Shown here piece after piece: positions 1 through 64,000 of a DNA stretch of 64,000 nucleotides. The stretch spans positions 466,659-530,658 of the forward strand of contig NZ_LT904902.1 in the NCBI RefSeq assembly GCF_900199725.1. Reading direction: 5' to 3'. The notes below the pieces were generated by a model that made no database searches, was not told where the DNA came from, and worked only from the letters and a program-made list of their open reading frames with translations. The number at the start of each line of letters is the position of its first letter. Position 1 is the first letter of the stretch. The position numbers and the translations under genes were made by a program. Source of the DNA: Cytobacillus massiliigabonensis. GTDB taxonomy: Bacteria; Bacillota; Bacilli; Bacillales; Cytobacillaceae.

Positions 1-162
1 CTTGTGACCTCGAGGGGCTAGGCGCTGGAGCTGGATATCTCTAAATGCGGAAGCGCCTTGATCAGCCCCGACAAGCACAAGACTAGCCTCCTTAAAAGGT
101 GCTCTTTACCTTTTTGGGAGGATTGGCTTGTGACCTCGAGGGGCTAGGCGCTGGAGCTGGAT
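1..162. repeat. Dispersed repeat element with a 36-bp direct repeat
   Basis: Bases 1-36 and 127-162 are identical over 36 bases. Between them are an imperfect stem-loop (arms 87-100 and 108-121) and a GC-richer stretch (about 45-84). A diverged copy of that stretch lies at 51910-51955 and a shorter one at 57222-57250. No ORF is visible inside, so it looks like a small non-coding intergenic repeat. The second 36-bp copy supplies the stop codon and last residues of the adjacent phosphodiesterase gene. Confidence 0.7.
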
Positions 163-1481
163 GTATCATCTAAAAGTAAGAACTGCTCCATCACTAGCCC
201 ATCTGTTTGCCCTAAGTCCACGCCTAGCAATCTAGCTAATGTAGGACCGATATCAATGAGTCTCATATATGGGACCTCCACATTGGGACGAATCCCTTTC
301 CCAGAGGCAAGAAAAAAAGTTGAATAATTCTCCTTTTCTGGCGAATAACCATGACATGCAAGCATATATTTATTATTTTTCCAGACATCTTCCTGCGTCA
401 CATGCTTTATATACTCGCCCTCATGAGCCTCAAGAAAGTAAAATCCATGCCGGGCCTCGACCATATAAGCACACTTAGAATCTGCCCCTTTCCTACCAGC
501 CTCCTCTCCAGTTAAAATTCGTTCGATACCGTTGCTAGGATCGATTATCAATTCATCTAAAATCATTTTCACCGCTTCTTTTGTTTTGGTGTCATTTCTA
601 TTTTTTAAATAAATATATGCTGAGCCATCACAGCCATTGCAATAGGCCATCCAATCGGATATTTTCCCTTTAGAATCAACAGAAATTAGGTTCTTTTCCC
701 GGAAAATCACATTTAGATGAACAGCTTTATTTTCATCCAATGCACTATGATCGCCAAGGATAACAATTGCTGTTTCCTCGTATTTGCCGCTTTCCTCGAG
801 GGCATCCAATATACGTCCAAGTCTTTGATCATGCCGGTGAATGGCTTTTGTTGCCTCATCAGAAAACAAGCCATAATTATGTCGCATCGTATCTAGATCT
901 GTAAAATGTGCGAGAAGTAAATTTGGTTCTTTCGTCAAAATTGTATGAACGGTTGATTCTAAAACAAAATCATCCAATTCTGGCTGGTTTAATCCATTCC
1001 GTATGGATCCAAAACGTTTATTAAGCTCCCATTGATAGGAGGGTGTTCCACTCATAAGCGAAACAAAAATTTGGTTTTGCCACGGCCGATTCGGAAATAT
1101 TTCTGGCAAATTGTATTGAATACTCTTTGCTTTCCCTGTAACTGGCCATAAAAGTGCCGCTGTTGTTAGGTTGGCTTTGAACGCTTCATCGTATAAAGTC
1201 GTACCCTTAATTGCACTTCTAAACCAATTCCAATCAGGAGAAGCAACACCTGGCTGTAATACTGTATTATTAATCACTCCATGACGATTCGGGTAATTCC
1301 CGGTGACAATCGTTGCATGACATGGATATGTAACAGAAGGATAAATCGTTTCCACATTCTTTGAAAACGATCCTTTTTGAAATACCCGGTTGAAATTTGG
1401 CAGTGTATGTATAAGCGGGAAATCTAATGCAGATAAACAATCAAAAGAAATAACAATCATATTTTTAGTTAATGCAGTCAA
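144..1481 (-). CDS. Alkaline phosphatase superfamily phosphodiesterase / nucleotide pyrophosphatase
   Basis: This 445-residue protein belongs to the type I phosphodiesterase/nucleotide pyrophosphatase family, two-metal enzymes that hydrolyse phosphodiester or pyrophosphate bonds. Visible landmarks are an early metal aspartate (ISFD, D14), the nucleophile region YPSVTYPCH with T51 the likely nucleophile, the metal-site segments TDLDTMRHNYG and LGDHS, and a late histidine in CHGYSP. The start is TTG: GGAGG lies 9 bases upstream, whereas the ATG seven codons later is about 30 bases away. There is no signal peptide, so it is probably cytoplasmic. The last residues (DDTSSSSA) and the stop lie inside the dispersed repeat, so the natural C-terminus may have been changed by its insertion. 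The substrate is unknown. Confidence 0.85.
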   Translation of the reverse strand: MTALTKNMIVISFDCLSALDFPLIHTLPNFNRVFQKGSFSKNVETIYPSVTYPCHATIVTGNYPNRHGVINNTVLQPGVASPDWNWFRSAIKGTTLYDEAFKANLTTAALLWPVTGKAKSIQYNLPEIFPNRPWQNQIFVSLMSGTPSYQWELNKRFGSIRNGLNQPELDDFVLESTVHTILTKEPNLLLAHFTDLDTMRHNYGLFSDEATKAIHRHDQRLGRILDALEESGKYEETAIVILGDHSALDENKAVHLNVIFREKNLISVDSKGKISDWMAYCNGCDGSAYIYLKNRNDTKTKEAVKMILDELIIDPSNGIERILTGEEAGRKGADSKCAYMVEARHGFYFLEAHEGEYIKHVTQEDVWKNNKYMLACHGYSPEKENYSTFFLASGKGIRPNVEVPYMRLIDIGPTLARLLGVDLGQTDGLVMEQFLLLDDTSSSSA

Positions 1482-1607
1482 TATGAATAGCCTCCATTTG
1501 ATAACTCTTACTATTTATTTTACCATTATATAGGAATGAGTTATATGTAAATATATTTTATTTATTATGAGTTTTTTGTAAATTTACAAGGTGCCAATTT
1601 ATAAGTA

Positions 1608-1642
1608 AATAAGCTCCCCTCTTCAATCGAGGGGAGCTTATT
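1608..1642. terminator. Bidirectional-looking terminator hairpin
   Basis: Perfect 13-bp stem (1608-1620 with 1630-1642) and a 9-base loop, flanked by T- and A-rich sequence. It lies just past the symporter stop codon and separates that gene from the phosphodiesterase gene. Confidence 0.8.
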
Positions 1643-1655
1643 TATTTTGTTCTAT

Positions 1656-3131
1656 TTATACAATTTTCCTTCTTTTTAGCTCTGTCTTTAAATAACTTAA
1701 AAATTCATCCGCTTTTTTCTCGGGAGCATTCGTTAACAAACTAACTGCAATAAAGAGTATCGTAGAGATTCCTATTCCCCAAATACCTGAAGCAAGTCCA
1801 AACGGCTTTAATTTGGCAAATTCTAAAATAATCACCATAACACCACTAACAATTACACTAGTCATTACACCAGCAGCCGTCCCTCTTTTCCAAAAAAAGG
1901 CGCCAATTATGGCTGGAACTGCAACTAGTAAACCTGCTGAAGATGCGACTGATAGTACCGCAATTAAATTTACATTCATTTGAGCAAATAGATAGGCTAA
2001 AATGGCAATTATCGGTATTACAATTTTCCCAACAAGAAGCTGGCTTTTATCACTTGAATCCTTCTTAATATATCCGTATACATCCCTGGCAAATAAAGAG
2101 GATAATGTAAGTAAAATAGAATCAATCGTCGAGATTGCCGCTGCCATAATTCCAACCATCACAATTACCGCTAAAATCGGCGGAACTAAATCTGACGATA
2201 ATATTTTTGGTGTGGCAAGGTCAGGATTAGCCAAATCTGGAAACATAACTGAAGCAGAGAATCCCCATACAACTGAAACGATCGTATAAACAAAACCAAA
2301 TATTAAGAACCCCATTAGCATAGTGCGTAAGCTTTTCATCGATGCTGGCATAAATAACCTTTGGCTTACTTGCGGATTAGATAAACTAAAGAAAAACCAA
2401 GGAATCGTTAATCCTAAAAAGGTTAGAAAGCTAAAAAATCCGTTTCCTGGTACTGCTAAGGATTGTGGCTGGTTGGTCTCAAGCGTTTCGAAGAATGAAC
2501 CAAAACCACCTAGTCCATTAATAATGAGAATAACAACTAAAGTTGCTGAAACAATCATGAATAGTGCTTGTAAGGAATCCGTCCAGGCAACTGATCGAAT
2601 GCCGGCAATATAAGAAAAAACAATAGCAAGGACTGTTGCAATAATCACACCAGTAGTAAACGGAATTGCATTATTTGTCATCCCTTGCAAAAGATAGCCC
2701 ACCCCAGCAAGCTGAACTGCACTATAAGGAATAAGGAACAGACAGCTGAATATGGAAACGACCATTGCAACCTTTTTATTATTATACCGATCACCTAACA
2801 TTTCAGATGGTGTCACATACCCATATTTCTTCCCTACTAACCAAAATCTAGGACCAAAAAACGCGACTAATGATACACCCATAAAATAAATTATTTCGAA
2901 ACCAAATGCTCCAACTCCGCCTTTATAAGTTAATCCCGCTAAACCAACTAGCATAAAGGCACTGTAAGTAGTTGCGCTATAGCTTAAGGCAGATACAAAG
3001 CCCCCTAGCTTGCGGTCTCCAAGAAAATAACTGACCATATTCGTTTGTTTTCCGCTTCTTGATAAATAAGCAACAAATAATGAAATAATGATATAAATAG
3101 CAATTGTCCACCAAACCATATTTGTACTCAA
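1656..3131 (-). CDS. Sodium:solute symporter family permease
   Basis: A 491-residue, very hydrophobic protein of the SSF family, which couples sodium entry to uptake of organic solutes. It has about 12-13 membrane segments and an SSF-like N-terminus (SYSATTYSAFMLVGLAG). It resembles B. subtilis YhjB. Translation starts at TTG, two bases after the stop of the 60-residue partner gene, with the Shine-Dalgarno sequence inside that partner's last codons. The two are therefore translationally coupled, matching the YhjB-YhjC pair. The solute cannot be read from the sequence; carboxylates or pantothenate-like compounds are usual for the family. Confidence 0.85.
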   Translation of the reverse strand: MSTNMVWWTIAIYIIISLFVAYLSRSGKQTNMVSYFLGDRKLGGFVSALSYSATTYSAFMLVGLAGLTYKGGVGAFGFEIIYFMGVSLVAFFGPRFWLVGKKYGYVTPSEMLGDRYNNKKVAMVVSIFSCLFLIPYSAVQLAGVGYLLQGMTNNAIPFTTGVIIATVLAIVFSYIAGIRSVAWTDSLQALFMIVSATLVVILIINGLGGFGSFFETLETNQPQSLAVPGNGFFSFLTFLGLTIPWFFFSLSNPQVSQRLFMPASMKSLRTMLMGFLIFGFVYTIVSVVWGFSASVMFPDLANPDLATPKILSSDLVPPILAVIVMVGIMAAAISTIDSILLTLSSLFARDVYGYIKKDSSDKSQLLVGKIVIPIIAILAYLFAQMNVNLIAVLSVASSAGLLVAVPAIIGAFFWKRGTAAGVMTSVIVSGVMVIILEFAKLKPFGLASGIWGIGISTILFIAVSLLTNAPEKKADEFLSYLKTELKRRKIV

Positions 3132-3133
3132 GA

Positions 3134-3316
3134 TTACTCACCCCATTTCCTCGATATCAAATAATTAATGCCAATAATGGCTATAGCCAATCCCGTCCAC
3201 AATAAAAAGCTTCCATACCATGCGGTTACATTTGTTAACAAAGTATATGGAAGGATATAACCTAGCAAAACAATCGCAAGAATTAATAATGCCCATTTCA
3301 ACTCAGCAGATTTCAC
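3134..3316 (-). CDS. DUF3311 small membrane partner of the symporter (YhjC/YhdT type)
   Basis: A 60-residue protein with two hydrophobic segments (about residues 8-27 and 33-52) and basic ends. It fits the DUF3311 proteins that typically sit directly upstream of an SSF symporter and are thought to be small accessory subunits. The start is GTG, preceded by a G-rich ribosome binding site (GGGGGTGATGAA). Its stop is two bases before the symporter start, so this is a two-gene operon. The role of the small subunit is not established; the assignment rests on size, hydrophobicity and context. Confidence 0.75.
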   Translation of the reverse strand: MKSAELKWALLILAIVLLGYILPYTLLTNVTAWYGSFLLWTGLAIAIIGINYLISRKWGE

Positions 3317-3401
3317 TTCATCACCCCCAGCTATATTAACGATAGCAAATCAACAAATTTATTATACATTAGAATACACACATGTAAAGACACTTGTTTC
3401 C

Positions 3402-3443
3402 TCAAAAAAAATAGCCCTAATTCCTTAACTAGGAATTAGAGCT
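3402..3443 (-). terminator. Terminator of the azoreductase gene
   Basis: Stem 3413-3425 with 3431-3443 (one mismatch), loop of five, followed on the minus strand by a run of T (bases 3410 to 3404). It lies directly downstream of the azoreductase stop. Confidence 0.85.
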
Positions 3444-3467
3444 GCTCTCATTTCTTATAAAAACGAT

Positions 3468-4103
3468 TTATGCATGAACTGGAGCTAATTTAGCTGCAGA
3501 AGCTTTTACACGCTCCATGCCTTCTGATACAATTTCTTCCGCACGATTTGGGTATTGATTATGACCCTCAATAATTACTTCTTCAATTTCTTGAATGCCG
3601 AAAAGATTCATGATTTGTCTAATATAGTTTACACTCATTTCAAGTGGTGCCATTTGTGGTGTAGAGTAATCTCCCCCACGAGCATTTAAAATGATTACTT
3701 TTTTCTCTGGCACTAGTCCAACTGGACCATTTTCTGTATATTTGAAAGTCACACCTGCACGGTAAATATAATCGATGAATGTTTGCAGTGCTGCTGGGAT
3801 TGTTTGATTCCATAATGGGAATGCAAATACAACTGTATCTGCTGCCATAAATGCATCCAATGCTTTTGCTGAAGCTGCAAGTATGCGCTGCTCGATATCA
3901 TTTAATTCTGCACCTTGTGCAGTTTTTCCCATTGCATTGAAGAAGTCCTGACCGAAATATGGCATATCCTCAGCGAAAACATCAAATGTATTTAGTTCAA
4001 TACCAGATGCTTTTCTAGCTTCCTCCATAAATACTTCGTACATTCTACTTGAAATGCCCTCTGATGCTGGACGATTATTAGCTTTTACTACTAATACGTT
4101 CAT
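3468..4103 (-). CDS. azoR: FMN-dependent NADH-azoreductase
   Basis: A 211-residue flavodoxin-fold quinone/azo reductase of the AzoR family. These FMN enzymes carry out two-electron reduction of quinones and azo dyes with NADH and protect against electrophile stress. The N-terminus (MNVLVVKANNRP) is the first beta strand and FMN phosphate-binding loop; FAFPLWNQTIPAALQTFIDY and LNARGGDYS are the other two flavin-contact regions. The ATG at 4103 is preferred because AGGAG sits 11 bases upstream; an in-frame TTG three codons earlier overlaps the ribosome binding site. It is monocistronic with its own terminator. A possible MhqR-type site lies upstream at 4155-4172. Confidence 0.9.
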   Translation of the reverse strand: MNVLVVKANNRPASEGISSRMYEVFMEEARKASGIELNTFDVFAEDMPYFGQDFFNAMGKTAQGAELNDIEQRILAASAKALDAFMAADTVVFAFPLWNQTIPAALQTFIDYIYRAGVTFKYTENGPVGLVPEKKVIILNARGGDYSTPQMAPLEMSVNYIRQIMNLFGIQEIEEVIIEGHNQYPNRAEEIVSEGMERVKASAAKLAPVHA

Positions 4104-4154
4104 TATATACAAATCTCCTAACTATATTGAAAATTCATTTACCTCGAAATAAAA

Positions 4155-4172
4155 TATGTTTAATTCAAGATA
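4155..4172. promoter_or_regulatory. Possible MhqR-like operator upstream of azoR
   Basis: On the minus strand this 18-mer agrees at 14 positions with the B. subtilis MhqR operator as I remember it (TATCTCGAATTCGAGATA). MhqR represses an azoreductase and quinone-detoxification genes, so the position fits. The right half is poorly conserved and the consensus is from memory. Confidence 0.35.
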
Positions 4173-4233
4173 TATAGATATACTACAATAATGATTCTAA
4201 ATCGTCAACTGAAATGACTTTGTTTTTATTTAT

Positions 4234-4271
4234 AAAAAAAAGTGAATCACTCATTAAGATTGATTCACTTT
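4234..4271 (-). terminator. Terminator of the ABC exporter operon
   Basis: Perfect 11-bp stem (4239-4249 with 4261-4271) followed on the minus strand by eight T. It lies just after the permease stop codon. Confidence 0.9.
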
Positions 4272-4282
4272 CCTTATTTTAT

Positions 4283-4981
4283 CTACCGTTCCTTTTTCAA
4301 AAATAGCAAAATAATTAAAGGTGTGACTAAAACGATATATATAATCACAAAAATAATATCAAGCCAGAAGCCATTGTTTACAATAAATTCATTCCCCATA
4401 TGTTCTATAACATGAAAAACTGGCGGGAATACCCAAAGAATCCATTTCAAAAATTCTGCCGCCTCAATCAATGACTTCGAGGCAAGCGAGCAAACTAATA
4501 CAAATACAGCTGATAGCCATGCATACTTCTTTGTCGCAAAACTGGTTGCAGAAAAAAGTGTTCCGACCAAAACTCCAAACACGGCAAAAATAGTGTGGCA
4601 AAAAAAGGTTAACACATAATATGCCATCGTCATTCCTTCATTAAAACTTCCAGTGATGACTGGAAAGAAAACTGCAAATAGCATGAGCGGGATCATCAAA
4701 AGAAGCAAAGTATGCCACTTCCCACGCAAGTATTTCCGCTTACTTCCTAAATGTGCAATTAAAATATGCTTTTCACTTTCTTCCACCATCGAGAACATTG
4801 CCATTGCTATCCATGTCATCGTTAAATATAAAGCGATGGATGAGACTCCATAGCTGCTTAGTATTGGCACGTTTTTGTAAGCATATAATATAAATATCCA
4901 AGCCATATATAACACACATGGGGGTATAAACTTAAATGAACGGATAAAATTTAATAGCTCATAACGGACAAAAGCTGACAA
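4283..4981 (-). CDS. ABC transporter permease (ABC-2-like), substrate unknown
   Basis: A 232-residue integral membrane protein with about six hydrophobic helices, encoded right after an ABC ATPase gene. Its stretch EESEKHILIAHLGSKRKYLRGKW between helices looks like the cytoplasmic coupling loop of ABC-2 exporters. The start is TTG, four bases after the ATPase stop, with the ribosome binding site inside the ATPase's last codons, so the two are translationally coupled. ABC-2 pairs of this size often export peptides or lipids or give antibiotic resistance, but no biosynthetic or immunity gene is nearby. No closer family name is recognised. Confidence 0.7.
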   Translation of the reverse strand: MSAFVRYELLNFIRSFKFIPPCVLYMAWIFILYAYKNVPILSSYGVSSIALYLTMTWIAMAMFSMVEESEKHILIAHLGSKRKYLRGKWHTLLLLMIPLMLFAVFFPVITGSFNEGMTMAYYVLTFFCHTIFAVFGVLVGTLFSATSFATKKYAWLSAVFVLVCSLASKSLIEAAEFLKWILWVFPPVFHVIEHMGNEFIVNNGFWLDIIFVIIYIVLVTPLIILLFLKKER

Positions 4982-4985
4982 TTTC

Positions 4986-5801
4986 CTACCTCTTCTCTAT
5001 TAACTCGACAATTGAGCAGCCTCTCTCTAAGAGCTTGGTCAGAACTTCATCCGAATGTTCACTTAATACCGTCATCTCAACTGTACGTTCTTCAATATAA
5101 TGAGTATGAATACTAGGAATCTCTGAAGCTATTGTTTGATTTGGAACAATAGCTTTTATATATTTATATTTTTCTTTTATTTCCTTTTTAGCGTCTGCAA
5201 TGATCCTGCCATTAGCAACTGTAATCACCCGATCTGCCAAAGCATCGATCAATAGTGACTCATGTGCTGTAAAGACGATTGTTAATCCTGAATTAAAAGA
5301 AGCTAACACGTTCAAAAGTCCTGCTTGTGCCGCTTCATCCAAGCCTGTTAGAGGCTCATCTAACAAAAGTATATCTGGATCCATAAGCAATGCTTGAATA
5401 ATTCCCGCCTTTTGCTTTGTTCCCTTTGAACAATTTTTTAGAGGGGTATTCAAAAAATCTGTTATAGCGAATATTTCCGCATAGCTATGTATTCTCTTAA
5501 TAAGCCCAGACTCCAATTTGCCGTTCATTTTACCCATTAATAGTAAATATTCCTGCATTTTAAAACGAATATTCTCCGGAAAATGCTCAGGCACATACCC
5601 AGTCTTACTCATTACCCTTTTTACTTGACCAGATGTATTTTCATAGATGCCACCAATTAATTTTAATAAACTGCTTTTTCCCGATCCATTATGACCGGTG
5701 ATAGCGACCCTTTCCCCTTTTGAAATACAGAGAGAAATATCATGTAAGATACTTACACCATCAATCACTTTTCCTGCACAATTGGCTTCAAAGATAATCA
5801 T
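4986..5801 (-). CDS. ABC transporter ATP-binding protein
   Basis: A 271-residue nucleotide-binding subunit. Walker A is GHNGSGKSS (about residue 37), the signature region is the atypical NCSKGTKQKAG, and Walker B with switch residues is LLLDEPLTGLDEAA. After the core (about residue 210) a C-terminal extension of roughly 60 residues remains, as in DrrA/CcmA-type exporter ATPases. ATG start with AGAGG seven bases upstream. It forms an operon with the downstream permease, probably a homodimeric exporter. It is transcribed divergently from the acyl-CoA dehydrogenase-like gene across a 170-bp promoter region. The substrate is unknown. Confidence 0.85.
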   Translation of the reverse strand: MIIFEANCAGKVIDGVSILHDISLCISKGERVAITGHNGSGKSSLLKLIGGIYENTSGQVKRVMSKTGYVPEHFPENIRFKMQEYLLLMGKMNGKLESGLIKRIHSYAEIFAITDFLNTPLKNCSKGTKQKAGIIQALLMDPDILLLDEPLTGLDEAAQAGLLNVLASFNSGLTIVFTAHESLLIDALADRVITVANGRIIADAKKEIKEKYKYIKAIVPNQTIASEIPSIHTHYIEERTVEMTVLSEHSDEVLTKLLERGCSIVELIEKR

Positions 5802-5973
5802 TCACTTGCCTCTACTTTTTTCTTTATTTTACCATTAAAAAATGTAGTATTAAAATAAATCCTCCTGCTTATATATTGGAATCTTTTTGTAATAAGATGT
5901 ATAATAAAGATTACATTAAAACCGATAGGATTAGTAAGAAATATAATTCGAATGACATTTAGGGGATGATTAA

Positions 5974-7128
5974 ATGAAATTTCAAGATACACAAAGCATG
6001 GAAGAGCGTCTTGAGTTGATGAGTGAGCTTTCTAAAGTGTTCTTATCGAGAGCAGCAAAGATTGACGAAGAAGGAGCGTTCCCATTTCAAAATATTTCTG
6101 AGCTAAAAACAACTGGCTACACATCGTTAACTCTCCCAAAACGATATGGGGGCGAAGAGATTTCTCTATTCGATCTTGTTCGTTTTCAAGAATATATGGC
6201 TAGAGGAGATGGAGCAACGGCCTTATCCATCGGCTGGCATATGGGAATTATTCAGGACTTAGGAGAAAAAAACAGCTGGAATGAATATATATTTCAAATG
6301 CTGTGTGAAGATGTGAAAAATGGCGCGCTCATTAATAATTGTGCTTCAGAACCTCAAACCGGGAGTCCCACAAGAGGAGGAAAACCAACCACAACTGCCG
6401 TTAAACAAGACAGTTACTGGCTGATTAACGGACGAAAAACATTTACAACCTTGTCCCCTGTCCTCGATTATTTTAATGTAACAGCTTCTATCCCAGAAAG
6501 CGACGAGGTTGCCTATTTCTTAATTCCAAGATCATCACATGGCGTAGAGATTGAAGAAACATGGGACAGCATCGCAATGAAGGGAACAGGAAGTCATGAT
6601 TTAGTATTAAATAATGTCAGGGTTAAAGAAGAGTACTTAGTTGAATATATGGAACTGGGGAAAAAAGGAGCTTCCGGATGGCTGCTTCATATTCCAGCAT
6701 GTTATCTTGGAATTGCTCAAGCTGCAGCAAGCTATGCGATTGAATTTGCCAAGAGCTATTCCCCAAATAGTATCCAGGGAACAATTAGTGATCTTCCCAA
6801 TGTTCAGCAAAAAATTGGAGAAATGGAATTAGAATTAATGAGAGCAAGACATTTTCTCTATTCGGTAGCTAAACAATGGGATCATTCAGCAAAGGATGAG
6901 CGGGCTCAAATGAATCCTGAGTTAGGTGCTGTTAAACTGTCCGTTACAAACAGCGCGATTACCATCGTCGACTTAGCGATGAGAATAGTCGGTGCGCGCA
7001 GTTTATCGGAGAAAAATCCGCTGCAGCGCTATTACAGAGATGTGCGTGCCGGACTCCATAATCCTCCGATGGATGACATGACGATCCTGCAGCTAGCGAG
7101 AAATGTAATTAATAGATGCGATGATTAA
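5974..7128 (+). CDS. Acyl-CoA dehydrogenase family protein (YdbM-like)
   Basis: A 384-residue flavoprotein with the acyl-CoA dehydrogenase layout. There is an N-terminal helical domain (to about residue 120, with LPKRYGGEEISLFDLVRFQ), a middle beta domain (FTTLSPVLDYFNV and DSIAMKGTGSHDLVLNNV), and a C-terminal helical domain ending YYRDVRAGLHNPPMDD. It is similar in length and style to B. subtilis YdbM. A DszC/SfnB-like flavin monooxygenase is possible, because such enzymes share the fold and the catalytic base for beta-oxidation is not obvious. ATG start behind AGGGGATG. It stands alone between a divergent ABC operon and a convergent CBS gene, with no beta-oxidation neighbours. Confidence 0.8.
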   Translation: MKFQDTQSMEERLELMSELSKVFLSRAAKIDEEGAFPFQNISELKTTGYTSLTLPKRYGGEEISLFDLVRFQEYMARGDGATALSIGWHMGIIQDLGEKNSWNEYIFQMLCEDVKNGALINNCASEPQTGSPTRGGKPTTTAVKQDSYWLINGRKTFTTLSPVLDYFNVTASIPESDEVAYFLIPRSSHGVEIEETWDSIAMKGTGSHDLVLNNVRVKEEYLVEYMELGKKGASGWLLHIPACYLGIAQAAASYAIEFAKSYSPNSIQGTISDLPNVQQKIGEMELELMRARHFLYSVAKQWDHSAKDERAQMNPELGAVKLSVTNSAITIVDLAMRIVGARSLSEKNPLQRYYRDVRAGLHNPPMDDMTILQLARNVINRCDD

Positions 7129-7141
7129 GCTTTAAGATACA

Positions 7142-7181
7142 AAAAAGCTGAAATTCCACTTGTATGGAGCTCCAGCTTTTT
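7142..7181. terminator. Shared terminator between convergent genes
   Basis: Outer stem 7142-7150 with 7173-7181 plus a weaker inner stem. Poly-A on one side and poly-T on the other let it act for both the acyl-CoA dehydrogenase-like gene and the CBS gene. Confidence 0.8.
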
Positions 7182-7186
7182 CTCCC

Positions 7187-7651
7187 CTATATTTCATTAA
7201 GGATCGATTTTTGAATTTTACGGATCACATCTCCCCTGCTGATTACACCTACCACCCTATTATTTTGGTTAACTACTGGGAGCTTCTTAAAATGATGCTT
7301 AGATAATAATGTAACCGCATGCTCAATTTCATCATCAGGAGAGACGGTAATTAGCCCTTTTGTTTTTGCAATTTTGATAATTTCCTTCTCTGTTAGATCT
7401 TTTAAACGGCTTTGTAGATTTTCCTCGCCCAAGTATTCCATATAAAAGATGAAATCATAGACACGCTGTTCGATTGGCTTTATTGATCTCAAGATATCCC
7501 CATCAGATACCATTCCTGCCAGTGTTCCATCCGTTTCGCAAATCGGCAAACCGCCAACTTTCTTTTCAACAAACAACGTCATCACTTCTTTAATACTATC
7601 CTTTGGATGAGCTTTAATTACATTTGTTATCATGAATTCTCTAACCTTCAT
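7187..7651 (-). CDS. CBS-domain pair protein
   Basis: A 154-residue stand-alone Bateman module. The first CBS motif is about residues 7-60 (MITNVIKAHPKDSIKEVMTLF, then GGLPICETDGTLAGMVSDGDIL) and the second about 90-150 (TVSPDDEIEHAVTLL, then KKLPVVNQNNRVVGVISRGDVI). Such pairs bind adenine nucleotides or SAM and act as sensors, but there is no attached effector domain here. ATG start with GGGGTG upstream. The promoter side (7652-7752) carries two palindromes resembling those in front of the neighbouring TetR gene, suggesting shared control. Confidence 0.85.
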   Translation of the reverse strand: MKVREFMITNVIKAHPKDSIKEVMTLFVEKKVGGLPICETDGTLAGMVSDGDILRSIKPIEQRVYDFIFYMEYLGEENLQSRLKDLTEKEIIKIAKTKGLITVSPDDEIEHAVTLLSKHHFKKLPVVNQNNRVVGVISRGDVIRKIQKSILNEI

Positions 7652-7689
7652 GCTTCACACCCCATTGTTGGATGAATTAGTTTAAAATA

Positions 7690-7703
7690 TGAATCATAGT
7701 TCA
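7690..7703. promoter_or_regulatory. TetR-type palindrome, copy 1
   Basis: TGAATCATAGTTCA, one change from the TGAAC-N4-GTTCA form seen upstream of the TetR gene. It lies in the upstream region of the CBS gene. Confidence 0.45.
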
Positions 7704-7741
7704 AGTATTTCATGCAAGGTTATTGAAGTCAAGATAAAATA

Positions 7742-7755
7742 TGAACTCAAATTCA
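7742..7755. promoter_or_regulatory. TetR-type palindrome, copy 2
   Basis: TGAACTCAAATTCA, 52 bases from copy 1 and overlapping the TetR stop codon. It also has one change from the TGAAC-N4-GTTCA form. Confidence 0.45.
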
Positions 7756-8412
7756 TCTTTTATCTTCACTTTTACTTATATACAATTTCTCCATAATTTG
7801 TGGTGGAAAAACAAGGCGGCAAATAACCTTAGCCATTTCATCATATTCTAATGTACTTCCACTTTGTTTCGCTTTTTCAGGACTATTTTCAACCATCAAT
7901 ATGATTGTCCATGCAACAGTATCTAAATCCAGATCTCCCCATGTAAGACCCTCATCTTTGGCACTTTTTAATCCATTATATATTCTCCTATGCAAACTCT
8001 TTCTTGCTTCTAGCATGACCTCTGATAGCTCTGGATCTTTTGGCAATAACTCTGGAAGAACTCGATGAATGCCAATTGCTTCTAAGGAATTATTGTAGTT
8101 TTCCAAAAGGGATGCAAGCAATTGTTCTGGATTCCGGTGCATCCAATTAGGTACGGGCGGCATTAGCTTTTCCATTTTATCTTCCAATAATGCTAATAAC
8201 AGCTGCCTTTTATCTGAAAAATAGCGATAAAAAGTCCCAGTTGCTACCCCAGCATAGGATGCAATATCTTTTGCAGTTGTTTGCTCATACCCTTTTTCTA
8301 TAAATAGACTTCTCCCGCTTTCAAGAAGAGCCAATCTTTTTTGCTGTGCACGTATTTGTTTTGGTATAGAAGGAAATGCCCCGACTAGATGCCTTTCATC
8401 TCTTTCAGCCAT
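7753..8412 (-). CDS. TetR family transcriptional regulator
   Basis: A 219-residue repressor with a helix-turn-helix at about residues 25-70. The recognition region AKDIASYAGVATGTFYRYFSDKRQLL is characteristic of TetR proteins. The C-terminal 140 residues are a divergent ligand-binding and dimerisation domain. The ATG at 8412 is favoured because AGAGG is eight bases upstream; an in-frame GTG three codons earlier overlaps that site. Two TGAAC-N4-GTTCA palindromes lie in its promoter region and two variants just beyond its 3' end, consistent with autoregulation and control of both neighbours. The ligand is unknown. No efflux pump or fatty-acid operon is adjacent. Confidence 0.85.
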   Translation of the reverse strand: MAERDERHLVGAFPSIPKQIRAQQKRLALLESGRSLFIEKGYEQTTAKDIASYAGVATGTFYRYFSDKRQLLLALLEDKMEKLMPPVPNWMHRNPEQLLASLLENYNNSLEAIGIHRVLPELLPKDPELSEVMLEARKSLHRRIYNGLKSAKDEGLTWGDLDLDTVAWTIILMVENSPEKAKQSGSTLEYDEMAKVICRLVFPPQIMEKLYISKSEDKR

Positions 8413-8450
8413 CAAAATCACCTCTTTCCTATCATATCATATATGAAACA

Positions 8451-8464
8451 TGAACTAAGGTTCA
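8451..8464. promoter_or_regulatory. TetR-type palindrome, copy 3
   Basis: TGAACTAAGGTTCA, perfect five-base arms around four bases. It sits 39 bases upstream of the TetR start codon in the divergent region. Confidence 0.6.
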
Positions 8465-8501
8465 CTTTAAAATTGACAGACAATTAGTCACATGTAATAA
8501 T

Positions 8502-8515
8502 TGAACCAAAGTTCA
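8502..8515. promoter_or_regulatory. TetR-type palindrome, copy 4
   Basis: TGAACCAAAGTTCA, perfect five-base arms, 51 bases from copy 3 and 57 bases before the DUF2187-type gene. Its placement would allow repression of both divergent genes. Confidence 0.6.
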
Positions 8516-8571
8516 TGTTTTTTCAATTATCATAGATTTCCGATCTCAAATTAGATAGGGGAATGTTGAAA

Positions 8572-8808
8572 ATGTCCACAAGTAAAATAGCTAACGAAGG
8601 GGATCAAGTTCGTTTTAAACGGAACAATCATTCGATTAATGGAGAAGTGATTAAGGTGAAAGAATCGAGTGTAATTGTACAAATTAGCCCTTCAGATGCA
8701 GAACAAATCAAAATTGATACACTCTATACCGTTGTGTCTCATCGGAATTATAAGCTATTGAATACAAACAAGCATTTGTCATTTTCAGACTCAGTAGAGA
8801 ATTTGTGA
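8572..8808 (+). CDS. DUF2187 / YkvS-like small protein
   Basis: A 78-residue protein resembling the short DUF2187 (YkvS) family of Bacillaceae. The pattern GDQVRFKRNNHSINGEVIKV, then SSVIVQIS, looks like a small KOW/SH3-like beta barrel; the C-terminus (SFSDSVENL) is extra. The ATG at 8572 is used because AGGGG lies nine to ten bases upstream; the in-frame ATG at 8563 overlaps it. It is divergent from the TetR gene with two palindromes between them. The biological role of the family is unknown. Confidence 0.7.
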   Translation: MSTSKIANEGDQVRFKRNNHSINGEVIKVKESSVIVQISPSDAEQIKIDTLYTVVSHRNYKLLNTNKHLSFSDSVENL

Positions 8809-8847
8809 ACGCAGGAAGAATATATACCTTTAAATGCTTAAACGAAA

Positions 8848-8885
8848 GACCCAATTTCTCAATAATAACCATGAGAAATTGGGTC
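8848..8885 (-). terminator. Terminator of the ABC/UROD operon
   Basis: Perfect 14-bp stem (8848-8861 with 8872-8885) followed on the minus strand by T-rich sequence. It lies just beyond the UROD-family stop codon. Confidence 0.75.
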
Positions 8886-8908
8886 TCGGCCAGAAATAAA
8901 TCTATTTA

Positions 8909-9925
8909 TTAGTTTATCGATTTTTTTAAGATCCAAAGTGCCTCATCAGATGCGTTTATTGGAATGGAGCAATTAGGTGCAAGTATAAATGGATGATCAT
9001 TCATTATTTTTAAGGCACTTGATGCTTGCTCTTGTATCTTTTTAATGTCATTTGATGCAAATAAGGTGTGATCAATCCCGCCGACTTTTGTTACATTCAA
9101 TCCTCCTTCTAAGGAAAGGTTCCCTTCAGCCTCTGTATCCCAACTAATTCCATCTATCCGATAATCATTAAATCTTTCTGGATGTGCATGTTTTCCACAT
9201 GTGTGAAGAATAACTTTCCTTCGACTAGCAGCATCTAAGACAATAGAATCATATGGTCTCGAAAATTCATTAAACGATGATTCATCGAACAACTCTGGAT
9301 GTGCTGTTCCTGTAACAGCATAGAAAACCCCATCGATTCCAGCATTGTAAAGTCCCTCTATGTAGTCCGCAAGTGTCAAAGAAATCGCATGTAATGCATG
9401 ATGAACTCCTGCTCGATTTTCAATAAACAGATCGTTGAGAGACAATGGTTTATCACTGCCATACACAGTTTCATTAATATAAGGCGACCTGCCTGCTAAG
9501 AATAATAGTATTGTTAAGGGAGAAAATACTGTTTGGACAAGTGGAGTATCAGGCAGCCCTTCCCGTATTTGTTTGCATGCATATAATTGCTCGATTAATG
9601 GAAATGAGGAAACAGCTTTTATTGATGTAATTTTCCAAAGGTCTTCTGGCTTTTTAATCGAAGCATGTGTTTGTTTAGGGAATACATTTCGATAATCTTG
9701 GAAATTATATTCATTTCCCCAAACCTCGCTATAATATGTCGCTCGCGGATTAATCTTAACCCAATCCCAGTCATACTTCTTTGTAAAAGAGATCGTAGCT
9801 TTTGCAAAATCCTCCGCTTCTTGCTCCCTTTCAATAAAATGCATCCAACCGCTTACAATCGGACGATCAGCCTTCTCCCCAGATAAAATTGCCTCAAAAC
9901 GATTTTTACAATTCCAATGACCCAT
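8909..9925 (-). CDS. UROD-family protein, probable zinc thiol methyltransferase-like enzyme
   Basis: A 338-residue protein of the uroporphyrinogen decarboxylase/MtaA superfamily. The N-terminal NRFEAILSGEKADRPIVSGW and the NAGIDGVFYAV segment are family-like. Unlike heme-pathway HemE, it has HTCG (H241, C243) and a later cysteine (C319, APNCSIP). This is the H-x-C...C zinc-ligand layout of corrinoid:thiol methyltransferases such as MtaA/MtbA. It is therefore more likely to transfer a methyl or similar group from or to a thiol than to decarboxylate uroporphyrinogen. It is the last gene of the operon, after a complete polar amino acid importer, suggesting that it acts on the imported compound. 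No corrinoid protein is nearby. Confidence 0.7.
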   Translation of the reverse strand: MGHWNCKNRFEAILSGEKADRPIVSGWMHFIEREQEAEDFAKATISFTKKYDWDWVKINPRATYYSEVWGNEYNFQDYRNVFPKQTHASIKKPEDLWKITSIKAVSSFPLIEQLYACKQIREGLPDTPLVQTVFSPLTILLFLAGRSPYINETVYGSDKPLSLNDLFIENRAGVHHALHAISLTLADYIEGLYNAGIDGVFYAVTGTAHPELFDESSFNEFSRPYDSIVLDAASRRKVILHTCGKHAHPERFNDYRIDGISWDTEAEGNLSLEGGLNVTKVGGIDHTLFASNDIKKIQEQASSALKIMNDHPFILAPNCSIPINASDEALWILKKSIN

Positions 9926-9952
9926 CTATAACTTCCTCCCATTCACAAACAG

Positions 9953-10708
9953 CTAAATATAATAAGTAAAGTCCTCTGGCAATACCCTCTTTAAAAACCT
10001 TCTCGTTCGTTCTTCCTTTGGATGGACGAAAATATCCTTTGGAGAGCCCTCTTCTACAACAACTCCTTCATCCATAAAGATCACTCGGTTAGCTACATCT
10101 TTTGCAAAAGTCATTTCATGTGTAACAACTAACATCGTTGTTCCCTCATTTGCTATATTCTTCATTACTGTTAATACCTCGCCAACTAACTCGGGATCAA
10201 GTGCAGAAGTTGGTTCATCAAAAAGAATGATATCGGGATTAATCGCCACCGCCCTTGCAATGCCAACTCTCTGCTGCTGTCCTCCTGATAGCTCAATAGG
10301 ATAGGCATTGTATTTATCCGACAAACCTACTTTATCTAAAGCATTTTTACCAAGCGTATCCGCTTCCGCTTTTGGCATTTTTCTCCCAATAATCAGTCCC
10401 TCAGTTACATTTTCTAACGCTGTTTTATTATTAAATAGATTGTAATTTTGAAAGACGAAGGCTGTCTTCTTTCTTACTAATTGGATTTGCCTCTTGGATG
10501 CTGATTTCAAGTTTAGTTCTATCCCGTCAAAAACTGCTTGCCCCTGGTCTGCTTTTTCAAGAAAGTTGATGCATCTAAGCAACGTTGTTTTCCCTGAACC
10601 GCTTGGTCCAAGTATGACGACAACATCACCTTTATCTATTCTTAGGTCTACATCTTTTAAAATTTTATTTTCACCAAATGATTTATGGATATTTTTAATT
10701 TCCAGCAT
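9953..10708 (-). CDS. Polar amino acid ABC importer, ATP-binding subunit
   Basis: A 251-residue GlnQ/TcyN/YxeO-type ATPase. Walker A is GPSGSGKTT, the Q-loop region is [10 protein letters not shown], the signature [14 protein letters not shown], and Walker [16 protein letters not shown], followed by the switch VVTHEM. The ATG at 10708 ([12 protein letters not shown]) is chosen because AGGAGG is eight bases upstream; an in-frame TTG seven codons earlier lies before that site. It follows the second permease gene closely. It probably powers uptake of a polar or sulfur-containing amino acid. Confidence 0.9.
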
Positions 10709-10731
10709 CCTGACCACCTCCTGATTCAATT

Positions 10732-11445
10732 TCAGACATTTACTGCCTTATACTTTATTAACCGTTTTTCATAACGCTTGAATGCATATTCTACTAAGCT
10801 GCACAAAATTAAATAGACTAAAAAAATATCGATATAGGCTTCAACATAATTGTAGCCCACATTGGCAGCCACTTTTGCTTTTAAAGTAATTTCTTGCAGG
10901 GACATGGCATAGCCTAAAGAGGTTGCTTTTATCAAATTAACGGTTGCAGTGCAAATGTTTGGCAATGCGACAACTAATGTCTGAGGGATAATAATCCTTC
11001 TAAAGGCTTGCACATTTGTTAAGCCAACTGACTGTGCAGCTTCCAGCTGTCCTTTACTCACAGTATTTATTGCCGAACGAAACACTTCAATTAAGATCGC
11101 CGTCGTATTAAAGGAAAAAACGATGAATGCGTACCAAATCGGATGTACATCGTAAACATTCATTTCGAAGTTATATTTAGTAAATATCGAATCTAGCAAT
11201 AAAGGGATACTGCTATATACAATAAAAATTTGAACAATAATTGGCGTTCCTCTTACAAAAGAAACGTATATTTGTGCAAATCGATGCAATACCGGAATTC
11301 GATTGATTCTTGTTAAAGCAAGTATAAAGCCTAACGGGAGAGCAACCAGTAAAGCTACTATTGTGATGATTAATGCGATTGGCACCCCTGATAATGCAAC
11401 AAAAAATGTATCAACCAAAAATTTATAATCAAGACCTTCAGACAC
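10732..11445 (-). CDS. Polar amino acid ABC importer, permease 2
   Basis: A 237-residue HisM/GlnP-type permease with about five membrane helices. The EAA loop is [24 protein letters not shown], the contact for the ATPase. It starts at GTG behind AAGGTGG, 12 bases after the first permease. Resemblance to TcyL/TcyM/YxeN points to a small polar or sulfur amino acid. Together with the adjacent permease it would form the membrane heterodimer. Confidence 0.88.
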
Positions 11446-11457
11446 GTTTACACCACC

Positions 11458-12165
11458 TTACAACACTTTCAATGATTGTTTTCCTTTACTAAATACCCTT
11501 TCTAATTTTAAAAAGAATTGCTCAATCGCAATGGAAAGGACCCAGTAAATGATAGATAGTGCTAGAAAAATTTCTAACGCATGAGCATTGTAGTTACTTG
11601 CAATAATAAGATTAGCCTTCCCTACTATATCAATTAACCCGATTGTATAAGCTAAAGCGCCTTCCTGAAGAAGTGCCAGCAAGCTATTTCCAAAGTTAGG
11701 AAGTGCAACAACGAATGCCTGAGGAAAAATAATTCTCCTGTAAGCTTGGATATTGCTTAAACCTGCACTGACAGCCGCTTCAAATTGCCCTTTATCAATT
11801 GATTCATATGCTGAGCGAATGACCTCGGACATTAGCGCACCAAATTGAAGTGAAAAAGTAACAATGACAAAAATAGCTTTGTCAATGTTATTTAGGTTCA
11901 TGCCAAAATTATTGCCAATGGCTGGGATCCCATAATAAACTAAGAACAGGAGAACAATGGAAGGTGTACATCTTAATATAGTTATATAACCATTGGCAAA
12001 GTTTCTAGCAATCTTACTTTTTCCTAATTTGGCAGCTGCTAAGACAAATCCTATGATTGTACCAAATAAAACAGATAAACACGCAACCATGAATGTCACC
12101 TTTAAAAAGGGAAGCAACATTGGTATAGATTGAAGAATATAAGCTGCATCAAAATACTTTTCCAT
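11458..12165 (-). CDS. Polar amino acid ABC importer, permease 1
   Basis: A 235-residue HisQ/GlnP-type permease with five or so helices. Its EAA loop is GQFEAAVSAGLSNIQAYRRIIFPQ, closely parallel to its partner's, so the pair arose by duplication. ATG start behind GGGAGG. Gene order is binding protein, permease, permease, ATPase, UROD-like enzyme, all on the minus strand with short gaps. This indicates one transcript from the promoter at 13138-13166. Confidence 0.88.
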   Translation of the reverse strand: MEKYFDAAYILQSIPMLLPFLKVTFMVACLSVLFGTIIGFVLAAAKLGKSKIARNFANGYITILRCTPSIVLLFLVYYGIPAIGNNFGMNLNNIDKAIFVIVTFSLQFGALMSEVIRSAYESIDKGQFEAAVSAGLSNIQAYRRIIFPQAFVVALPNFGNSLLALLQEGALAYTIGLIDIVGKANLIIASNYNAHALEIFLALSIIYWVLSIAIEQFFLKLERVFSKGKQSLKVL

Positions 12166-12201
12166 AATTCCTCCCTATCCGCTTTTTTCTTAGCTCCATT
12201 A

Positions 12202-13071
12202 CTATCTATTTACTTTATCCAATACCTCAAATAAATCTCTTCCATAAAATTCAACGCTAAATTCATTTGTCTTCTTTTCCTCCTTCAGCTGCTTTACAGC
12301 TTCATCGTAGGCATCTGAAAATTCCTGCTCCTTTTTATTGAATAGCGGCCAAGTTTTAATCACAGCGAACTCATTATATACAACATCATTTTTCAAATGA
12401 TGGTATGGACCATCATCAGCAGTTACTTGTTTTTCAAAAGGTCCTTCAATCATTACTCCTCCGTCTACACGGCCTTCATTGACCCATTGAACAACATCAA
12501 CTGAAAATTCATCACCTGCTTTTAGCTTTACCTTATTATTTGGATTAGCTATGTTATATTCATCAATAATCGTATATTGAGCGTTATTTGCAGCGATTGG
12601 AGCTAGTGTGAATCCAGCTGAGGCAAAGTCTGCCAAACTTTTAATATTCTCATTTTCTTTTTTTAGTACGAGACCGGCACTGCTTAACCCTATGAATTCT
12701 TTTGGATATATAAATTTCTCCGTTCTTTCTTGCGTCCAGAATGCATTCTTTACTCCAACCTGATATTTACCTTGTTCCACACCTATCAATAGGTCATCAC
12801 TTGACGTTCCAACATACTCGAATGCATACTCCGGGAGTAGTTCATCCACCATTTTCATTACTTCCACATCATATCCAGTTGGATTCCCATTTTCATCTAT
12901 CCATGACATCGGTTTTGATGCTTGGTCATAGGCAACTTTCACTTTTCTGACGTCAGACTGATTATCAGATGATCCTCCAGACTCTGTACTAGAATTTGAA
13001 GCTGATCCACATCCTGCCAATATCATTGCAAATGCAAATCCTGTTACAAAAGTTTTTAAAACTATTTTCAT
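12202..13071 (-). CDS. Amino acid ABC importer, substrate-binding lipoprotein
   Basis: A 289-residue SBP_bac_3-type binding protein. It opens with a lipoprotein signal peptide (MKIVLKTFVTGF, lipobox LAGC) and a Ser/Asn/Gly-rich linker. The mature domain starts with VKVAYDQASKPMSWIDENG and the characteristic PTGYDVEVMK. The ATG at 13071 is preferred because AAGGGTG is six bases upstream; ATG codons further up would precede the signal peptide with charged residues. It is the first gene of the importer operon. The ligand is not readable; relatives such as TcyJ and YxeM bind cystine or modified cysteine. Confidence 0.87.
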   Translation of the reverse strand: MKIVLKTFVTGFAFAMILAGCGSASNSSTESGGSSDNQSDVRKVKVAYDQASKPMSWIDENGNPTGYDVEVMKMVDELLPEYAFEYVGTSSDDLLIGVEQGKYQVGVKNAFWTQERTEKFIYPKEFIGLSSAGLVLKKENENIKSLADFASAGFTLAPIAANNAQYTIIDEYNIANPNNKVKLKAGDEFSVDVVQWVNEGRVDGGVMIEGPFEKQVTADDGPYHHLKNDVVYNEFAVIKTWPLFNKKEQEFSDAYDEAVKQLKEEKKTNEFSVEFYGRDLFEVLDKVNR

Positions 13072-13137
13072 TATTTTCACCCTTTCATAATAAATACCCA
13101 TAAAACACAGTTGTTTAATCGGAATAATATAAATAAG

Positions 13138-13166
13138 ATATTAACATTCTCTAAATTTTCCGTCAA
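13138..13166 (-). promoter_or_regulatory. SigA-type promoter of the ABC/UROD operon
   Basis: TTGACG (13161-13166) and TAATAT (13138-13143) separated by 17 bases, upstream of the binding-protein gene. No S-box, T-box or other RNA leader was recognised between it and the start codon. Confidence 0.6.
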
Positions 13167-13191
13167 TTACTTTTCTGAAAAATATTATCAA

Positions 13192-13223
13192 TAAAAAACG
13201 ACACCCTTTTCAGAGTATCGTTT
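13192..13223 (-). terminator. Terminator of the 44-residue exported peptide gene
   Basis: Stem of 11 bp including wobble pairs (13196-13205 side with 13213-13223), then a T run on the minus strand. It begins directly after the stop codon of the small gene. Confidence 0.75.
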
Positions 13224-13358
13224 CTATTTTATTTGAATGACAGCCTCGTTTAGGCATGTTTCTTCCGGTGGATTTCCTTTTTTTGCAATGGCATAAATCG
13301 ATGGGCTCAAAGTTGCAAGTGTAACAATAAAAATGAGTGAAATGTATAACTTTTTCAA
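13224..13358 (-). CDS. Small putative secreted peptide (44 residues)
   Basis: A short reading frame starting at TTG with AAGGAG nine bases upstream, and followed immediately by a terminator, so it has every part of a small gene. The product has a signal-peptide-like N-terminus: KK, a hydrophobic core LYISLIFIVTLATL, then a possible cleavage site near SPSIYA. About 20 polar residues follow (AIAKKGNPPEETC, then LNEAVIQIK), including one cysteine. Size and layout recall Phr-type pre-peptides, but no Rap gene is nearby and the sequence is not one I know. It could be a signalling peptide or a small exported protein. Confidence 0.6.
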   Translation of the reverse strand: MKKLYISLIFIVTLATLSPSIYAIAKKGNPPEETCLNEAVIQIK

Positions 13359-13421
13359 TTGCTTATTCTCCTTTGCCTATATTTTTTCCAATTTAGTATT
13401 CGCACAAGCTATTTTCTTATA

Positions 13422-13468
13422 CAAAAAAAAATCATGCAGGGTTTATCCATCAGGATGCTCTACATGAA
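13422..13468 (-). terminator. Terminator of the PAS-GGDEF gene
   Basis: Outer stem 13432-13441 with 13459-13468 (one mismatch, one wobble) followed on the minus strand by a run of T. It lies just past the diguanylate cyclase stop. Confidence 0.75.
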
Positions 13469-13485
13469 ATAGCTACAGTTCATTT

Positions 13486-15150
13486 TTATTTAATCCGATA
13501 CGTATTCCTTCCAGCTCTTTTTGCTTCATATAGTGCAATATCAGCCGTCTTTAGTATACTTGATTCCGTTGTATATTTATCAGATACAATGGCAATGCCC
13601 ATACTAGTTGTAATTTTAAACTCATGATCATGAATGTTCCAAGGCTTATCCATGGTTCTTCGAATTTCCTCTGCCATTGCCGCTACATCATTTTCTGACT
13701 GTCTATTGGGTAAAAGGACAGTGAATTCATCCCCGCCAAGTCGTGAAACCATTTCATCATCTTGAAGACATTTACTAACCCTCTTGCTAAATTCTACTAG
13801 AACTTCATCACCAATATCATGACCCATTTCGTCATTTATACTTTTAAAATGATCAATATCCATTATGATGACAGAAAATCCTTTTTTATTTTTCCGTAAC
13901 TCACTTAATGTATGTGTTAGTTTTTCTTTGAATAGGCGGCGATTCGGCAAATTGGTTAATGAATCATGAAAGGCAATATGTTTCAGCTTCATTTCGTATT
14001 CTTTTTGCAGGTGAATGTCTCTTGTCACACACACCATATGTATGAATTGGCTTTTACTGTCAAATACAGGGGTTCCACTTAGTTCACACCAAATCCAGCC
14101 TTTTGTTTTGTGTTTGTTCAGCACTTGCAGCTTCCATGATTTTTCACTTTTTATAGATAGTAACACCGATTCCCACAATTGATCCTTATGTTCTAAATGA
14201 ATATTATGAAAAAAATATTTTCCTAAGTATTCTTCTTTATTAAAACCTAGCACAGTCTTATATGAGGGTGATACGTAAATAATCTTTCCCTTTTCATCAA
14301 GCATTGTTATTAAATCTTGCGAGTTTTCTGCAATAATTCTAAAACGCTGTTCACTTTCCTGATACATTTTTAAAATCATTAATTGTTCGGTAACATCTTT
14401 TAAAATCCAATAGATGCCAACCACATCACCATTAACGATTGTCGGTGTGAATTTTGCAATTACTTCTACACGGTTGCCAGATTTATTTGTAATAGCAATA
14501 TTGATATGCTGATTTTTCCCTTCGACTGCACGATTAAAACTATCCATTGTTGTATTTATATGTTCAACAGCAACCAGAGAAATAAAATTAGAATCGATTA
14601 GGCTATTTGCATCATAGCCAGTCACATCTTGTACAGCAGCATTGCCTTTTATGATCTCACCATTCCTATTAATTGAAAAAATAGCATCTTCATTAAATTC
14701 ATACAAGGAACGATAGCGCTGTTTGCTTTCAAGAAGACTGTCCCAATAGCTTTTTAATTCAAATTCACCCCATTTTTTCTCTGTTACGTCATGAACAAGT
14801 GCAACGATATGTGTACATTTGTTTGATTCATCGAAAAGAGGAGATAGTGTTATTTCTGAGTAATACATTTCACCTAAAAGAGAAGTGTTTGAGTCTTCAT
14901 ATGTTACACTTTCAAGGCTAATAACAACTTTTTTATATTGTTCAATTAAAAAATCCGCTCTTTCAGCAGTATATACATCTTGTATTGATTGTCCGATTAC
15001 ATTTCTAGTAAGTCCTGTTTTCTCCATAGCCGCACGGTTCATATAAACATAGACAAATTCCAAGTCATTAATAACCTTCACGATGAAGACACTTTCTTTA
15101 ATCCCTTCCATTAAGACACTATTTAATAAATCCCCTTTGATTTCAAACAT
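13486..15150 (-). CDS. Multi-PAS diguanylate cyclase
   Basis: A 554-residue cytoplasmic c-di-GMP synthase with no transmembrane segment. Three PAS domains (about residues 10-125, 140-255 and 265-385) precede a GGDEF domain with metal residues in MDIDHFKSIND and an intact GGDEF at 472-476. The expected RxxD inhibitory site before it reads QDDE, so product inhibition through the I-site is probably absent. ATG start behind AAGGGTG. The PAS domains probably sense a small ligand, redox state or gas; HNIHLEHKDQ and WCELSGTPVFD are typical PAS3-type segments. It is a separate transcription unit from the GGDEF-EAL gene upstream, which has its own terminator. Confidence 0.88.
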   Translation of the reverse strand: MFEIKGDLLNSVLMEGIKESVFIVKVINDLEFVYVYMNRAAMEKTGLTRNVIGQSIQDVYTAERADFLIEQYKKVVISLESVTYEDSNTSLLGEMYYSEITLSPLFDESNKCTHIVALVHDVTEKKWGEFELKSYWDSLLESKQRYRSLYEFNEDAIFSINRNGEIIKGNAAVQDVTGYDANSLIDSNFISLVAVEHINTTMDSFNRAVEGKNQHINIAITNKSGNRVEVIAKFTPTIVNGDVVGIYWILKDVTEQLMILKMYQESEQRFRIIAENSQDLITMLDEKGKIIYVSPSYKTVLGFNKEEYLGKYFFHNIHLEHKDQLWESVLLSIKSEKSWKLQVLNKHKTKGWIWCELSGTPVFDSKSQFIHMVCVTRDIHLQKEYEMKLKHIAFHDSLTNLPNRRLFKEKLTHTLSELRKNKKGFSVIIMDIDHFKSINDEMGHDIGDEVLVEFSKRVSKCLQDDEMVSRLGGDEFTVLLPNRQSENDVAAMAEEIRRTMDKPWNIHDHEFKITTSMGIAIVSDKYTTESSILKTADIALYEAKRAGRNTYRIK

Positions 15151-15317
15151 TAATCATCACCCTTCTTAATCTTCTTCTACTAAAATATTTTATTTATCCC
15201 TTTTATAATGAGGATAATAATATTTAACCTTTTTCTTTCAGAATAATACTACACATTTTCAATATCCTTAGCAATAACTAAAAAGGATCATATTTTTTCA
15301 TTATTAAACTTTCCAAT

Positions 15318-15343
15318 AAAAAAAGACCATGTAAGGTCTTTTT
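15318..15343 (-). terminator. Terminator of the GGDEF-EAL gene
   Basis: Stem 15320-15328 with 15335-15343, loop of six, flanked by A and T runs. Located 30 bases past the stop codon. Confidence 0.85.
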
Positions 15344-15373
15344 CTGCAAAGTTGAAAATTATCATAGGCTAAT

Positions 15374-17203
15374 TTAATTCAGTATTTTATCATTTCTGTT
15401 TATTTTTGTTATTTCAATACAAGTACCTATTACTTCAATAACCTTTCCGCCCTTGCGAATCGGACGTAATGAGGCAATATAATGAACCCCATTTAGCTTT
15501 CCTTGATATAAGACATTTTCCTCCCCGTCCCATGCTCTTTGGTAAAATTTCGTTTTTTCCAAGGCATTGCTAATTGGAAGAAAGTCAATCGGTTCCCTTC
15601 CGATAATTTTCTCAGGAAGCAATCCCATCTGATATGTTAGCTCACCGGCACATAATGTATGGATAAACTTTTCGTCTTCTTTAATAAACTTAAAAATCAT
15701 CCCTTGCTGATGTCTGACCATATCAATTAATTCTCGCCTATCAACTTCTACAGCTTCCTCCATCCACTTTTGATTAGATAATTCTTGTGGAATCCCATAA
15801 TTAATGACAATCTGTTCAATATTCTCGTATTTATGTACAAATTCTTCAGCTGATAATGGTTTGCTAAATAAGTATCCTTGTGCCTCATTACATAAAATTC
15901 TTTGCAAAAAAATAAGGTGTTCAATTAATTCTACCCCTTCAGCAATAACTTCAAGTTTTAACTGATGAGCCATCGCAATAATTGCTTTTACAATGGTTTC
16001 GTCGTTAGAGTCGAACGTACAATTACGAACAAATGATTGATCAATTTTAAGTTTATTAATAGGAAACTCTTTTAAATAATGAAGAGAGCTATACCCTGTG
16101 CCAAAGTCATCCAAACTAATTTGCACACCTAAACCCTTTAATTCCTTCAAGAATTTTAGACCTTGTTCTGTATCCATAAGCATACTTTCAGTAATTTCAA
16201 TTTCAAGATACTCAGGCTGTAATTTCGTTTCTTCTAATATTCCTTTAATTACTTCAACAATATTCGGCTCATATAATTGACGAACAGACAGATTGACCGA
16301 CATGACTAAAGGGGGCATCCCAGCATCCTGCCACGACATGCTTTGCATGCAAGCGGTTCGTATTACCCATTCCCCAATCGGTATAATAAGCCCTGTTTCT
16401 TCAGCAAGTGGTATAAATTCGGCTGGTGAAATTAATCCTTTTTCTGGATGATTCCACCGGATTAATGCTTCTGCACCAGTAATTTTTCCTGAAGAGAGAT
16501 TCACTTTTGGCTGATAACATAGAAAGAGTTCTTCATGTTCCAATGCTTTCCTAAGGTTCATTTCTACATCTAGTTTTTCAGCCATTTGTTCTACTTGCAT
16601 GGAATGATATAATTGATACTTATTACCTTCACGTTTTGCTTGATACATGGCAGAGTCTGCTTTTTTAATTAAAGTTTCTCCATCCTTGCCATCACTCGGA
16701 TAAAAGCTAATGCCTATATTAAGTGTTGTATAAATTTCATGTTCATTTATTTCAAATGGTTTAGAAAAATAACCTAAAATAGACTCAGCATAATTAGGAA
16801 ATTTCATGCGATCCAAGTTAGGTATATATATAAGAAATTCATCTCCTCCAATCCTCGCCAACTTCCCTTCTGCGGATATACATTTCATTAATCTTTTAGA
16901 GACCTCTTGCAATAACCGATCGCCTATTCCGTGTCCCATTGTATCATTAATTGTTTTAAACCGATCTAAATCTATAAAGATAACAGCCAAACTATTTATT
17001 GATTTGTTACTTAATTCGGATTCAAGACAGTTATGAAAATGATAACGATTGGATAATCCAGTTAGCGTATCATGGGTTGTCATATATTCAATTATTTCTT
17101 CCGCTTTTCTCCGAGCTTTTATTTCAATTGTATAACGATATTTTAAATAGCTGATCAGTAATACACTCAATAAGAGTAAGCTCAGGCTTAAAGGAATTTT
17201 CAT
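15374..17203 (-). CDS. GGDEF-EAL c-di-GMP protein with C-terminal PAS domain
   Basis: A roughly 609-residue protein: one N-terminal transmembrane helix (residues 4-22), GGDEF (about 40-200), EAL (about 212-460) and a C-terminal PAS-like domain (about 490-600). GGDEF is intact at 120-124, but no RxxD I-site precedes it. The EAL residues also look complete: EALIRW (E246), NLSVRQL, EIEITES, DDFGTGYSS (D366, D367) and KLKID. It could therefore both make and degrade c-di-GMP; which activity dominates cannot be read. The second of two adjacent ATGs is six bases from GGAGG and is used here. The mRNA leader carries a c-di-GMP-I riboswitch and a terminator, giving feedback on expression. Confidence 0.9.
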   Translation of the reverse strand: MKIPLSLSLLLLSVLLISYLKYRYTIEIKARRKAEEIIEYMTTHDTLTGLSNRYHFHNCLESELSNKSINSLAVIFIDLDRFKTINDTMGHGIGDRLLQEVSKRLMKCISAEGKLARIGGDEFLIYIPNLDRMKFPNYAESILGYFSKPFEINEHEIYTTLNIGISFYPSDGKDGETLIKKADSAMYQAKREGNKYQLYHSMQVEQMAEKLDVEMNLRKALEHEELFLCYQPKVNLSSGKITGAEALIRWNHPEKGLISPAEFIPLAEETGLIIPIGEWVIRTACMQSMSWQDAGMPPLVMSVNLSVRQLYEPNIVEVIKGILEETKLQPEYLEIEITESMLMDTEQGLKFLKELKGLGVQISLDDFGTGYSSLHYLKEFPINKLKIDQSFVRNCTFDSNDETIVKAIIAMAHQLKLEVIAEGVELIEHLIFLQRILCNEAQGYLFSKPLSAEEFVHKYENIEQIVINYGIPQELSNQKWMEEAVEVDRRELIDMVRHQQGMIFKFIKEDEKFIHTLCAGELTYQMGLLPEKIIGREPIDFLPISNALEKTKFYQRAWDGEENVLYQGKLNGVHYIASLRPIRKGGKVIEVIGTCIEITKINRNDKILN

Positions 17204-17232
17204 CATGTTCCTCCAATTTTAATAATTATTCA

Positions 17233-17265
17233 TAAAAAAAAGACTAAACAAATACCGATTAGTCT
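17233..17265 (-). terminator. Riboswitch expression-platform terminator
   Basis: Stem 17242-17248 with 17258-17264 followed on the minus strand by eight T, between the aptamer and the GGDEF-EAL gene. Its 5' arm region can instead pair with the 3' end of the aptamer (ACCGAT near 17277 with ATCGGT near 17254), giving a switch. Confidence 0.8.
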
Positions 17266-17271
17266 CTAATA

Positions 17272-17356
17272 AATTTATCGGTAACTGGCTGGCATGATTA
17301 GTAAATCGAAGCCCCTTTAGCTTTGCGTCTTTATCTTTCGATAAATTTGCCTTTAA
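17272..17356 (-). promoter_or_regulatory. Cyclic-di-GMP-I (GEMM-I) riboswitch aptamer
   Basis: Read on the minus strand, the segment contains GGCAAA, then a perfect hairpin closed by a GAAA tetraloop (TTTATC-GAAA-GATAAA), then GACGCAAAGC. A variable stem follows, then ATGCCAGCCAG and GTTACCGA. These are the conserved elements of the c-di-GMP-I class in the right order and spacing. A terminator follows before the GGDEF-EAL gene. The element therefore lets c-di-GMP control a gene that makes or breaks c-di-GMP. Confidence 0.92.
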
Positions 17357-17500
17357 CTTTATTATTCAATTATTCTTTACTTCTTCATTAACATTACTTT
17401 CATCCTGCTTCCTCAATAAAAAAACAGGCATATATACCTACTACCCTTAATTATACACAAGCCGTTTCAAATTTGAAAAGAGTAGTTTTTATTGTTACTT

Positions 17501-17553
17501 AATTGTTCAAAAGAAAAAGACGCATCAATGACGTCTTTTTCTTTTGAACAATT
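17501..17553. terminator. Long perfect hairpin after the TauE gene
   Basis: Perfect 22-bp stem (17501-17522 with 17532-17553) and a nine-base loop. The A and T runs are inside the stem, so either strand gives GACG followed by a T run. It lies four bases past the TauE stop. Confidence 0.8.
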
Positions 17554-17556
17554 AAA

Positions 17557-18333
17557 TTATAATATATCGATCCAAATCTTCACTGAAGTTGCTAAAATTA
17601 ATACCGCTAAAATCATCTGTAACACTTTTGTATTTATCTTTTTGCCTGAATAAGCACCAAGAGGGGATGCAATGAGACTTGCAGCCACCATGATAAGTGC
17701 AGGAACATATTCAACTTGCCCTGTCGTAATTTTCCCAACCGCTGAACCAATGGATGATATAAATGTTATGGCTAGTGAGGATGCAATAGTCATACGTGTA
17801 GGTATCTTTAACACAACAAGCATGATGGGCACTAACAAAAATGCGCCTCCTGCACCTACGATTCCTGCCCCTATACCAACGATTAATGCAAGTGTTGCGG
17901 CAAGCCATTTATTAAATGTCACCTGTTCTATGGGAATATCATCAATGCCTTTTTTGGGAATGAACATCATGACTACTGCAATTAAAGCAAGAATTCCATA
18001 AACGACATTGATTCCTCCTTCAGTCATATGAGTTGATCCCAATCCGCCAATAAAACTGCCAATCAGAATGCTAATACCCATGTAAGCAATTAAAGTTTTA
18101 TTTAAAAATCCACCTTTACGATATGCCCAAACACCGCCAATCGTTGCAAAAAACACTTGAATGGCTGTTATTCCAGAAACTTCATGTGAACTAAAATTTG
18201 CCACTCCAAGTGCTGCGGGAATAAACAGCAGCATCGGGAAGTTAATAATCGATCCGCCTACCCCTAGCAGCCCAGAAATATAAGAACCAATAAATCCAAT
18301 TAAAAAAATTGTAATAATAAATTCAACATCCAT
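17557..18333 (-). CDS. TauE/SafE family sulfite/anion exporter
   Basis: A 258-residue membrane protein with about eight helices and the repeated TauE glycine-rich motifs, [16 protein letters not shown] near the N-terminus and [17 protein letters not shown] in the middle. Family members are thought to export sulfite, sulfoacetate or other sulfur anions. ATG start with AGGAGG upstream. It is the last gene of the sulfur cluster, after the persulfide dioxygenase-like gene, whose product sulfite it would export. A hairpin at 18350-18377 lies between the two, and no CstR-like operator precedes this gene, so expression probably depends on read-through. Confidence 0.88.
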
Positions 18334-18349
18334 CCTTTTTCCTCCTAAG

Positions 18350-18377
18350 AAAAGGGAACCAGTTCAGGTTCCCTTTT
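18350..18377 (-). terminator. Intergenic hairpin (terminator or attenuator) before tauE
   Basis: Stem 18350-18360 with 18367-18377, loop of six, immediately upstream of the TauE ribosome binding site. On the minus strand it is followed by TTTTC, so termination is probably partial. Confidence 0.65.
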
Positions 18378-18462
18378 TATATTAGATTATTTTGCTCTAG
18401 ACTTTTACTAATGTGTTTTCTCCACTTATATTAGAGGTCATTTGTTAAGCCTTCATTAAGAT

Positions 18463-19590
18463 TTATCTAACAGCACAGCGATTAGGACCAATTTCCATCT
18501 CACGCTGCTGGTCTTCATCAGGACTCATCTTTCCCATATTTGTTTGACGAATTTCCTGATAGGCATTTGGCTGCGGCGGCAAGTTTTCTGTTACGAGTTT
18601 TCTAAACTCGTTTTCATCTTCAATGTTTAACCCATGATTTTTCTCAAACAAAGTGCCTAATTTTTCCGCAACACTTCCATTTTCATTTAATTCATCAATG
18701 ATCATAAAGTGAGCCGGCAGAACGATGAGTTCCTCGGAAAGCTCTCTATAGCTTGAATATAAACTTTCTCTGAGATCACCAACCCAGTCCTCCGCCATTC
18801 CAGCAAGATCAGGTCTTCCAATCGAATCAATGAATAGAATATCCCCTGAAAGCAAGAACTTTTCATCAACGACAAAGGATGTGGAACCAATTGTATGTCC
18901 AGGAGAATATAATGCGTGAATATTAATAGCTGTATTTCCAATTGTCACGATATTTCCATCTTCAAGCGGACTGTAATCAAAGGTTACCTCCTCTGCGTCC
19001 TTAGGAGGCAGCCAGTAGGCAGCATTTGTTTTTTCCGCAATCATTCTGCCGCCAGAAATATGATCAGCATGCAAATGTGTATCAAATACGTGTGTTATCG
19101 TTACATCCAAGTTATTTGCAAATTCAAGATAATGATTAATCATACGTGTAGCATCGATAATAGCGGCTTCTCCATTAGAAACAACCATATAGGATAAGCA
19201 GCCTTTACCGATACGAACGAATTGATAGATTTCTCCACCGTTGTCTAGATCCCCAACTTTCACAGGCTCTAAGTGTTCGCTCCAAGCCTTCATCCCTCCC
19301 TCTAGATAGGATACTGTTAAGCCTGCTGCAGATAGCATATCTGCTACCATAATAGAGGAACCTTCCTTTGCACATACAACGAGTATATCTTTACCAGAAG
19401 GCAGCTTATCTAGCATTTCTTCAACCCCATCAAGTAATTCGAAATAAGGAACATTTAAATAGTCAAAGTTTTCTCCTTCAATTTTCCAGTCTGCAAAATC
19501 TGCTTCATTTCGCACATCTAAAATAAATAATTCTTCTTTATTAATAACTTTTCTTGTCACTTCATTTGCTGTCATTGGTTTAACAGACAT
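18463..19590 (-). CDS. Rhodanese-MBL fusion, persulfide dioxygenase-like
   Basis: A 375-residue protein. An N-terminal rhodanese domain (about 1-108; active cysteine C73 in VVCAKEGSS) is joined to a metallo-beta-lactamase domain (about 115-320) with THLHADH (H172, H174, D176, H177), SPGHT (H232) and [15 protein letters not shown] (D250). That MBL signature is of the ETHE1/CstB persulfide dioxygenase group, which oxidises low-molecular-weight persulfides to sulfite with Fe(II) and oxygen. The domain order (rhodanese first) is the reverse of CstB as I recall it. A tail of about 50 residues ends NRCAVR. A CstR-like operator overlaps the region just upstream of its ribosome binding site. Confidence 0.85.
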
Positions 19591-19595
19591 CCAAG

Positions 19596-19611
19596 TTACC
19601 CCCTATGGTAT
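19596..19611. promoter_or_regulatory. CstR-like operator 1 (rhodanese-MBL gene)
   Basis: TTACCCCCTATGGTAT, six bases upstream of the rhodanese-MBL start codon. It is the least symmetrical of the eight copies. Confidence 0.65.
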
Positions 19612-19639
19612 ATTATTAATTAAAATTTTTTTACTTTTT

Positions 19640-20209
19640 TTAAACACTCCCCGTTTCCCCAGACCATTGACTCATACCAGGCAGAACATTAACTACATGA
19701 ATAAAACCCTTTTCTGTTAACTTTTGGGCAGCAAGATCGCTTCGGCTTCCTGTACGGCATATAACGAAAATGTGATCCTCTTTGTTTAATTCGTATAATC
19801 GATCTTCTAATTCTCCCAACGGAATAGACAATGCATTTGGAATATGGTTAAATGCAAATTCTGCCGCTTCCCTTACATCTAGTACAACAATATTTTCATT
19901 CGTATTTATTTTTTTCTCAAGCTCTTCATTATTTATTACATTTCGATGCTTTTTCTCAATCATTTCATCACTAGATGACTTTCTTAAATAATGCTTTAAT
20001 ACATCACCCTCTTCAAGTGTTCCCAAATACTGATGACCGCTGCTCTCAGCCCAAGCTTTTAAGTCTGCTTTAGAGCCTTTATCAGTGGCCAGAACTTCTA
20101 GAACAAGTCCAGCTTCCAATTCATTCATCGCCTTTTTTGTTTTCACAATCGGCATTGGACATGCTAATCCTTTTGCATCTAATCGTACATTTGCTTTAAT
20201 AGTCTCCAT
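19640..20209 (-). CDS. TusA-rhodanese fusion sulfurtransferase
   Basis: A 189-residue protein with an N-terminal TusA domain (residues 1-77; GLACPMP, C17) and a C-terminal rhodanese domain (about 92-187; VICRTGSRSD, C151). Both domains carry sulfur as cysteine persulfide, so it could pass sulfane sulfur internally. It is part of the functional set that in Staphylococcus aureus is fused as CstA (rhodanese, TusA and DsrE); here DsrE is a separate neighbouring gene. ATG start behind a GGGGG-containing site. A CstR-like operator is at 20232-20247. Confidence 0.88.
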   Translation of the reverse strand: METIKANVRLDAKGLACPMPIVKTKKAMNELEAGLVLEVLATDKGSKADLKAWAESSGHQYLGTLEEGDVLKHYLRKSSSDEMIEKKHRNVINNEELEKKINTNENIVVLDVREAAEFAFNHIPNALSIPLGELEDRLYELNKEDHIFVICRTGSRSDLAAQKLTEKGFIHVVNVLPGMSQWSGETGSV

Positions 20210-20231
20210 TATTAAGCCCCCTAGTCTCTAT

Positions 20232-20247
20232 ATACCTATACAGGTAT
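20232..20247. promoter_or_regulatory. CstR-like operator 2 (TusA-rhodanese gene)
   Basis: ATACCTATACAGGTAT, a near-perfect palindrome 23 bases upstream of the TusA-rhodanese start. Confidence 0.75.
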
Positions 20248-20284
20248 TATTGTTCTTAAAAAATATTAATCTTGTATATTTTTA

Positions 20285-20764
20285 TTAGATAAATAAGTTT
20301 ACATTCCCATCCTCTGCATCTGCTAAATAGGCGGCCACTCCGGCGTATTCAATATTCTCTAATAGTTCTTCTTGCTGCAGCCCTAATAAATCCATTGTCA
20401 TCGTACATGCGACTAACTTAACCTCTTGTTCTTGCGCCATTTCAATTAGCTGAGGCAAAGACATCGCATTATGCTTTTTCATGACATCTTTAATCATTTT
20501 AGGACCAAAACCAGCAAAGTTCATTCTGGAAAGCCCCATTTTATCTGCACCTCTAGGCATCATCTTGCCAAACATTTTTTCCATGAAGCCTTTTTTAACG
20601 TCAATCTGCTCTTCTTTACGCAAGGCATTTAATCCCCAAAATGTATGGAAAATCGTTACTTCATGATCATAGGCTGCTGCACCATTGGCAATGATATATG
20701 CCGCCATTGCCTTATCGTAATCCCCACTGAATAATACAATCGTTGTTTTTTTCTTTTCGCTCAT
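20285..20764 (-). CDS. DsrE/DsrF family sulfur-carrier protein
   Basis: A 159-residue DsrE-superfamily protein. The N-terminal strand and loop (TTIVLFSGDYDKAMAAYIIA) and the C-terminal conserved cysteine (VKLVACTMTMDLLGL, C120) are typical of DsrE/DrsE-like persulfide carriers. The middle insert GFMEKMFGKMMPRGADKMGLSRMN is common in the homologues found next to TusA and rhodanese genes. ATG start behind AGGAGG. It has its own CstR-like operator (20793-20808), and it would exchange persulfide sulfur with the TusA proteins on each side. Confidence 0.87.
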   Translation of the reverse strand: MSEKKKTTIVLFSGDYDKAMAAYIIANGAAAYDHEVTIFHTFWGLNALRKEEQIDVKKGFMEKMFGKMMPRGADKMGLSRMNFAGFGPKMIKDVMKKHNAMSLPQLIEMAQEQEVKLVACTMTMDLLGLQQEELLENIEYAGVAAYLADAEDGNVNLFI

Positions 20765-20792
20765 AATTTCCTCCTATAAAATAAATTTACGA

Positions 20793-20808
20793 CTACCCGT
20801 ATAGGTAT
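20793..20808. promoter_or_regulatory. CstR-like operator 3 (DsrE gene)
   Basis: CTACCCGTATAGGTAT, 29 bases upstream of the DsrE start. The outermost base of the left arm deviates from the consensus. Confidence 0.7.
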
Positions 20809-20824
20809 CTATGAATCAAAAAAA

Positions 20825-21052
20825 TTATCCCTTTTTTATCCAAAACTTCAGCACATTATCTTCTTCTTCATGCTTCAAAAGTTCATGTCCACTAGATTTT
20901 GCCCATGCAGTTAGGTCATTTTTTGCACCTTTATCAGTTGAATGAACCTCTAAGACTTGACCAGATACTAGTTCATTTATTGCCTTCTTTGTTTTAACGA
21001 TTGGCATTGGACATGCTAAACCTTTTGCATCTAATACTTTATCTACTGTCAT
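20825..21052 (-). CDS. TusA family sulfur carrier
   Basis: A 75-residue stand-alone TusA protein (VLDAKGLACPMPIVKTKKAI, C14 as sulfur carrier). It is very similar to the TusA half of the fusion gene nearby, so a local duplication is likely. The ATG at 21052 is chosen because GGAGG lies seven bases upstream; the open frame runs 24 codons further but through the operator and promoter. A SigA-like promoter (TTGACT at 21119-21124, 17 bases, TAATAT at 21096-21101) overlaps a CstR-like operator. Confidence 0.9.
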   Translation of the reverse strand: MTVDKVLDAKGLACPMPIVKTKKAINELVSGQVLEVHSTDKGAKNDLTAWAKSSGHELLKHEEEDNVLKFWIKKG

Positions 21053-21081
21053 TTTAATTCCTCCAAATTTCATTTTTACCA

Positions 21082-21097
21082 TTACCCCTATGGGTAT
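21082..21097. promoter_or_regulatory. CstR-like operator 4 (TusA gene)
   Basis: TTACCCCTATGGGTAT, overlapping the -10 box TAATAT (21096-21101) of a promoter whose -35 is TTGACT (21119-21124). Confidence 0.8.
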
Positions 21098-21133
21098 ATT
21101 ACTAAAAGAAAAAAAGAAAGTCAATCAAAAGTT

Positions 21134-21742
21134 TTATTTATTTTTAAGAGGTTTTTGCCCTACAAACTGAATCACATGGGACAAGCCTTTGTGCAGTTCA
21201 CCTTCATTTCGTACAACTTCTCCCATAAAGAAGTGAACAATACGCCAGTCTGAAAAAGTTTGCAAAAATTCTTCAGGGGTATATAAAAAGCCTATCTCTT
21301 TAGGTCCCCCGCTTTGGTAAGGAATTTGGCAGTTAGAGTATACCTCAGATATAAAATATCCTCCTGGCTTAACTGCTTCTTTAATTCCCATAAGTGTTTT
21401 CATTCGTAATTCTTTTGGGAAGTGACCAAAAATACATACTAGCTCATCCCATACATCTTTCTTCCAATGGGCTTCATTTAAATCGACAAGCTCAGTATGA
21501 ACGCTTACACCCCGGGCTTCAGCAAGCCGTTTCGTTTTTGTCAGCCCAGATTCTGCATAATCCCACGCAGTTACATTCATGCCTTGTTCAGCTAAAAATA
21601 CCGCATTTCTGCCTTCCCCTTCAGCAATAGCTAGGGCATTACCTGTTAATTGAAGCCGTTTCTGTGTTTCTGCTAGAAACACATTCGGTTCCGTCCCATA
21701 TACATAGCTATCATCTTGAAAACGTTTATTCCATGGATTCAT
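21134..21742 (-). CDS. Class I SAM-dependent methyltransferase in the sulfur regulon
   Basis: A 202-residue TehB/thiopurine-methyltransferase-like enzyme. Motif I is degenerate but recognisable (ALAIAEGEGRNAVFLAEQG), then VTAWDYAESGL (ribose-binding acidic residue), ELVDLNE and the post-I region FGHFP, with LKPGG-like VKPGGYF. ATG start behind AAGGAGG. It has the same promoter-operator design as tusA (TTGACT at 21826-21831, TAATAT at 21803-21808, operator 21789-21804). It is therefore likely induced by persulfide and may methylate sulfide, persulfide or another small thiol. That substrate is an inference from context only. Confidence 0.82.
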   Translation of the reverse strand: MNPWNKRFQDDSYVYGTEPNVFLAETQKRLQLTGNALAIAEGEGRNAVFLAEQGMNVTAWDYAESGLTKTKRLAEARGVSVHTELVDLNEAHWKKDVWDELVCIFGHFPKELRMKTLMGIKEAVKPGGYFISEVYSNCQIPYQSGGPKEIGFLYTPEEFLQTFSDWRIVHFFMGEVVRNEGELHKGLSHVIQFVGQKPLKNK

Positions 21743-21788
21743 TTTCTATCCTCCTTGTTAAATCATTTTTGTATAAACTTTATAACCA

Positions 21789-21804
21789 TTACCCATAAGG
21801 GTAT
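21789..21804. promoter_or_regulatory. CstR-like operator 5 (methyltransferase gene)
   Basis: TTACCCATAAGGGTAT, touching the -10 TAATAT (21803-21808); the -35 is TTGACT (21826-21831) with 17-base spacing. Confidence 0.8.
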
Positions 21805-21931
21805 ATTAACGGTAATTTATTTGTTAGTCAATTTGTTTGTTTCATACTATTTTATTGAATAAAAAATCACTATCATTAGAAAATAACAACAAAGGGTTTC
21901 CTTTTTAACTTAAAGAGATGGTGGAGATAAA

Positions 21932-22402
21932 ATGAAATTAGCTCATATAATAAGACTGCTTCAAATTATTATTCCCTGGTTATCAATTTTGTATATACCA
22001 AAAAAATCATTAAATAAATTTCTTCCTGTTTCCTTATTTGCTTCCATACTTGTTCAAGGAATGTGTGCCTTGTCCCTTCCATTCAAATGGTGGATTGTTG
22101 AGGGCGGAATTAAACAGAAAATATGGAATGACTCCAGTTTCATTTTTGGTCCTTTTCTAGCCGGCACGATATGGATCTTTCATTTCACCTATGGAAACTT
22201 TAAAAAATACCTTTTAGTGAATGTCATAATGGATATCCTATTTTCATTTCCATTAAATTATTTATTTGAAAAGTTCAATCTCTATAAGTTAATCAACTTT
22301 AAACCGAAGTATATATTTTTCTCATTTATTAGTTATGCCCTTATTATTTATGGGTACCAATTTAAAATTGATCATTTAAAATTGACTAAAAAAAGCAGGT
22401 AA
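21932..22402 (+). CDS. Membrane protein of unknown function
   Basis: A 156-residue protein with four to five hydrophobic helices (about residues 8-23, 30-48, 70-88, 95-112 and 125-145), aromatic- and lysine-rich, ending in KLTKKSR. I do not recognise the family; it resembles the many small uncharacterised membrane proteins of Bacillaceae. ATG start behind GGTGGAG, with a terminator after it, so it looks like a real gene. It is the only plus-strand gene inside the sulfur cluster and has no CstR-like operator, so it may be an unrelated insertion. Confidence 0.75.
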   Translation: MKLAHIIRLLQIIIPWLSILYIPKKSLNKFLPVSLFASILVQGMCALSLPFKWWIVEGGIKQKIWNDSSFIFGPFLAGTIWIFHFTYGNFKKYLLVNVIMDILFSFPLNYLFEKFNLYKLINFKPKYIFFSFISYALIIYGYQFKIDHLKLTKKSR

Positions 22403-22436
22403 ATTTCATTTGTATGGAAATCCCCCTGCTTTTTAG
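22389..22436. terminator. Terminator between convergent membrane-protein and Cdr genes
   Basis: Stem 22390-22399 with 22425-22434 plus an inner short stem, with A and T runs on its two sides. It can serve both strands. Confidence 0.8.
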
Positions 22437-22474
22437 GCTAAAACATTTTTACCGTTTTCATAGAAAAATGCCTC

Positions 22475-24127
22475 TTAATTGCGTCCGAAAACAGAAGAAT
22501 ATGTTTTCCATCCGCCATCTACATTTTTAACATGGTACCCATTATTTTTAAGAATCCTGCTTGCTAAATACCCTCTTAGACCAACCTGACAACTAACAAA
22601 AATCGTTTGATCCATCGGTAGCTTGTCTAAATTCTCACGAAGTTCATTTAATGAAATATTTATTGAACCGGCAATAAATCCATTTTCACGTTCTTTTGCT
22701 TCCCTAACGTCAATTAGTAATCCACCTTTAGCAATCATTTCATCGATCTCATGCCATTGAACCTGTTCTAATTCCCCCTCCATGACGTTCGTTGCCACAT
22801 ATCCCGCCATGTTCACTGGATCTTTTGCAGAGGAATAGGGCGGGGCGTAAGACAGTTCTAAATGAGTTAAATCTTCGACGGTTAATCCGCCTTTTATTGC
22901 TGTAGCAATTACATCTATTCTTTTATCCGCACCATCTGCTCCAACCGCTTGAGCCCCAAAAATCTTCCCCGTTTCTTGATCAAAAATTAGTTTTAATGAG
23001 ATCGGTGCAGCACCAGGATAATACCCTGCATGAGAGCTTGGATGAATGTGAACAACCTCATAGGGGATGCCTAGACGTTTTAATGTTTTTTCATTATTTC
23101 CAGTTGAAGCGACAGTTAAATCAAACACCTTCGCAATGGAAGTCCCTAGCGTTCCTTGATACGACTCTTTTTTGCCCATCATATTATTTGCGGCAATCCG
23201 GCCTTGGCGATTAGCTGGGCCAGCAAGCGGAATCATCGTCTTCATGCCACTAATGTAATCGACTACCTCTACCGCATCACCAACTGCATAAATATCCTCA
23301 TTCGAGGTTTGAAGAAATTCATTGACTATGATTCCACCACGTTCTCCTAACTTAAGACCAGCAACCTTTGCCAATTCATTTTCCGGCTTTACGCCAATAG
23401 ACAAAATCGTCATATCTGTTTCTATTTCCGATCCATCTGACAAGATAACCTTCTTGCCATTGTCAGCAAATGACTGGACTCCATTTTCTAAGATTAGCTT
23501 CACACCTTTATCGATTAAATGATTGTGCAAAATACTGGCCATTTCGAAGTCAATCGGTGCCATAATTTGATTAGCCATCTCGATAATGGTTACTTCTATC
23601 CCTCTTTCCGCGAGGTTTTCAGCCATTTCTATTCCTATGAATCCTCCTCCGATCACTACAGCATTCTTAGGATTTTGCTTATCAACATAGCTTTTGATTT
23701 TATCTGTATCCGGAATATTTCTAAGCGTAAATAATGTTTCATTTTCTTCTATACCAGGGATTGGCGGAACAATTGGTTTTGCTCCAGGCGATAGTAGAAG
23801 CTTGTCATATGTTTCAGTATACATTTCACCTGTTTGCAGGTTTTTAATAGTAACTTTTTTATTTTTTGAATCTATCTCAATAACTTCACTTAAATTACGG
23901 ATATCCATATTAAAACGTTCAGACATGCCTTTAACCGTTTGTACTAATAGCTTTCCTCTTTCTTTAATCGTTTCACCAATATAGTATGGCAAGCCACAAT
24001 TAGCAAATGATATATACTCACCGCGTTCAATAAGAATAATTTCTACATCTTCGCTTATTCTTCTTAGCTTTGCAGCAGCCGTTGCTCCCCCAGCAACTCC
24101 GCCAACGATAATAATTTTCTGTTTCAT
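22475..24127 (-). CDS. cdr: CoA-disulfide reductase with C-terminal rhodanese domain
   Basis: A 550-residue flavoprotein of the CoADR-RHD type. The FAD motif is IIIVGGVAGGATAAAKLRR, the single catalytic cysteine is C44 in SFANCGLPYY, and the NADH motif is VVIGGGFIGIEMAENL. A rhodanese domain (about 455-550) carries C513 in FVSCQVGLRG. Such fusions reduce CoA disulfide or CoA persulfide/polysulfide with NAD(P)H, releasing sulfide. ATG start behind GGAGGGG. The CstR-like operator at 24146-24161 places it in the persulfide-response regulon. Confidence 0.93.
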   Translation of the reverse strand: MKQKIIIVGGVAGGATAAAKLRRISEDVEIILIERGEYISFANCGLPYYIGETIKERGKLLVQTVKGMSERFNMDIRNLSEVIEIDSKNKKVTIKNLQTGEMYTETYDKLLLSPGAKPIVPPIPGIEENETLFTLRNIPDTDKIKSYVDKQNPKNAVVIGGGFIGIEMAENLAERGIEVTIIEMANQIMAPIDFEMASILHNHLIDKGVKLILENGVQSFADNGKKVILSDGSEIETDMTILSIGVKPENELAKVAGLKLGERGGIIVNEFLQTSNEDIYAVGDAVEVVDYISGMKTMIPLAGPANRQGRIAANNMMGKKESYQGTLGTSIAKVFDLTVASTGNNEKTLKRLGIPYEVVHIHPSSHAGYYPGAAPISLKLIFDQETGKIFGAQAVGADGADKRIDVIATAIKGGLTVEDLTHLELSYAPPYSSAKDPVNMAGYVATNVMEGELEQVQWHEIDEMIAKGGLLIDVREAKERENGFIAGSINISLNELRENLDKLPMDQTIFVSCQVGLRGYLASRILKNNGYHVKNVDGGWKTYSSVFGRN

Positions 24128-24145
24128 AAATTCCCCTCCAAATAT

Positions 24146-24161
24146 ATACCTGCTTAGGTAT
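24146..24161. promoter_or_regulatory. CstR-like operator 6 (cdr gene)
   Basis: ATACCTGCTTAGGTAT, 18 bases upstream of the cdr start codon. Confidence 0.75.
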
Positions 24162-24177
24162 TGTTTCCTATCAGTTA

Positions 24178-24474
24178 TTATTCAACTTTTCCTTCCCAAG
24201 AAAGCATTCCACCAGTCATATTAATAACTTGAAAACCATGGCTATCAAGCAATTGTGCTGCTCTCCCACTTCTTCCACCAGATCGGCAAACCATAATATA
24301 CTCCTTTGACTTCTCTAACTCATGCATACGAAATTCAATTAACCCTAGGGGGATATTCACTGCTCCGGGTATTTTTCCCTCAGCAACCTCTTCTGTTTCT
24401 CGAACATCGATAATATGAAGTTCTTTTCCTTCATTTAAAAAAGTTTCTACTTCTTTCGCAGTTAATGTTTTCAT
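24178..24474 (-). CDS. Single-domain rhodanese sulfurtransferase
   Basis: A 98-residue rhodanese with the usual single-domain layout: IIDVRETEEVAEGKIPGAVNIP, then the active-site loop VCRSGGRSGRA with C63. It lacks a signal peptide, so it is cytoplasmic. ATG start with GGAGG upstream. It follows the membrane-anchored rhodanese gene by 23 bases and probably shares its operator-controlled transcript. The partner or acceptor is unknown; in this cluster it probably moves sulfane sulfur between thiols. Confidence 0.9.
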   Translation of the reverse strand: MKTLTAKEVETFLNEGKELHIIDVRETEEVAEGKIPGAVNIPLGLIEFRMHELEKSKEYIMVCRSGGRSGRAAQLLDSHGFQVINMTGGMLSWEGKVE

Positions 24475-24497
24475 CCTTCATTTCCTCCTCTTCTTCA

Positions 24498-24857
24498 TTA
24501 CGACCAGGCGCTCATGCCGCCTTTAACATTTGTTATATCTTTAAAACCCAATTTTTTTAATAATTTACTAGCCTTGTCACTTCTCATACCGCTTTGACAG
24601 ATCACTATTACCTCTTTCTCCTTTGACAGCTCATTTGCTTTTTGAGCTAATTGGTGAAGGGGAATATTTTTAAAACCACGGATATTGTTTGCTTTAAATT
24701 CTCCAGGTGTTCTTACGTCAATAAATTGTTTATTTTTATTAGCTAATTCTTTTTTCAATTCTGATGTACTGATTTGTCTCACACCTTTTGTCGGTAACAT
24801 CCGTGATAAAATTAATAGAATGACAAGCACAAAAATAATATACTTTAAATATTCCAT
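24498..24857 (-). CDS. Membrane-anchored rhodanese
   Basis: A 119-residue protein with an N-terminal transmembrane helix (about residues 4-20, YLKYIIFVLVILLILSR) and a rhodanese domain (about 28-118) with active cysteine C87 in VICQSGMRSDKA. The domain orientation is uncertain; few positive charges precede the helix. ATG start behind GGAGG. The upstream CstR-like operator at 24872-24887 would control it and the downstream single-domain rhodanese. Confidence 0.9.
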   Translation of the reverse strand: MEYLKYIIFVLVILLILSRMLPTKGVRQISTSELKKELANKNKQFIDVRTPGEFKANNIRGFKNIPLHQLAQKANELSKEKEVIVICQSGMRSDKASKLLKKLGFKDITNVKGGMSAWS

Positions 24858-24871
24858 TGTTCGTCCTCCAA

Positions 24872-24887
24872 TTACCCCTACAGGTAT
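24872..24887. promoter_or_regulatory. CstR-like operator 7 (rhodanese pair)
   Basis: TTACCCCTACAGGTAT, 15 bases upstream of the membrane-anchored rhodanese start. Confidence 0.75.
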
Positions 24888-24895
24888 ATAGATAT

Positions 24896-24921
24896 TTAAA
24901 AAAAGAAGTTTCCTTCTTCTT
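24896..24921 (-). terminator. Weak terminator after the CstR gene
   Basis: Short A/T-rich stem (AAAGAAG with CTTCTTT) and a T run on the minus strand, directly after the repressor stop. Confidence 0.5.
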
Positions 24922-24923
24922 TA

Positions 24924-25184
24924 TTACCTGCTTTTCACAAGCAGGTTGACTGCTTCTTTTATCAATTCATCTGTTTTTTCTCCATTTCTTTCCGCCTCGA
25001 GAACACATTCCACTAGATTTGAACTAACAATAACACCTACTGTTCTATCGACTGCTGAACGAACGGCTGACAATTGGGTAATCACTTCTTTACAATCTTT
25101 ATTGTCTTCCATCATTTTTAAAATCCCTCTTAACTGCCCTTCCATTCGCTTTACTCTATTTTTGATTTGGTCATTATATTCCAT
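24924..25184 (-). CDS. cstR: CsoR-family persulfide-sensing repressor (CstR type)
   Basis: An 86-residue all-helical repressor of the CsoR/RcnR/FrmR family. It keeps the two cysteines (C31 in DNKDCKEV, C60 in NLVECVLE). The histidine expected four residues before the second cysteine in copper-sensing CsoR is N56 here. Cysteines without that histidine are the mark of CstR, which senses sulfane sulfur through disulfide or polysulfide bridges. The N-terminus RVKRMEGQLRGI is the family DNA-binding face. The surrounding persulfide genes support the call. Its own promoter (TTGACA at 25283-25288, 17 bases, TATTAT at 25260-25265) has an operator filling the spacer, implying autorepression. Confidence 0.92.
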   Translation of the reverse strand: MEYNDQIKNRVKRMEGQLRGILKMMEDNKDCKEVITQLSAVRSAVDRTVGVIVSSNLVECVLEAERNGEKTDELIKEAVNLLVKSR

Positions 25185-25264
25185 GGTATAACCCCTTTCT
25201 ATAACTTTTTCGTACCTTATTACCTAGCAGTGCAGAATTAGTATGGATTTTATATCGTTATAAT

Positions 25265-25280
25265 ATACCCTTATAGGTAT
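25265..25280. promoter_or_regulatory. CstR-like operator 8 (cstR autoregulation)
   Basis: ATACCCTTATAGGTAT, lying almost entirely in the 17-base spacer between TTGACA (25283-25288) and TATTAT (25260-25265), and touching the -10. Repressor binding here should block RNA polymerase. Confidence 0.85.
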
Positions 25281-25348
25281 ATTGTCAACTAAACATTTTA
25301 AACTAAAAATGAATTTTTTTATCTTAACTGGGGAAAATAGCCTATGTA

Positions 25349-25372
25349 GTTTAAAAATACTAGTAATGGTAT
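25349..25372 (+). promoter_or_regulatory. SigB-like promoter of the catalase gene
   Basis: GTTTAA (25349-25354), 12 bases, TGGTAT (25367-25372), matching the general-stress SigB consensus GTTTAA-N12-14-GGGWAT at 11 of 12 positions. The implied start of transcription falls just before the ribosome binding site at 25387. Confidence 0.65.
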
Positions 25373-25397
25373 GTCTATTTACACCGAAGGAGATAGG

Positions 25398-26996
25398 ATG
25401 ATGACAAATGAACAAAATAACCATGAAACAAACGTAGAAAATGATAATACGTTAACGAACCGGCAAGGTCATCCAGTTACAAATAACCAAAATATAAGGA
25501 CAGTCGGAAATCGAGGGCCAGCTACATTAGAAAATTACGATTTCATTGAGAAAATCAGCCATTTTGACCGAGAACGTGTACCAGAACGTGTCGTTCACGC
25601 CCGAGGTGCTGGAGCTCACGGTTATTTCGAAGCATATGGAACAGCCGGAAATGAACCAGTATCTAAATATACGCGTGCAAAATTATTTCAAGAAAAAGGA
25701 AAACAAACCCCTGTGTTCGTGCGATTTTCATCCGTTATCCATGGCGGGCATTCACCTGAAACCCTTCGTGACCCACGTGGATTTGCGGTCAAATTTTATA
25801 CAGAAGACGGAAACTGGGATCTCGTAGGGAATAATTTAAAAATTTTCTTTATTAGAGATGCAATTAAATTTCCTGATATGATTCATGCATTTAAGCCTGA
25901 TCCAATAACCAATATTCAAGACAGTCAGCGTTTTTTTGACTTTTGTGCGAGCTCTCCTGAAACATTCCATATGGTGACATTTGTTTATTCTCCATGGGGG
26001 ATTCCAGCCAACTACCGGATGATGCAGGGGTCTGGTGTGAACACCTATAAATGGGTAAACAATGATGGAATAGCTGTCCTTGTCAAATATCATTGGGAAC
26101 CGAAGCAAGGGATTAAAAACCTAACTATGAAGGAAGCAAGTGAAATTCAAGCAACGAATTTTAATCATGCGACCCAGGATTTATATGATGCAATTGAACG
26201 TGGAGAATACCCTGAATGGGAGCTTCTTGTTCAAGTTATGAGCGATGACGAGCATCCTGAATTGGATTTTGATCCACTCGATGATACAAAGCTTTGGCCA
26301 GAGGATCAGTTCCCATGGCTTCCAGTTGGAAAAATGATCTTAAATCGAAATCCTGAGGACTACTTTACAGAAGTAGAGCAAGCTGCATTTGGCACAGGCG
26401 TCCTTGTAGACGGACTTGATTTTTCAGATGACAAAATGCTACAGGGCCGTACCTTCTCTTATTCAGACACACAGCGCCACCGTGTCGGAGCCAATTATTT
26501 GCAGCTGCCAATTAATGCACCAAAAAAGCGGGTAGCAACCAATCAAAGCGGCGGTCAAATGCAATATAAAGTGGATCGCGCCCCTGGACAAAACCCGCAT
26601 ATTAATTATGAACCATCGATCTTAGGCGGATTAAAAGAAGCTGAACAAGTGGGAAAAGAATACACTCCGCATATTGAAGGCAAGCTTGTCCGCCAATCCA
26701 TCGACAAGCAAAGCAATACAAAGCAAGCGGGTGAAACATATCGCAGATTTGAACAATGGGAAAAGGATGAGCTGCTAACAAACCTTATTACAGACCTTTC
26801 AACTTGCGATCAGCGAATACAAGAGAAGATGATTGCACTGGCTGAGGAAGCAGACGAAGAATATGGCAGAAAACTAAGAGAAGGGTTAGCTCAGGCATCC
26901 AAGGATGGCTCTAACCAAAAGCCACTAGGGAACAGAGGTGGGGATCAAGCACCTAAGATGGCAATTGAAAAAGGGCATGAGGCAGAGCCATATTGA
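25398..26996 (+). CDS. Heme catalase (KatA/KatX-like)
   Basis: A 532-residue monofunctional catalase that dismutates hydrogen peroxide. Landmarks are [15 protein letters not shown] (catalytic H67), [17 protein letters not shown] (catalytic Asn near 146) and [12 protein letters not shown] with the proximal heme-ligand tyrosine. About 45 polar residues precede the core and about 70 follow it. That is longer than vegetative KatA and closer in length to KatX. The ATG at 25398 follows AAGGAG; another ATG is adjacent, and the earlier in-frame ATG at 25371 overlaps the likely -10 box. A SigB-like promoter suggests general-stress control. No PerR box was seen. Confidence 0.92.
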
Positions 26997-27068
26997 ATTT
27001 ACTACAAGGTGGAAAATAGTAACTTAGTGACAGTTTGCAAGTAATTAATAACGAAAAAATAGGGTGGG

Positions 27069-27103
27069 ACAAGTTCGGAGGTTTCTAAAGCTTCCGAACT
27101 TGT
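27069..27103 (+). terminator. Hairpin after the catalase gene, sharing the minisatellite core
   Basis: Eleven-bp stem (27069-27079 with 27093-27103) followed by a T-rich stretch. The arm TCCGAACTTG is the same core found in each of the following 52-bp repeats. Confidence 0.65.
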
Positions 27104-27160
27104 GTTCATTTTAGACTGTTTTATCGATCGGTTTCTGTAACGTTCATTTATGAACTTGAG

Positions 27161-27732
27161 TCTACTTCGGACTTGGGGGATGCTTTCTTGAGCTTTCGTG
27201 TCCGAACCTGAGTCCACTTCGGACTTGATGGATGCCTTTTCTTGCTTTCGTGTCCAAACTTGAGGCCACTTCGGACTTGATGGATGCCTTTTCTTGCTTT
27301 CCTGTCCGAACTTGAGTCTACTTCGGACTTGGGGGATGCTTATTCTTGCTTTCCTGTCCGAACTTGAGTCTACTTCGGACTTGGGGGATGCTTTCTTGAG
27401 CTTTCGTGTCCGAACTTGAGGCCACTTCGGACTTGGGGGATGCCTTTTCTTGCTTTCCTGTCCGAACTTTAGTCTACTTCGGACTTGGGGGATGCTTTTT
27501 CTTGCTTTCCTGTCCGAACTTGAGTCTACTTCGGACTTGATGGATGCCTTTTCTTGCTTTCCTGTCCGAACCTGAGGCCACTTCGGACTTGATGGATGCC
27601 TTTTCTTGCTTTCCTGTCCGAATCTGAGTCTACTTCGGACTTGATGGATGCTTTCTTGAGCTTTCGTGTCCAAACTTGTGTCCACTTCGGACTTAATCGA
27701 TTCTTTCTTATCCTTTCGTGTCCGTACACGAG
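27161..27732. repeat. Minisatellite of eleven 52-bp hairpin units
   Basis: Eleven consecutive units of exactly 52 bases, starting every 52 bases from 27161 to 27681. Units begin with T/GC-Y-ACTTCGGACTTG and end with GTCCRAAYYTGAG. Units 1, 5 and 10 share one variant (GCTTTCTTGAGC) and others share GCCTTTTCTTGC, suggesting duplication of multi-unit blocks. GTCCGAA at the end of one unit and TTCGGAC at the start of the next form a 7-bp stem, so the array makes a series of hairpins. A long open frame on the minus strand (27002-27820) arises from the repeats and is not considered a gene. Confidence 0.9.
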
Positions 27733-27807
27733 ACGAATGCGGATAAAATCGGGTTAAATAAAGAGAAATAGAAGACCCCTTTATATATTTAAAACTCTTC
27801 GTTTTTT

Positions 27808-28353
27808 TTAATCCCGCCATACTCTTTCAGTATGTACTTCCTTATTTTTAAAACGCAATAGAAACACATCTGGATTACTTAACTGCTGCCATTCGTTAAA
27901 ACCAAAAGATTTATTGTAGTGATTTAAAAGTAATGACATGATATTCCCATGAGTAACAATTACTGTTCTTTGTATTTGACTTGCGAAAATTTCACTTGCT
28001 GCTTCTACGATACGATTCGTCGCATCTTTACTTGATTCTCCGCCTTCATACCTTAAATCCATATCACTGAATGTCACCTTAAGTTTCTCCAGCCAATCCG
28101 GCATGGAATTGGCACTAAGGACACGTTCTGCTAATCGCTCATCTATCTCAATTTCAATATTTTCCTTTTGAGCTAAAGGCATAATTGTTTCGACAGCACG
28201 CAAAAAAGGGCTAGAAATGATTCTGTTCACTTTAATAGAGCAAAGAAAATCTGCAAGCTCTTCTGCTTGCTTTTTGCCCTCTGCTGTCAATTGTGATTCG
28301 GGTGGTTGCCCCTCAGCTTGGCAATGTCTAATGACATAAATCTTCTTTTCCAT
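27808..28353 (-). CDS. Histidine phosphatase superfamily protein
   Basis: A 181-residue phosphoglycerate-mutase-like phosphatase. The catalytic motif is YVIRHCQAEG (R9, H10; RHC instead of the more common RHG), with further active-site residues in SSPFLRAVET and the second histidine in VIVTHGNIMS. Length fits the small CobC/PhoE-like branch, whose substrates range from sugar phosphates to cofactor intermediates. ATG start behind GGGGG. A GNAT acetyltransferase gene lies 31 bases upstream on the same strand, so they may be cotranscribed. No pathway is implied by the neighbours. Confidence 0.87.
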   Translation of the reverse strand: MEKKIYVIRHCQAEGQPPESQLTAEGKKQAEELADFLCSIKVNRIISSPFLRAVETIMPLAQKENIEIEIDERLAERVLSANSMPDWLEKLKVTFSDMDLRYEGGESSKDATNRIVEAASEIFASQIQRTVIVTHGNIMSLLLNHYNKSFGFNEWQQLSNPDVFLLRFKNKEVHTERVWRD

Positions 28354-28384
28354 ATTCCCCCTGCTTTCTTTTTATCTACAGGTA

Positions 28385-28840
28385 TCAACGCAAGTCTTGA
28401 GACAAACGGATCATATCCCTGCACCAAATTCCGTTTTCAAAAATATGCTCCACATAATGTCTTGTAAAAAAATCCATATCAACACCGGTAATTCTAAATC
28501 CGCATTTTTGATATAGAGCCAATTGACCTACACTTGAATTTCCGGTTCCAATTTCCATCGTCTTGTACCCTTTTTCCTTTGACCGATGTATGGCATCAAG
28601 TATTAACTTTTTGCCTATGCCTTTTCCTTGTTCACTCTCAGATACAGCAAGGTTTATTAATTCAACAGTTTCAGGTCTAGTTTGGAGTAATACATATACA
28701 CCAATGATCTCTTTGTTTTTTTCTAATATAAAGCATTCCCCACGATTGACATACTCCTCTATTAGTTTTTGAGAGGGATCTGCTAATAATAGTAAACTCA
28801 TAGGCAGCTTTTCATGATTATACAATCTTCGAATTTCCAT
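28385..28840 (-). CDS. GNAT family N-acetyltransferase (YvbK-like)
   Basis: A 151-residue acetyltransferase. The acetyl-CoA loop is SESEQGKGIGKKLILDAI (Q/RxxGxG/A), preceded by the strand VELINLAVS, with the C-terminal MEIGTGNSSVGQLALYQKCGF. It resembles B. subtilis YvbK. The ATG at 28840 is used, 11 bases after GGAG; an in-frame GTG three codons earlier overlaps the ribosome binding site. The acceptor substrate is unknown. It is upstream of, and probably cotranscribed with, the histidine phosphatase gene. Confidence 0.83.
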   Translation of the reverse strand: MEIRRLYNHEKLPMSLLLLADPSQKLIEEYVNRGECFILEKNKEIIGVYVLLQTRPETVELINLAVSESEQGKGIGKKLILDAIHRSKEKGYKTMEIGTGNSSVGQLALYQKCGFRITGVDMDFFTRHYVEHIFENGIWCRDMIRLSQDLR

Positions 28841-29108
28841 TGTATCCACATCTCCATCCTAACAATCACTTATTATTATAGTATTTTCTCATAACAAAGA
28901 TATTCTCGCACCCTTTTATACTTTCCTAAATTAATAAATCACACGAACTTAAAGAAGTATTTCCCGCAAATAATCGTTTAGAATAGTTAAAATATATTAT
29001 ATTGAAATAGTATATTGTGTTCATTATCTTGATATGTTATTTTATTTAAGTGATATATCAATAGGGTCCGAGAGGTGTCTTAATTCAAAGAAAGTATTCT
29101 CAAATAAT

Positions 29109-29123
29109 AATTTTCAGAATAAT
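29109..29123. promoter_or_regulatory. CodY-like box upstream of brnQ
   Basis: AATTTTCAGAATAAT differs from the CodY consensus AATTTTCWGAAAATT at two positions. It is about 40 bases upstream of the brnQ start, and CodY commonly represses branched-chain amino acid uptake genes. Confidence 0.6.
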
Positions 29124-29163
29124 CGGTTTCGTTAAGGGGAGTTACTAGAAAGGGGTAGTAGTT

Positions 29164-30510
29164 TTGAATCAGAAGATCTCAACTTCTTATATTATTGTTT
29201 TAGGGTTAATGCTATTTGCATTATTTTTTGGAGCGGGTAATTTAATATTTCCAATTATGATGGGCCAGGAAGCTGGAGTAAATATCTGGGTAGCCATGGG
29301 TGGATTTATTATTACTGGTGTAGGTTTACCAATATTAACTGTTATTGCTCTAGGTTACTCTGGGGAAAGTGATGTTCAATCGCTAGCAACTAGAGTTCAT
29401 CCAATGTTCGGGTTAATATTCTCTATTATTTTATACTTAGCAATCGGACCATTATTTGCCATTCCAAGAGCAGGAACGGTATCGTTTGAAATTGGTATTC
29501 GTCCATTAATCCCAGAATCTTGGGATACAATCGGCCTACTTATTTTCTCAATCATTTTCTTTGCAATTGCAACATTACTTTCACTTAATTCTTCAAAAAT
29601 TGTTGATATCTTAGGGAAATATTTAACACCTATTAAAATAACCTTTTTGTCTATTTTAGTTATTGTAGCTATTTTTAAACCACTTGGTGATCTTCAAAAT
29701 CCTATTGGTGAATATACAGAAAGTTCATTCTTCAGCGGTTTTTCAGAAGGATATTTAACAATGGATGTTTTAGCAGCTTTCGTATTTGGGATCATAATAA
29801 TCAATTCCCTTCACTCTAAAGGTGTAAAATCAGGTAAAGTGATTCTAGCATCTACCATGAAGGCTGGTATTATTGCTGCCGTTCTTTTAGTTTTCTTTTA
29901 TGGTTCTTTAGCATTTATGGGAGCAAGCAGTGTTTCGGAATTAGGAATTTTAGATAATGGCGGCTCGGTTTTAGCTGGTGTAGCCAATCTCTACTTTGGT
30001 TCGTTTGGCGGCGTTATACTTGGCGTTCTCATTACTGCAGCTTGTATGACTACTAGTGTCGGTCTGATCAGCTCTTGTGCTTCCTATTTTAATAAAATTT
30101 TGCCTAAAATTTCTTATCGTAATTTTGTTATCATTTTTGCTATCTTTAGTACGGCTGTAGCAAATTTCGGATTAAGTCACCTGATTTCGATTTCATCACC
30201 AGTATTAACAGCGATTTATCCTTTAGCAATCGTATTATTGTTATTAACTTTTTTCCACAATTCATTTAACGGCAATAAGTTAGTTTATCAAATAAGTATG
30301 CTATTCACATTTATCGTAAGTGTATTTGACGGATTAAAAGCAGCTGGATTTGTTATAAAATCAGTTGATCAATTATTCTCCTCTATCCTGCCTTTATATG
30401 AAGTTGGATTAGGCTGGCTATTACCAGCATTTATAGGGGTAATTTTGGGTATTGTTCTTGGCTTATTTAATCCAGGAAGTAAGAAACAAGAGAAAGAACA
30501 ATTAATTTAA
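29164..30510 (+). CDS. brnQ: Branched-chain amino acid:cation symporter
   Basis: A 448-residue LIVCS-family carrier with 12 hydrophobic helices. The N-terminal LMLFALFFGAGNLIFPIMMG and the GPLFAIPRAGTVSFEIGI segment are hallmarks of BrnQ proteins, which import leucine, isoleucine and valine with sodium or protons. The start is TTG; the ribosome binding site is within AGAAAGGGG. The 300-bp region upstream shows no T-box but has a CodY-like box at 29109-29123. A strong terminator follows at 30524-30570, so the gene is monocistronic. Confidence 0.93.
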   Translation: MNQKISTSYIIVLGLMLFALFFGAGNLIFPIMMGQEAGVNIWVAMGGFIITGVGLPILTVIALGYSGESDVQSLATRVHPMFGLIFSIILYLAIGPLFAIPRAGTVSFEIGIRPLIPESWDTIGLLIFSIIFFAIATLLSLNSSKIVDILGKYLTPIKITFLSILVIVAIFKPLGDLQNPIGEYTESSFFSGFSEGYLTMDVLAAFVFGIIIINSLHSKGVKSGKVILASTMKAGIIAAVLLVFFYGSLAFMGASSVSELGILDNGGSVLAGVANLYFGSFGGVILGVLITAACMTTSVGLISSCASYFNKILPKISYRNFVIIFAIFSTAVANFGLSHLISISSPVLTAIYPLAIVLLLLTFFHNSFNGNKLVYQISMLFTFIVSVFDGLKAAGFVIKSVDQLFSSILPLYEVGLGWLLPAFIGVILGIVLGLFNPGSKKQEKEQLI

Positions 30511-30523
30511 TATCATTAAAAGC

Positions 30524-30571
30524 AGCCACTACTTATTAAAAAAGTTTCATTAATAAGTAGTGGCTTTTTAT
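30524..30571 (+). terminator. Terminator of brnQ
   Basis: Perfect 15-bp stem (30524-30538 with 30551-30565) followed by a T run. Confidence 0.92.
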
Positions 30572-30613
30572 TTATCAAAAATATCCTCTTATCCCAATTA
30601 TAAGCTATGAAAT

Positions 30614-30641
30614 TTGACAAAACATCGTCCCCTTTGATACT
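30614..30641 (+). promoter_or_regulatory. SigA-type promoter of the SDR gene
   Basis: TTGACA (30614-30619), 16 bases, GATACT (30636-30641). The -10 box lies inside the left arm of the 51-bp palindrome. Confidence 0.6.
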
Positions 30642-30679
30642 TTTTTGATAGTAATACTATCAAAAAAGTATCAAAGGGG
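30629..30679. promoter_or_regulatory. Perfect 51-bp palindrome over promoter and RBS
   Basis: Arms of 25 bases (30629-30653 and 30655-30679) are exact reverse complements around a single central base. The left arm covers the -10 region and the right arm ends in the GGGG of the SDR ribosome binding site. It could be a DNA operator (nested half-sites such as GATAGTA/TACTATC), an RNA hairpin hiding the ribosome binding site, or both. Confidence 0.8.
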
Positions 30680-30687
30680 AGATTTCA

Positions 30688-31449
30688 TTGAGTCGTCTAC
30701 TAAATAAAGTTGCGATTATTACAGGCAGTGGTTCAGGAATCGGGAAACAAATTGCATTAACTTATGGGAAAGAAGGGGCAAAGCTAGTCATTGCCGATTT
30801 TAATGAAGAGGGATTAAATCAAACCGTTTCAGAGTTAAAGGATTTAGGTATAGAAGCCATTGGAGTAAAAGTAAATGTGACGAATGAAGAAGATATAAAC
30901 AATATGGTCGATAAAGCGATAAAAGCCTTTGGTACTATAGACATCTTGGTAAATAATGCTGGCATCTCTGACCATATGCAATCAGCTGGAAATGTAACAG
31001 ATGACGTTTGGGAACGAGTCATGAATATTAATGTGACAAGTGTTATGCGCGGGGTACGTAAGGTTCTGCCAATCTTCCAAGAAAAAGGAAATGGAAATAT
31101 TATTAATATGGCTTCCATTTCAGGACTAACAGGTGGACGTGGCGGGCTGGCCTATACTGCATCCAAGCATGCCGTTGTTGGCATGACAAAAAATATTGCT
31201 TCTCAGTACGGTCCACAAAACATACGATGTAATGCGATTGGACCTGCCCATGTTCCTACACCATTAACAACGAATATGTCACATATTGATGAATTTGGGA
31301 TGGGTGTTGCTACCCGTGGGGTCGGTTTAATGACAAAAGCAGGTACAACACAGGATATCGCTAATATTGCTCTATTCTTAGCCTCTGAGGAATCAGCATA
31401 TATCAACGGTGTTACCATTGCAGCTGATTTTGGCTGGAGTGCATATTAA
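30688..31449 (+). CDS. Short-chain dehydrogenase/reductase
   Basis: A 253-residue classical SDR. Cofactor motif TGSGSGIGKQ (about residue 12) and NNAG with an acidic residue after the second strand (VIADFNEEG), which favours NAD. The catalytic set is N (NINVTS), S (MASISG), and Y/K in YTASKHAVVG. Start TTG behind GGGGAG. Related Bacillus SDRs are annotated as 3-oxoacyl-ACP reductase or glucose dehydrogenase-like, but the substrate is unclear. A 51-bp palindrome spans its promoter and ribosome binding site, implying tight specific regulation. Confidence 0.88.
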   Translation: MSRLLNKVAIITGSGSGIGKQIALTYGKEGAKLVIADFNEEGLNQTVSELKDLGIEAIGVKVNVTNEEDINNMVDKAIKAFGTIDILVNNAGISDHMQSAGNVTDDVWERVMNINVTSVMRGVRKVLPIFQEKGNGNIINMASISGLTGGRGGLAYTASKHAVVGMTKNIASQYGPQNIRCNAIGPAHVPTPLTTNMSHIDEFGMGVATRGVGLMTKAGTTQDIANIALFLASEESAYINGVTIAADFGWSAY

Positions 31450-31526
31450 CCAAATTTTTATACTGTAGTATTGTTTATAGGAATCTAGGGATTTTCTACA
31501 AATTCCCTATATTAATACAAAAAAAA

Positions 31527-31565
31527 GCTGAAATTCTTGAAATAAAAAGAATTTCAGCCTTTTTT
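31527..31565. terminator. Terminator between the SDR gene and tRNA-Val
   Basis: Perfect 12-bp stem (31527-31538 with 31547-31558) with A and T runs on its flanks. It can stop SDR transcription and, on the other strand, tRNA transcription. Confidence 0.88.
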
Positions 31566-31574
31566 AATTAAAAA

Positions 31575-31646
31575 TGATCTGAGAGGGATTTGAACCCCCG
31601 ACCCCTACCCTGTCAAGGTAGTGTTCTCCCGCTGAACTATCAGATC
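31575..31646 (-). tRNA. tRNA-Val (GAC)
   Basis: The minus strand folds into a complete cloverleaf: acceptor GATCTGA with TCAGATC, D stem GTTC/GAAC, anticodon stem CTACC/GGTAG around TTGACAG (anticodon GAC), variable loop of five, and T arm with loop TTCAAAT. Total is 72 bases including the discriminator A. CCA is not encoded; T residues follow. It stands alone rather than in an rRNA-tRNA cluster. Confidence 0.95.
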
Positions 31647-31793
31647 TAAATTAAATACATACTTAATTATATGGAAATATAAGAAAAAGTCAATATTATA
31701 TTAGATTTATTTTCACTTCATTTACACTTATCCCCAATTAAACGAAAGCTATAAAAATAGGAAGCTCCATTTATGGAACTTCCTATTTTTACA

Positions 31794-33752
31794 TTAAGCT
31801 GCTTGTGGTTTCACAGTATCATCTCGTTTAAAGACGTATTGCAGAACGATCAAGAGAACAAATATAACTAATCCAATGATATCCGAAATACCTTCTGGAT
31901 AGATTAACAATAATCCCCCAATTATACCTAAGATTCTCTCCATCCAATTTAGTTTGCGCAGCCAGTAGCCGATAACACCTGCACCAATTGCCATCATACC
32001 CGTTAGCGCAGTGAAAACTACCCATATTAAGTAATACCAAGTTGTATCAATCATTAATAGTTCAGGCGAGAGAACAAACATATACGGGATAATAAATGCG
32101 CCAATTGCCAGCTTTGTGGCAGTTACTCCCGTTTTGATTGGATCCCCGCCAGATACCCCTGCGGCAGCAAAGGCAGCAAGTGCAACTGGTGGCGTAATGT
32201 CCGCAATAATACCAAAGTAGAATACGAATAAGTGAGCTGATAAATCAGGTACACCGAGTAAAATAATTGCAGGTGCTGCAATTGTTGAAGTAATAACATA
32301 ATTAGCCGTTGTAGGCGAACCCATTCCGAGAATGATTGCCGCTACCATTGTTAGCATTAAGGTTGGAATAAGAAGTCCGCCAGCAAGTTCGAGAAGACCA
32401 TTTGCCATCTTCAACCCAAGACCTGTCTTTACAACTACACCAACGATAATCCCTGCAGCTGCTGTTGCAGCTGCAACACCTAATGCTGTACGTGCACCAT
32501 CAACTAGTGCATCGATGAAATCTTTTATACTAATACGTGTTTCTTTGCGTATAGCACTGACTAGTACGGTTATAACAATAGACCATAAAGCTGCACGGAT
32601 AACACTCATCCCGCTCATCAACAAGACAATTACAGCCAAAATTGGTAGGAGAAGATATATTTTCTTCAATACTTCTTTACGATTTGGCATTTCTTCGTCT
32701 TTTAATCCCCTAAGTCCTAGACGCTTCGCTTCAAAATGAGTCATTATCCATACACCAGTAAAATAAAGAAGTGCCGGGATTGCTGCAGCTTTTGCGATTT
32801 CCCAATACGTGATGCCTCCGCCAATGAACTCAACCATTAAGAATGCTGCTGCACCCATTACAGGCGGCATGATTTGTCCTCCTGTGGAAGCAGTAGCTTC
32901 AACTGCACCAGCAAATTCCTTCTTATATCCAAGTTTCTTCATCATCGGGATTGTAAATGACCCTGATGTAACTACATTCGCAACAGAGCTTCCGCTAATC
33001 GTCCCCTGCAACGCACTAGAGAATATAGCAACCTTTGCTGGTCCGCCTATCCTCTTCCCTGCAATTGAAACAGCTAAATCATTAAAATATTGTCCAACAC
33101 CCGTTTTCACCAGGAATGAACCAAACAATAAAAACAGGAAGATATAGGTTGCCGACACCCCTAATGGCGTACCTAGAATTCCTTCTGTTGTGAAAAACAT
33201 CGTTTGAATCAGTCTATCTAAATCCAGCCCTCGATGTGCTAAGAAGCTCGGCATATATGGACCAAAAATTCCATAAAGCAAAAATATAATGGCAATAATT
33301 GTAATCGGAAGACCAACCGCCCGTCGTGTTGCTTCAAGTACTAATAGAACTGCCAGCAAGCCAACATAAAAGTCAATTTCTGTCAAACGGCCAGCTCTCA
33401 TAACGATCTCATCAATGAATAATGGCCAATATGCACCGACAGCAACACCAAGTATGGCAAGGATCATATCATACCAGGCAACTTTATGTTTTCGCCCCCT
33501 GTCTTTTTTCCGTGCTGGGAATAATAAGAATATAAGGGCTAATGCAAATCCTAAATGGATTGAGCGCTGCAGCTGAGCAGTCAGCATTCCAAAAACACCT
33601 GTGTAAAGATGGAACAATGAGAAGGACAATAAGCCAATAAAGACAATCCATCCGATAATTCCTTTTAATTTCCTTGTTCCTGCTTCCGGGTCGTATTTTT
33701 CCAGAAGCTTCTGCTGTTCTTCTAATGATAACGATTCCACATTATTGCTCAA
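31794..33752 (-). CDS. TRAP transporter fused permease (4TM/12TM)
   Basis: A 652-residue fused DctQ-DctM permease typical of TAXI-type TRAP systems. It has an N-terminal small-subunit part (about four helices) and a large part with the repeated motif GSSVANVVTSGSFTIPMMKK and TGGQIMPPVMGAAAF, followed by MGSPTTANYV and DITPPVALAAFAAAG. These are secondary, ion-driven importers that need a periplasmic-type binding protein. Start TTG behind AAAGGAG. It overlaps the DUF1850 gene by 11 bases and follows the TAXI binding-protein gene, completing the system. The substrate is unknown; glutamate or C4-dicarboxylates are known for some relatives. Confidence 0.92.
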   Translation of the reverse strand: MSNNVESLSLEEQQKLLEKYDPEAGTRKLKGIIGWIVFIGLLSFSLFHLYTGVFGMLTAQLQRSIHLGFALALIFLLFPARKKDRGRKHKVAWYDMILAILGVAVGAYWPLFIDEIVMRAGRLTEIDFYVGLLAVLLVLEATRRAVGLPITIIAIIFLLYGIFGPYMPSFLAHRGLDLDRLIQTMFFTTEGILGTPLGVSATYIFLFLLFGSFLVKTGVGQYFNDLAVSIAGKRIGGPAKVAIFSSALQGTISGSSVANVVTSGSFTIPMMKKLGYKKEFAGAVEATASTGGQIMPPVMGAAAFLMVEFIGGGITYWEIAKAAAIPALLYFTGVWIMTHFEAKRLGLRGLKDEEMPNRKEVLKKIYLLLPILAVIVLLMSGMSVIRAALWSIVITVLVSAIRKETRISIKDFIDALVDGARTALGVAAATAAAGIIVGVVVKTGLGLKMANGLLELAGGLLIPTLMLTMVAAIILGMGSPTTANYVITSTIAAPAIILLGVPDLSAHLFVFYFGIIADITPPVALAAFAAAGVSGGDPIKTGVTATKLAIGAFIIPYMFVLSPELLMIDTTWYYLIWVVFTALTGMMAIGAGVIGYWLRKLNWMERILGIIGGLLLIYPEGISDIIGLVIFVLLIVLQYVFKRDDTVKPQAA

Positions 33753-34272
33753 GGATGTTCACTCCTTTCAATTGCTGAAAAAGACTTATATTATCAATTT
33801 TTATTCGCACCCAAGTTCCTACCTCAATATAATTCGCAAGCGGGTATTCCATCTTTTTATATATAACCCGATGATTGGCCCTTACTTTGCCAATTCTAAG
33901 GTCAAATAAGGGAAAAGTGCGATTCATATTTTTGATATAATATTTTCCGTCCTTCTGTTCAAATATTTCTCCATCGGAAGCGTTTTCTGGCATTCCAATC
34001 GCAAAATCCTCATACATAAGCTCATACTGTTTTATCTTTTTTTCTTTCGTTACAGTATAGCTCTCAACCACATCCGAAAGATGAATAGAATGTGTGTATT
34101 TAATTTTAAAATTCTTTTCCTTAGAAATTGGGATGTAGGCAAGCACTTTCCCAGTATTTTGATATTCAAACACCAATGCTTGCTTAATAGGAATGAAAAA
34201 CCATAGTGCGATGGATATAAAGATGAGGGAGAGCAGGATTTTTATATGTCTGCCCGGCTTTCTGTCTATCAT
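33742..34272 (-). CDS. DUF1850 protein of the TAXI-TRAP operon
   Basis: A 176-residue protein with one N-terminal membrane helix (about residues 10-28) and an extracytoplasmic domain containing IKYTHSIHLSDVVESY, the conserved DUF1850 stretch. DUF1850 genes commonly lie between TAXI binding protein and fused TRAP permease genes, exactly as here; their job is not known. ATG start behind GGTGGGG. Its 3' end overlaps the permease start, so translation is coupled. Confidence 0.83.
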   Translation of the reverse strand: MIDRKPGRHIKILLSLIFISIALWFFIPIKQALVFEYQNTGKVLAYIPISKEKNFKIKYTHSIHLSDVVESYTVTKEKKIKQYELMYEDFAIGMPENASDGEIFEQKDGKYYIKNMNRTFPLFDLRIGKVRANHRVIYKKMEYPLANYIEVGTWVRIKIDNISLFQQLKGVNILEQ

Positions 34273-34326
34273 GTAAACCCCACCTAATAAATTACGTATG
34301 ACACAAAATAAATCTATGAAAGAGAA

Positions 34327-34370
34327 CTTGACCGGTGTAAGAACCTCCTGAGGTTTTACAGCCGGTCAAG
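34327..34370 (-). terminator. Intra-operon stem-loop after the TAXI gene
   Basis: Long, slightly imperfect stem (34327-34348 with 34351-34370) with a very short loop and no strong T run. It probably stabilises the binding-protein mRNA or gives partial termination, so that the binding protein exceeds the permease. Confidence 0.7.
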
Positions 34371-34395
34371 TCTTTATTCGTTAGATTTTGCTAGA

Positions 34396-35403
34396 CTACT
34401 CAGCTTTAATGCCTTTTTCATCATAATATTTCTGAGCTCCAGGGTGAATCTCAATTCCAACACCTTTCACAGCATTTTCTGCTTTGATCAGTTTCCCTTT
34501 TGCATGAGTAACTTTATCTAGGTTTTCAAAGATAGCCTTCGTCACATCATAAACTACATCTTCAGAAAGGTCGTTTGATACAACTAGCATCGCTTGGACA
34601 GCAACAGTTGACACAGCATCTTTTAATTTATAAGTGCCTGCAGGAACTTCATCTTTAATGTAGTAAGGATATTTTTCGATTAACGCATCGATTTTATCCT
34701 GTGCAATAGGAATAATAACGATATCTTCTGTTGCTGATAATCCTTCAACAGCACCTGTTGGTGTTCCAGCTGTTACGAAAGCAGCATCAATCGTACCATC
34801 TTGAATTCCAGCTGTTGATTCATCGAAAGAAAGATCCTGCTTATTAATATCATCAAAAGTCATCCCATGAACTTCAAGAATTTGTTCAGCATTTGGGTTT
34901 GTTCCAGAACCAGGAGCTCCGACCGAAACCTTTTTGCCTTTTAAATCCTCCACAGTTTTAATGCCAGATTTTGCTGTTGTAACAATTTGGATTGTTTCAG
35001 GATACAATGTCCCAATTGCACTTACATTGTCTACTGCTGCTCCTTCAAACATTAGTTTTCCTTCTTTAGCATAAGAAGCAATATCTGTTTGAGAGAAAGC
35101 AATTTCTGCATTTCCGTCTTTTAAAGTGTTCATGTTCTCTGCAGAAGCACCAGATACTTCAGCATTTGTCTGAATGCCAGTTGCATCAGAAATAATTTCT
35201 GCAAATGCTCCTCCGAGTGGATAATATGTACCACCTGTACCACCTGTAACAATACTCATAAACTTTGGCTTATCTGAACCTTTTTTTTCACCATCTCCTG
35301 TGCCCTTTTCACCAGATGTTTCCTCAGAACCCCCACATGCGGCTAGAAACATGGATAGTGCTAACAGTAAAACTGCTGTGAGAAGAAAACTTTTCTTTTT
35401 CAT
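34396..35403 (-). CDS. TAXI family TRAP transporter solute-binding lipoprotein
   Basis: A 335-residue binding protein. Its lipoprotein signal peptide (MKKKSFLLTAVLLLAL, lipobox LAAC) is followed by a Gly/Lys-rich linker. The TAXI domain begins FMSIVTGGTGGTYYPLGGAFAEI, the family signature, and includes VSVGAPGSGTNPNAEQILE. The ATG at 35403 is used because GGGGG is seven bases upstream and the signal peptide begins there; the open frame extends 24 codons further without support. It heads the TAXI-DUF1850-permease operon. The 300 bases upstream show no recognised regulatory RNA. Confidence 0.93.
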   Translation of the reverse strand: MKKKSFLLTAVLLLALSMFLAACGGSEETSGEKGTGDGEKKGSDKPKFMSIVTGGTGGTYYPLGGAFAEIISDATGIQTNAEVSGASAENMNTLKDGNAEIAFSQTDIASYAKEGKLMFEGAAVDNVSAIGTLYPETIQIVTTAKSGIKTVEDLKGKKVSVGAPGSGTNPNAEQILEVHGMTFDDINKQDLSFDESTAGIQDGTIDAAFVTAGTPTGAVEGLSATEDIVIIPIAQDKIDALIEKYPYYIKDEVPAGTYKLKDAVSTVAVQAMLVVSNDLSEDVVYDVTKAIFENLDKVTHAKGKLIKAENAVKGVGIEIHPGAQKYYDEKGIKAE

Positions 35404-35800
35404 ACTTTTGCCCCCTTTGATAGTTTTACAGATTCTCAGTCTATATATTAACATAAAAATTATCTTAATTGTCAATAAATACTCAATTCACCAATTAATC
35501 TGTATAACAGAATATTGTGTATTATCTGGTTTTTCTCACCTTTTTCCGCTCTTGCTATGCAATGAATATGCAAAAAACTTGCAGTAATAATTTTTTTATT
35601 TTTCTCGTACCTCAGTTAAAAATTATTAATTTTCCAAGCATGTTTTCTTAAAATATATCCATATTATAACAGACTTGTTTCTTTCTGGTCGTTAAATACA
35701 AAAATCACTCATTTTTAGAATCTAAAAAAAGCATTTCCACTTATATTATGTTAAAATATCATGCAAAAGCTTTACATATCATCAAATGGAGGAATCATCA

Positions 35801-36526
35801 ATGGAAAATTCTAAAGGATCAATCAGAGATCTAACAATTTCAAGTAAAGAGTTAGGGGAAGATGTTGAGCTGCTTGTTTACTTGCCAGCTACTTTCACTC
35901 CTTTATATAAGTACTCAATTTTAATTGCTCCAGATGGCAAGGATTATTTTCAACTGGGAAGAATTGCCCGTACAGCTGATGAATTATTAAAAAATAGAGA
36001 AATTGAAAATATCATTATTGTGGGCATCCCTTACAAAGATGTGGAGGACCGCTGGAAAAAATATCACCCTAACGGGGAACAGAACAAAGCATTTATACGC
36101 TTCTTAGCTCATGAGCTTGTGCCATATTTAGATCAGGAATTCCCTACGTATCAAATGGGAATGGGCCGTGCATTAATTGGTGATTCCCTTGCAGCAACTG
36201 TGTCATTAATGGCTGCATTAGAATACCCGCATACATTTGGAAAAGTGATGCTTCAATCACCAATGGTTGATGAGAACGTCGTGAATGCGGTTAAAGAAGT
36301 AACTCAGCCGCATTTAACTAGTATTTATCATGTCATTGGGAAGAAAGAAACAGCTGTTCAAACGACAAAAAAAGAAGAAAAAGATTTCCTTACACCAAAT
36401 AGAGAGCTTTCTAAACTGTTTACTGAAAAAGGCTTTCCATACTTCTACGATGAATTTGACGGTGACCATACATGGACATACTGGCAGCCTGATTTAAAAC
36501 GTGCATTAATGAAAATGTTTTCTTAA
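35801..36526 (+). CDS. yjcH: Esterase-like alpha/beta hydrolase YjcH
   Basis: A 241-residue protein of the enterochelin esterase-like (esterase D type) group and the ortholog of B. subtilis YjcH by order with yjcG and yjcF. The nucleophile elbow is ALIGDSLAATVS (G-D-S-L rather than the usual GxSxG pattern), with a C-terminal FDGDHTWTYW supplying the histidine. The ATG at 35801 is eight bases after GGAGG; an in-frame ATG five codons earlier overlaps it. A terminator follows. The natural substrate is unknown. Confidence 0.85.
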   Translation: MENSKGSIRDLTISSKELGEDVELLVYLPATFTPLYKYSILIAPDGKDYFQLGRIARTADELLKNREIENIIIVGIPYKDVEDRWKKYHPNGEQNKAFIRFLAHELVPYLDQEFPTYQMGMGRALIGDSLAATVSLMAALEYPHTFGKVMLQSPMVDENVVNAVKEVTQPHLTSIYHVIGKKETAVQTTKKEEKDFLTPNRELSKLFTEKGFPYFYDEFDGDHTWTYWQPDLKRALMKMFS

Positions 36527-36567
36527 AATAGTAGTTAAGCCAGTATAGTATGAGATTTTTAAGATAG

Positions 36568-36605
36568 AGCGGAGCCTCGCATATAGGCGTGCTTCGCTTT
36601 TTTTC
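36568..36605 (+). terminator. Terminator of yjcH
   Basis: Stem 36568-36575 with 36591-36598 plus a shorter inner stem, followed by a T run. Confidence 0.85.
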
Positions 36606-36765
36606 TATACTTTTTAAGATGATCCGGTCACACTTTCTTGAAAATTATGCATTCTGCATACTTTATATTTGGAAAATTTGTTATAATAGGCATATACAAT
36701 CTTTTCTTATTGGTTTTTGGTGCCCAATCATATGAAGTTTATTAATCTATTCAGGAGGTTATGTT

Positions 36766-37278
36766 ATGAAAGTAGGTATTGTTATATTCCCCTCAAAAAA
36801 ATTGCAAGACCAAGCCAATTCATTCCGTAAGCGGTATGACCCAAATTATTCTTTAATTCCTCCTCATTTAACTCTCAAACCAAGTTTTCACGCTTCCGAG
36901 GATCAAATTGAGCAGTTAACCGTCATTTTAGATGAGATTTCTAATCGTTTTGAGCCTTTTCAAATTAAAACCACTAAGTTTAGTTCCTTCAAACCTGTGA
37001 ATAATGTTATTTATTTTAAAATTGAGGCATCAGAGGAGCTAGAAGAACTGCAAAAAGTAATCAATGAGAAAATAACTGCGGATATGCCTGAGTATGCCTT
37101 TGTCCCTCATATTACAATTGGGCAGCAATTATCCAATGATGAGCATTCAGATGTTTACGGCTCATTACGAATGAACCAATTTAATTATGAAGAAACTGTC
37201 GATCGTTTCCACCTGTTGTATCAGCTTGAAAATGGCTCATGGACAGTTTATGAAACATTTCGGCTTGGAAAGGAATAA
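36766..37278 (+). CDS. yjcG: 2H phosphoesterase superfamily protein YjcG
   Basis: A 170-residue protein with the paired H-x-T-like motifs of the 2'-5' RNA ligase / 2H phosphoesterase fold: [11 protein letters not shown] near residue 33 and [10 protein letters not shown] near residue 115. B. subtilis YjcG has this fold and length. ATG start behind CAGGAGG. It is followed after six bases by yjcF, so they form an operon. The substrate of this subgroup is not known; cyclic phosphodiesters of RNA or nucleotides are the general expectation. Confidence 0.88.
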
Positions 37279-37284
37279 TGAATT

Positions 37285-37707
37285 GTGGAAGTAAAAATAG
37301 TATCAAATGACAATCAATTGCAAGAGGCATTTTCTATTCGGAAAAAGGTCTTTGTTGAAGAACAGCATGTACCGGTAGAAGAAGAAATCGATCAATATGA
37401 AGATGAGGCAGTACATTTTCTTCTATATGATCAAGACCTTCCAATCGGTGCTGGCAGATTTCGGTCAGTGGATGGAATTGGAAAGGTAGAAAGAATTTGC
37501 GTTTTGGAAAATCATCGTAAAACAGGATCAGGAAAAGCTATCATGGATAAAATAGAGGAATACGGGAAAAGGGAGGGCTTTAATAAATTGAAGCTAAATG
37601 CACAAACTCATGCCATTCCCTTTTATAGCAAACTTGGCTATGAAATTATCTCTGAAGAATTTTTAGATGCCGGAATTCCACATCGTACAATGAGTAAACA
37701 AATTTAA
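37285..37707 (+). CDS. yjcF: GNAT family N-acetyltransferase YjcF
   Basis: A 140-residue acetyltransferase similar to ElaA/YjcF proteins. The early FSIRKKVFVEEQHVPVEEEID is a subgroup signature, the acetyl-CoA loop is ENHRKTGSGKAIMD, and KLNAQTHAIPFYSKLGYEI follows. Start GTG, shortly after yjcG, with AAAGGA upstream. A terminator follows at 37706. The substrate is unknown. Confidence 0.88.
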   Translation: MEVKIVSNDNQLQEAFSIRKKVFVEEQHVPVEEEIDQYEDEAVHFLLYDQDLPIGAGRFRSVDGIGKVERICVLENHRKTGSGKAIMDKIEEYGKREGFNKLKLNAQTHAIPFYSKLGYEIISEEFLDAGIPHRTMSKQI

Positions 37708-37738
37708 AAAACTTCTGTCCAATGGACAGAAGTTTTTT
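37706..37738. terminator. Shared terminator between yjcF and the 95-residue gene
   Basis: Perfect 15-bp stem (37706-37720 with 37724-37738), three-base loop, with A and T runs at the ends so that it works on both strands. Confidence 0.92.
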
Positions 37739-37754
37739 CATTTAAGAAAGTATT

Positions 37755-38042
37755 TTAAACAGACTCATTATAAAAAATACCCTTTCCAGTAAGCTGACTT
37801 TGCAGTTTTTCTATTCGTTCTTTCATGAGCAAACTTTTTGAAGGAATCTGATCAGGAACCATTTTTGACCTTTTTATAGGAAAAATCTCTTCATTTAATG
37901 TCGGGTGATCATTTTCTCGAGGATTTGTTGAGGGTTTTATTCTATTGATAGGTACAAAACGATAAGGATCATATCCTTTACTAATTACTCTCTCAGCATA
38001 CTGACTATATTGATAGTTTGTAACAGGTGCGATGTAACCCAT
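37755..38042 (-). CDS. Hypothetical protein between yjcF and yjcD
   Basis: A 95-residue soluble, basic and proline-containing protein I do not recognise. It begins MGYIAPVTNYQYSQYAERV and ends with a short helical stretch (SLLMKERIEKLQSQL). ATG start behind a good site (GGGAGG) and the shared terminator downstream indicate a real gene. It is divergent from yjcD. Small proteins of this kind with a YxxR-rich N-terminus occur widely in Bacillaceae, but their function is unknown to me. Confidence 0.7.
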   Translation of the reverse strand: MGYIAPVTNYQYSQYAERVISKGYDPYRFVPINRIKPSTNPRENDHPTLNEEIFPIKRSKMVPDQIPSKSLLMKERIEKLQSQLTGKGIFYNESV

Positions 38043-38174
38043 TAAATATCCCTCCCATTATATAGACATACGAATCAATCGTTGATTTTATGTTCCCTTT
38101 TACGAATGACTTTAATTTTGTTATGATAAGGATTGTCTTTATTGAGCTAAAACGGTTGAAAAAGAGGAAATAAA

Positions 38175-40481
38175 ATGAAAACAGCCATGTTAAATAATAA
38201 TTTAATAAATATTAATAGAGTAAGCAGAGGCATGTTTCAGTCCCTGTATGATGAGGGAAAAAAGGGACACTTGCAATGCCCGGTTTGCAAAGAAAAAGTT
38301 CGATTTTATATAGGCATTAATCAGGAGCCTCATTTCTATCATATTCATCACCTTAATTATTCGTGCGAAGATGTAGATGATTCTCCTGCTATGCCCCAAG
38401 AAAGAGTAGAGTACGAGGAGCGGAATGGATTTAGAATTCCTGTATCCCGCACCATTGTATCCACTCTAGAGCCAGAAAATATCATTAAAAAAGCTCAGCC
38501 TGTGAAAAAGATTCCTCCCTTTATCCCAGAAAGTATGAGTAAGTACAATTACTCCTTCCAATATTTAGATACATTAGCTAGATCCGGGGTCATTCTTGAT
38601 AGCGAGCAAGCTGATGCTGTGTCCCGTACAGAAGGCCCTCTTCTCGTTCTAGCTGGTGCTGGAAGTGGAAAAACAAGGGTTTTAACAACGCGGACAGCTT
38701 TCATGATTCAAGAAAAAAATATTGATCCAAAATCCATTATGCTCGTTACTTTTACAGCAAAGGCTGCTGCAGAAATGAAAGATAGGCTTTCCAGTTATCC
38801 AAATATGGAGAACATGCAAATCCGGCAAATCGTTTCCGGGACTTTTCATAGTCTTTTTTATCGGATCCTATCCTTTCACGCTCCAGAGAAGTGGTCCTTT
38901 AATAAATTATTAAGCAAAGGCTGGCAGCGTGAGCAAATGATTAAGCAAGCTGGAAGAGAATTAAATTTAGATGAAAAGGAATTTGCTTATGACCTTGCTC
39001 TTCAGCAAATTGGCTTTTGGAAGAATACGCTTGTATCTCCTGAAAAGGTTAGACCAGTATCATCCTGGGACGAAAGTGTTGCTAATCTGTATAAGAAGTA
39101 TGAACAAGCAAAGGAAGAAGAAGGTTTATTCGATTTCGATGATATGCTGATCGGGTGTTATGACCTTTTTTCACACAACCCTGCTATTCTCGAAAACTAT
39201 CAAAATCGTTTTCAGTACTTCTTAATTGATGAGTTTCAAGATATTAACAAGGTTCAGTATGAGCTGATAAAGATGTTATCGGCTAAGTCAAAAAATGTTT
39301 GTGCTGTAGGAGATGATGATCAATCTATCTATGCATTTCGAGGCAGTGACCCCGAATACCTGCTAGATTTTGAAAAAGATTTTCCTGGGGCAGAAGTTGT
39401 TGCTTTAAAACAAAATTATCGGTCCACTCACGAAATTGTTTCCACAGCTAATCAAGTGATTGTACAAAATAAGAAAAGACGGTCAAAAAAAATGAAAGCT
39501 CAATATACTGGAGAGAATGCACCTTATTTGTTCTATCCCTTTGATGAGGAAGAAGAAGCAACATCCATAGTAACTGATATTCAGGAGAAAATTGAGGAAG
39601 GCTTTGAACCAAAAGATTTTGCTGTCTTGTTTCGGACAAACACTGGCAGCCGTGCGGTATTTGAACGGCTTGCCAACTCCAGCCTCCCTTTCCGAATTGA
39701 TCAGGATGCAGAATCCTTCTATGACCGTTTTATTGTGAGAAGCATGCTTTCCTTTTTGCAATTGGCATTAAATGAAGATGATAAAGGAGCAATGAAAAAT
39801 ATTCTTCCGGCTCTATTTATGAAGCAAACAGTTATTAAAGATTTGATGGCTGAAAGCATTTTAAATGATTGCACTCTTCTTGAATGTTTAAAACATGTAA
39901 AAACAGGCTTTGCTTTTCAAGAAAGTAAATTAAAAAAAGTGATCCCTGTTATTCGTTCAATTGCACATCTTGCCCCTGTTCAAGCGATTGAGAAAATCGA
40001 GAAAGAACTTGGCTTTCAAGATTTCGTCAAAAAACGCGGCAATGAAGGAAATAAAATAGAAAAGGGCTCTGATGACGTTAAAGATTTGAAGGTAGCAGCG
40101 AAAAGCTTTACAGGCCTTCGAGATTTTTTAGAACATACAGAGCATATGAGAGCCATGAACAAGGAAATTAAACAGTTAAGCAAGAAAAATCAAAACGCAA
40201 TTACATTAAGTACGATACATCGTGCAAAAGGGCTGGAATATAAAGTCATTTATATTGTCGGTGCTGTTGATGGCAGCCTGCCGCATGACCATGCCTTAGA
40301 AGCTTATAGAAATGGAGATTTTGCCCCGATTGAGGAAGAACGCCGTCTGATGTATGTTGCCATCACACGAGCAATGGCTCACCTGTACATTTCAGTTCCA
40401 GAAAAAAGCCGTGGAAGGAAAGCCTATCCATCTAGATTCCTGGCACCTTTAATACGTGAAAAAACAACAAAAGGTATATAA
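38175..40481 (+). CDS. yjcD: UvrD/PcrA-like superfamily 1 helicase YjcD with N-terminal zinc finger
   Basis: A 768-residue ATP-dependent DNA helicase and B. subtilis YjcD ortholog by order. Motifs: Q/I (SRTEGPLLVLAGAGSGKTRVL), Ia (LVTFTAKAAAEMKDRL), II (LIDEFQDINKVQYE), III (GDDDQSIYAFRGS), IV (LKQNYRS), V (STIHRAKGLEYKVIYIVG) and VI (ERRLMYVAITRA). Before the helicase core lies about 140 residues with C35-x2-C38-x14-H53-x2-H56 and C64. This spacing closely matches the N-terminus of CoiA in the same window, suggesting a common zinc-binding module. ATG start behind AGAGG. Role unknown; DNA repair or recombination is likely. Confidence 0.9.
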   Translation: MKTAMLNNNLININRVSRGMFQSLYDEGKKGHLQCPVCKEKVRFYIGINQEPHFYHIHHLNYSCEDVDDSPAMPQERVEYEERNGFRIPVSRTIVSTLEPENIIKKAQPVKKIPPFIPESMSKYNYSFQYLDTLARSGVILDSEQADAVSRTEGPLLVLAGAGSGKTRVLTTRTAFMIQEKNIDPKSIMLVTFTAKAAAEMKDRLSSYPNMENMQIRQIVSGTFHSLFYRILSFHAPEKWSFNKLLSKGWQREQMIKQAGRELNLDEKEFAYDLALQQIGFWKNTLVSPEKVRPVSSWDESVANLYKKYEQAKEEEGLFDFDDMLIGCYDLFSHNPAILENYQNRFQYFLIDEFQDINKVQYELIKMLSAKSKNVCAVGDDDQSIYAFRGSDPEYLLDFEKDFPGAEVVALKQNYRSTHEIVSTANQVIVQNKKRRSKKMKAQYTGENAPYLFYPFDEEEEATSIVTDIQEKIEEGFEPKDFAVLFRTNTGSRAVFERLANSSLPFRIDQDAESFYDRFIVRSMLSFLQLALNEDDKGAMKNILPALFMKQTVIKDLMAESILNDCTLLECLKHVKTGFAFQESKLKKVIPVIRSIAHLAPVQAIEKIEKELGFQDFVKKRGNEGNKIEKGSDDVKDLKVAAKSFTGLRDFLEHTEHMRAMNKEIKQLSKKNQNAITLSTIHRAKGLEYKVIYIVGAVDGSLPHDHALEAYRNGDFAPIEEERRLMYVAITRAMAHLYISVPEKSRGRKAYPSRFLAPLIREKTTKGI

Positions 40482-40482
40482 T

Positions 40483-40512
40483 AAAAATGGACCTGGTATT
40501 TTCTCCAGGTCC
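40483..40512. terminator. Shared terminator between yjcD and spoVIF
   Basis: Perfect 8-bp stem (40489-40496 with 40505-40512) with an A run on the yjcD side. It is positioned between two convergent genes. Confidence 0.75.
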
Positions 40513-40518
40513 TTACAG

Positions 40519-40773
40519 TTACTTTTTATTAATCATTTTTGAAATTGTACTGAAATCAAGCTGCTTACCCTCAGTTACAATTGATTTTACAATTTTATCT
40601 TCTGTTTCTTTAGAAACTGGTTTATTGGCAATTTGTGAAACTCTTCTAATTACGCCTCTTACCGTTTTTTCATCCTTAAAATTAGCACTTTGCAGTGAAT
40701 TGGCTAATTCAAATACATCATTCATATTGACGCCTGTTTTCTTTTCCAGGTTTTTAAAGAAGTTATTATCCAT
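40519..40773 (-). CDS. spoVIF: Stage VI sporulation protein F
   Basis: An 84-residue acidic/basic helical protein that matches SpoVIF (YjcC), needed in B. subtilis for proper spore coat assembly late in sporulation. The N-terminus MDNNFFKNLEKKTGVNMNDV and the RGVIRRVSQIANKPVSKETEDKI-type middle are characteristic of the family. Its position next to yjcD and yjcZ agrees with the B. subtilis order. It is probably expressed in the mother cell; no sigma K box was confirmed by eye. Confidence 0.88.
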   Translation of the reverse strand: MDNNFFKNLEKKTGVNMNDVFELANSLQSANFKDEKTVRGVIRRVSQIANKPVSKETEDKIVKSIVTEGKQLDFSTISKMINKK

Positions 40774-40885
40774 GTAAAGATCACGCCCCTTTTCGTAAGC
40801 TACTTTATATAGTATGAAGGAGCGTGAAAAATGTGAGAGGCAACTTTCGATTAATGCATTCAGATGCCAGTTCTTTTACGTCCTA

Positions 40886-41023
40886 TTAATTATAGAAGCT
40901 CGCACCAACTATAATTAGTAGAATAAACAATACAACAACAAGCACAAATGTAGATCCTGCGTAACCACCGCCGCCGTAGCCGTAACCGCCGTAGCCTCCG
41001 CATCCTCCAAAGCCAAAGCCCAT
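40886..41023 (-). CDS. yjcZ: YjcZ family sporulation small membrane protein
   Basis: A 45-residue protein: a Gly/Tyr-rich N-terminus ([20 protein letters not shown]) followed by a single hydrophobic helix ([20 protein letters not shown]). This is the exact design of the YjcZ family, short proteins made during sporulation and found in multiple copies in Bacillaceae. ATG start with GAGGTG about nine bases upstream. It lies between spoVIF and the extra spoVA operon. Function is unknown; a location in a spore membrane is likely. Confidence 0.9.
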
Positions 41024-41111
41024 ATTACCTATCACCTCACTTTTTCAATTCTTTACAACATATGTAAAATAACGAAAAGGTGTATAGGCAAGCCCCTAAA
41101 TATCATATACT

Positions 41112-41468
41112 TTATCCCTTTGGCTTAAAGATGAGTGCCCCAATAAATCCGAAAACAATCGCAGCCGATATACCTGAGCTTGTCACTTCAAACATTCCAG
41201 ATAAGACGCCAACTAGCCCATGCTTTTCTGCTTCAGACATCGCTCCATGAACAAGAGAGTTACCAAAACTTGTTATTGGAATCGTTGCCCCAGCACCTGC
41301 AAAATCAATCAGCGGCTCATATAATCCAACTCCATCTAAAACTGCACCAATCACAACAAGTAAACTTAAAGTATGCCCTGGAGTTAGCTTTGCCACATCA
41401 AATAATAATTGACCAATAACACAAAAAAGCCCGCCGACAACGAATGCCCAAAAGAACATTGCAATCAT
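41112..41468 (-). CDS. spoVAE: SpoVAE-like (SpoVAEb) DPA channel protein
   Basis: A 118-residue membrane protein with three or four helices, homologous to SpoVAC over its length (compare [13 protein letters not shown] with the SpoVAC segment AFWVGGLICTIGQ). It keeps [27 protein letters not shown], typical of SpoVAE(b). In spores the SpoVA proteins move dipicolinic acid with calcium across the inner membrane. ATG start behind AAGGAG. It is the last gene of a lipoprotein-spoVAC-spoVAD-spoVAE operon. Confidence 0.92.
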
Positions 41469-41483
41469 GAATCTCTCTCCTTC

Positions 41484-42497
41484 TTATTCCATCTCAATTG
41501 AAACCGCATGTGCGATGCAAGGGATGGTTTCGTTTTGCTGAAAAGTTAATGGGGATAGAAGTGCACCTGTTGCAACAACAAGTATTTTTTTATATATCCC
41601 CTGCCTCATTTGATTTAGTAAATGACCATAAAGAACAGTTGCTGAACATCCTGCACCGCTTCCTCCCGCATTGACAGGCTGATCTTCTTGATAAATCAGC
41701 AGTCCACAATCCTGAAATCTATCCCTTTCAATTTTCAAACCGGCATTTGTTAATAATTCATAGGTAGTATTTTGCCCAATTTCTCCTAAATCCCCAGTAA
41801 CAATAAGATCATAATAAGAAGGATCGATCTGCAAATCCTTAAAATGAGCCGTTATCGTATCAGCAGCCGCTGGAGCCATGGCGCCCCCCATATTAAACGG
41901 ATCAGTCAAACCCATATCTACAACTTTTCCAATTGTCGCTGTTGTTGTAACAGGCAATTTTTTTGCCCCATCATTTTCTGATAATATTGCCATACCTGCA
42001 CCAGTTATGGTCCATTGTGCTGTCGGCGGCTTTTGCCCGCCATATTCAGTTGGATATCTGAATTGTTTTTCAACAGCCGCATTATGGCTTGAAGCACCAG
42101 TTAAAATATGTTTAGCACCTTGATAATTAATCATAAACGAACCTAAAGCAAGTCCTTCCATTGATGTTGAACAGGCACCGAATATACCGAAATATGGGAT
42201 TTGATTTGTTCGTGCACTCATACTTGACGGCGTAATTTGATTAATTAAGTCTCCTGCAATAAAGAAATGGATATCTTCTTCTTGCAAGTTTGCTCTTTGA
42301 AGCGCTATTTGACTAGCTTCCTCAATTAAAACACGGTGAGCTTTTTCATAAGAATCCTGCCCCATCCATAAATCATCATGGAGAATATCAAAATCACTGG
42401 CAAGCTTCCCATTCGCTTCAAATGGACCGCCAGAAACTCCCGTTGCTGTGATCATTGGGCGATTTTTAAAGATCCAGGATTGTTTCCCTTTCAGCAT
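41484..42497 (-). CDS. spoVAD: Stage V sporulation protein AD
   Basis: A 337-residue thiolase-fold protein that binds dipicolinic acid and contributes to its uptake into the developing spore. The KQSWIFKNRPMITATGVSGGPFEANG start, FGACSTSMEGLALGS and NAGGSGAGCSATVLYGHLL are family marks. The ATG at 42497 overlaps the spoVAC stop (TAATG) and has a G-rich site just upstream; an in-frame ATG five codons earlier is less likely. Translation is thus coupled to spoVAC. Confidence 0.93.
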   Translation of the reverse strand: MLKGKQSWIFKNRPMITATGVSGGPFEANGKLASDFDILHDDLWMGQDSYEKAHRVLIEEASQIALQRANLQEEDIHFFIAGDLINQITPSSMSARTNQIPYFGIFGACSTSMEGLALGSFMINYQGAKHILTGASSHNAAVEKQFRYPTEYGGQKPPTAQWTITGAGMAILSENDGAKKLPVTTTATIGKVVDMGLTDPFNMGGAMAPAAADTITAHFKDLQIDPSYYDLIVTGDLGEIGQNTTYELLTNAGLKIERDRFQDCGLLIYQEDQPVNAGGSGAGCSATVLYGHLLNQMRQGIYKKILVVATGALLSPLTFQQNETIPCIAHAVSIEME

Positions 42498-42976
42498 TAT
42501 AAAACCCCCCATTGGATTAAAATTGTTTTAACAAGTGCAACGACAAATGCTGAAAAAACACCAAATAGAATAACGGAACCAGCAAGTTTAAACATATTCC
42601 CTCCCACACCAAGCACAAACCCTTCTGTCCGATGCTCAATGGCAGCTGAAATGACGGCATTTCCAAAGCCTGTAACCGGTACAGCACTTCCTGCTCCTGC
42701 ATATTGTCCGAGATGATCATACACGCCAAACCCAGTCAGGAGCATAGAGAAAAACACCATTGTCGCCACTGTTGGGTTCCCAGCTGTTTGTTCTGTAAAG
42801 TTAAAGAAATAGATATAGAAGTATGTAACTGCTTGGCCAATTGTACAAATTAATCCGCCGACCCAAAACGCCCGCAGGCAATTTTTTAAGATTGGTCTTT
42901 TTAATTCATGCTTTTGCTGAAGACCTTGATATTTTTGCTGAGCAGGAGTCATATTTTTCTTTTTTTTATCTGCCAT
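42497..42976 (-). CDS. spoVAC: Stage V sporulation protein AC
   Basis: A 159-residue membrane protein with four or five helices, preceded by a charged N-terminus (KKKKNMTPAQQKYQGLQQKH). SpoVAC of B. subtilis behaves as a mechanosensitive channel in the spore inner membrane and takes part in DPA movement. GAGSAVPVTGFGNAVISAAIEHRTEG is the family core. The ATG at 42976 is used, eight bases from AGGGAG; an in-frame TTG two codons earlier is possible. Its stop overlaps the spoVAD start. Confidence 0.92.
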   Translation of the reverse strand: MADKKKKNMTPAQQKYQGLQQKHELKRPILKNCLRAFWVGGLICTIGQAVTYFYIYFFNFTEQTAGNPTVATMVFFSMLLTGFGVYDHLGQYAGAGSAVPVTGFGNAVISAAIEHRTEGFVLGVGGNMFKLAGSVILFGVFSAFVVALVKTILIQWGVL

Positions 42977-42991
42977 TGCCAATTCTCCCTT

Positions 42992-43462
42992 CTATGCCAT
43001 TTCCTTTTTCAATTTAATAATTTCCTCTAATCTTTTTTTTGCTTTCTTCTCGGAAAAATTTCGTTTTTGCATGTTTTCATTTAACTTAACCGCTTCTAGA
43101 AAAATTTTATAATCACTTGATACAGTAAAATTTTCATCAGGAAATTTCTTATCAAGTATCTCCTTTATTTCCTTTTCAATTTTCTTCATATGGAAACGCT
43201 TTAGATGCTTTACTTTGTAGACGACAAGTGTATCCTCTTTTCCTTTGACAACAGCGACATCATAAATATCCTTATACGATGCGATTTCCTCTTTAATGTC
43301 TGCAACTAAATCTAATTTGCCTTTTGTATTTTCATCAATTAAAACGGGATTAGGATCCGTCTTTTTGATTAGGGCCAGTTCGCTGTCTTTTGATTCATTT
43401 TGACTGCAGCCAGCTAATCCAAGCACGATAAAAAGCACGATATACACAGATGTTATTCTCAT
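42992..43462 (-). CDS. YhcN/YlaJ family sporulation lipoprotein
   Basis: A 156-residue lipoprotein (signal MRITSVYIVLFIVLG, lipobox LAGC) with a lysine/glutamate-rich mature part. The sequence ADIKEEIASYKDIYDVAVVKGKEDTLVV and the C-terminal coiled region fit the YhcN/YlaJ group of spore lipoproteins. Gene order here (YhcN-type lipoprotein, spoVAC, spoVAD, spoVAE) is the core of the spoVA2-type operon described in heat-resistant spore formers, although the DUF1657/DUF421 genes usually reported with it are absent. It is the first gene of the operon. Confidence 0.82.
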   Translation of the reverse strand: MRITSVYIVLFIVLGLAGCSQNESKDSELALIKKTDPNPVLIDENTKGKLDLVADIKEEIASYKDIYDVAVVKGKEDTLVVYKVKHLKRFHMKKIEKEIKEILDKKFPDENFTVSSDYKIFLEAVKLNENMQKRNFSEKKAKKRLEEIIKLKKEMA

Positions 43463-43562
43463 AATTAACCCTTCCTATTCAGAATTCATTTATGATTATT
43501 GTCCACAAAAAAATGTGAAATTATGAATGAATTCCCATAGGCTCTTATTTCCAATTCATAAA

Positions 43563-43612
43563 AAAACTGCACCCCAATTGTTAGTGTTTCCTAACAATTG
43601 AGGTGCAGTTTC
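43563..43612 (-). terminator. Terminator of the small Cys/Lys-rich gene
   Basis: Nineteen-bp stem with one mismatch (43566-43584 with 43591-43609) followed by a long T run on the minus strand, 15 bases after the small gene's stop. Confidence 0.9.
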
Positions 43613-43626
43613 ATGCACGCTGTTTT

Positions 43627-43722
43627 TTAGCCCATTTTCTTTTTTCCGCATCCACACTCTTTTTTCGTCTTTTTTACTGGCTTTGGCTTAATTTTGTCTG
43701 GTTGAACATATTTATTTAACAA
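43627..43722 (-). CDS. Small Lys/Cys-rich peptide (31 residues)
   Basis: A short reading frame with GGGGAGG eight bases before a TTG start and a strong terminator after the stop. The product is highly basic with a cysteine pair: LNKYVQPDKIKPKPVKK, then TKKECGCGKKKMG. I do not recognise it, but the C-terminal CGC followed by lysines recalls small spore-coat or crust peptides. It lies between yjcA and the spoVA operon in a sporulation block. It is too short to be sure; the signals flanking it are the main evidence. Confidence 0.55.
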   Translation of the reverse strand: MLNKYVQPDKIKPKPVKKTKKECGCGKKKMG

Positions 43723-43867
43723 AACTTTTGCCTCCCCTTATTATTATTTATCAATTTATTTGCTGCGGTCTATCTAGATTAATTATGAATTTATATTAAT
43801 GTATGAAGATTGATTTTTCTTGTATAACACAGATGCCTATGGAAACTAGTATTATTAGGTAGCAGAC

Positions 43868-44224
43868 CTAATTTTCCATCCATTTCTGTACGGCTGTTTC
43901 AATCAATGCTGCTAAGCCAGCAACAGCTAAAACAAGAAGAATTGGCAAAGCAAGAGGCGTATTGAATATATACAATAAACATAAAAAGATGGATACCCAC
44001 ACACCTGTACACCAGTAACAGCTGAGCAGATTACCAAAGAATCCGCGGATCCTCCCTTTTTTAGGAACCAAATATATTTCAATTTCTCCGTCCTTATTTG
44101 TCTCTTCTAATTCTTCAAAAAATGGCCTTCTAATAAATTCGGTTATTTTATCATAGACGAGCAGCCTTGTAAGGCGAAAGCTAGCCAATGCTAATATAAG
44201 TAATTCCATAAATGAAATAGACAT
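43868..44224 (-). CDS. yjcA: DUF1360 sporulation membrane protein YjcA
   Basis: A 118-residue membrane protein with three helices and the DUF1360 core RLTRLLVYDKI, then LLSCYWCTGVWVS, where two cysteines flank YW. It matches B. subtilis YjcA in size and in position next to the cotO/cotZ genes; the gene is expressed during sporulation there. The ATG at 44224 is eight bases from GGAGG; the open frame extends six codons upstream into the ribosome binding site. The function is not known. Confidence 0.85.
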   Translation of the reverse strand: MSISFMELLILALASFRLTRLLVYDKITEFIRRPFFEELEETNKDGEIEIYLVPKKGRIRGFFGNLLSCYWCTGVWVSIFLCLLYIFNTPLALPILLVLAVAGLAALIETAVQKWMEN

Positions 44225-44364
44225 AATCCATTCCTCCAGCACTTTTTTATTTCGAAAAAACGCCTATTTTTTCATAAAACAAGGCGTTTGTCCGTTACCC
44301 ATTGGGTAGTTCGGCAATATGTTATTAGTGTAGTATCACAAGAATCAAACAAGGAGGAACTAAA

Positions 44365-44865
44365 ATGGGTTGTGGAAAAAAAGGCGACTTTAAAGGCAAC
44401 AGCTGTGTGTGCGAAGTAGTTCGTGCAATAAAAGATATTCAAGATAATGCAGAAGATGTATGTGAATGTCCTTCCAACTGTTTTTTAGAGCCGTTAGGGC
44501 ATATCTCACCTGGAAATAAGAAACATAGACATCCAGACACTCGGGTTTTTGTTTTAAAAACTGCTGACGGATCACCGTTTCATGCATTCTTCACTGGAAA
44601 TGAATGTGCATGTGTTTCCATCTTCTTCAGAGTAGAAGATATCTTTGATAATTGCTGTGCAGTACTTCGTGTGCTTGAACCAGTCAACAGAATAAATGGA
44701 CCAGATAAGACTGTTGACCTAACAAAAAATTGCTGCATTGATCTTGAAAAGGTCTGTCAAGTCGACTATTTTAGAGCGACAGACAGCTGTGTAACAGTGG
44801 ATCTAAGCTGCTTCTGCGCAGTTCAATGTATCGATGACGTTTTTCTTGGCATTTGCGAAGATTAA
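44365..44865 (+). CDS. cotZ: Spore coat/crust protein CotZ/CotY family
   Basis: A 166-residue cysteine-rich protein (about 17 Cys) beginning MGCGKKGDFKGNSCVCEVV, with VCECPSNCFLEPLG and repeated NCC/FCA motifs. CotY and CotZ form cross-linked lattices in the spore crust or exosporium basal layer. Length is between B. subtilis CotZ and CotY; only one gene is present here instead of the cotVWXYZ cluster. ATG start behind AAGGAGG. It is divergent from yjcA and convergent with cotO; a terminator follows. Confidence 0.92.
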   Translation: MGCGKKGDFKGNSCVCEVVRAIKDIQDNAEDVCECPSNCFLEPLGHISPGNKKHRHPDTRVFVLKTADGSPFHAFFTGNECACVSIFFRVEDIFDNCCAVLRVLEPVNRINGPDKTVDLTKNCCIDLEKVCQVDYFRATDSCVTVDLSCFCAVQCIDDVFLGICED

Positions 44866-44881
44866 ATTCCAATCAAAATGC

Positions 44882-44915
44882 AGCCAGTCGTAAATACTCG
44901 ACTGGCTTTTTTTTA
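44882..44915. terminator. Shared terminator between cotZ and cotO
   Basis: Perfect 9-bp stem (44882-44890 with 44899-44907) followed by eight T on the plus strand, between convergent genes. Confidence 0.85.
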
Positions 44916-44920
44916 CTGCA

Positions 44921-45493
44921 TCATCTTCGTAAACCGATCATTTTAATGTCCTCTAACTCTTTTAACGAAATCTTCATAGTCTCCCCATTGAGCAGTTTTA
45001 TTTCAACAAACTCATTTAATTGATTGTTTAGAAATCCCTTAATCGTATTTCCATTTGCAATAAATAAACATGGAACTGGAGGCAGCTGTTTTGGAAACTC
45101 CATTAAATATTGCAGCCTCTCCATAATACTCATTTCTTTAAAGCTTTTTACTCTTTGAAATGAATGCTTTCGTTCTGTACGAAATGGAAAAGCTGTATTC
45201 TCCTCTTGTTTTCTCCGATCTGTTTCAAATTCTTCCAGAGTATCCTGGAGCTTTTCCTGTTGGAATAAGTCAGTTTTGTTTAATTCTTCATGAGCTTCTT
45301 TTTGAGACGTTCCAGATAACTTTTCTTCCTCTGTTTCTTGTTTTGTGTTCGTCTCTATCGTTTCGTTCATTTGAGCCCTTTTTAGTAATTCAGCTCTTTT
45401 GCTGGAGTATGTTTCCTGCATTTTTATGGAAGGAAATTGAAAGGTAGGCTGTTGAATGTAAAACAATGGTTCCTTCTCTTTCCTTTTTGTCAT
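44921..45493 (-). CDS. cotO: Spore coat protein CotO
   Basis: A 190-residue protein with a CotO-like N-terminus (MTKRKEKEPLFYIQQPTFQFP), a long Gln/Glu/Lys-rich probably coiled middle (about 35-110), and a conserved C-terminal domain (ERLQYLMEFPKQLPPVPCLF, then NTIKGFLNNQLNEFVEIKLL). CotO (YjbX) is a morphogenetic protein of the outer coat. The ATG at 45493 follows GGAGG; an upstream in-frame start exists but precedes the ribosome binding site. Position next to fabI and cotZ matches B. subtilis. Confidence 0.88.
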   Translation of the reverse strand: MTKRKEKEPLFYIQQPTFQFPSIKMQETYSSKRAELLKRAQMNETIETNTKQETEEEKLSGTSQKEAHEELNKTDLFQQEKLQDTLEEFETDRRKQEENTAFPFRTERKHSFQRVKSFKEMSIMERLQYLMEFPKQLPPVPCLFIANGNTIKGFLNNQLNEFVEIKLLNGETMKISLKELEDIKMIGLRR

Positions 45494-45567
45494 TATTATC
45501 CACCTCCACGACATATGTGTTCACCCTATATGTATGCAAAATGGCTGATGACGTTGCTTATGGAATG

Positions 45568-45600
45568 AAAAAAACCTGCTTCACTATGATGTGAGCAGGT
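45568..45600 (-). terminator. Terminator of fabI
   Basis: Stem of ten pairs with one bulged base (45573-45583 with 45591-45600) followed on the minus strand by six T. Confidence 0.75.
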
Positions 45601-45621
45601 CGTATTATTGCCTTATTATAT

Positions 45622-46392
45622 TTAGACGATATGGAAACCAGAATCAACGTGAATATTTTCTCCTGTAATTCCTCGCGATAATTCACTAAACAAGAATACA
45701 GCTGTATCGCCAACTTCTTCAGGGGTAGTTGTTCTGCGAAGTGGTGAACGCTCTTCAATTTCTTTCAAGATTGAATTGAAATCACTTACGCCTTTTGCAG
45801 ATAATGTACGGATAGGTCCAGCAGAAATTGAATTCACTCTGATTCCATCTTTTCCTAAGTCTGCTGCTAAATATTTCACACTTGCATCAAGAGACGCTTT
45901 CGCAACACCCATGACATTATAGTTTTTGATCGCACGCTCACCGCCAAGATACGTTAACGTCACGATACTACCGCCTTCAGTCATCAGCTTTTTCGCTTCT
46001 TTCGCAACAGCAGTTAATGAATAAGAGCTAATATTATGTGCAAGCAAAAAGCCATCTCTTGTTGTATTCATGTAATCGCCTTGAAGTTCTTCTTTATTTG
46101 CAAATGCGATACAATGTGCCACTCCATGGATTGTACCAGCCTTCTCTTTAATTTCCCCAAAACATTTTGCAATTTCTTCATCGACTGTTACATCACAAGG
46201 AAGGACTAAAGATTGCCCATCCCCTAGTGATTCCGCTAACTCACGAACGCCTTTTTCCATTCTTTCACCTGCATATGTGAAAATCAAGCGAGCTCCAGCT
46301 GTATGAAGAGATCTAGCAATTCCCCAAGCAATACTGCGTTTATTAGCAACACCCATAACAACAAATGTTTTTCCATTTAATGAAAATGTCAT
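45622..46392 (-). CDS. fabI: Enoyl-[acyl-carrier-protein] reductase [NADH] FabI
   Basis: A 256-residue FabI, which reduces the enoyl-ACP double bond in the last step of each fatty acid elongation cycle. NADH site GVANKRSIAWGIA; catalytic motif Y-x6-K in YNVMGVAKASLDAS, with a second tyrosine in LTYLGGERA. The C-terminal SGITGENIHVDSGFHIV-type end is standard. ATG start behind AGGAGG. Monocistronic with its own terminator. Length equals B. subtilis FabI. Confidence 0.96.
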   Translation of the reverse strand: MTFSLNGKTFVVMGVANKRSIAWGIARSLHTAGARLIFTYAGERMEKGVRELAESLGDGQSLVLPCDVTVDEEIAKCFGEIKEKAGTIHGVAHCIAFANKEELQGDYMNTTRDGFLLAHNISSYSLTAVAKEAKKLMTEGGSIVTLTYLGGERAIKNYNVMGVAKASLDASVKYLAADLGKDGIRVNSISAGPIRTLSAKGVSDFNSILKEIEERSPLRRTTTPEEVGDTAVFLFSELSRGITGENIHVDSGFHIV

Positions 46393-46492
46393 GTTAAACC
46401 TCCTGAATTATTACAAGTTATTAGTACCTAGTGCTAATTTTACTATACATTTAATAAAAAGAAAAGGAATCTTACTGAAAAAAGGCTGTAAA

Positions 46493-46528
46493 AAAGCTAG
46501 TCTGCTGTTTATCTGACAGACTAGCTCC
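46493..46528 (-). terminator. Terminator of yjbQ
   Basis: Perfect 10-bp stem (46495-46504 with 46517-46526) and a T run on the minus strand. Confidence 0.85.
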
Positions 46529-46536
46529 TATTAACA

Positions 46537-48399
46537 TTAACACCGCTCACAAAACTCCAGCTCACGTTTGAGCTCATCAACATATTCCTTCGTTCCTGTA
46601 ACAATTAATCGGTCATTTAATTGAAGTTCAGTATCCCCATGCGGAACAATGGAGTCATGCCCCCGGAATATCCGTACGAAAATAACATCCCCAGTGAACG
46701 GAAATGCTCTTAGAGACATCCCTTCAAACTGGTTATTTAACAGTTTAATTTCATAAAGTGCGGTTTCCTGATTTGTTAAAATGTTCATCACACTTGGTGA
46801 TTCAATTAAGGCTCTTAACAATGTTTTTTGCGACATTAATACTGAAAATACTTCAATATCATGTTCCCATAAGCTTTCCTGAAGGTCAGGACTTTCGAGA
46901 CGGCAAATAACACGTTCAACCCCATATTCTTTAAAAGCAATAGCAAGAGTCGCATTTGCCTCTTCTTCCCCAGTAGAAATAACTACAATATCAGAATGAA
47001 TCGCCTCTGTTTGCTCGAGTGTTTGAAGGGAATAATCCTCCAATTCGATGATATCAAATAAGGAATCCGAGATACCCTTATCTGCTTTTTCTAATTTTTT
47101 ATGATACAAAATTGGTTCATATAGACCAGATTTCAGTTCACTATAGACTGGCAGGGTTAACTGATTTGCCCCAATAAATGCCACTTTCAATTTCTTCTCA
47201 ATACTATTCTCCTTAGGGAATAGCTTCTTAAAAACAATTGGTGTGAAAATACTCGTAATGACGGCTACAAGGATTAATGTTCCGCTCATTTCAGAGGTAA
47301 TAACTCCAATCCTTTCACCAATCGTTGCAGCTGCAATAACTAACGATAAGGTAGACGTTAATAAAAATGCAGAAGCAACGACTGTATTTTTGTCATACCA
47401 CCGTTTTAATAAATAGACTGGAAGAATTTTTGATACTAGCAGTCCAATAAGCAATAATGGAATTAGCATCAGCATTTTCTTATCACTTAATAAGGACCAT
47501 ATATTTAAATCCACTCCAACCATCACGAAGAATATCGGAATTAAAAATCCATAACCAAATGAATCCAGCTTATGAACGAGCTCTTGGTTGGGTGCCAATA
47601 AGGATACAAGAACACCCGCAAGAAACGCTCCAAGGATATTTTCTGCCCCTACAGTTTCTGAGAGGGCAACGAGAAAAATAATGAGTGCAAATACAGCCCT
47701 TGTTCCAATTTGCACAGTGCCAGTTGCCATCGCCTCAACAAATTTGCGATTTTTGAATTTTCTTCCTATAAAATACAATAATACTCCTGCTGCAAAGAGA
47801 ATTAGTAATAACCATGTATTCCCACTACCGCCATCATATAAAGAAACAAATACCGCCAGTAAGATCATCGTTGCCAGATCAGCAATGACTGCTATTAATA
47901 AGATAATCTGACCAATTGTTGTTTTCATCAGATGTGCTTCCTTTAATGTCGGAACGACAACACCTAATGAAATCGTTGAAATAATTAAGGTCATTAAGAA
48001 TACATTATCGATAAAGCCCATCAGGACGAATAGATAGGATAATCCTAATGAAACAGCAAAAATACCTGTAAATATAATGGTTGATACTAGAAAAGCATTC
48101 GGTTCTAATTTTCCGCTCGGCAGCTTTTCTCTCTTTTTTTTCCCCGTAAATGCAGTAAAATCTATTTCTAACCCACTGAGAAACATGAGAAATATAAATC
48201 CAAGCGTAGATAATGTTTCAAGCCACATATCAGGATGAACAAGATTAAATCCGCTTTTCCCAATAACTAAGCCCATTAAAATTTCTGCTACAACAACAGG
48301 CAGAAAATTCATCTTCAGCCGGTGCAGAAGTATGGGAGTTAAAAAAGCAACTACTATTACAATTACTAAGGATGCAACCGATGCGCCATGTTCTTCCAT
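46537..48399 (-). CDS. yjbQ: CPA2 (KefB-type) monovalent cation/proton antiporter with RCK domain
   Basis: A 620-residue antiporter, YjbQ by homology and neighbourhood. It has about 12 helices (residues 8-390; core LGFIFLMFLSGLEIDF, then ENILGAFLAGVLVSLL and FFVMVGVDLN), then an RCK/TrkA-N domain (about 410-525; VAFIGANQLTLPVYSEL) and a TrkA-C domain (about 535-615; VPHGDTELQLNDRLIVTG). The RCK domains gate transport in response to nucleotides. The ATG at 48399 (MEEHGASVASL) is chosen because AAGGGG lies just upstream; the open frame extends 17 codons further. MgtE is encoded 66 bases upstream on the same strand. Confidence 0.9.
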   Translation of the reverse strand: MEEHGASVASLVIVIVVAFLTPILLHRLKMNFLPVVVAEILMGLVIGKSGFNLVHPDMWLETLSTLGFIFLMFLSGLEIDFTAFTGKKKREKLPSGKLEPNAFLVSTIIFTGIFAVSLGLSYLFVLMGFIDNVFLMTLIISTISLGVVVPTLKEAHLMKTTIGQIILLIAVIADLATMILLAVFVSLYDGGSGNTWLLLILFAAGVLLYFIGRKFKNRKFVEAMATGTVQIGTRAVFALIIFLVALSETVGAENILGAFLAGVLVSLLAPNQELVHKLDSFGYGFLIPIFFVMVGVDLNIWSLLSDKKMLMLIPLLLIGLLVSKILPVYLLKRWYDKNTVVASAFLLTSTLSLVIAAATIGERIGVITSEMSGTLILVAVITSIFTPIVFKKLFPKENSIEKKLKVAFIGANQLTLPVYSELKSGLYEPILYHKKLEKADKGISDSLFDIIELEDYSLQTLEQTEAIHSDIVVISTGEEEANATLAIAFKEYGVERVICRLESPDLQESLWEHDIEVFSVLMSQKTLLRALIESPSVMNILTNQETALYEIKLLNNQFEGMSLRAFPFTGDVIFVRIFRGHDSIVPHGDTELQLNDRLIVTGTKEYVDELKRELEFCERC

Positions 48400-48464
48400 C
48401 GAATTTCCCCTTTCCAATAAAAAGTTTTCCCTCTGAAGGGTTCCAGGCACCCTATATTTAAAAC

Positions 48465-49841
48465 CTAAATTAGATAACTCATGAATAATGTAGCCATGCC
48501 AAAATAAATTAATATGCTGATTAAATCATTTATGGTTGTTATGAATGGACCTGAGGCAACAGCAGGATCAATCTTAAACTTATGCATGATCAATGGAATT
48601 AGAGCGCCAGCTAAGGTAGCTACAATTAATGTACATAAAATAGAAATACCAACCAGTATGCCAAGAAAAATATTCCCTTTCCATATAAAAATGATAATCG
48701 ATACAAGGATACCGCAAATCGCACCAGTTATCAGCCCGGTACCTGCTTCCCTTACTATCAGCTTCCATTTATTTTCTTTTTCTAAATCTCCGGTCGCAAT
48801 CCCCCGGACAGCGACTGCAAGGGCCTGTGTTCCAGTATTACCTGCCATACCAGCAATCAACGGGATAAAAACAGCTAATATAGCCACTTTATTTAAGGTT
48901 TCCTCAAATCGCCCAATTAAGCTTGCTGTCATCATTCCGAGAAACAACAAGATAATTAGCCAAGGCAGCCGTTTTCGAGCCGCTGATAGAGGATTCCGGT
49001 CGATCGTATCCATATCAGATACAGCAGCAAGCTTGGAGTAGTCATCAGATGCTTCTTCTTCCATGACATCCATTACATCATCAACCGTAATGATCCCCAA
49101 TAAATGGTTTTGGAAATCAACAACAGGCAAGGCTAAAAAATTATAATCTTTTATTTTTCGGGCAACTTCTTCCTGATCATCTCCAACCGAAACTGAAACA
49201 ATCCGGTCATTTGTTATATCAGCAATCATTGTGTCATCATCATTAACAATTAAATCTCTTAAAGAAATAACCCCTAATAATCGTTTTTGCTCATCTAATA
49301 CATAGATATAGTATATCGTTTCCGCTTTTGGAGCCTCATTTTTTAAAATATACATAGCTGACCGAACCGTTTGATTGGCTGATATCGAAACAAAATCAGT
49401 TGTCATGATACTTCCAGCTGTATACTCTTCGTAATGAAGAAGATCTTTAATTTCCTGTGCTGCTTCCTCATCCATAATGGTTAAGTAACTGACTACCTGG
49501 TCCTTTTCAAGCTCATTTAAAACATCAACTGCATCATCGACATACATCTTTGAAATCATGTCTGCAGCGTAATTTGGATTCATTTCTGCGAGGACATCTT
49601 TATATTCATCATCATCTATTTCTAAGTTTTCAAATAATGTCGCCATTTCCTCTGGAGAGAGGTAATGATATATTTTCTCACGATGCTCCTCTTCCAATTC
49701 CTTAAAAAATGAAGCCTGGTCATAAGGATGCAATTCCAAAAACTCTGCACGAAATCCTTCAATATCTTCATTTTTTAAAGAATCGACTAATAACTCCTTA
49801 TTCATATGATGGACCGCATGCTCTTCCTTTACTTCTTCCAT
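48465..49841 (-). CDS. mgtE: Magnesium transporter MgtE
   Basis: A 458-residue Mg2+ channel/transporter. It has an N-terminal MgtE_N superhelical domain (about 15-130, with LENLEIDDDEYKDVLAEMNP), two CBS domains (about 135-260; SIMTTDFVSISANQTV and PVVDFQNHLLGIITVDDVMDV), and five C-terminal helices with GNTGTQALAVAVRGIATGD and DLISILIYFG. Cytosolic Mg2+ bound between the domains closes the pore. The ATG at 49841 is eight bases from AGGAGG. No M-box riboswitch was recognised in the 220 bases upstream. Confidence 0.95.
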   Translation of the reverse strand: MEEVKEEHAVHHMNKELLVDSLKNEDIEGFRAEFLELHPYDQASFFKELEEEHREKIYHYLSPEEMATLFENLEIDDDEYKDVLAEMNPNYAADMISKMYVDDAVDVLNELEKDQVVSYLTIMDEEAAQEIKDLLHYEEYTAGSIMTTDFVSISANQTVRSAMYILKNEAPKAETIYYIYVLDEQKRLLGVISLRDLIVNDDDTMIADITNDRIVSVSVGDDQEEVARKIKDYNFLALPVVDFQNHLLGIITVDDVMDVMEEEASDDYSKLAAVSDMDTIDRNPLSAARKRLPWLIILLFLGMMTASLIGRFEETLNKVAILAVFIPLIAGMAGNTGTQALAVAVRGIATGDLEKENKWKLIVREAGTGLITGAICGILVSIIIFIWKGNIFLGILVGISILCTLIVATLAGALIPLIMHKFKIDPAVASGPFITTINDLISILIYFGMATLFMSYLI

Positions 49842-50071
49842 CTGCATTCCCTCCTTTCTTTCGTCTTCAATACCTCATAATACTAGCAAATCTTCACTTT
49901 TTTGTCGCTTACTATTAATTAAATTCCTTATTTTTTATTTACTTTCCCCTGAAATAGGCATTTAAATCATCGGCGAATTCGGGTCTTGTGTGACGTTTGG
50001 ATAGAACAAATCCAGTTATGAAATGATAAAATGGACTACATAAGAATGATCAAGGGAGGTAGGCAGATGCG

Positions 50072-50809
50072 ATGGAATTAGATATTATCGGAGATATACA
50101 TGGGTGCTTTCAAGAATTTCAGGAGCTCACAAAGAAGCTTGGATATGTTTGGGATACTGAAGGGATTCCAATCCATGTAAATGGAAGGAAATTAGCCTTT
50201 GTCGGTGATTTAACCGATCGTGGACCAAATTCGCTGCAGGTTGCAGAAACGGTCTCGGTTCTTGTCAATAAAGGGTTAGGATACTATGTTCCAGGAAATC
50301 ATTGCAATAAGCTTTATCGATTTTTTTTAGGCAACAAAGTGCAGCACACACATGGTCTTGAAACGACCGTTGCTGAATATGAAGCGCTCGATCAAATAGA
50401 AAAAAAGTTGATTCGCGAAAAATTTATTCAACTTTATGAAAATGCTCCATTACATTTGATCCTTGATTACGGGAAGCTTGTCATTGCCCACGCAGGCATC
50501 CGCGAAGATTTAATTGGGAAGCATTCAAATAAAGTCAAAACCTTTGTTTTGTATGGGGATATAACTGGTGAAAAGCATCCTGACGGCTCTCCTGTAAGGC
50601 GTGACTGGGCAAAGGAATATAAAGGCGATGCAGTCATCGTTTATGGACATACGCCAGTTAAAGAAGTTCGCACCATTAACAATACATACAATATTGATAC
50701 AGGTGCGGTCTTTGGCAACAAATTAACGGCTCTAAAATACCCCGAAATGGAAATCGTTTCAGTGCCATCAATGATGCCGTTTATAGAAGAGAAATTTCGA
50801 AAAATTTAA
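50072..50809 (+). CDS. prpE: Bis(5'-nucleosyl)-tetraphosphatase PrpE
   Basis: A 245-residue metallophosphoesterase of the PPP family with the motifs [19 protein letters not shown] and [10 protein letters not shown], plus later histidines in IAHAGI and VIYGHTP. PrpE of B. subtilis hydrolyses Ap4A and related dinucleotides asymmetrically and affects spore germination. ATG start; AGGGAGG is about 12 bases upstream, longer than usual. It is divergent from mgtE and followed by a terminator shared with yjbO. Confidence 0.92.
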
Positions 50810-50984
50810 CTGCTTTTTTGTAATATTGTAAGCGAGCTTTCGTAATGGTTTTTCGATTTTGGGTCTAATAATAATTACATGTCTGGTTTTTCTTTTTTTA
50901 GGATCTAAGATATTTTACCTGGTCGCTCAATCTGCTTTTTAATCATTAGGACTCTTCCTAAAACTGTTGTTACATGCAACACAA

Positions 50985-51009
50985 AAAAAGCCGGAACCTC
51001 CGGCTTTTT
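50985..51009. terminator. Shared terminator between prpE and yjbO
   Basis: Perfect 11-bp stem (50985-50995 with 50999-51009), loop of three, with A and T runs at the ends. Confidence 0.9.
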
Positions 51010-51893
51010 CAAATTAATTGCTTCATATCCTCAGGCAGCTCCTGCTGAAAGGATAAATGTTCTTCCAAAAACGGGTGATAAAAGCTTAGCTCACAGCAAT
51101 GAAGTGCTTGTCTATTCATTAAGCCCGCGGTTCCACCATATAAATCATCCCCTAATAAAGGATGACCTAAATATGATAGATGTACACGTATTTGATGTGT
51201 TCGCCCTGTATCTAATTGCAATTTTAGATGGGTATATGACTGGTAAAAGTTAATTACTTCATAACGTGTACGAGCATATTGTCCATTCAGATTGACTTCT
51301 CTTTCAATAATACTGTCCTTCTTACGTGCAATTGGCTGTTCAATTACTCCACTATGATTCCTTAAAGCCCCTTCTGCAAATGCTTCATATACCCTTTTTA
51401 CACCTTTAGCCTTTTGCTGCTCACTTAATAAATGATGGACATGCCGGTGTTTTGCAATGAGCACAATTCCAGATGTATCACGATCAAGTCTGGTAACGAT
51501 ATGGGCTGTTGCCTTTAAATCTTTTTGTTCGTAATGCCCAATTAAAGCGTTGGCTAAGCTTCCAGCAGGATGTTCTCTTGAGGGAATCGTACTCATACCT
51601 GATGGTTTATTCACAACGAGTAAAAAATCATCCTCATATAAGATTTGTAACGGAATCCTCTCACCTTTCATTCCTTCACTGGGGAATTCTTCCGGAAAGC
51701 CGATAGTGAGACAATCATCCTGCTTGAGCGAATATCTGACTGTTTGTTCCGATCCATTTACTGTTATATAACCGCCTTTAAACTTTATATCAGTTAAAGC
51801 AGCTTTTGAAATTTTCTTTTCTTTTAAAAAATCCTTAATGTTTTTATTGGCATCGGGTTCAGTTACTTGCCACTGTAATTGAAATCTAGTCAT
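51009..51893 (-). CDS. yjbO: RluA-family pseudouridine synthase YjbO
   Basis: A 294-residue RNA pseudouridine synthase with an N-terminal S4-like RNA-binding domain (about 10-75) and the catalytic domain (about 85-285). The catalytic aspartate is in RLDRDTSGIVLIAK, preceded by VNKPSGMSTIPS and followed by LDTGRTHQIRVHLSYLGHPL. It is the YjbO/RluD-like protein downstream of nadF in Bacillus. ATG start behind GAGG. The modified RNA site is not known. Confidence 0.93.
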   Translation of the reverse strand: MTRFQLQWQVTEPDANKNIKDFLKEKKISKAALTDIKFKGGYITVNGSEQTVRYSLKQDDCLTIGFPEEFPSEGMKGERIPLQILYEDDFLLVVNKPSGMSTIPSREHPAGSLANALIGHYEQKDLKATAHIVTRLDRDTSGIVLIAKHRHVHHLLSEQQKAKGVKRVYEAFAEGALRNHSGVIEQPIARKKDSIIEREVNLNGQYARTRYEVINFYQSYTHLKLQLDTGRTHQIRVHLSYLGHPLLGDDLYGGTAGLMNRQALHCCELSFYHPFLEEHLSFQQELPEDMKQLI

Positions 51894-51909
51894 AACATAC
51901 CTCTTAACT

Positions 51910-51956
51910 GCTCGTCTTATGCTTGTCGCCCCTGAGCAAGCCGCTCCGCTTTTCTT
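51910..51956. repeat. Diverged copy of the dispersed repeat
   Basis: Read on the plus strand, this stretch matches the reverse complement of bases 45-90 at roughly four of five positions, including the block GCTTGTCG. It fills the gap between nadF and yjbO and abuts the nadF stop codon. Confidence 0.65.
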
Positions 51957-52751
51957 TTAGTCCGCTACAAAGGAGTCATGGACTCTTTTCCAGAACGGGA
52001 ATGGACGGAAGCGGGCGAAGCGTATTTGCTCATCTGCCACTCGAAATTGGATGGACTTCACATCTTTATGAAGCATCGTTAAATGGTCGACAGCAATTAA
52101 AAAGTCTGGTGCATTCACTGGTTTCAACGTACATGTATGATGCGCCGGAAGGACGAGCGGGGATCCGACAGTCCGGAAAACCTTATTATTAATTGAGGCC
52201 ATTTCAGCCAGCTGAATTGCCGATATGGAAGGATGAAGAATTGCACCGCCCAATGCCTTATTATAGGCAGTACTCCCTGAAGGTGTTGAAATACACAATC
52301 CATCCCCTCTAAACCGTTCAAAGTGCTGACCTCGAATGTCAACATCCATTACGAGCGTCGCATCAACAGCTTTTACCGTGGCTTCATTCAATCCAAGGAA
52401 ACGTGTTTCCCTGCCTCCATTCTGATAGCGGATAATTACCTCAACCAATGGATATTCAATCACCTGAAAAGGCGTCTTGGCGATAGCAATCACAAGTTTT
52501 TCAATTTCCTCTGGAACCCAATCCGCATAAAATCCTAAATGTCCTGTATGTACTCCTACAAATGCGGTTTTGTCAAGACGTCCGGTATAGCGGTGGAATG
52601 CATAAAGCAGTGTGCCATCCCCGCCTACTGAGATTACGATATCTGGCTGCTCTTCATCATATATCAGATCAAAATCTAATAAATACGTTTTCATTTTATG
52701 CATGAGCGTATTCGATTTTGTATCACCTTTTGACGTAATAGCAAATTTCAT
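51957..52751 (-). CDS. nadF: NAD kinase NadF
   Basis: A 264-residue NAD kinase (PpnK/YjbN) that phosphorylates NAD to NADP. The diphosphate motif is [15 protein letters not shown] and the NAD-binding stretch is [33 protein letters not shown] is the conserved C-terminal core. The ATG at 52751 ([10 protein letters not shown]) is ten bases from GAGGAG; an in-frame ATG three codons earlier is too close. It lies between yjbM and yjbO as in B. subtilis. A dispersed repeat copy follows immediately after the stop. Confidence 0.95.
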
Positions 52752-52798
52752 TCGTATCATGCTCCTCTTAATTAGATATGCGGGTGACCTTTCTAAAA

Positions 52799-53431
52799 TT
52801 ATGTATTTTCCTGCTGCTCTTTTTTCTTTGTAAAAAAAGCCTGAGCATCTTGAATTTCGCCTCGAATTAGAGACATTTCCTCATCAAGCCTGAAAGCCGC
52901 CTCCGCTGCACGCTGCAGTCTCATTTTAATATCCTCTGGGAACTGCCCTTTATATTTGTAATTTAAGGAATGCTCGATGGTTGCCCAGAAATTCATTGCT
53001 AGTGTCCGAATTTGAATTTCAGCTAGAATCTTCTTTTCCCCATGAATCGTCTGAACTGGATAACGTATTACCACATGATAAGACCGATAGCCGCTCACCT
53101 TTTTATGGGATATATAATCTCTTTCTTCGACAATCTCAAAATCATTTCTATTTCTCAGCAGTTCAACGACCCGCTTAATATCATCAACAAACTGACACAT
53201 CATTCGCAAGCCTGCAATATCCTGCATTTCTGTTTCCAGCTTATCCAAAGGAATTCCTTTTTGATTTGCCTTATCTAAAATACTAGCGATTGGTTTCACC
53301 CTGCCAGTAACGAATTCAATCGGCGAATGAGAAGATGCTTGTTCATACTGTTTTCTCATTCCTTTAAGCTTTACCTTCAATTCTTCAACTGCTTGCTTGT
53401 ATGGACTTAAAAATTGATCCCAATTCTTCAT
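52799..53431 (-). CDS. yjbM: Small alarmone synthetase YjbM (SasB/RelQ)
   Basis: A 210-residue stand-alone (p)ppGpp synthetase. Synthetase residues are seen in [31 protein letters not shown] and [41 protein letters not shown] is the conserved RelA/SpoT core. There is no hydrolase or regulatory domain. YjbM proteins act as tetramers and are stimulated allosterically by pppGpp. ATG start. The gene lies 39 bases upstream of nadF and probably shares its transcript. Confidence 0.95.
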
Positions 53432-53512
53432 ATGTAAAACACACCACCTTATCCTTTTATATTTATGTAAGATAGCCTGAATAATCAGACTTGGGTGGAT
53501 GATCTAAAAATT

Positions 53513-53884
53513 TTATAAAAGAAGCGCTTCTACCTTTTCAACCATTTCTTCACCGTAATTGCTGTTCCCTTTTATATTCTCGATTAAGTAGCTTAATTCC
53601 TCGTGAAAATCTTTTAATAGCAAATGTTCTTTTTGGTCACTTATGTATACAGTTATACGCTGATCGTGCGCCTTCTTAAGCTCAGGCCATGTTGACTCAG
53701 GGATGGAGATGTATGTATAGTCATCGTGCATATCAACAACATAAATAAAAGAGAAATGATCAGAATCAACAAGCATTTGCCCCACCGGCTTCATTTCCAA
53801 AATCGAAACCCCTTCTTCAACTTGCAATACCAATTCCTCATTTTTATTCCATTCAGCATTCACAATCTTAATTTTCTTTTTCAT
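53513..53884 (-). CDS. yjbL: YjbL-like hypothetical protein
   Basis: A 123-residue soluble acidic protein without recognised domain. Its position between yjbK and yjbM and its size agree with B. subtilis YjbL. The N-terminal half looks like beta strands (KIKIVNAEWNKNEELVLQVEEG, then DHFSFIYVVDMHDDYTYISI), and the C-terminal half like helices. ATG at 53884 follows GGAGG; the open frame starts five codons earlier in the ribosome binding site. Function unknown. Confidence 0.75.
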   Translation of the reverse strand: MKKKIKIVNAEWNKNEELVLQVEEGVSILEMKPVGQMLVDSDHFSFIYVVDMHDDYTYISIPESTWPELKKAHDQRITVYISDQKEHLLLKDFHEELSYLIENIKGNSNYGEEMVEKVEALLL

Positions 53885-54007
53885 TTTTTCTACCTCCAAA
53901 CTCTTTTATTATTCTATCACACAGCGAGAAATAATCTAAAAAAAATTGCTGATAAAAGAGAAGAAAGCGATAATAAGATGATGACTGATTGAAAGGATGA
54001 ATGTTTT

Positions 54008-54595
54008 TTGTTTCAAAATATTGAAATAGAATTTAAAAACTTACTTACGAGACAAGAATTTGAAAAACTTGTCTCCCATTTTAGATTGAATGAAACTGAC
54101 TTTTTCACACAGGAAAATCATTATTTTGATACACCTGATTTTGCTTTAAAAGAACGAGCATCAGCCCTCCGTATCCGAAAAAAAGAGGGGAATTATGAAC
54201 TTACATTAAAACAGCCATACCAGGATGCTCTCTTAGAAACAAATGAAATACTTGAGCCAATAACTGCTGAGCTTATGGTCAAAACTGGAAAAATTGAGAA
54301 TGAGACCATTAAAAGGCTAATTGAAGAGATGAATATTGATTCAGACAGGATTCAATATTTTGGTTCATTAACTACAAAAAGAGCTGAAGTGGAATATGAA
54401 GGGGGTCTAGTTGTAATAGACAATAGTTTCTATTTAAATAAAGAAGATTTTGAGTTAGAATATGAAGTAAGCAACAGAATAGACGGTCAGAAGAAGTTCT
54501 CTGCCTTGCTTGAACAATTAAAAATCCCTATGCGAAAAACAGAAAACAAAATTAAACGTTTTTATAACGTAAAGTATATGCAGAACAACGATTGA
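54008..54595 (+). CDS. yjbK: CYTH domain protein YjbK
   Basis: A 195-residue CYTH (triphosphate tunnel metalloenzyme) protein. The start IEIEFK is the ExExK motif, and further charged strands (ASALRIRKKEGNYELTLKQP, then EYEGGLVVIDNSFY and FELEYEV) line the tunnel. Family members hydrolyse inorganic triphosphate or make cAMP; in B. subtilis YjbK the natural role is not settled. Start is TTG with AAAGGATG upstream. It is followed 18 bases later by the transglycosylase gene. Confidence 0.88.
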   Translation: MFQNIEIEFKNLLTRQEFEKLVSHFRLNETDFFTQENHYFDTPDFALKERASALRIRKKEGNYELTLKQPYQDALLETNEILEPITAELMVKTGKIENETIKRLIEEMNIDSDRIQYFGSLTTKRAEVEYEGGLVVIDNSFYLNKEDFELEYEVSNRIDGQKKFSALLEQLKIPMRKTENKIKRFYNVKYMQNND

Positions 54596-54613
54596 AAAAG
54601 GAGAAAGTATTTT

Positions 54614-55255
54614 ATGAACGTCCAGCAATTGAAAGTCATGCTTGAATTACAAGCTTTAAAAGGTTTTAATAGTTCCCAATCAGGAACTGCTGACACTAAT
54701 ACAATGTTTCAAGATTTTCTTACTGAATTATTATCGGATGCTAACCTATCTTCATCTGATTCAGCTAACAGACAGCAAGGATCAGTTGCTTCTTTGCAAT
54801 CATATTTGAATACGCCTGTATCTCCAGTAGCAGGTACAGCATTACCTCCTGTCAGTCTAACTAAGATTTCCGGATCTAATAAGAACTTTAATGAAATTAT
54901 TGAAAAGGCAGCAGCGCATTATAATATCCCAGAAAAACTGCTCCATTCAGTCATTAAGCAAGAATCAAACTTCAATCCGAATGCTGTTAGTTATGCAGGT
55001 GCATCTGGTCTAATGCAATTAATGCCAGAAACGGCGAGAGGGCTTGGCGTCAAAAACGTATTTGATCCACAGCAAAATATATTTGGCGGTGCCAAGTACT
55101 TGCGCCAGATGTTAAACAAGTATGATGAGAATATTGAATTAGCCTTAGCCGCCTACAATGCCGGTCCAGGTAATGTGGACAAATATGGAGGCATCCCTCC
55201 ATTTAAAGAAACCCTAAATTATGTGCAAAAAATCAAATCTAGCTTTCTCGCATAG
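54614..55255 (+). CDS. cwlQ: Lytic transglycosylase CwlQ (YjbJ)
   Basis: A 213-residue SLT-type cell wall hydrolase. A low-complexity Ser/Asn-rich N-terminal region (about 1-85) without an obvious signal peptide precedes the SLT domain (about 95-210). It shows the catalytic glutamate in [15 protein letters not shown], then [15 protein letters not shown] and [20 protein letters not shown]. subtilis CwlQ cuts glycan strands with both transglycosylase and muramidase activity. ATG start behind AAAGGAG. A terminator follows. Confidence 0.9.
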
Positions 55256-55264
55256 TCAAATTCC

Positions 55265-55293
55265 AAAAACCGTCTAAAGAATGGACGGTTTTT
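55265..55293 (+). terminator. Terminator of yjbK-cwlQ
   Basis: Perfect 10-bp stem (55265-55274 with 55284-55293) ending in a T run. Confidence 0.9.
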
Positions 55294-55451
55294 GTATGTA
55301 AAAAATGTCGTCAACAACATAAACGCTTATTAAAAATGTTTAAATAGCCATTGTAAGCTATTTATTTGAGATATAAAGCACTCATTGATAGAATAAAGGT
55401 AATTCAACAGATGTATGGGATGGCTTCCATTCCATAAAAAGGAGTATTAGT

Positions 55452-55859
55452 ATGGTCGAGAAAATGAATACACCTTTCGATTTAATCGGTGCGGATAAGC
55501 TTCACCAGCTTGTTGAGGCTTTTTATAAACGCGTTGGGCAACATCCAGATCTTATTCCCATTTTCCCAAATGATCTTACAGAAACAGCTAGAAAACAAAA
55601 GCAATTTTTAACTCAATATTTGGGCGGTCCCCCATTATATACATCGGAACATGGACATCCCATGCTTCGTGCCAGGCATATGCCTTTTGAAATAACAGAA
55701 ACGCGAGCGAAGGCTTGGCTTTCATGCATGAACGAAGCGATGGACGAAGTTGAACTCTTTGGACCTATTAGAGAAGACTTTTACGCACGACTCTTTTTAA
55801 CTGCACAGCATATGGTTAATACATCTGAAAACGATAAGATGAAAGGTGAGAACTTGTGA
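55452..55859 (+). CDS. yjbI: Truncated hemoglobin YjbI
   Basis: A 135-residue group II truncated hemoglobin. [20 protein letters not shown] is the usual opening, [21 protein letters not shown] carries the conserved glycine motif and proximal histidine, and [13 protein letters not shown] follows. ATG start behind AAAGGAG. Its last four bases overlap the yjbH start, so the two are translationally coupled, as in other Bacillus. In B. subtilis YjbI affects YjbH stability or function and peroxide resistance. Confidence 0.94.
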
Positions 55860-56743
55860 ACAATCAAGAATCATTCAAATCAAAGTCGTCATCTCCTCAT
55901 TGCCATGGCAGTGAGAAGAAACCGCTTGAATTGTACATGTTCATCGATCCTCTTTGTCCAGAGTGCTGGGCACTTGAACCAATTATTAAAAAACTAATGA
56001 TTGAATATGGTCGTTACTTTTCCATTAAACATGTATTAAGCGGCAGGTTAGCAACGTTAAATATCGCAAGGAAGCAAAATTTTGAAAGCATGGCTGAGCT
56101 TTGGGAAAAAACTGCGAGCCGTTCAGGAATGTCTTGTGATGGCAATCTTTGGCTTGAGAATCCAATATCCTCTCCACATCTTGCATCCATTGCAATAAAG
56201 GCTGCGGAGCTTCAAGGAAGAAGAGCTGGCATTCGTTTTTTACGAAAGCTGCAAGAGGTTTTGTTTTTAGAAAAGCAAAATGTTTCTAACCTAGACATTT
56301 TAACAAAGTGTGCAAAAACAGTTGGTCTTGATGTCGATGAGTTTATTTCTGATATTCATTCTGAAAGTGCAGCAAGAGCCCTCCAATGTGATTTAAAAAT
56401 CACCTCAGAAATGGAGGTTCAAGAAATTCCTACGCTTGTCTTCTTTAATGAACATATAGAGGAAGAAGGAATAAAGATTACTGGAAATTACCCATATGAA
56501 GTGTATGAACAAATTCTAGAGGAAATGTTAATGAAGAAGCCCGAACGATCTGTTCTTCCGCCATTAGAGATGTTTTTACAGTATTTTAAGTTTGTCGCAT
56601 CACAAGAAATTGCTGTTGTCTATAATCTAACAGTGAATGAAGTGGAAAAAGAAATGAAGAAGCTGCAATTAAAGCAAGTAGTTGAACAAATTCCAGTAAA
56701 ATACGGAATGTTTTGGAAGTATAATGAATTAAATCAATCCTGA
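55856..56743 (+). CDS. yjbH: YjbH, ClpXP adaptor for Spx
   Basis: A 295-residue DsbA-fold protein that binds Spx and presents it to ClpXP for degradation. The N-terminus has a His/Cys stretch (HCHGSE, C16) and the thioredoxin-like CPEC (C34, C37) in [15 protein letters not shown]. The C-terminal part (about 225-295) is helical. Start GTG overlaps the yjbI stop. Its target Spx is encoded at 63227-63622, and the other Clp adaptor MecA at 62166-62828, so one region carries two proteolysis adaptors. Confidence 0.94.
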
Positions 56744-56775
56744 CTTATAAATCTAACATATATTATTCATTTCAG

Positions 56776-56812
56776 AAAAAAGACCATGCCTTCGTCAGCA
56801 TGGTCTTTTTCT
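56776..56812 (+). terminator. Terminator of yjbI-yjbH
   Basis: Perfect stem (about 56777-56789 with 56798-56810) and a T run. Confidence 0.88.
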
Positions 56813-57032
56813 TGTTTTTATCGAACAAAGGGGATGGGAGAAATTTTTCACGGCCCAAACAAAGGGGTTAATGTTTGTTTGTGATCAACTTCATGTCATT
56901 ACTATATCATCTTACTATTTCATCGACAATAAGTTTGTGTGTTTCTTCACAAGATTGTCATATCCAGCGCATAAACCAAGGACAAGCGCATACAATGTCA
57001 TTAAACAGGACACTTAAGCATTGGGAGGAAGA

Positions 57033-57218
57033 ATGCAAGTGAAAATAAAAAAACTCACGATTGCCATGATGATTCTTTTTATCCTTTTCTCCTTTGTACT
57101 AAATATTCTTGGCCTCATGAAATTATTTCCAATTTATATTAGCTCACCCATTCTTTTTTTATCTGTATTTATATTTATTACTTTTATTAATGATCGAAAA
57201 AAATTCAAAGGTTTTTAG
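57033..57218 (+). CDS. Small two-helix membrane protein
   Basis: A 61-residue protein with two hydrophobic helices (about residues 7-27 and 33-51) and basic ends (RKKFKGF). ATG at 57033 is four bases after GGAGG; a GTG two codons later has better spacing and may be the true start. It sits between yjbH and pepF, where B. subtilis has the small gene yizD; I cannot confirm orthology. Function unknown. Confidence 0.6.
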   Translation: MQVKIKKLTIAMMILFILFSFVLNILGLMKLFPIYISSPILFLSVFIFITFINDRKKFKGF

Positions 57219-57221
57219 AAA

Positions 57222-57262
57222 TCTACAAGCGGAGGCGACACAAGCATAAGCCAAGAAAGTCT
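57222..57262. repeat. Possible relic of the dispersed repeat
   Basis: It contains AAGCGGAG followed by GGCGACACAAGCATAAG, which aligns with the reverse complement of the copy at 51910-51956 if about 13 central bases are missing. Confidence 0.4.
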
Positions 57263-57325
57263 AGGAACCCGCAGCAAGAGAAAAAAATAGGAGAACGGGA
57301 GCATATCCGTTCTCCTAAACTCCAA

Positions 57326-59143
57326 TTAACCAAGAAGATTTTCCATTTCATTTAATTTTTCCTCAAACACTTTACATGCATCCACAATTGGCTTTGAGCT
57401 TGTCATGTCTACGCCTGCTTTCTTTAGTACCTCAATTGGGTAATCAGAGCTTCCTGCTTTAAGGAATTCAATATAGCGTTCAACAGCTGGTTTTCCTTCT
57501 TCCAAAATTTGTTTACTTAGAGCAGTTGCCGCACTGAAGCCAGTAGCATATTGATAAACATAATAATTGTAATAGAAATGCGGAATTCGAGACCACTCCA
57601 ACCCGATTTCTTCGTCAATAATAAGATCTTCTTCACCAAAATACTTCTTATTCAACTCATAATATTCCTTTGTTAATGATTCAGCTGTTAACGCTTCATT
57701 ATTTTGTACCTTCTGATAAATGAGATGCTCAAATTCGGCAAACATCGTTTGACGGAATACTGTTCCTCTAAAGCCTTCCAGATAATGATTTAGCAAGAAT
57801 AAACGCTTCTTCTCATCATCGATTGTCTTCAGCAAATAATCATTAAGGAGCGATTCATTACATGTAGACGCAACTTCAGCAACAAAAATCGAATAGTTTC
57901 CATACGGGTAAGGCTGAGATTTCCTTGTATAGTAACTATGAACAGAATGGCCAAATTCATGTGCAAGCGTAAACAGATTATTCACATTGTCCTGCCAGTT
58001 CATCAAAATATATGGGTTCGTTCCGTATGTTCCGGATGAGTAGGCTCCGCTCCGCTTCCCTTTATTTTCATGGACATCCACCCAGCGATTATCAAAGCCT
58101 TCTTGAAGAACAATTTGATAGTCTTCCCCTAACGGTGCTAATCCTTTTAAAATCAAATCCTTCGCTTCATCATATTTCACTTCCATTTTCACATCTTTTA
58201 CAAGAGGTGTATAAAGATCATACATATGGAGCTCTTCTAAACCAAGCACTTTTTTACGAAGCTTGACATAGCGGTGCAATAAATGCAGGTTATCGTTCAC
58301 TGTTTTTACAAGATTATCATAGACGGATTCAGGAATATTATTTGCTGCTAGTGCGGCATGACGGGCAGAGTCATAATTTCTTACTTTCGCATTAAAATTA
58401 TTTGTTTTCACATTTCCGCTTAAAGTACTTGCAAACGTATTGCGGAACTTGCCATATGTGTCATAGACAGCTTTGAACGCATCATGTCTTACACGCTGAT
58501 CATCGCTTTCAAGAAAGCGGATATAGCGTCCATGCGTAATCTCCACTTCCTCCCCATTTTCATCTGTAATAGATGGGAACTCAAGATCTGCATTATTTAG
58601 CATTCCAAACGTGTTGCTTGATGCACTGAATACTTCAGAAGCTTGTGCAAGTAAACTTTCTGCCTCCGCAGATAAAACGTGCGGACGCTGCAGATTGATT
58701 TCTTCTAATGAATGCTTATAAACTTTCAGCTCTTCCTTTTCCTCTAAAAAGGCATCAATCTTCCCCTCATCGACTGCAAGAAGTTCTGGGACAATATAAG
58801 CAAGGCTGCTTGCTGCCTGAGAATACAAACCTTTAATTCGGTCATCCATCCCCTGATAAAAGGAATTAGTTGTATCCTGGTCATAGCGCATATGTGCATA
58901 TGTATAAAGCTTTGAGAGACGTTCTAAGAGATGATCCTGATACTGAAGGGCCTTATACAATTGTTCTGCACTTTCCCCAAGCTTTCCTTGATACTGGCTT
59001 GCTTCTGGGACAAGAGCCTCAACTTCCTTATATTCTTTATCCCATGCTTCATCACTAGCAAAAATATCCTCAAGTCTCCATGTATCCTCTACAGAGATTT
59101 CACTTCTATTCGGAAGCTTTTTAACTGCTGTTTCATTAGCCAT
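57326..59143 (-). CDS. pepF: Oligoendopeptidase F
   Basis: A 605-residue M3-family zinc metallopeptidase that cleaves short peptides in the cytoplasm. Zinc motif LAHEFGHSVH (HExxH, around residue 390) with the third ligand glutamate downstream in AEVASTCNESLL. The N-terminal helical lobe (about 1-370) restricts access to small peptides. The ATG at 59143 is eight bases from GGAGG; the open frame begins five codons earlier inside the ribosome binding site. It lies next to coiA as in B. subtilis; PepF has been reported to influence sporulation signalling through peptide breakdown. Confidence 0.95.
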   Translation of the reverse strand: MANETAVKKLPNRSEISVEDTWRLEDIFASDEAWDKEYKEVEALVPEASQYQGKLGESAEQLYKALQYQDHLLERLSKLYTYAHMRYDQDTTNSFYQGMDDRIKGLYSQAASSLAYIVPELLAVDEGKIDAFLEEKEELKVYKHSLEEINLQRPHVLSAEAESLLAQASEVFSASSNTFGMLNNADLEFPSITDENGEEVEITHGRYIRFLESDDQRVRHDAFKAVYDTYGKFRNTFASTLSGNVKTNNFNAKVRNYDSARHAALAANNIPESVYDNLVKTVNDNLHLLHRYVKLRKKVLGLEELHMYDLYTPLVKDVKMEVKYDEAKDLILKGLAPLGEDYQIVLQEGFDNRWVDVHENKGKRSGAYSSGTYGTNPYILMNWQDNVNNLFTLAHEFGHSVHSYYTRKSQPYPYGNYSIFVAEVASTCNESLLNDYLLKTIDDEKKRLFLLNHYLEGFRGTVFRQTMFAEFEHLIYQKVQNNEALTAESLTKEYYELNKKYFGEEDLIIDEEIGLEWSRIPHFYYNYYVYQYATGFSAATALSKQILEEGKPAVERYIEFLKAGSSDYPIEVLKKAGVDMTSSKPIVDACKVFEEKLNEMENLLG

Positions 59144-59276
59144 TTTCTTATCCTCCATTCAACATTTCGATATGCGAAAAAAAACCTCATTTGTTAATTT
59201 CTATCCTTACTTATAAAATCCTCCTTTTGATTAAAAAATCTCCTTCTTCTATTGTATTCAAAAGAAACGATTTCCA

Positions 59277-60473
59277 TTATTGTACCTTATTTAAGTGATT
59301 ACAAATTAATTTTCCATATTCCTGATAAAAGTCTTTTGCCATTTTTTCCTGATTCGAATAATTTTCAGCATATTGTTTCCTTGCCAACTGGAAATAATTT
59401 TGATTAAGCATCTTCAAATAATTTACTTGAACAAGCAGCTGAATATACTCATTTACAGCAGCTATTCCATTTCCTTCTTTTACTAAAGGGAGATTTCTAA
59501 TTTTAATATCTCCTTTTTGCACTCGTTTTCTAAAAGCATGAATAGCTTCCTTCATTGAAAAAGACCGCTGATGGTGAAACACATCCATTAATAAATAGCA
59601 CTGCCACTTCAGGACAGATGTTTCAATAAAAGGTGCATTAGACACAGGCAGGCCGATTTCTGGCGGTAAAAGGGATGGAATGAGGGAGTGGTTGTATAAA
59701 TCCTGGAGGAATTTATTCTGTTGGCCACCATATAGAGGGCTCATATCTTTTTGTTTCTTCATCTCGTTTTGCCATTCTATTAGTCTGGCTAGCTGTTTCC
59801 AGCTCGGATTCAGCAAATCAGCTAATTGAGCCTTTTCGATCGGGATCATTGAATAATTTGTTATGACGTTTTTAACTGTAACAGGAAGAATGGAATGCAG
59901 GGAAATGAGGGTATTTGTAATAGGACAAAATGCTGGTATACGCCATTGTTCTGAGGGAGATTTAGAGAGAAATAAATAATCGAAACTAGATAGAGCAGCC
60001 TTATGGCTTCCTTTTCGTTTTATATTTTTCCCAGACATAATCCAAATCGGGACAATATTTGCTTGATAATAATTGTTTGTTCTTTTCATAAATAATTCTT
60101 CTGGAATAACAGAACATTGGTACTCAATCGCATATTGGACACCTTCATAAACAAAACTGATATCTGGCCGCTGTGAAATTTCTTGATAGTAAGGCTCAAG
60201 ACTCGGTTTTAAGCCTAGTGAATCCAGCCATTTATACAACAGAATTTTCCCGCGTAAATGGTATTCTGACTCTCTTTCATAGCTGTCAGCACACACACTC
60301 CCAACTTTATGAGCAAAGTGAGAAATTCTTTTTGTGCCAATTTTTAATATCACCTGTTCACTACATTCCGGACAAAAAAATATCTCCTTTCGCCTTATTT
60401 CCTTTAACTTTTCTTGGTTTTGAACCTCAGTCAAGCTAATCCATTCTCCACACTTAGTTTTTGAAACAAGCAA
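59277..60473 (-). CDS. coiA: Competence protein CoiA
   Basis: A 398-residue CoiA, a nuclease-like protein required for efficient recombination during transformation. An N-terminal zinc-finger-like region has C34-x2-C37-x14-H52-x2-H55 and C61. It is followed by a restriction-endonuclease-like core (about 65-165: SYERESEYHLRGKILLY, RPDISF and AIEYQCS with the D...ExxC-type active site). Start TTG eight bases after AAAGGAG. The C-terminal 230 residues are less conserved. Its zinc module recurs in the YjcD helicase of this window. Confidence 0.92.
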   Translation of the reverse strand: MLVSKTKCGEWISLTEVQNQEKLKEIRRKEIFFCPECSEQVILKIGTKRISHFAHKVGSVCADSYERESEYHLRGKILLYKWLDSLGLKPSLEPYYQEISQRPDISFVYEGVQYAIEYQCSVIPEELFMKRTNNYYQANIVPIWIMSGKNIKRKGSHKAALSSFDYLFLSKSPSEQWRIPAFCPITNTLISLHSILPVTVKNVITNYSMIPIEKAQLADLLNPSWKQLARLIEWQNEMKKQKDMSPLYGGQQNKFLQDLYNHSLIPSLLPPEIGLPVSNAPFIETSVLKWQCYLLMDVFHHQRSFSMKEAIHAFRKRVQKGDIKIRNLPLVKEGNGIAAVNEYIQLLVQVNYLKMLNQNYFQLARKQYAENYSNQEKMAKDFYQEYGKLICNHLNKVQ

Positions 60474-60533
60474 AATCTCATCTCCTTTCTATATTTCAAT
60501 CATTCGACGGGAAATGACAAATACCTTTATTTA

Positions 60534-60560
60534 TATAAAAAAACCTAGTCAACTAGGACT
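60534..60560 (-). terminator. Terminator of the cardiolipin synthase gene
   Basis: Stem of nine pairs (60541-60550 with 60556-60564 region) and a T run on the minus strand formed by the A run at 60536-60543. Confidence 0.8.
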
Positions 60561-60565
60561 AGGTT

Positions 60566-62083
60566 CTATAAGAAAGGTGATAACAATCTTGAGGTTGATT
60601 CAATCACACGGTATCCAATATGTCTCCGCTTAAATTTACTAATATCTATCTTTCTCGAATGTTTGAGGTCATTCATATATTCTTTTACAAGCTTTTGGGT
60701 ACTTCTTGTTCGATATAAGAATGCATTTACCTCAAAATTTAAATGAAAACTTCTCATGTCCATATTAGATGTTCCGATAGATGCCAATTCCTCATCTACG
60801 ATGACAATTTTGCTATGCATAAAGCCCTTCTTATACTCATAAATTTTCACCCCAGCCTCCAGCAGCTCAGGAAAATAAGATCTTGAGGCATAGAATACAA
60901 TTTTCTTATCTGGTCTTTGCGGCATGAGCAATCGAACATCAACTCCGCTTAGAGCAGCTACCTTTAAAGCAGAAAAAATATCTTCATCAGGAATAAAATA
61001 TGGAGAGGCAATCCATACCGATTTTTCTGCTGAAGTAATCATGGAAAAGAAGATGTTTTTAATAACACTCCATTCATTATCTGGACCCCCAGCAATCAAT
61101 TGAACCCCGCCATGAATATTTTCTTCTAATACAGGTGATAAATAATCAGCTGATAAAATATTTTGATTCGTCATATAATACCAATCCTGCAGAAAAATCA
61201 ATTGAAGACTTCTAACAGCTTCCCCCTTCAACATCATGTGGGTATCTCGCCAGAATCCAAAGCTCTCAACGCGCCCTAAATACTCGTCCCCAATATTCAG
61301 TCCGCCAACGAAACCTACAGTTCCATCAATAACAATAATCTTTCGATGATTACGGAAATTAATCTTGCTATTCAGGAAAGGCAATCGGACGGGACCAAAT
61401 GGGATTATTTCCACTCCAGCCTGCCTAAGCTCAGAAATATACTTTTTTGATAATTGCAAGGAACCAACGGCATCAAATAGAAATCTTACTTTTACTCCTT
61501 CTTTTACCTTTTGAATGAGAATCTCCTTTATTTCCTGACCAATATGATCATGACGGACGATATAATATTCCAAATGGATATGGTGGGTGGCACTCTTTAA
61601 TGATTCTAATATTTCTCGGAACGTTTCATCCCCATTTGTAAGCACCTTTGTTTGAGTAGCAAATGATATAGGACTATGCCCTAAGTTCTGTGCAAGATGG
61701 AACAACTTACGTTGATGATCTGCCATTTGTTTGATTTTTTCTTCATTAATTGGATCATTTTCACCTTCAAATCGTAAAAATGCCTGCTTATCAAGGATAT
61801 ATTTTCGTCTAAACATCTTCTCTTTTTTATAATTTCGGCCGAATAAAAGATAAAAAATAAATCCAAATAATGGAAAACTACCTAAAACAACTAACCAAGT
61901 TAAAGTTTGTGCGGGATGCCGATTCTCTAAGAAGATGACAAAAGCAATAAATATAACTGACATCGACATTAATAAACTTATATAACCTACATATCCTCCT
62001 GCTGGATCTACGTAGCGATCATATACAAAAACAAATCCAACTAAAAGGCTGATAAATAACACGATTCTTACTGTATTTTTCAA
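60566..62083 (-). CDS. cls: Cardiolipin synthase
   Basis: A 505-residue phospholipase D-type cardiolipin synthase that joins two phosphatidylglycerols. Two N-terminal helices (about 5-22 and 32-55) and a third segment (WLVVLGSFPLFGFIFYLLFG) precede two HKD motifs, HNHRKIIVIDGTVGFVGG with NIGDEY, and FMHSKIVIVDEELASIGTSN. The TTG at 62083 is preferred, with TAGGTG five bases upstream; the open frame extends seven codons further to another TTG. The length is near the ClsA/YwiE range. Confidence 0.92.
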   Translation of the reverse strand: MKNTVRIVLFISLLVGFVFVYDRYVDPAGGYVGYISLLMSMSVIFIAFVIFLENRHPAQTLTWLVVLGSFPLFGFIFYLLFGRNYKKEKMFRRKYILDKQAFLRFEGENDPINEEKIKQMADHQRKLFHLAQNLGHSPISFATQTKVLTNGDETFREILESLKSATHHIHLEYYIVRHDHIGQEIKEILIQKVKEGVKVRFLFDAVGSLQLSKKYISELRQAGVEIIPFGPVRLPFLNSKINFRNHRKIIVIDGTVGFVGGLNIGDEYLGRVESFGFWRDTHMMLKGEAVRSLQLIFLQDWYYMTNQNILSADYLSPVLEENIHGGVQLIAGGPDNEWSVIKNIFFSMITSAEKSVWIASPYFIPDEDIFSALKVAALSGVDVRLLMPQRPDKKIVFYASRSYFPELLEAGVKIYEYKKGFMHSKIVIVDEELASIGTSNMDMRSFHLNFEVNAFLYRTRSTQKLVKEYMNDLKHSRKIDISKFKRRHIGYRVIESTSRLLSPFL

Positions 62084-62126
62084 CTTTGCACCTACTATCA
62101 ACAATTCATATTTTCTTTAATTTCGC

Positions 62127-62160
62127 AAAAAAACCCGATTTCATAGTTGAAATCGGCTTT
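62127..62160 (-). terminator. Terminator of mecA
   Basis: Stem around 62136-62143 with 62148-62155, extended by A and T runs, just past the mecA stop. Confidence 0.85.
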
Positions 62161-62165
62161 TCTAA

Positions 62166-62828
62166 TTAAAAATACTTTCTTATTTGTTCAAAAACATTTT
62201 CATCCATGATTTGTTTTCCGTATTCTTCAATAAGATGAATCGTTTTCTGTGTTTCAAGACCATATTCCAATAGAATGGATAATAAATTATCAATATCTTC
62301 CTCTTCGAATTCCTCTTCTGGAAACTCAACAAATAAATAATATTTGCCGTCGAAAGAGTATAATTTAGTAGGAATGTTATCTAATCCGCCACGTTTAGAA
62401 AGGGAAATAAGGTCTTCAAAGTCGGCGAACGTTAATAGAAAGTCTAGATTCTCCTCATATTCCAATTCACTTTCATCCATATTCGGGTTAAAGTGCTGGT
62501 CTAGAAGATCTTCAATCCGCTCATCTACTGGAATGTGGTTGAACTTCTCATCAGATACAGGAAGCTCCAGTTTTTGACCATCTTTAGAAAGCTGCGCCTT
62601 TGTAACTAAAATCTCCAAACCTTTATCTAATGCTTGAACTTGAATCCAAAGCGGACCTTCTACAGAAAATTCTTCTTCCTGATGAACTTCATCCATCATT
62701 TCCCAAAAAAGCTCTTCGCTCCGTTCACGATTATACCATATCTCATCGCGTTCAAAGCCTCTTTCTTCTATATCAACGTATGAAATATAAAATTTGACTG
62801 TATGATCGTTAATACGCTCGATTTCCAT
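62166..62828 (-). CDS. mecA: ClpC adaptor protein MecA
   Basis: A 220-residue MecA. An N-terminal substrate-binding domain (MEIERINDHTVKFYISYVDI, then ERGFERDEIWYNRERSEELF) is linked by an acidic segment to a C-terminal ClpC-binding domain (about 120-220, FADFEDLISLSKR and LYSFDGKYYLFVEF). MecA delivers ComK and other proteins to ClpCP and activates ClpC assembly. The ATG at 62828 follows GGGAG and gives the normal family length; the open frame runs 25 codons upstream without support. The yjbE gene that I recall between spx and mecA in B. subtilis is missing. Confidence 0.95.
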   Translation of the reverse strand: MEIERINDHTVKFYISYVDIEERGFERDEIWYNRERSEELFWEMMDEVHQEEEFSVEGPLWIQVQALDKGLEILVTKAQLSKDGQKLELPVSDEKFNHIPVDERIEDLLDQHFNPNMDESELEYEENLDFLLTFADFEDLISLSKRGGLDNIPTKLYSFDGKYYLFVEFPEEEFEEEDIDNLLSILLEYGLETQKTIHLIEEYGKQIMDENVFEQIRKYF

Positions 62829-63115
62829 ATTGCAACTCTCCCTTCTGGAAATTGTTACTGCCTCTACAGTAAATAGAAGCATTTGAAGGGAATATTCCCC
62901 CATATATACGTTTGTGTAATTCCCATACCGATATACGGTTATCCCTTTTTAAAGAAGGTAATTGATATTGCACCTTGTACATTTATTTTATGACAAAAAC
63001 AGTATAAAGGGAATGAAAATGTCACAACTTTATAAAAACCATTATATGCCCATACAATTTCTTGTATTTTATCAAAGTTTCAGCTCTTTCACAAACTAAA
63101 AACCTTATCAAAAAT

Positions 63116-63150
63116 AAAAAAGACCTTCCATCCGCAGAAAGAAGGTCTAT
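63116..63150 (-). terminator. Terminator of spx
   Basis: Perfect 8-bp stem (63121-63128 with 63141-63148), twelve-base loop, and a T run on the minus strand. The rest of the 320-base gap between mecA and spx shows no gene. Confidence 0.8.
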
Positions 63151-63226
63151 TCTATGCCTGGGAAGGAAGTGATCTTTTTTACATGGATATATAATCTGGC
63201 TAGATTATGCTAAAGCATTATAATGA

Positions 63227-63622
63227 TTAATTAACTAAGCGCTGAGCTTCACGAAGCTGAAAAGTACGAACTTTTCTTGGAAGGAAGCGTCTGATTTCAT
63301 CTTCGTTATATCCAACCTGCAGCCGTTTTTCATCAAGAATAATTGGGCGGCGAAGCAAACCTGGATTTTCCTTAATTAACTCAAAAAGATTTTGCAGCGG
63401 CATTGCCTCTAAATTCACATCAAGTTTTTGAAATATTTTTGAACGTGTTGAAATAATTTCATCTGTTCCATCTTCAGTCATGCGAAGAATCTCTTTAATT
63501 TCCTCAATCGAAAGCGGCTCTGAAAAAATATTTCTTTCTTTATAAGGGATATCATGCTCTTCCAGCCATGATTTTGCTTTTCTGCAAGATGTACAACTTG
63601 GTGAAGTGTATAATGTGACCAT
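63227..63622 (-). CDS. spx: Spx, thiol-stress transcription regulator
   Basis: A 131-residue ArsC-family protein that binds the RNA polymerase alpha C-terminal domain and switches on disulfide-stress genes. The redox switch is C10-x2-C13 in [11 protein letters not shown]52, which is needed for alpha binding, and R91/R92 near the switch are present. Its length equals B. subtilis Spx. The degradation-signal C-terminus (LREAQRLVN) is present, and its adaptor YjbH is encoded 6.5 kb away. A palindrome overlaps the likely -10 box upstream (63751-63779). Confidence 0.96.
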
Positions 63623-63748
63623 TTTACAATTTCACTCCTTTATTATTGACGTATCAAATCGCAATATATAGAATTTGGTTTGTTTATTAATGAACATACG
63701 AGCTAATCTTAAATTAAAATTACTTTAAATAAGTAATTTATATTAAGT

Positions 63749-63779
63749 ATTATACACCAAATCCATCTAATTTGGTATA
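63749..63779 (-). promoter_or_regulatory. Likely spx promoter -10 overlapped by a palindrome
   Basis: On the minus strand TATAAT (63749-63754) is overlapped by an inverted repeat with perfect ACCAAAT/ATTTGGT cores (63756-63762 and 63770-63776) and partly matching TATA flanks. No good -35 was found, which fits an activated or repressed promoter. Confidence 0.5.
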
Positions 63780-63927
63780 TGTTTTTCAATTAACGAGAAG
63801 CTGTCCCATTATAATGAATCAAATGTTCATTTTGTAAACCTATAATATAAGACGAATGAGGAGATGAAAAGTTTCATTTTTTTTATAAAAATTTTTACCT
63901 TTCCCAGGCAGGCTGAAAAATGAGAAC

Positions 63928-63955
63928 ACAGCCATTCAAAAAGAATAGCTGTGAA
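63928..63955 (-). terminator. Terminator of the truncated upstream gene
   Basis: Imperfect stem (CACAGCCATTC with GAATAGCTGTG, loop of five) a few bases past the stop of the partial frame at the right edge, with a T-rich tail on the minus strand. Confidence 0.6.
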
Positions 63956-63961
63956 GGAATA

Positions 63962-64000
63962 TTAGATTTCATCTAATATATTATTATTTGTATCTTTATC
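63962..64000 (-). CDS. 3' end of an unidentified gene cut by the window edge
   Basis: The last 39 bases read on the minus strand as an open frame ending DKDTNNNILDEI and a TAA stop, followed seven bases later by a terminator-like hairpin. Too little is visible to name the gene. In B. subtilis, opp genes, yjbB and yjbC lie on this side of spx. Confidence 0.45.
   Translation of the reverse strand, partial: DKDTNNNILDEI

Follow-up and report, generated by a model that had tools for sequence, protein, structure and literature searches.

CstR-type operators with and without promoters in a persulfide cluster of Cytobacillus massiliigabonensis, and a T tract in fixed register with the promoter-less sites

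Introduction

What could a repressor operator do in front of a gene that has no recognisable promoter? The question is raised by a 64,000-nucleotide stretch of the Cytobacillus massiliigabonensis genome (contig NZ_LT904902.1; hereafter the window), in which a gene cluster carries eight copies of one palindrome, taken in an earlier note to be CstR-type operators of seven separate transcription units. The published studies cited below are drawn on in excerpts, and what is said of them refers to these excerpts.

Results

Operators and genes

The cluster comprises ten genes (Table 1), eight of which are preceded by the palindrome TACC-N6-GGTA, the exceptions being the TauE and second rhodanese genes. 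Pfam identifies DsrE2, TusA-rhodanese, rhodanese-dioxygenase, TusA and TauE proteins as well as the repressor, the gene content of a YrkD/Cst cluster, and the notion of a persulfide cluster is supported. Neither nreBC nor sqr was found on scanning the ten genes, and a family search returned no family for the plus-strand ORF at 21932-22402. The exact core occurs eight times in the window, always within the cluster, as compared to a mean of 0.48 and a maximum of 3 in shuffles, which rules out chance palindromes and confirms the eight positions proposed previously. The longer pattern WTACC-N6-GGTAT given at the time does not fit the site at 20793, where the plus strand begins CTACC and thus carries one mismatch. 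The distance from the end of the operator to the start codon is 5-80 bp for the PDO/YrkH, TusA-Rhd/YrkF, DsrE2/YrkE, TusA/YrkI, methyltransferase, CoADR-Rhd, TM-rhodanese and cstR genes, assuming for TusA/YrkI the ATG at 21052, and the GGGGG of the PDO operator is likely to be the Shine-Dalgarno sequence.

Table 1. Positions in the window of the cluster genes and their associated elements
Feature	Position	Strand	Remark
Operator, cstR	25265..25280		class A; in -35/-10 spacer of promoter
Operator, TM-rhodanese	24872..24887		class C; promoter-less
Operator, CoADR-Rhd	24146..24161		promoter-less; no T tract
Operator, methyltransferase	21789..21804		on -10 of promoter
Operator, tusA	21082..21097		class B; on -10 of promoter
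Operator, DsrE2	20793..20808		class C; promoter-less
Operator, TusA-rhodanese	20232..20247		class C; promoter-less
Operator, PDO	19596..19611		promoter-less; ends 5 bp before start codon
cstR/yrkD	24924..25184	-	Cys31 and Cys60
Membrane-anchored (TM-) rhodanese	24498..24857	-
Second rhodanese	24178..24474	-	no operator of its own
CoA-disulfide reductase-rhodanese fusion (CoADR-Rhd)	22475..24127	-
TehB-like methyltransferase	21134..21742	-
tusA (yrkI type)	20825..21052	-	ATG at 21052 taken as start
DsrE2 (yrkE type)	20285..20764	-
TusA-rhodanese fusion (yrkF type)	19640..20209	-
Rhodanese-persulfide dioxygenase, PDO (yrkH type)	18463..19590	-
TauE/YrkJ sulfite exporter	17557..18333	-	no operator of its own
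Sigma-A promoter, cstR	25260..25288	-	TTGACA-17-TATTAT
Sigma-A promoter, methyltransferase	21803..21831	-	TTGACT-17-TAATAT
Sigma-A promoter, tusA	21096..21124	-	TTGACT-17-TAATAT
T7 tract, TM-rhodanese site	24898..24904	-	ends 11 bp upstream of TACC
T7 tract, DsrE2 site	20818..20824	-	ends 10 bp upstream of TACC
T6 tract, TusA-rhodanese site	20258..20263	-	ends 11 bp upstream of TACC
A7T4 tract, PDO site	19622..19632	-	ends 11 bp upstream of TACC; weaker form

The whole genome holds 25 strict palindromes. Two of them are intergenic at a second locus (C6:975769 and 975848) before a glutaredoxin operon, to which the regulon, judging by these sites, seems to extend; among the remaining 15, ten fall within ORFs of at least 70 aa and five outside, and one of the latter (C8:2649085) precedes a 262-aa ORF by only 8 bp. 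The stricter form TACCY-N4-RGGTA is found 12 times, namely seven times in the cluster, twice at the second locus and three times inside ORFs, and by these two patterns the genome is not rich in equally good sites in unrelated promoters. Operators before individual genes are furthermore widespread in the family, and the layout is not peculiar to this genome.

Identity of the repressor

The repressor has a CsoR-family domain (PF02583, E 1e-24) and is 54.7% identical to S. aureus CstR, with whose cysteines its Cys31 and Cys60 align. In an alignment including the S. aureus protein this pair is kept and the copper-site histidine of CsoR is absent, Asn being found where the copper-type CsoR of the genome has a His before the second Cys, a residue that we take to be a copper ligand. 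Furthermore, the 16-mer before cstR, ATACCTATAAGGGTAT on the minus strand, is identical to a site in the cstA-cstR gap of an S. aureus plasmid (L110), which bears out the designation CstR-type, and because of this identity CstR is very likely the ligand of the cluster operators and would be expected to bind them in C. massiliigabonensis. Other CsoR-family regulators are unlikely ligands, since the sites upstream of the two copper-type CsoR genes, read by eye, are of the form TACY-N7-GGTA and hence spaced by seven rather than six positions. The plasmid gap (L110, L111) contains one strict site and, by our own reading, one imperfect one, and the cluster with its eight indeed has more operators than the S. 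aureus locus, as had been claimed.

Promoters at the operators

Sigma-A promoters are recognisable at three of the eight operators, those of cstR, tusA and the methyltransferase gene, and agree with the earlier description; taken as a whole, the scan that shows them yields about as many promoter-like sites as shuffles do (35 versus 29.9). The remaining five, at the PDO, TusA-Rhd, DsrE2, CoADR-Rhd and TM-Rhd genes, sit between co-directional genes and have sigma-A scores no better than shuffles, and for this reason the idea of seven independently promoted units finds no support. Operators may accordingly be divided into those in a promoter spacer (class A), those on a -10 (class B) and promoter-less ones (class C). 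With a matrix of approximate weights, sigma-A scores above those of shuffles (p<=0.05) were obtained at 97% of 32 class A sites and at all 31 class B sites, whereas among 141 intercistronic sites of class C the share was 13%.

A T tract in fixed register

Among 193 pooled loci, promoter-less operators are often accompanied by a T tract, usually T7, which ends exactly 11 bp upstream of TACC; since the genomes are related and some loci overlap (sequence duplicates were dropped), the counts that follow are not probabilities. At 92 of the 141 intercistronic class C sites the longest run of at least five T stops at exactly 11, and at 32 no such run is present within 40 bp; class C here takes in two catalase-side sites and the methyltransferase site of the window, despite the promoter of the latter. 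On the sense side, runs of six or more end at 11 in 246 cases, at 10 in 15 and at 12 in 18. With class limits that differ slightly between analyses, T5 or longer at 11 is found in 2 of 59 class A and in 6 of 51 class B operators, but in 129 of the 242 that belong to neither class; in a wider pool of 591 operators, classes A and B included, 310 have such a run at 11 on neither side. In 110 of the 129 sites a co-directional gene or a class A or B promoter lies within 150 bp upstream, a position that, like that between co-directional genes in the window, would suit repression by roadblock; genes here and in the wider pool were called by a simple ORF rule rather than from annotation. The sites sometimes occur in series, 40-123 bp apart, and also in tandem arrays that follow a CstR-type promoter, in one genus as three sites about 49 bp apart.

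Order-wide, T6 at 11 bp is found in 165 of the 249 genomes and in 77 of the 106 genera sampled, as compared to 21 genomes and 16 genera for T6 at 15 bp, the one shifted offset used as control after a reversed core, itself commoner, had been set aside; for all remaining offsets the comparison is confined to the retrieved loci. With respect to the gene, the tract is in sense orientation 275 times and antisense 5 times, which disfavours a symmetric contact by CstR. As far as sequence can tell, the tract is an element precise to 1 bp and specific in orientation, which calls for an explanation whatever its role. It is not part of an intrinsic terminator, since no stable hairpin precedes the tract at class C sites, where the median is -1.7 kcal/mol (z -0.4) and 12 of 97 sites reach -6 or less. 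At intercistronic sites of class B, by contrast, a hairpin is present, the median being -9.2 kcal/mol and 17 of 25 sites reaching -6 or less. The window itself is an imperfect example of the rule, since T5 or longer at 11 is found at only two of its five promoter-less sites, the others having T7 at 10, A7T4 at 11 and no tract.

Discussion

We lean slightly towards the view that CstR acts at two levels, as a block of promoters and as a block of elongation at the promoter-less sites. At the cstR, tusA and methyltransferase sites, the anatomy together with published work on YrkD and CstR suggests that the repressor, sitting on a sigma-A promoter, would prevent initiation. For the TM-Rhd, CoADR-Rhd, DsrE2, TusA-Rhd and PDO sites we infer co-transcription, such that CstR would stop or hold polymerase arriving from upstream, and distal genes such as PDO would be transcribed only once several serial sites had been vacated by persulfide. 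In the relatives, polymerase would often be blocked 12-18 bp before the operator with T7 in its bubble (U7 in the transcript and T7 in the non-template strand), which should destabilise or pause it. This geometry is in keeping with that of Reb1 and Nsi1, which act with a T-rich tract and halt Pol I at a point 15 bp upstream of the site they bind; against the explanation, roadblock and T tract in that system stop the transcript but do not release it when a hairpin is lacking (PMC12366685), as it is at the tracts described here. Also in favour, the NusG pause motif of B. subtilis consists of T at -12, -11, -8, -7 and -6 (PMC8060035), and the present genome encodes a NusG containing RNTPGV, in which the NT pair singled out in that work is present.

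A bolder and more tentative proposal, to which we give somewhat less than an even chance, is that T7-N11-TACC-N6-GGTA constitutes a new composite element of this order, a checkpoint of elongation gated by a signal, at which CstR would stop polymerase in exact register with the T7 by way of a weak hybrid, a NusG pause or both. Such checkpoints, at the boundaries of genes or in tandem arrays within leaders, would require one more repressor to be gone for each further gene. Against the view of two levels speak the imperfect fit of the window, the promoter-less operators without a T tract and the control of 11 co-transcribed genes by B. licheniformis YrkD, for which only two sites (IR1, IR2) were found (PMC9918477). 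No earlier report of the composite element, and no published multi-operator CstR regulon, was found in an open-access library, where a search for CsoR combined with roadblock returned unrelated papers only.

It may be argued that each operator instead covers a promoter of its own, as supposed in the earlier note, weak or non-canonical at the five sites where none is visible, the T tract serving as a -35 substitute or spacer element. This notion is favoured by about six of the 129 sites, which also count against the view of two levels, leading CoADR-type promoters without an incoming gene, in which by eye TTTACA or a similar box, a T run near or at 11 within the spacer and a TATAAT overlapping TACC are joined, and it agrees with the activity in E. 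coli of the B. licheniformis promoter before yrkE (PMC9918477). Only three of ten B. licheniformis intergenic regions drove a reporter, however (PMC9918477), among the 141 intercistronic sites of class C, 87% do not surpass shuffles in promoter score at p<=0.05, and no -10 is enriched at a fixed register at class C sites (308 modules). Since the T-bearing sites furthermore lie mostly where transcription can already arrive, and at times closely in series, the explanation appears unlikely on the whole. Clearly less probable is that the tract is a DNA-shape element, an A-tract aiding the binding or wrapping of CstR at what would be extra repressor sites with no elongation step. A-runs do precede the T runs at 11 more often than in controls, averaging from 1.9 (T7) up to 4.0 (T5) as compared to 0.6-1.0 before other runs of 3-8 T in the same regions, and some A6T4 forms occur, but a shape element fits poorly with an orientation fixed to the gene at a palindromic operator and with the near absence of the tract at class A sites. 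That the tract is a NusG pause site by which transcription is coupled to the translation of the gene that follows, with compact packing accounting for the spacing of tract and operator, is the least probable of all, for although T7 fits the seven-position NusG window and the tract begins 0-2 nt past the upstream stop codon in 38 of 97 sites, packing leaves the exact 11-bp lock unexplained where the stop codon is far away and in leader arrays.

If repression at two levels and the checkpoint are true, a repressor familiar from its action at promoters acts on polymerases in motion as well, following a simple spacing rule readable from sequence across an order. This would explain how one sensor could set a separate threshold for each gene of a cluster, and would offer a natural model for building terminators that are graded and gated by a signal.

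Comparison with known systems

The closest counterpart is the B. licheniformis cluster, which shares homologues of yrkD, yrkE, yrkF, yrkH, yrkI and yrkJ and a CstR-like repressor sensing sulfane sulfur, but has two YrkD sites for its 11 co-transcribed genes where the window has eight, and ends in NreBC and sqr-pdo, absent from the ten genes scanned here (PMC9918477). With the S. aureus cst locus the cluster has in common a C31/C60 repressor, a CstB-type dioxygenase, TauE and the identical 16-mer, whereas in S. aureus a single operon is the likely direct target of CstR (PMC5480029). The S. aureus locus, unlike the window cluster, is without operators for individual genes.

Stopping polymerase by a bound regulator is in itself not new, and CodY is one such transcriptional roadblock. 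LacI, the Kpn2I C protein and CcpA at sigL likewise stop elongating polymerase while bound to DNA, but no T tract at fixed distance is described for them in the excerpts used (PMC10310618, PMC6237814), and the window cluster differs in having a site at most gene boundaries. NusG-dependent pausing in B. subtilis resembles the present case in its T-rich motif on the non-template strand, although the excerpts describe no link to a repressor site (PMC8060035). The yeast Pol I terminator, in which a T-rich tract lies just upstream of the Reb1/Nsi1 roadblock site, is similar in layout but is eukaryotic and needs an RNA hairpin (PMC12366685), whereas the tract described here has no hairpin and would act with a signal-responsive protein. 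The proposed checkpoint would thus be a bacterial, persulfide-switched counterpart of the Pol I terminator built from a roadblock and a T tract.

Operators of the cluster and their likely repressor

The earlier note had proposed eight CstR-type operators controlling a persulfide regulon, and this is borne out. The 14-bp core TACC-N6-GGTA (the strict palindrome) matches all eight sites and no other in the 64-kb window, 0.48 matches being found in shuffles, and operators precede eight of the ten cluster genes. By Pfam the cluster encodes TauE, a rhodanese plus metallo-beta-lactamase-fold dioxygenase (YrkH-type persulfide dioxygenase, PDO), TusA-rhodanese (YrkF; TusA-Rhd), DsrE2 (YrkE), TusA (YrkI), a TehB-like methyltransferase, CoA-disulfide reductase-rhodanese (CoADR-Rhd), rhodanese (Rhd), membrane rhodanese (TM-Rhd) and a CsoR-family repressor, the Yrk names being taken from an excerpt of PMC9918477. 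The closest named relative by PDO, among the matches listed, is Cytobacillus praedii (91%). Units of ~60 bp, GTCCGAACTTGAGTCTACTTCGGACTTG..., are repeated 3' of the catalase gene, as far as read.

Cys31 and Cys60 of the repressor align with S. aureus CstR, and it differs from the copper-type CsoR adjoining copZ-copA. The two other of the three CsoR-family genes in the genome both appear, from sequence and neighbours, to be of copper type, and have TACY-N7-GGTA upstream, one base longer than the N6 of the CstR sites. The cstR-promoter 16-mer ATACCTATAAGGGTAT is furthermore identical to the site in the cstA-cstR gap of an S. aureus plasmid, and B. licheniformis YrkD is described as binding two intergenic regions and losing binding with elemental sulfur (PMC9918477).

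Coordinates of features (L019 and L021, stretches outside the window; G000, source genome; C6, its contig; bare numbers, window positions)
Feature	Location	Strand	Basis
PDO operator	19596-19611		
Weak promoter match across methyltransferase operator	21779-21807	+	
ORF divergent from methyltransferase	21932-22402		
Repeated ~60-bp units	27140-27500		
Copper-type CsoR gene, TACY-N7-GGTA upstream	L019:12917-13249		by eye
Copper-type CsoR gene, TACY-N7-GGTA upstream	L021		by eye
Second locus: class A promoter and a pair of CstR-type operators separated by a hairpin with T-rich tail	L019:7270-7362		sequence
Strict palindromes of second locus	C6:975769, C6:975848		
Small ORF, two in-frame TGA, behind the two operators	L019:7073-7249 = G000:C6:975575-975748	minus in L019	sequence

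Promoters and promoter-less operators

The further claim of seven tuned transcription units is replaced, on sigma-A scores against shuffles, by three promoters and five promoter-less sites. The neighbourhood of cstR was retrieved from 80 sites in related genomes, two genomes being represented twice. Together with L019 and the window, and at an identity of at least 30%, paralogues included, these yielded 564 homologous genes, 243 of them with an operator within 150 bp (PDO 40/56, TusA-Rhd 41/59, DsrE2 54/72, TusA 24/58, CoADR 33/41, CstR 31/82, TM-Rhd 10/49, Rhd 5/67, TauE 1/53, methyltransferase 1/4). The operator lies inside the promoter spacer in class A (32 sites, 29 of cstR) and on or just past the -10 in class B (31 sites, 18 of tusA; often preceded by a hairpin terminator, 17/25), while TTGAC/TTGAT is missing from both places in class C (180 sites, 141 intercistronic). 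Sigma-A scores exceed shuffles in 97% of class A, 100% of class B and 13% of the intercistronic class C sites, and they do not at the class C sites of the window (PDO, TusA-Rhd, DsrE2, CoADR-Rhd and TM-Rhd). Across the methyltransferase operator runs a weak plus-strand promoter match, TTTATA-17-TATATT, which suggests that the divergent ORF, itself without Pfam match, may share this operator.

A T tract 11 bp upstream of the operator

In the 141 intercistronic class C sites the longest run of at least five T ends 11 bp upstream of TACC in 92, at 10 and at 12 in 5 each and elsewhere in 7, with none in 32; four or more T end at 11 in 32/34 PDO, 33/42 DsrE2 and 29/40 TusA-Rhd sites. The tract is oriented: the 193 pooled loci hold 591 distinct operators flanked by a gene on just one side, and T5+ at 11 is gene-sense at 275 of them and antisense at 5, stands on both sides at 1 and is lacking at 310. 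The run is seven T long in 199 of 308 distinct modules of tract plus operator. It goes with the absence of a promoter, occurring at 129/242 operators outside classes A and B versus 2/59 of class A and 6/51 of class B. This form of the promoter-less arrangement, of which no description was found in the open-access literature searched, recurs across the order: T6 at 11 is present in 165/249 genomes and 77/106 genera, against 21/249 and 16/106 for the control, T6 at 15. In the window TM-Rhd has T7 and TusA-Rhd T6 at 11, DsrE2 T7 at 10, PDO A7T4 at 11 and CoADR-Rhd no tract.

Of the 129 sites, 110 have either a class A/B promoter or a gene read in the same direction at most 150 bp upstream; among the remaining 19, some resemble class B promoters that were missed or genes that were not called, and CoADR-type promoters with the T run inside the spacer make up about six. 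The upstream stop codon is followed within 0-2 nt by the tract at 38 of 97 sites. Fifteen distinct module pairs less than 130 bp apart occur in the pooled loci, and on the order-wide list eight genomes of genus g35 have three modules within ~100 bp; in the four read (L273, L274, L275, L283) these are 47-53 bp apart, 3' of a CstR-type promoter that lies behind cstR.

The PDO operator and the second locus

The PDO operator likely also holds the Shine-Dalgarno sequence: in the cstR loci set the core lies 5-9 bp from the start codon in 40/40 strict sites, and 39/40 contain GGGGG. Where a PDO gene lacks a strict site (16 genes), a near-site (e.g. TACT-N6-GGTA) occupies the same place in 11, and 5 have none. 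A strict operator (gaps 5-9; T5+ at 11 in 52/61) is present at 61 of 80 named PDO loci, and a near-operator at 18 more.

Genome-wide there are 25 strict palindromes, namely eight in the cluster, two at a second locus and 15 others, ten of which lie within ORFs of at least 70 aa and five outside, where one precedes the start of an ORF by 8 bp; this distribution argues that the regulon is likely two loci and not scattered. At the second locus one operator lies between TTGACT and TAATAT, in the promoter spacer; there follow a short hairpin with T-rich tail, the second operator, a small ORF with two in-frame TGA codons, and genes for a YruB-like glutaredoxin and a ResA/TlpA-like (ResA/StoA-like) protein. 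The small ORF, without Pfam or NCBIfam match, is matched in 68/193 family genomes and 14/25 genera, and in 66 of the 70 matches listed the only stops are exactly two TGA; readable copies have TTGSUGI...PIPIUPGT and then a membrane helix, tRNA-Sec is present in the genome, and a candidate family of two-selenocysteine membrane proteins is the likely reading.

A proposed elongation checkpoint

We read the five promoter-less window sites as checkpoints, binding and transcription being predicted. If the bacterial geometry is like that of Pol I, which in an excerpt of PMC12366685 halts 15 bp from Reb1, bound CstR would stop polymerase ~12-18 bp ahead of the operator, which would place U residues in the hybrid. 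With sites in series the distal genes would open last, PDO being last but one. Folding of the class C sites found no hairpin before the T tract, and the block may for this reason hold polymerase instead of releasing it; in other systems roadblocked polymerase is removed by Mfd (excerpt of PMC10310618). T7 also fits the B. subtilis NusG pause window, as far as the excerpt of PMC8060035 describes it, and the NusG of this genome has RNTPGV including the NT pair. In the NusG register, polymerase held at the pause would extend into the operator, so that CstR and pausing polymerase would be mutually exclusive. Under either geometry, that of Pol I at Reb1 or that of B. subtilis NusG, the element would act on moving polymerase.
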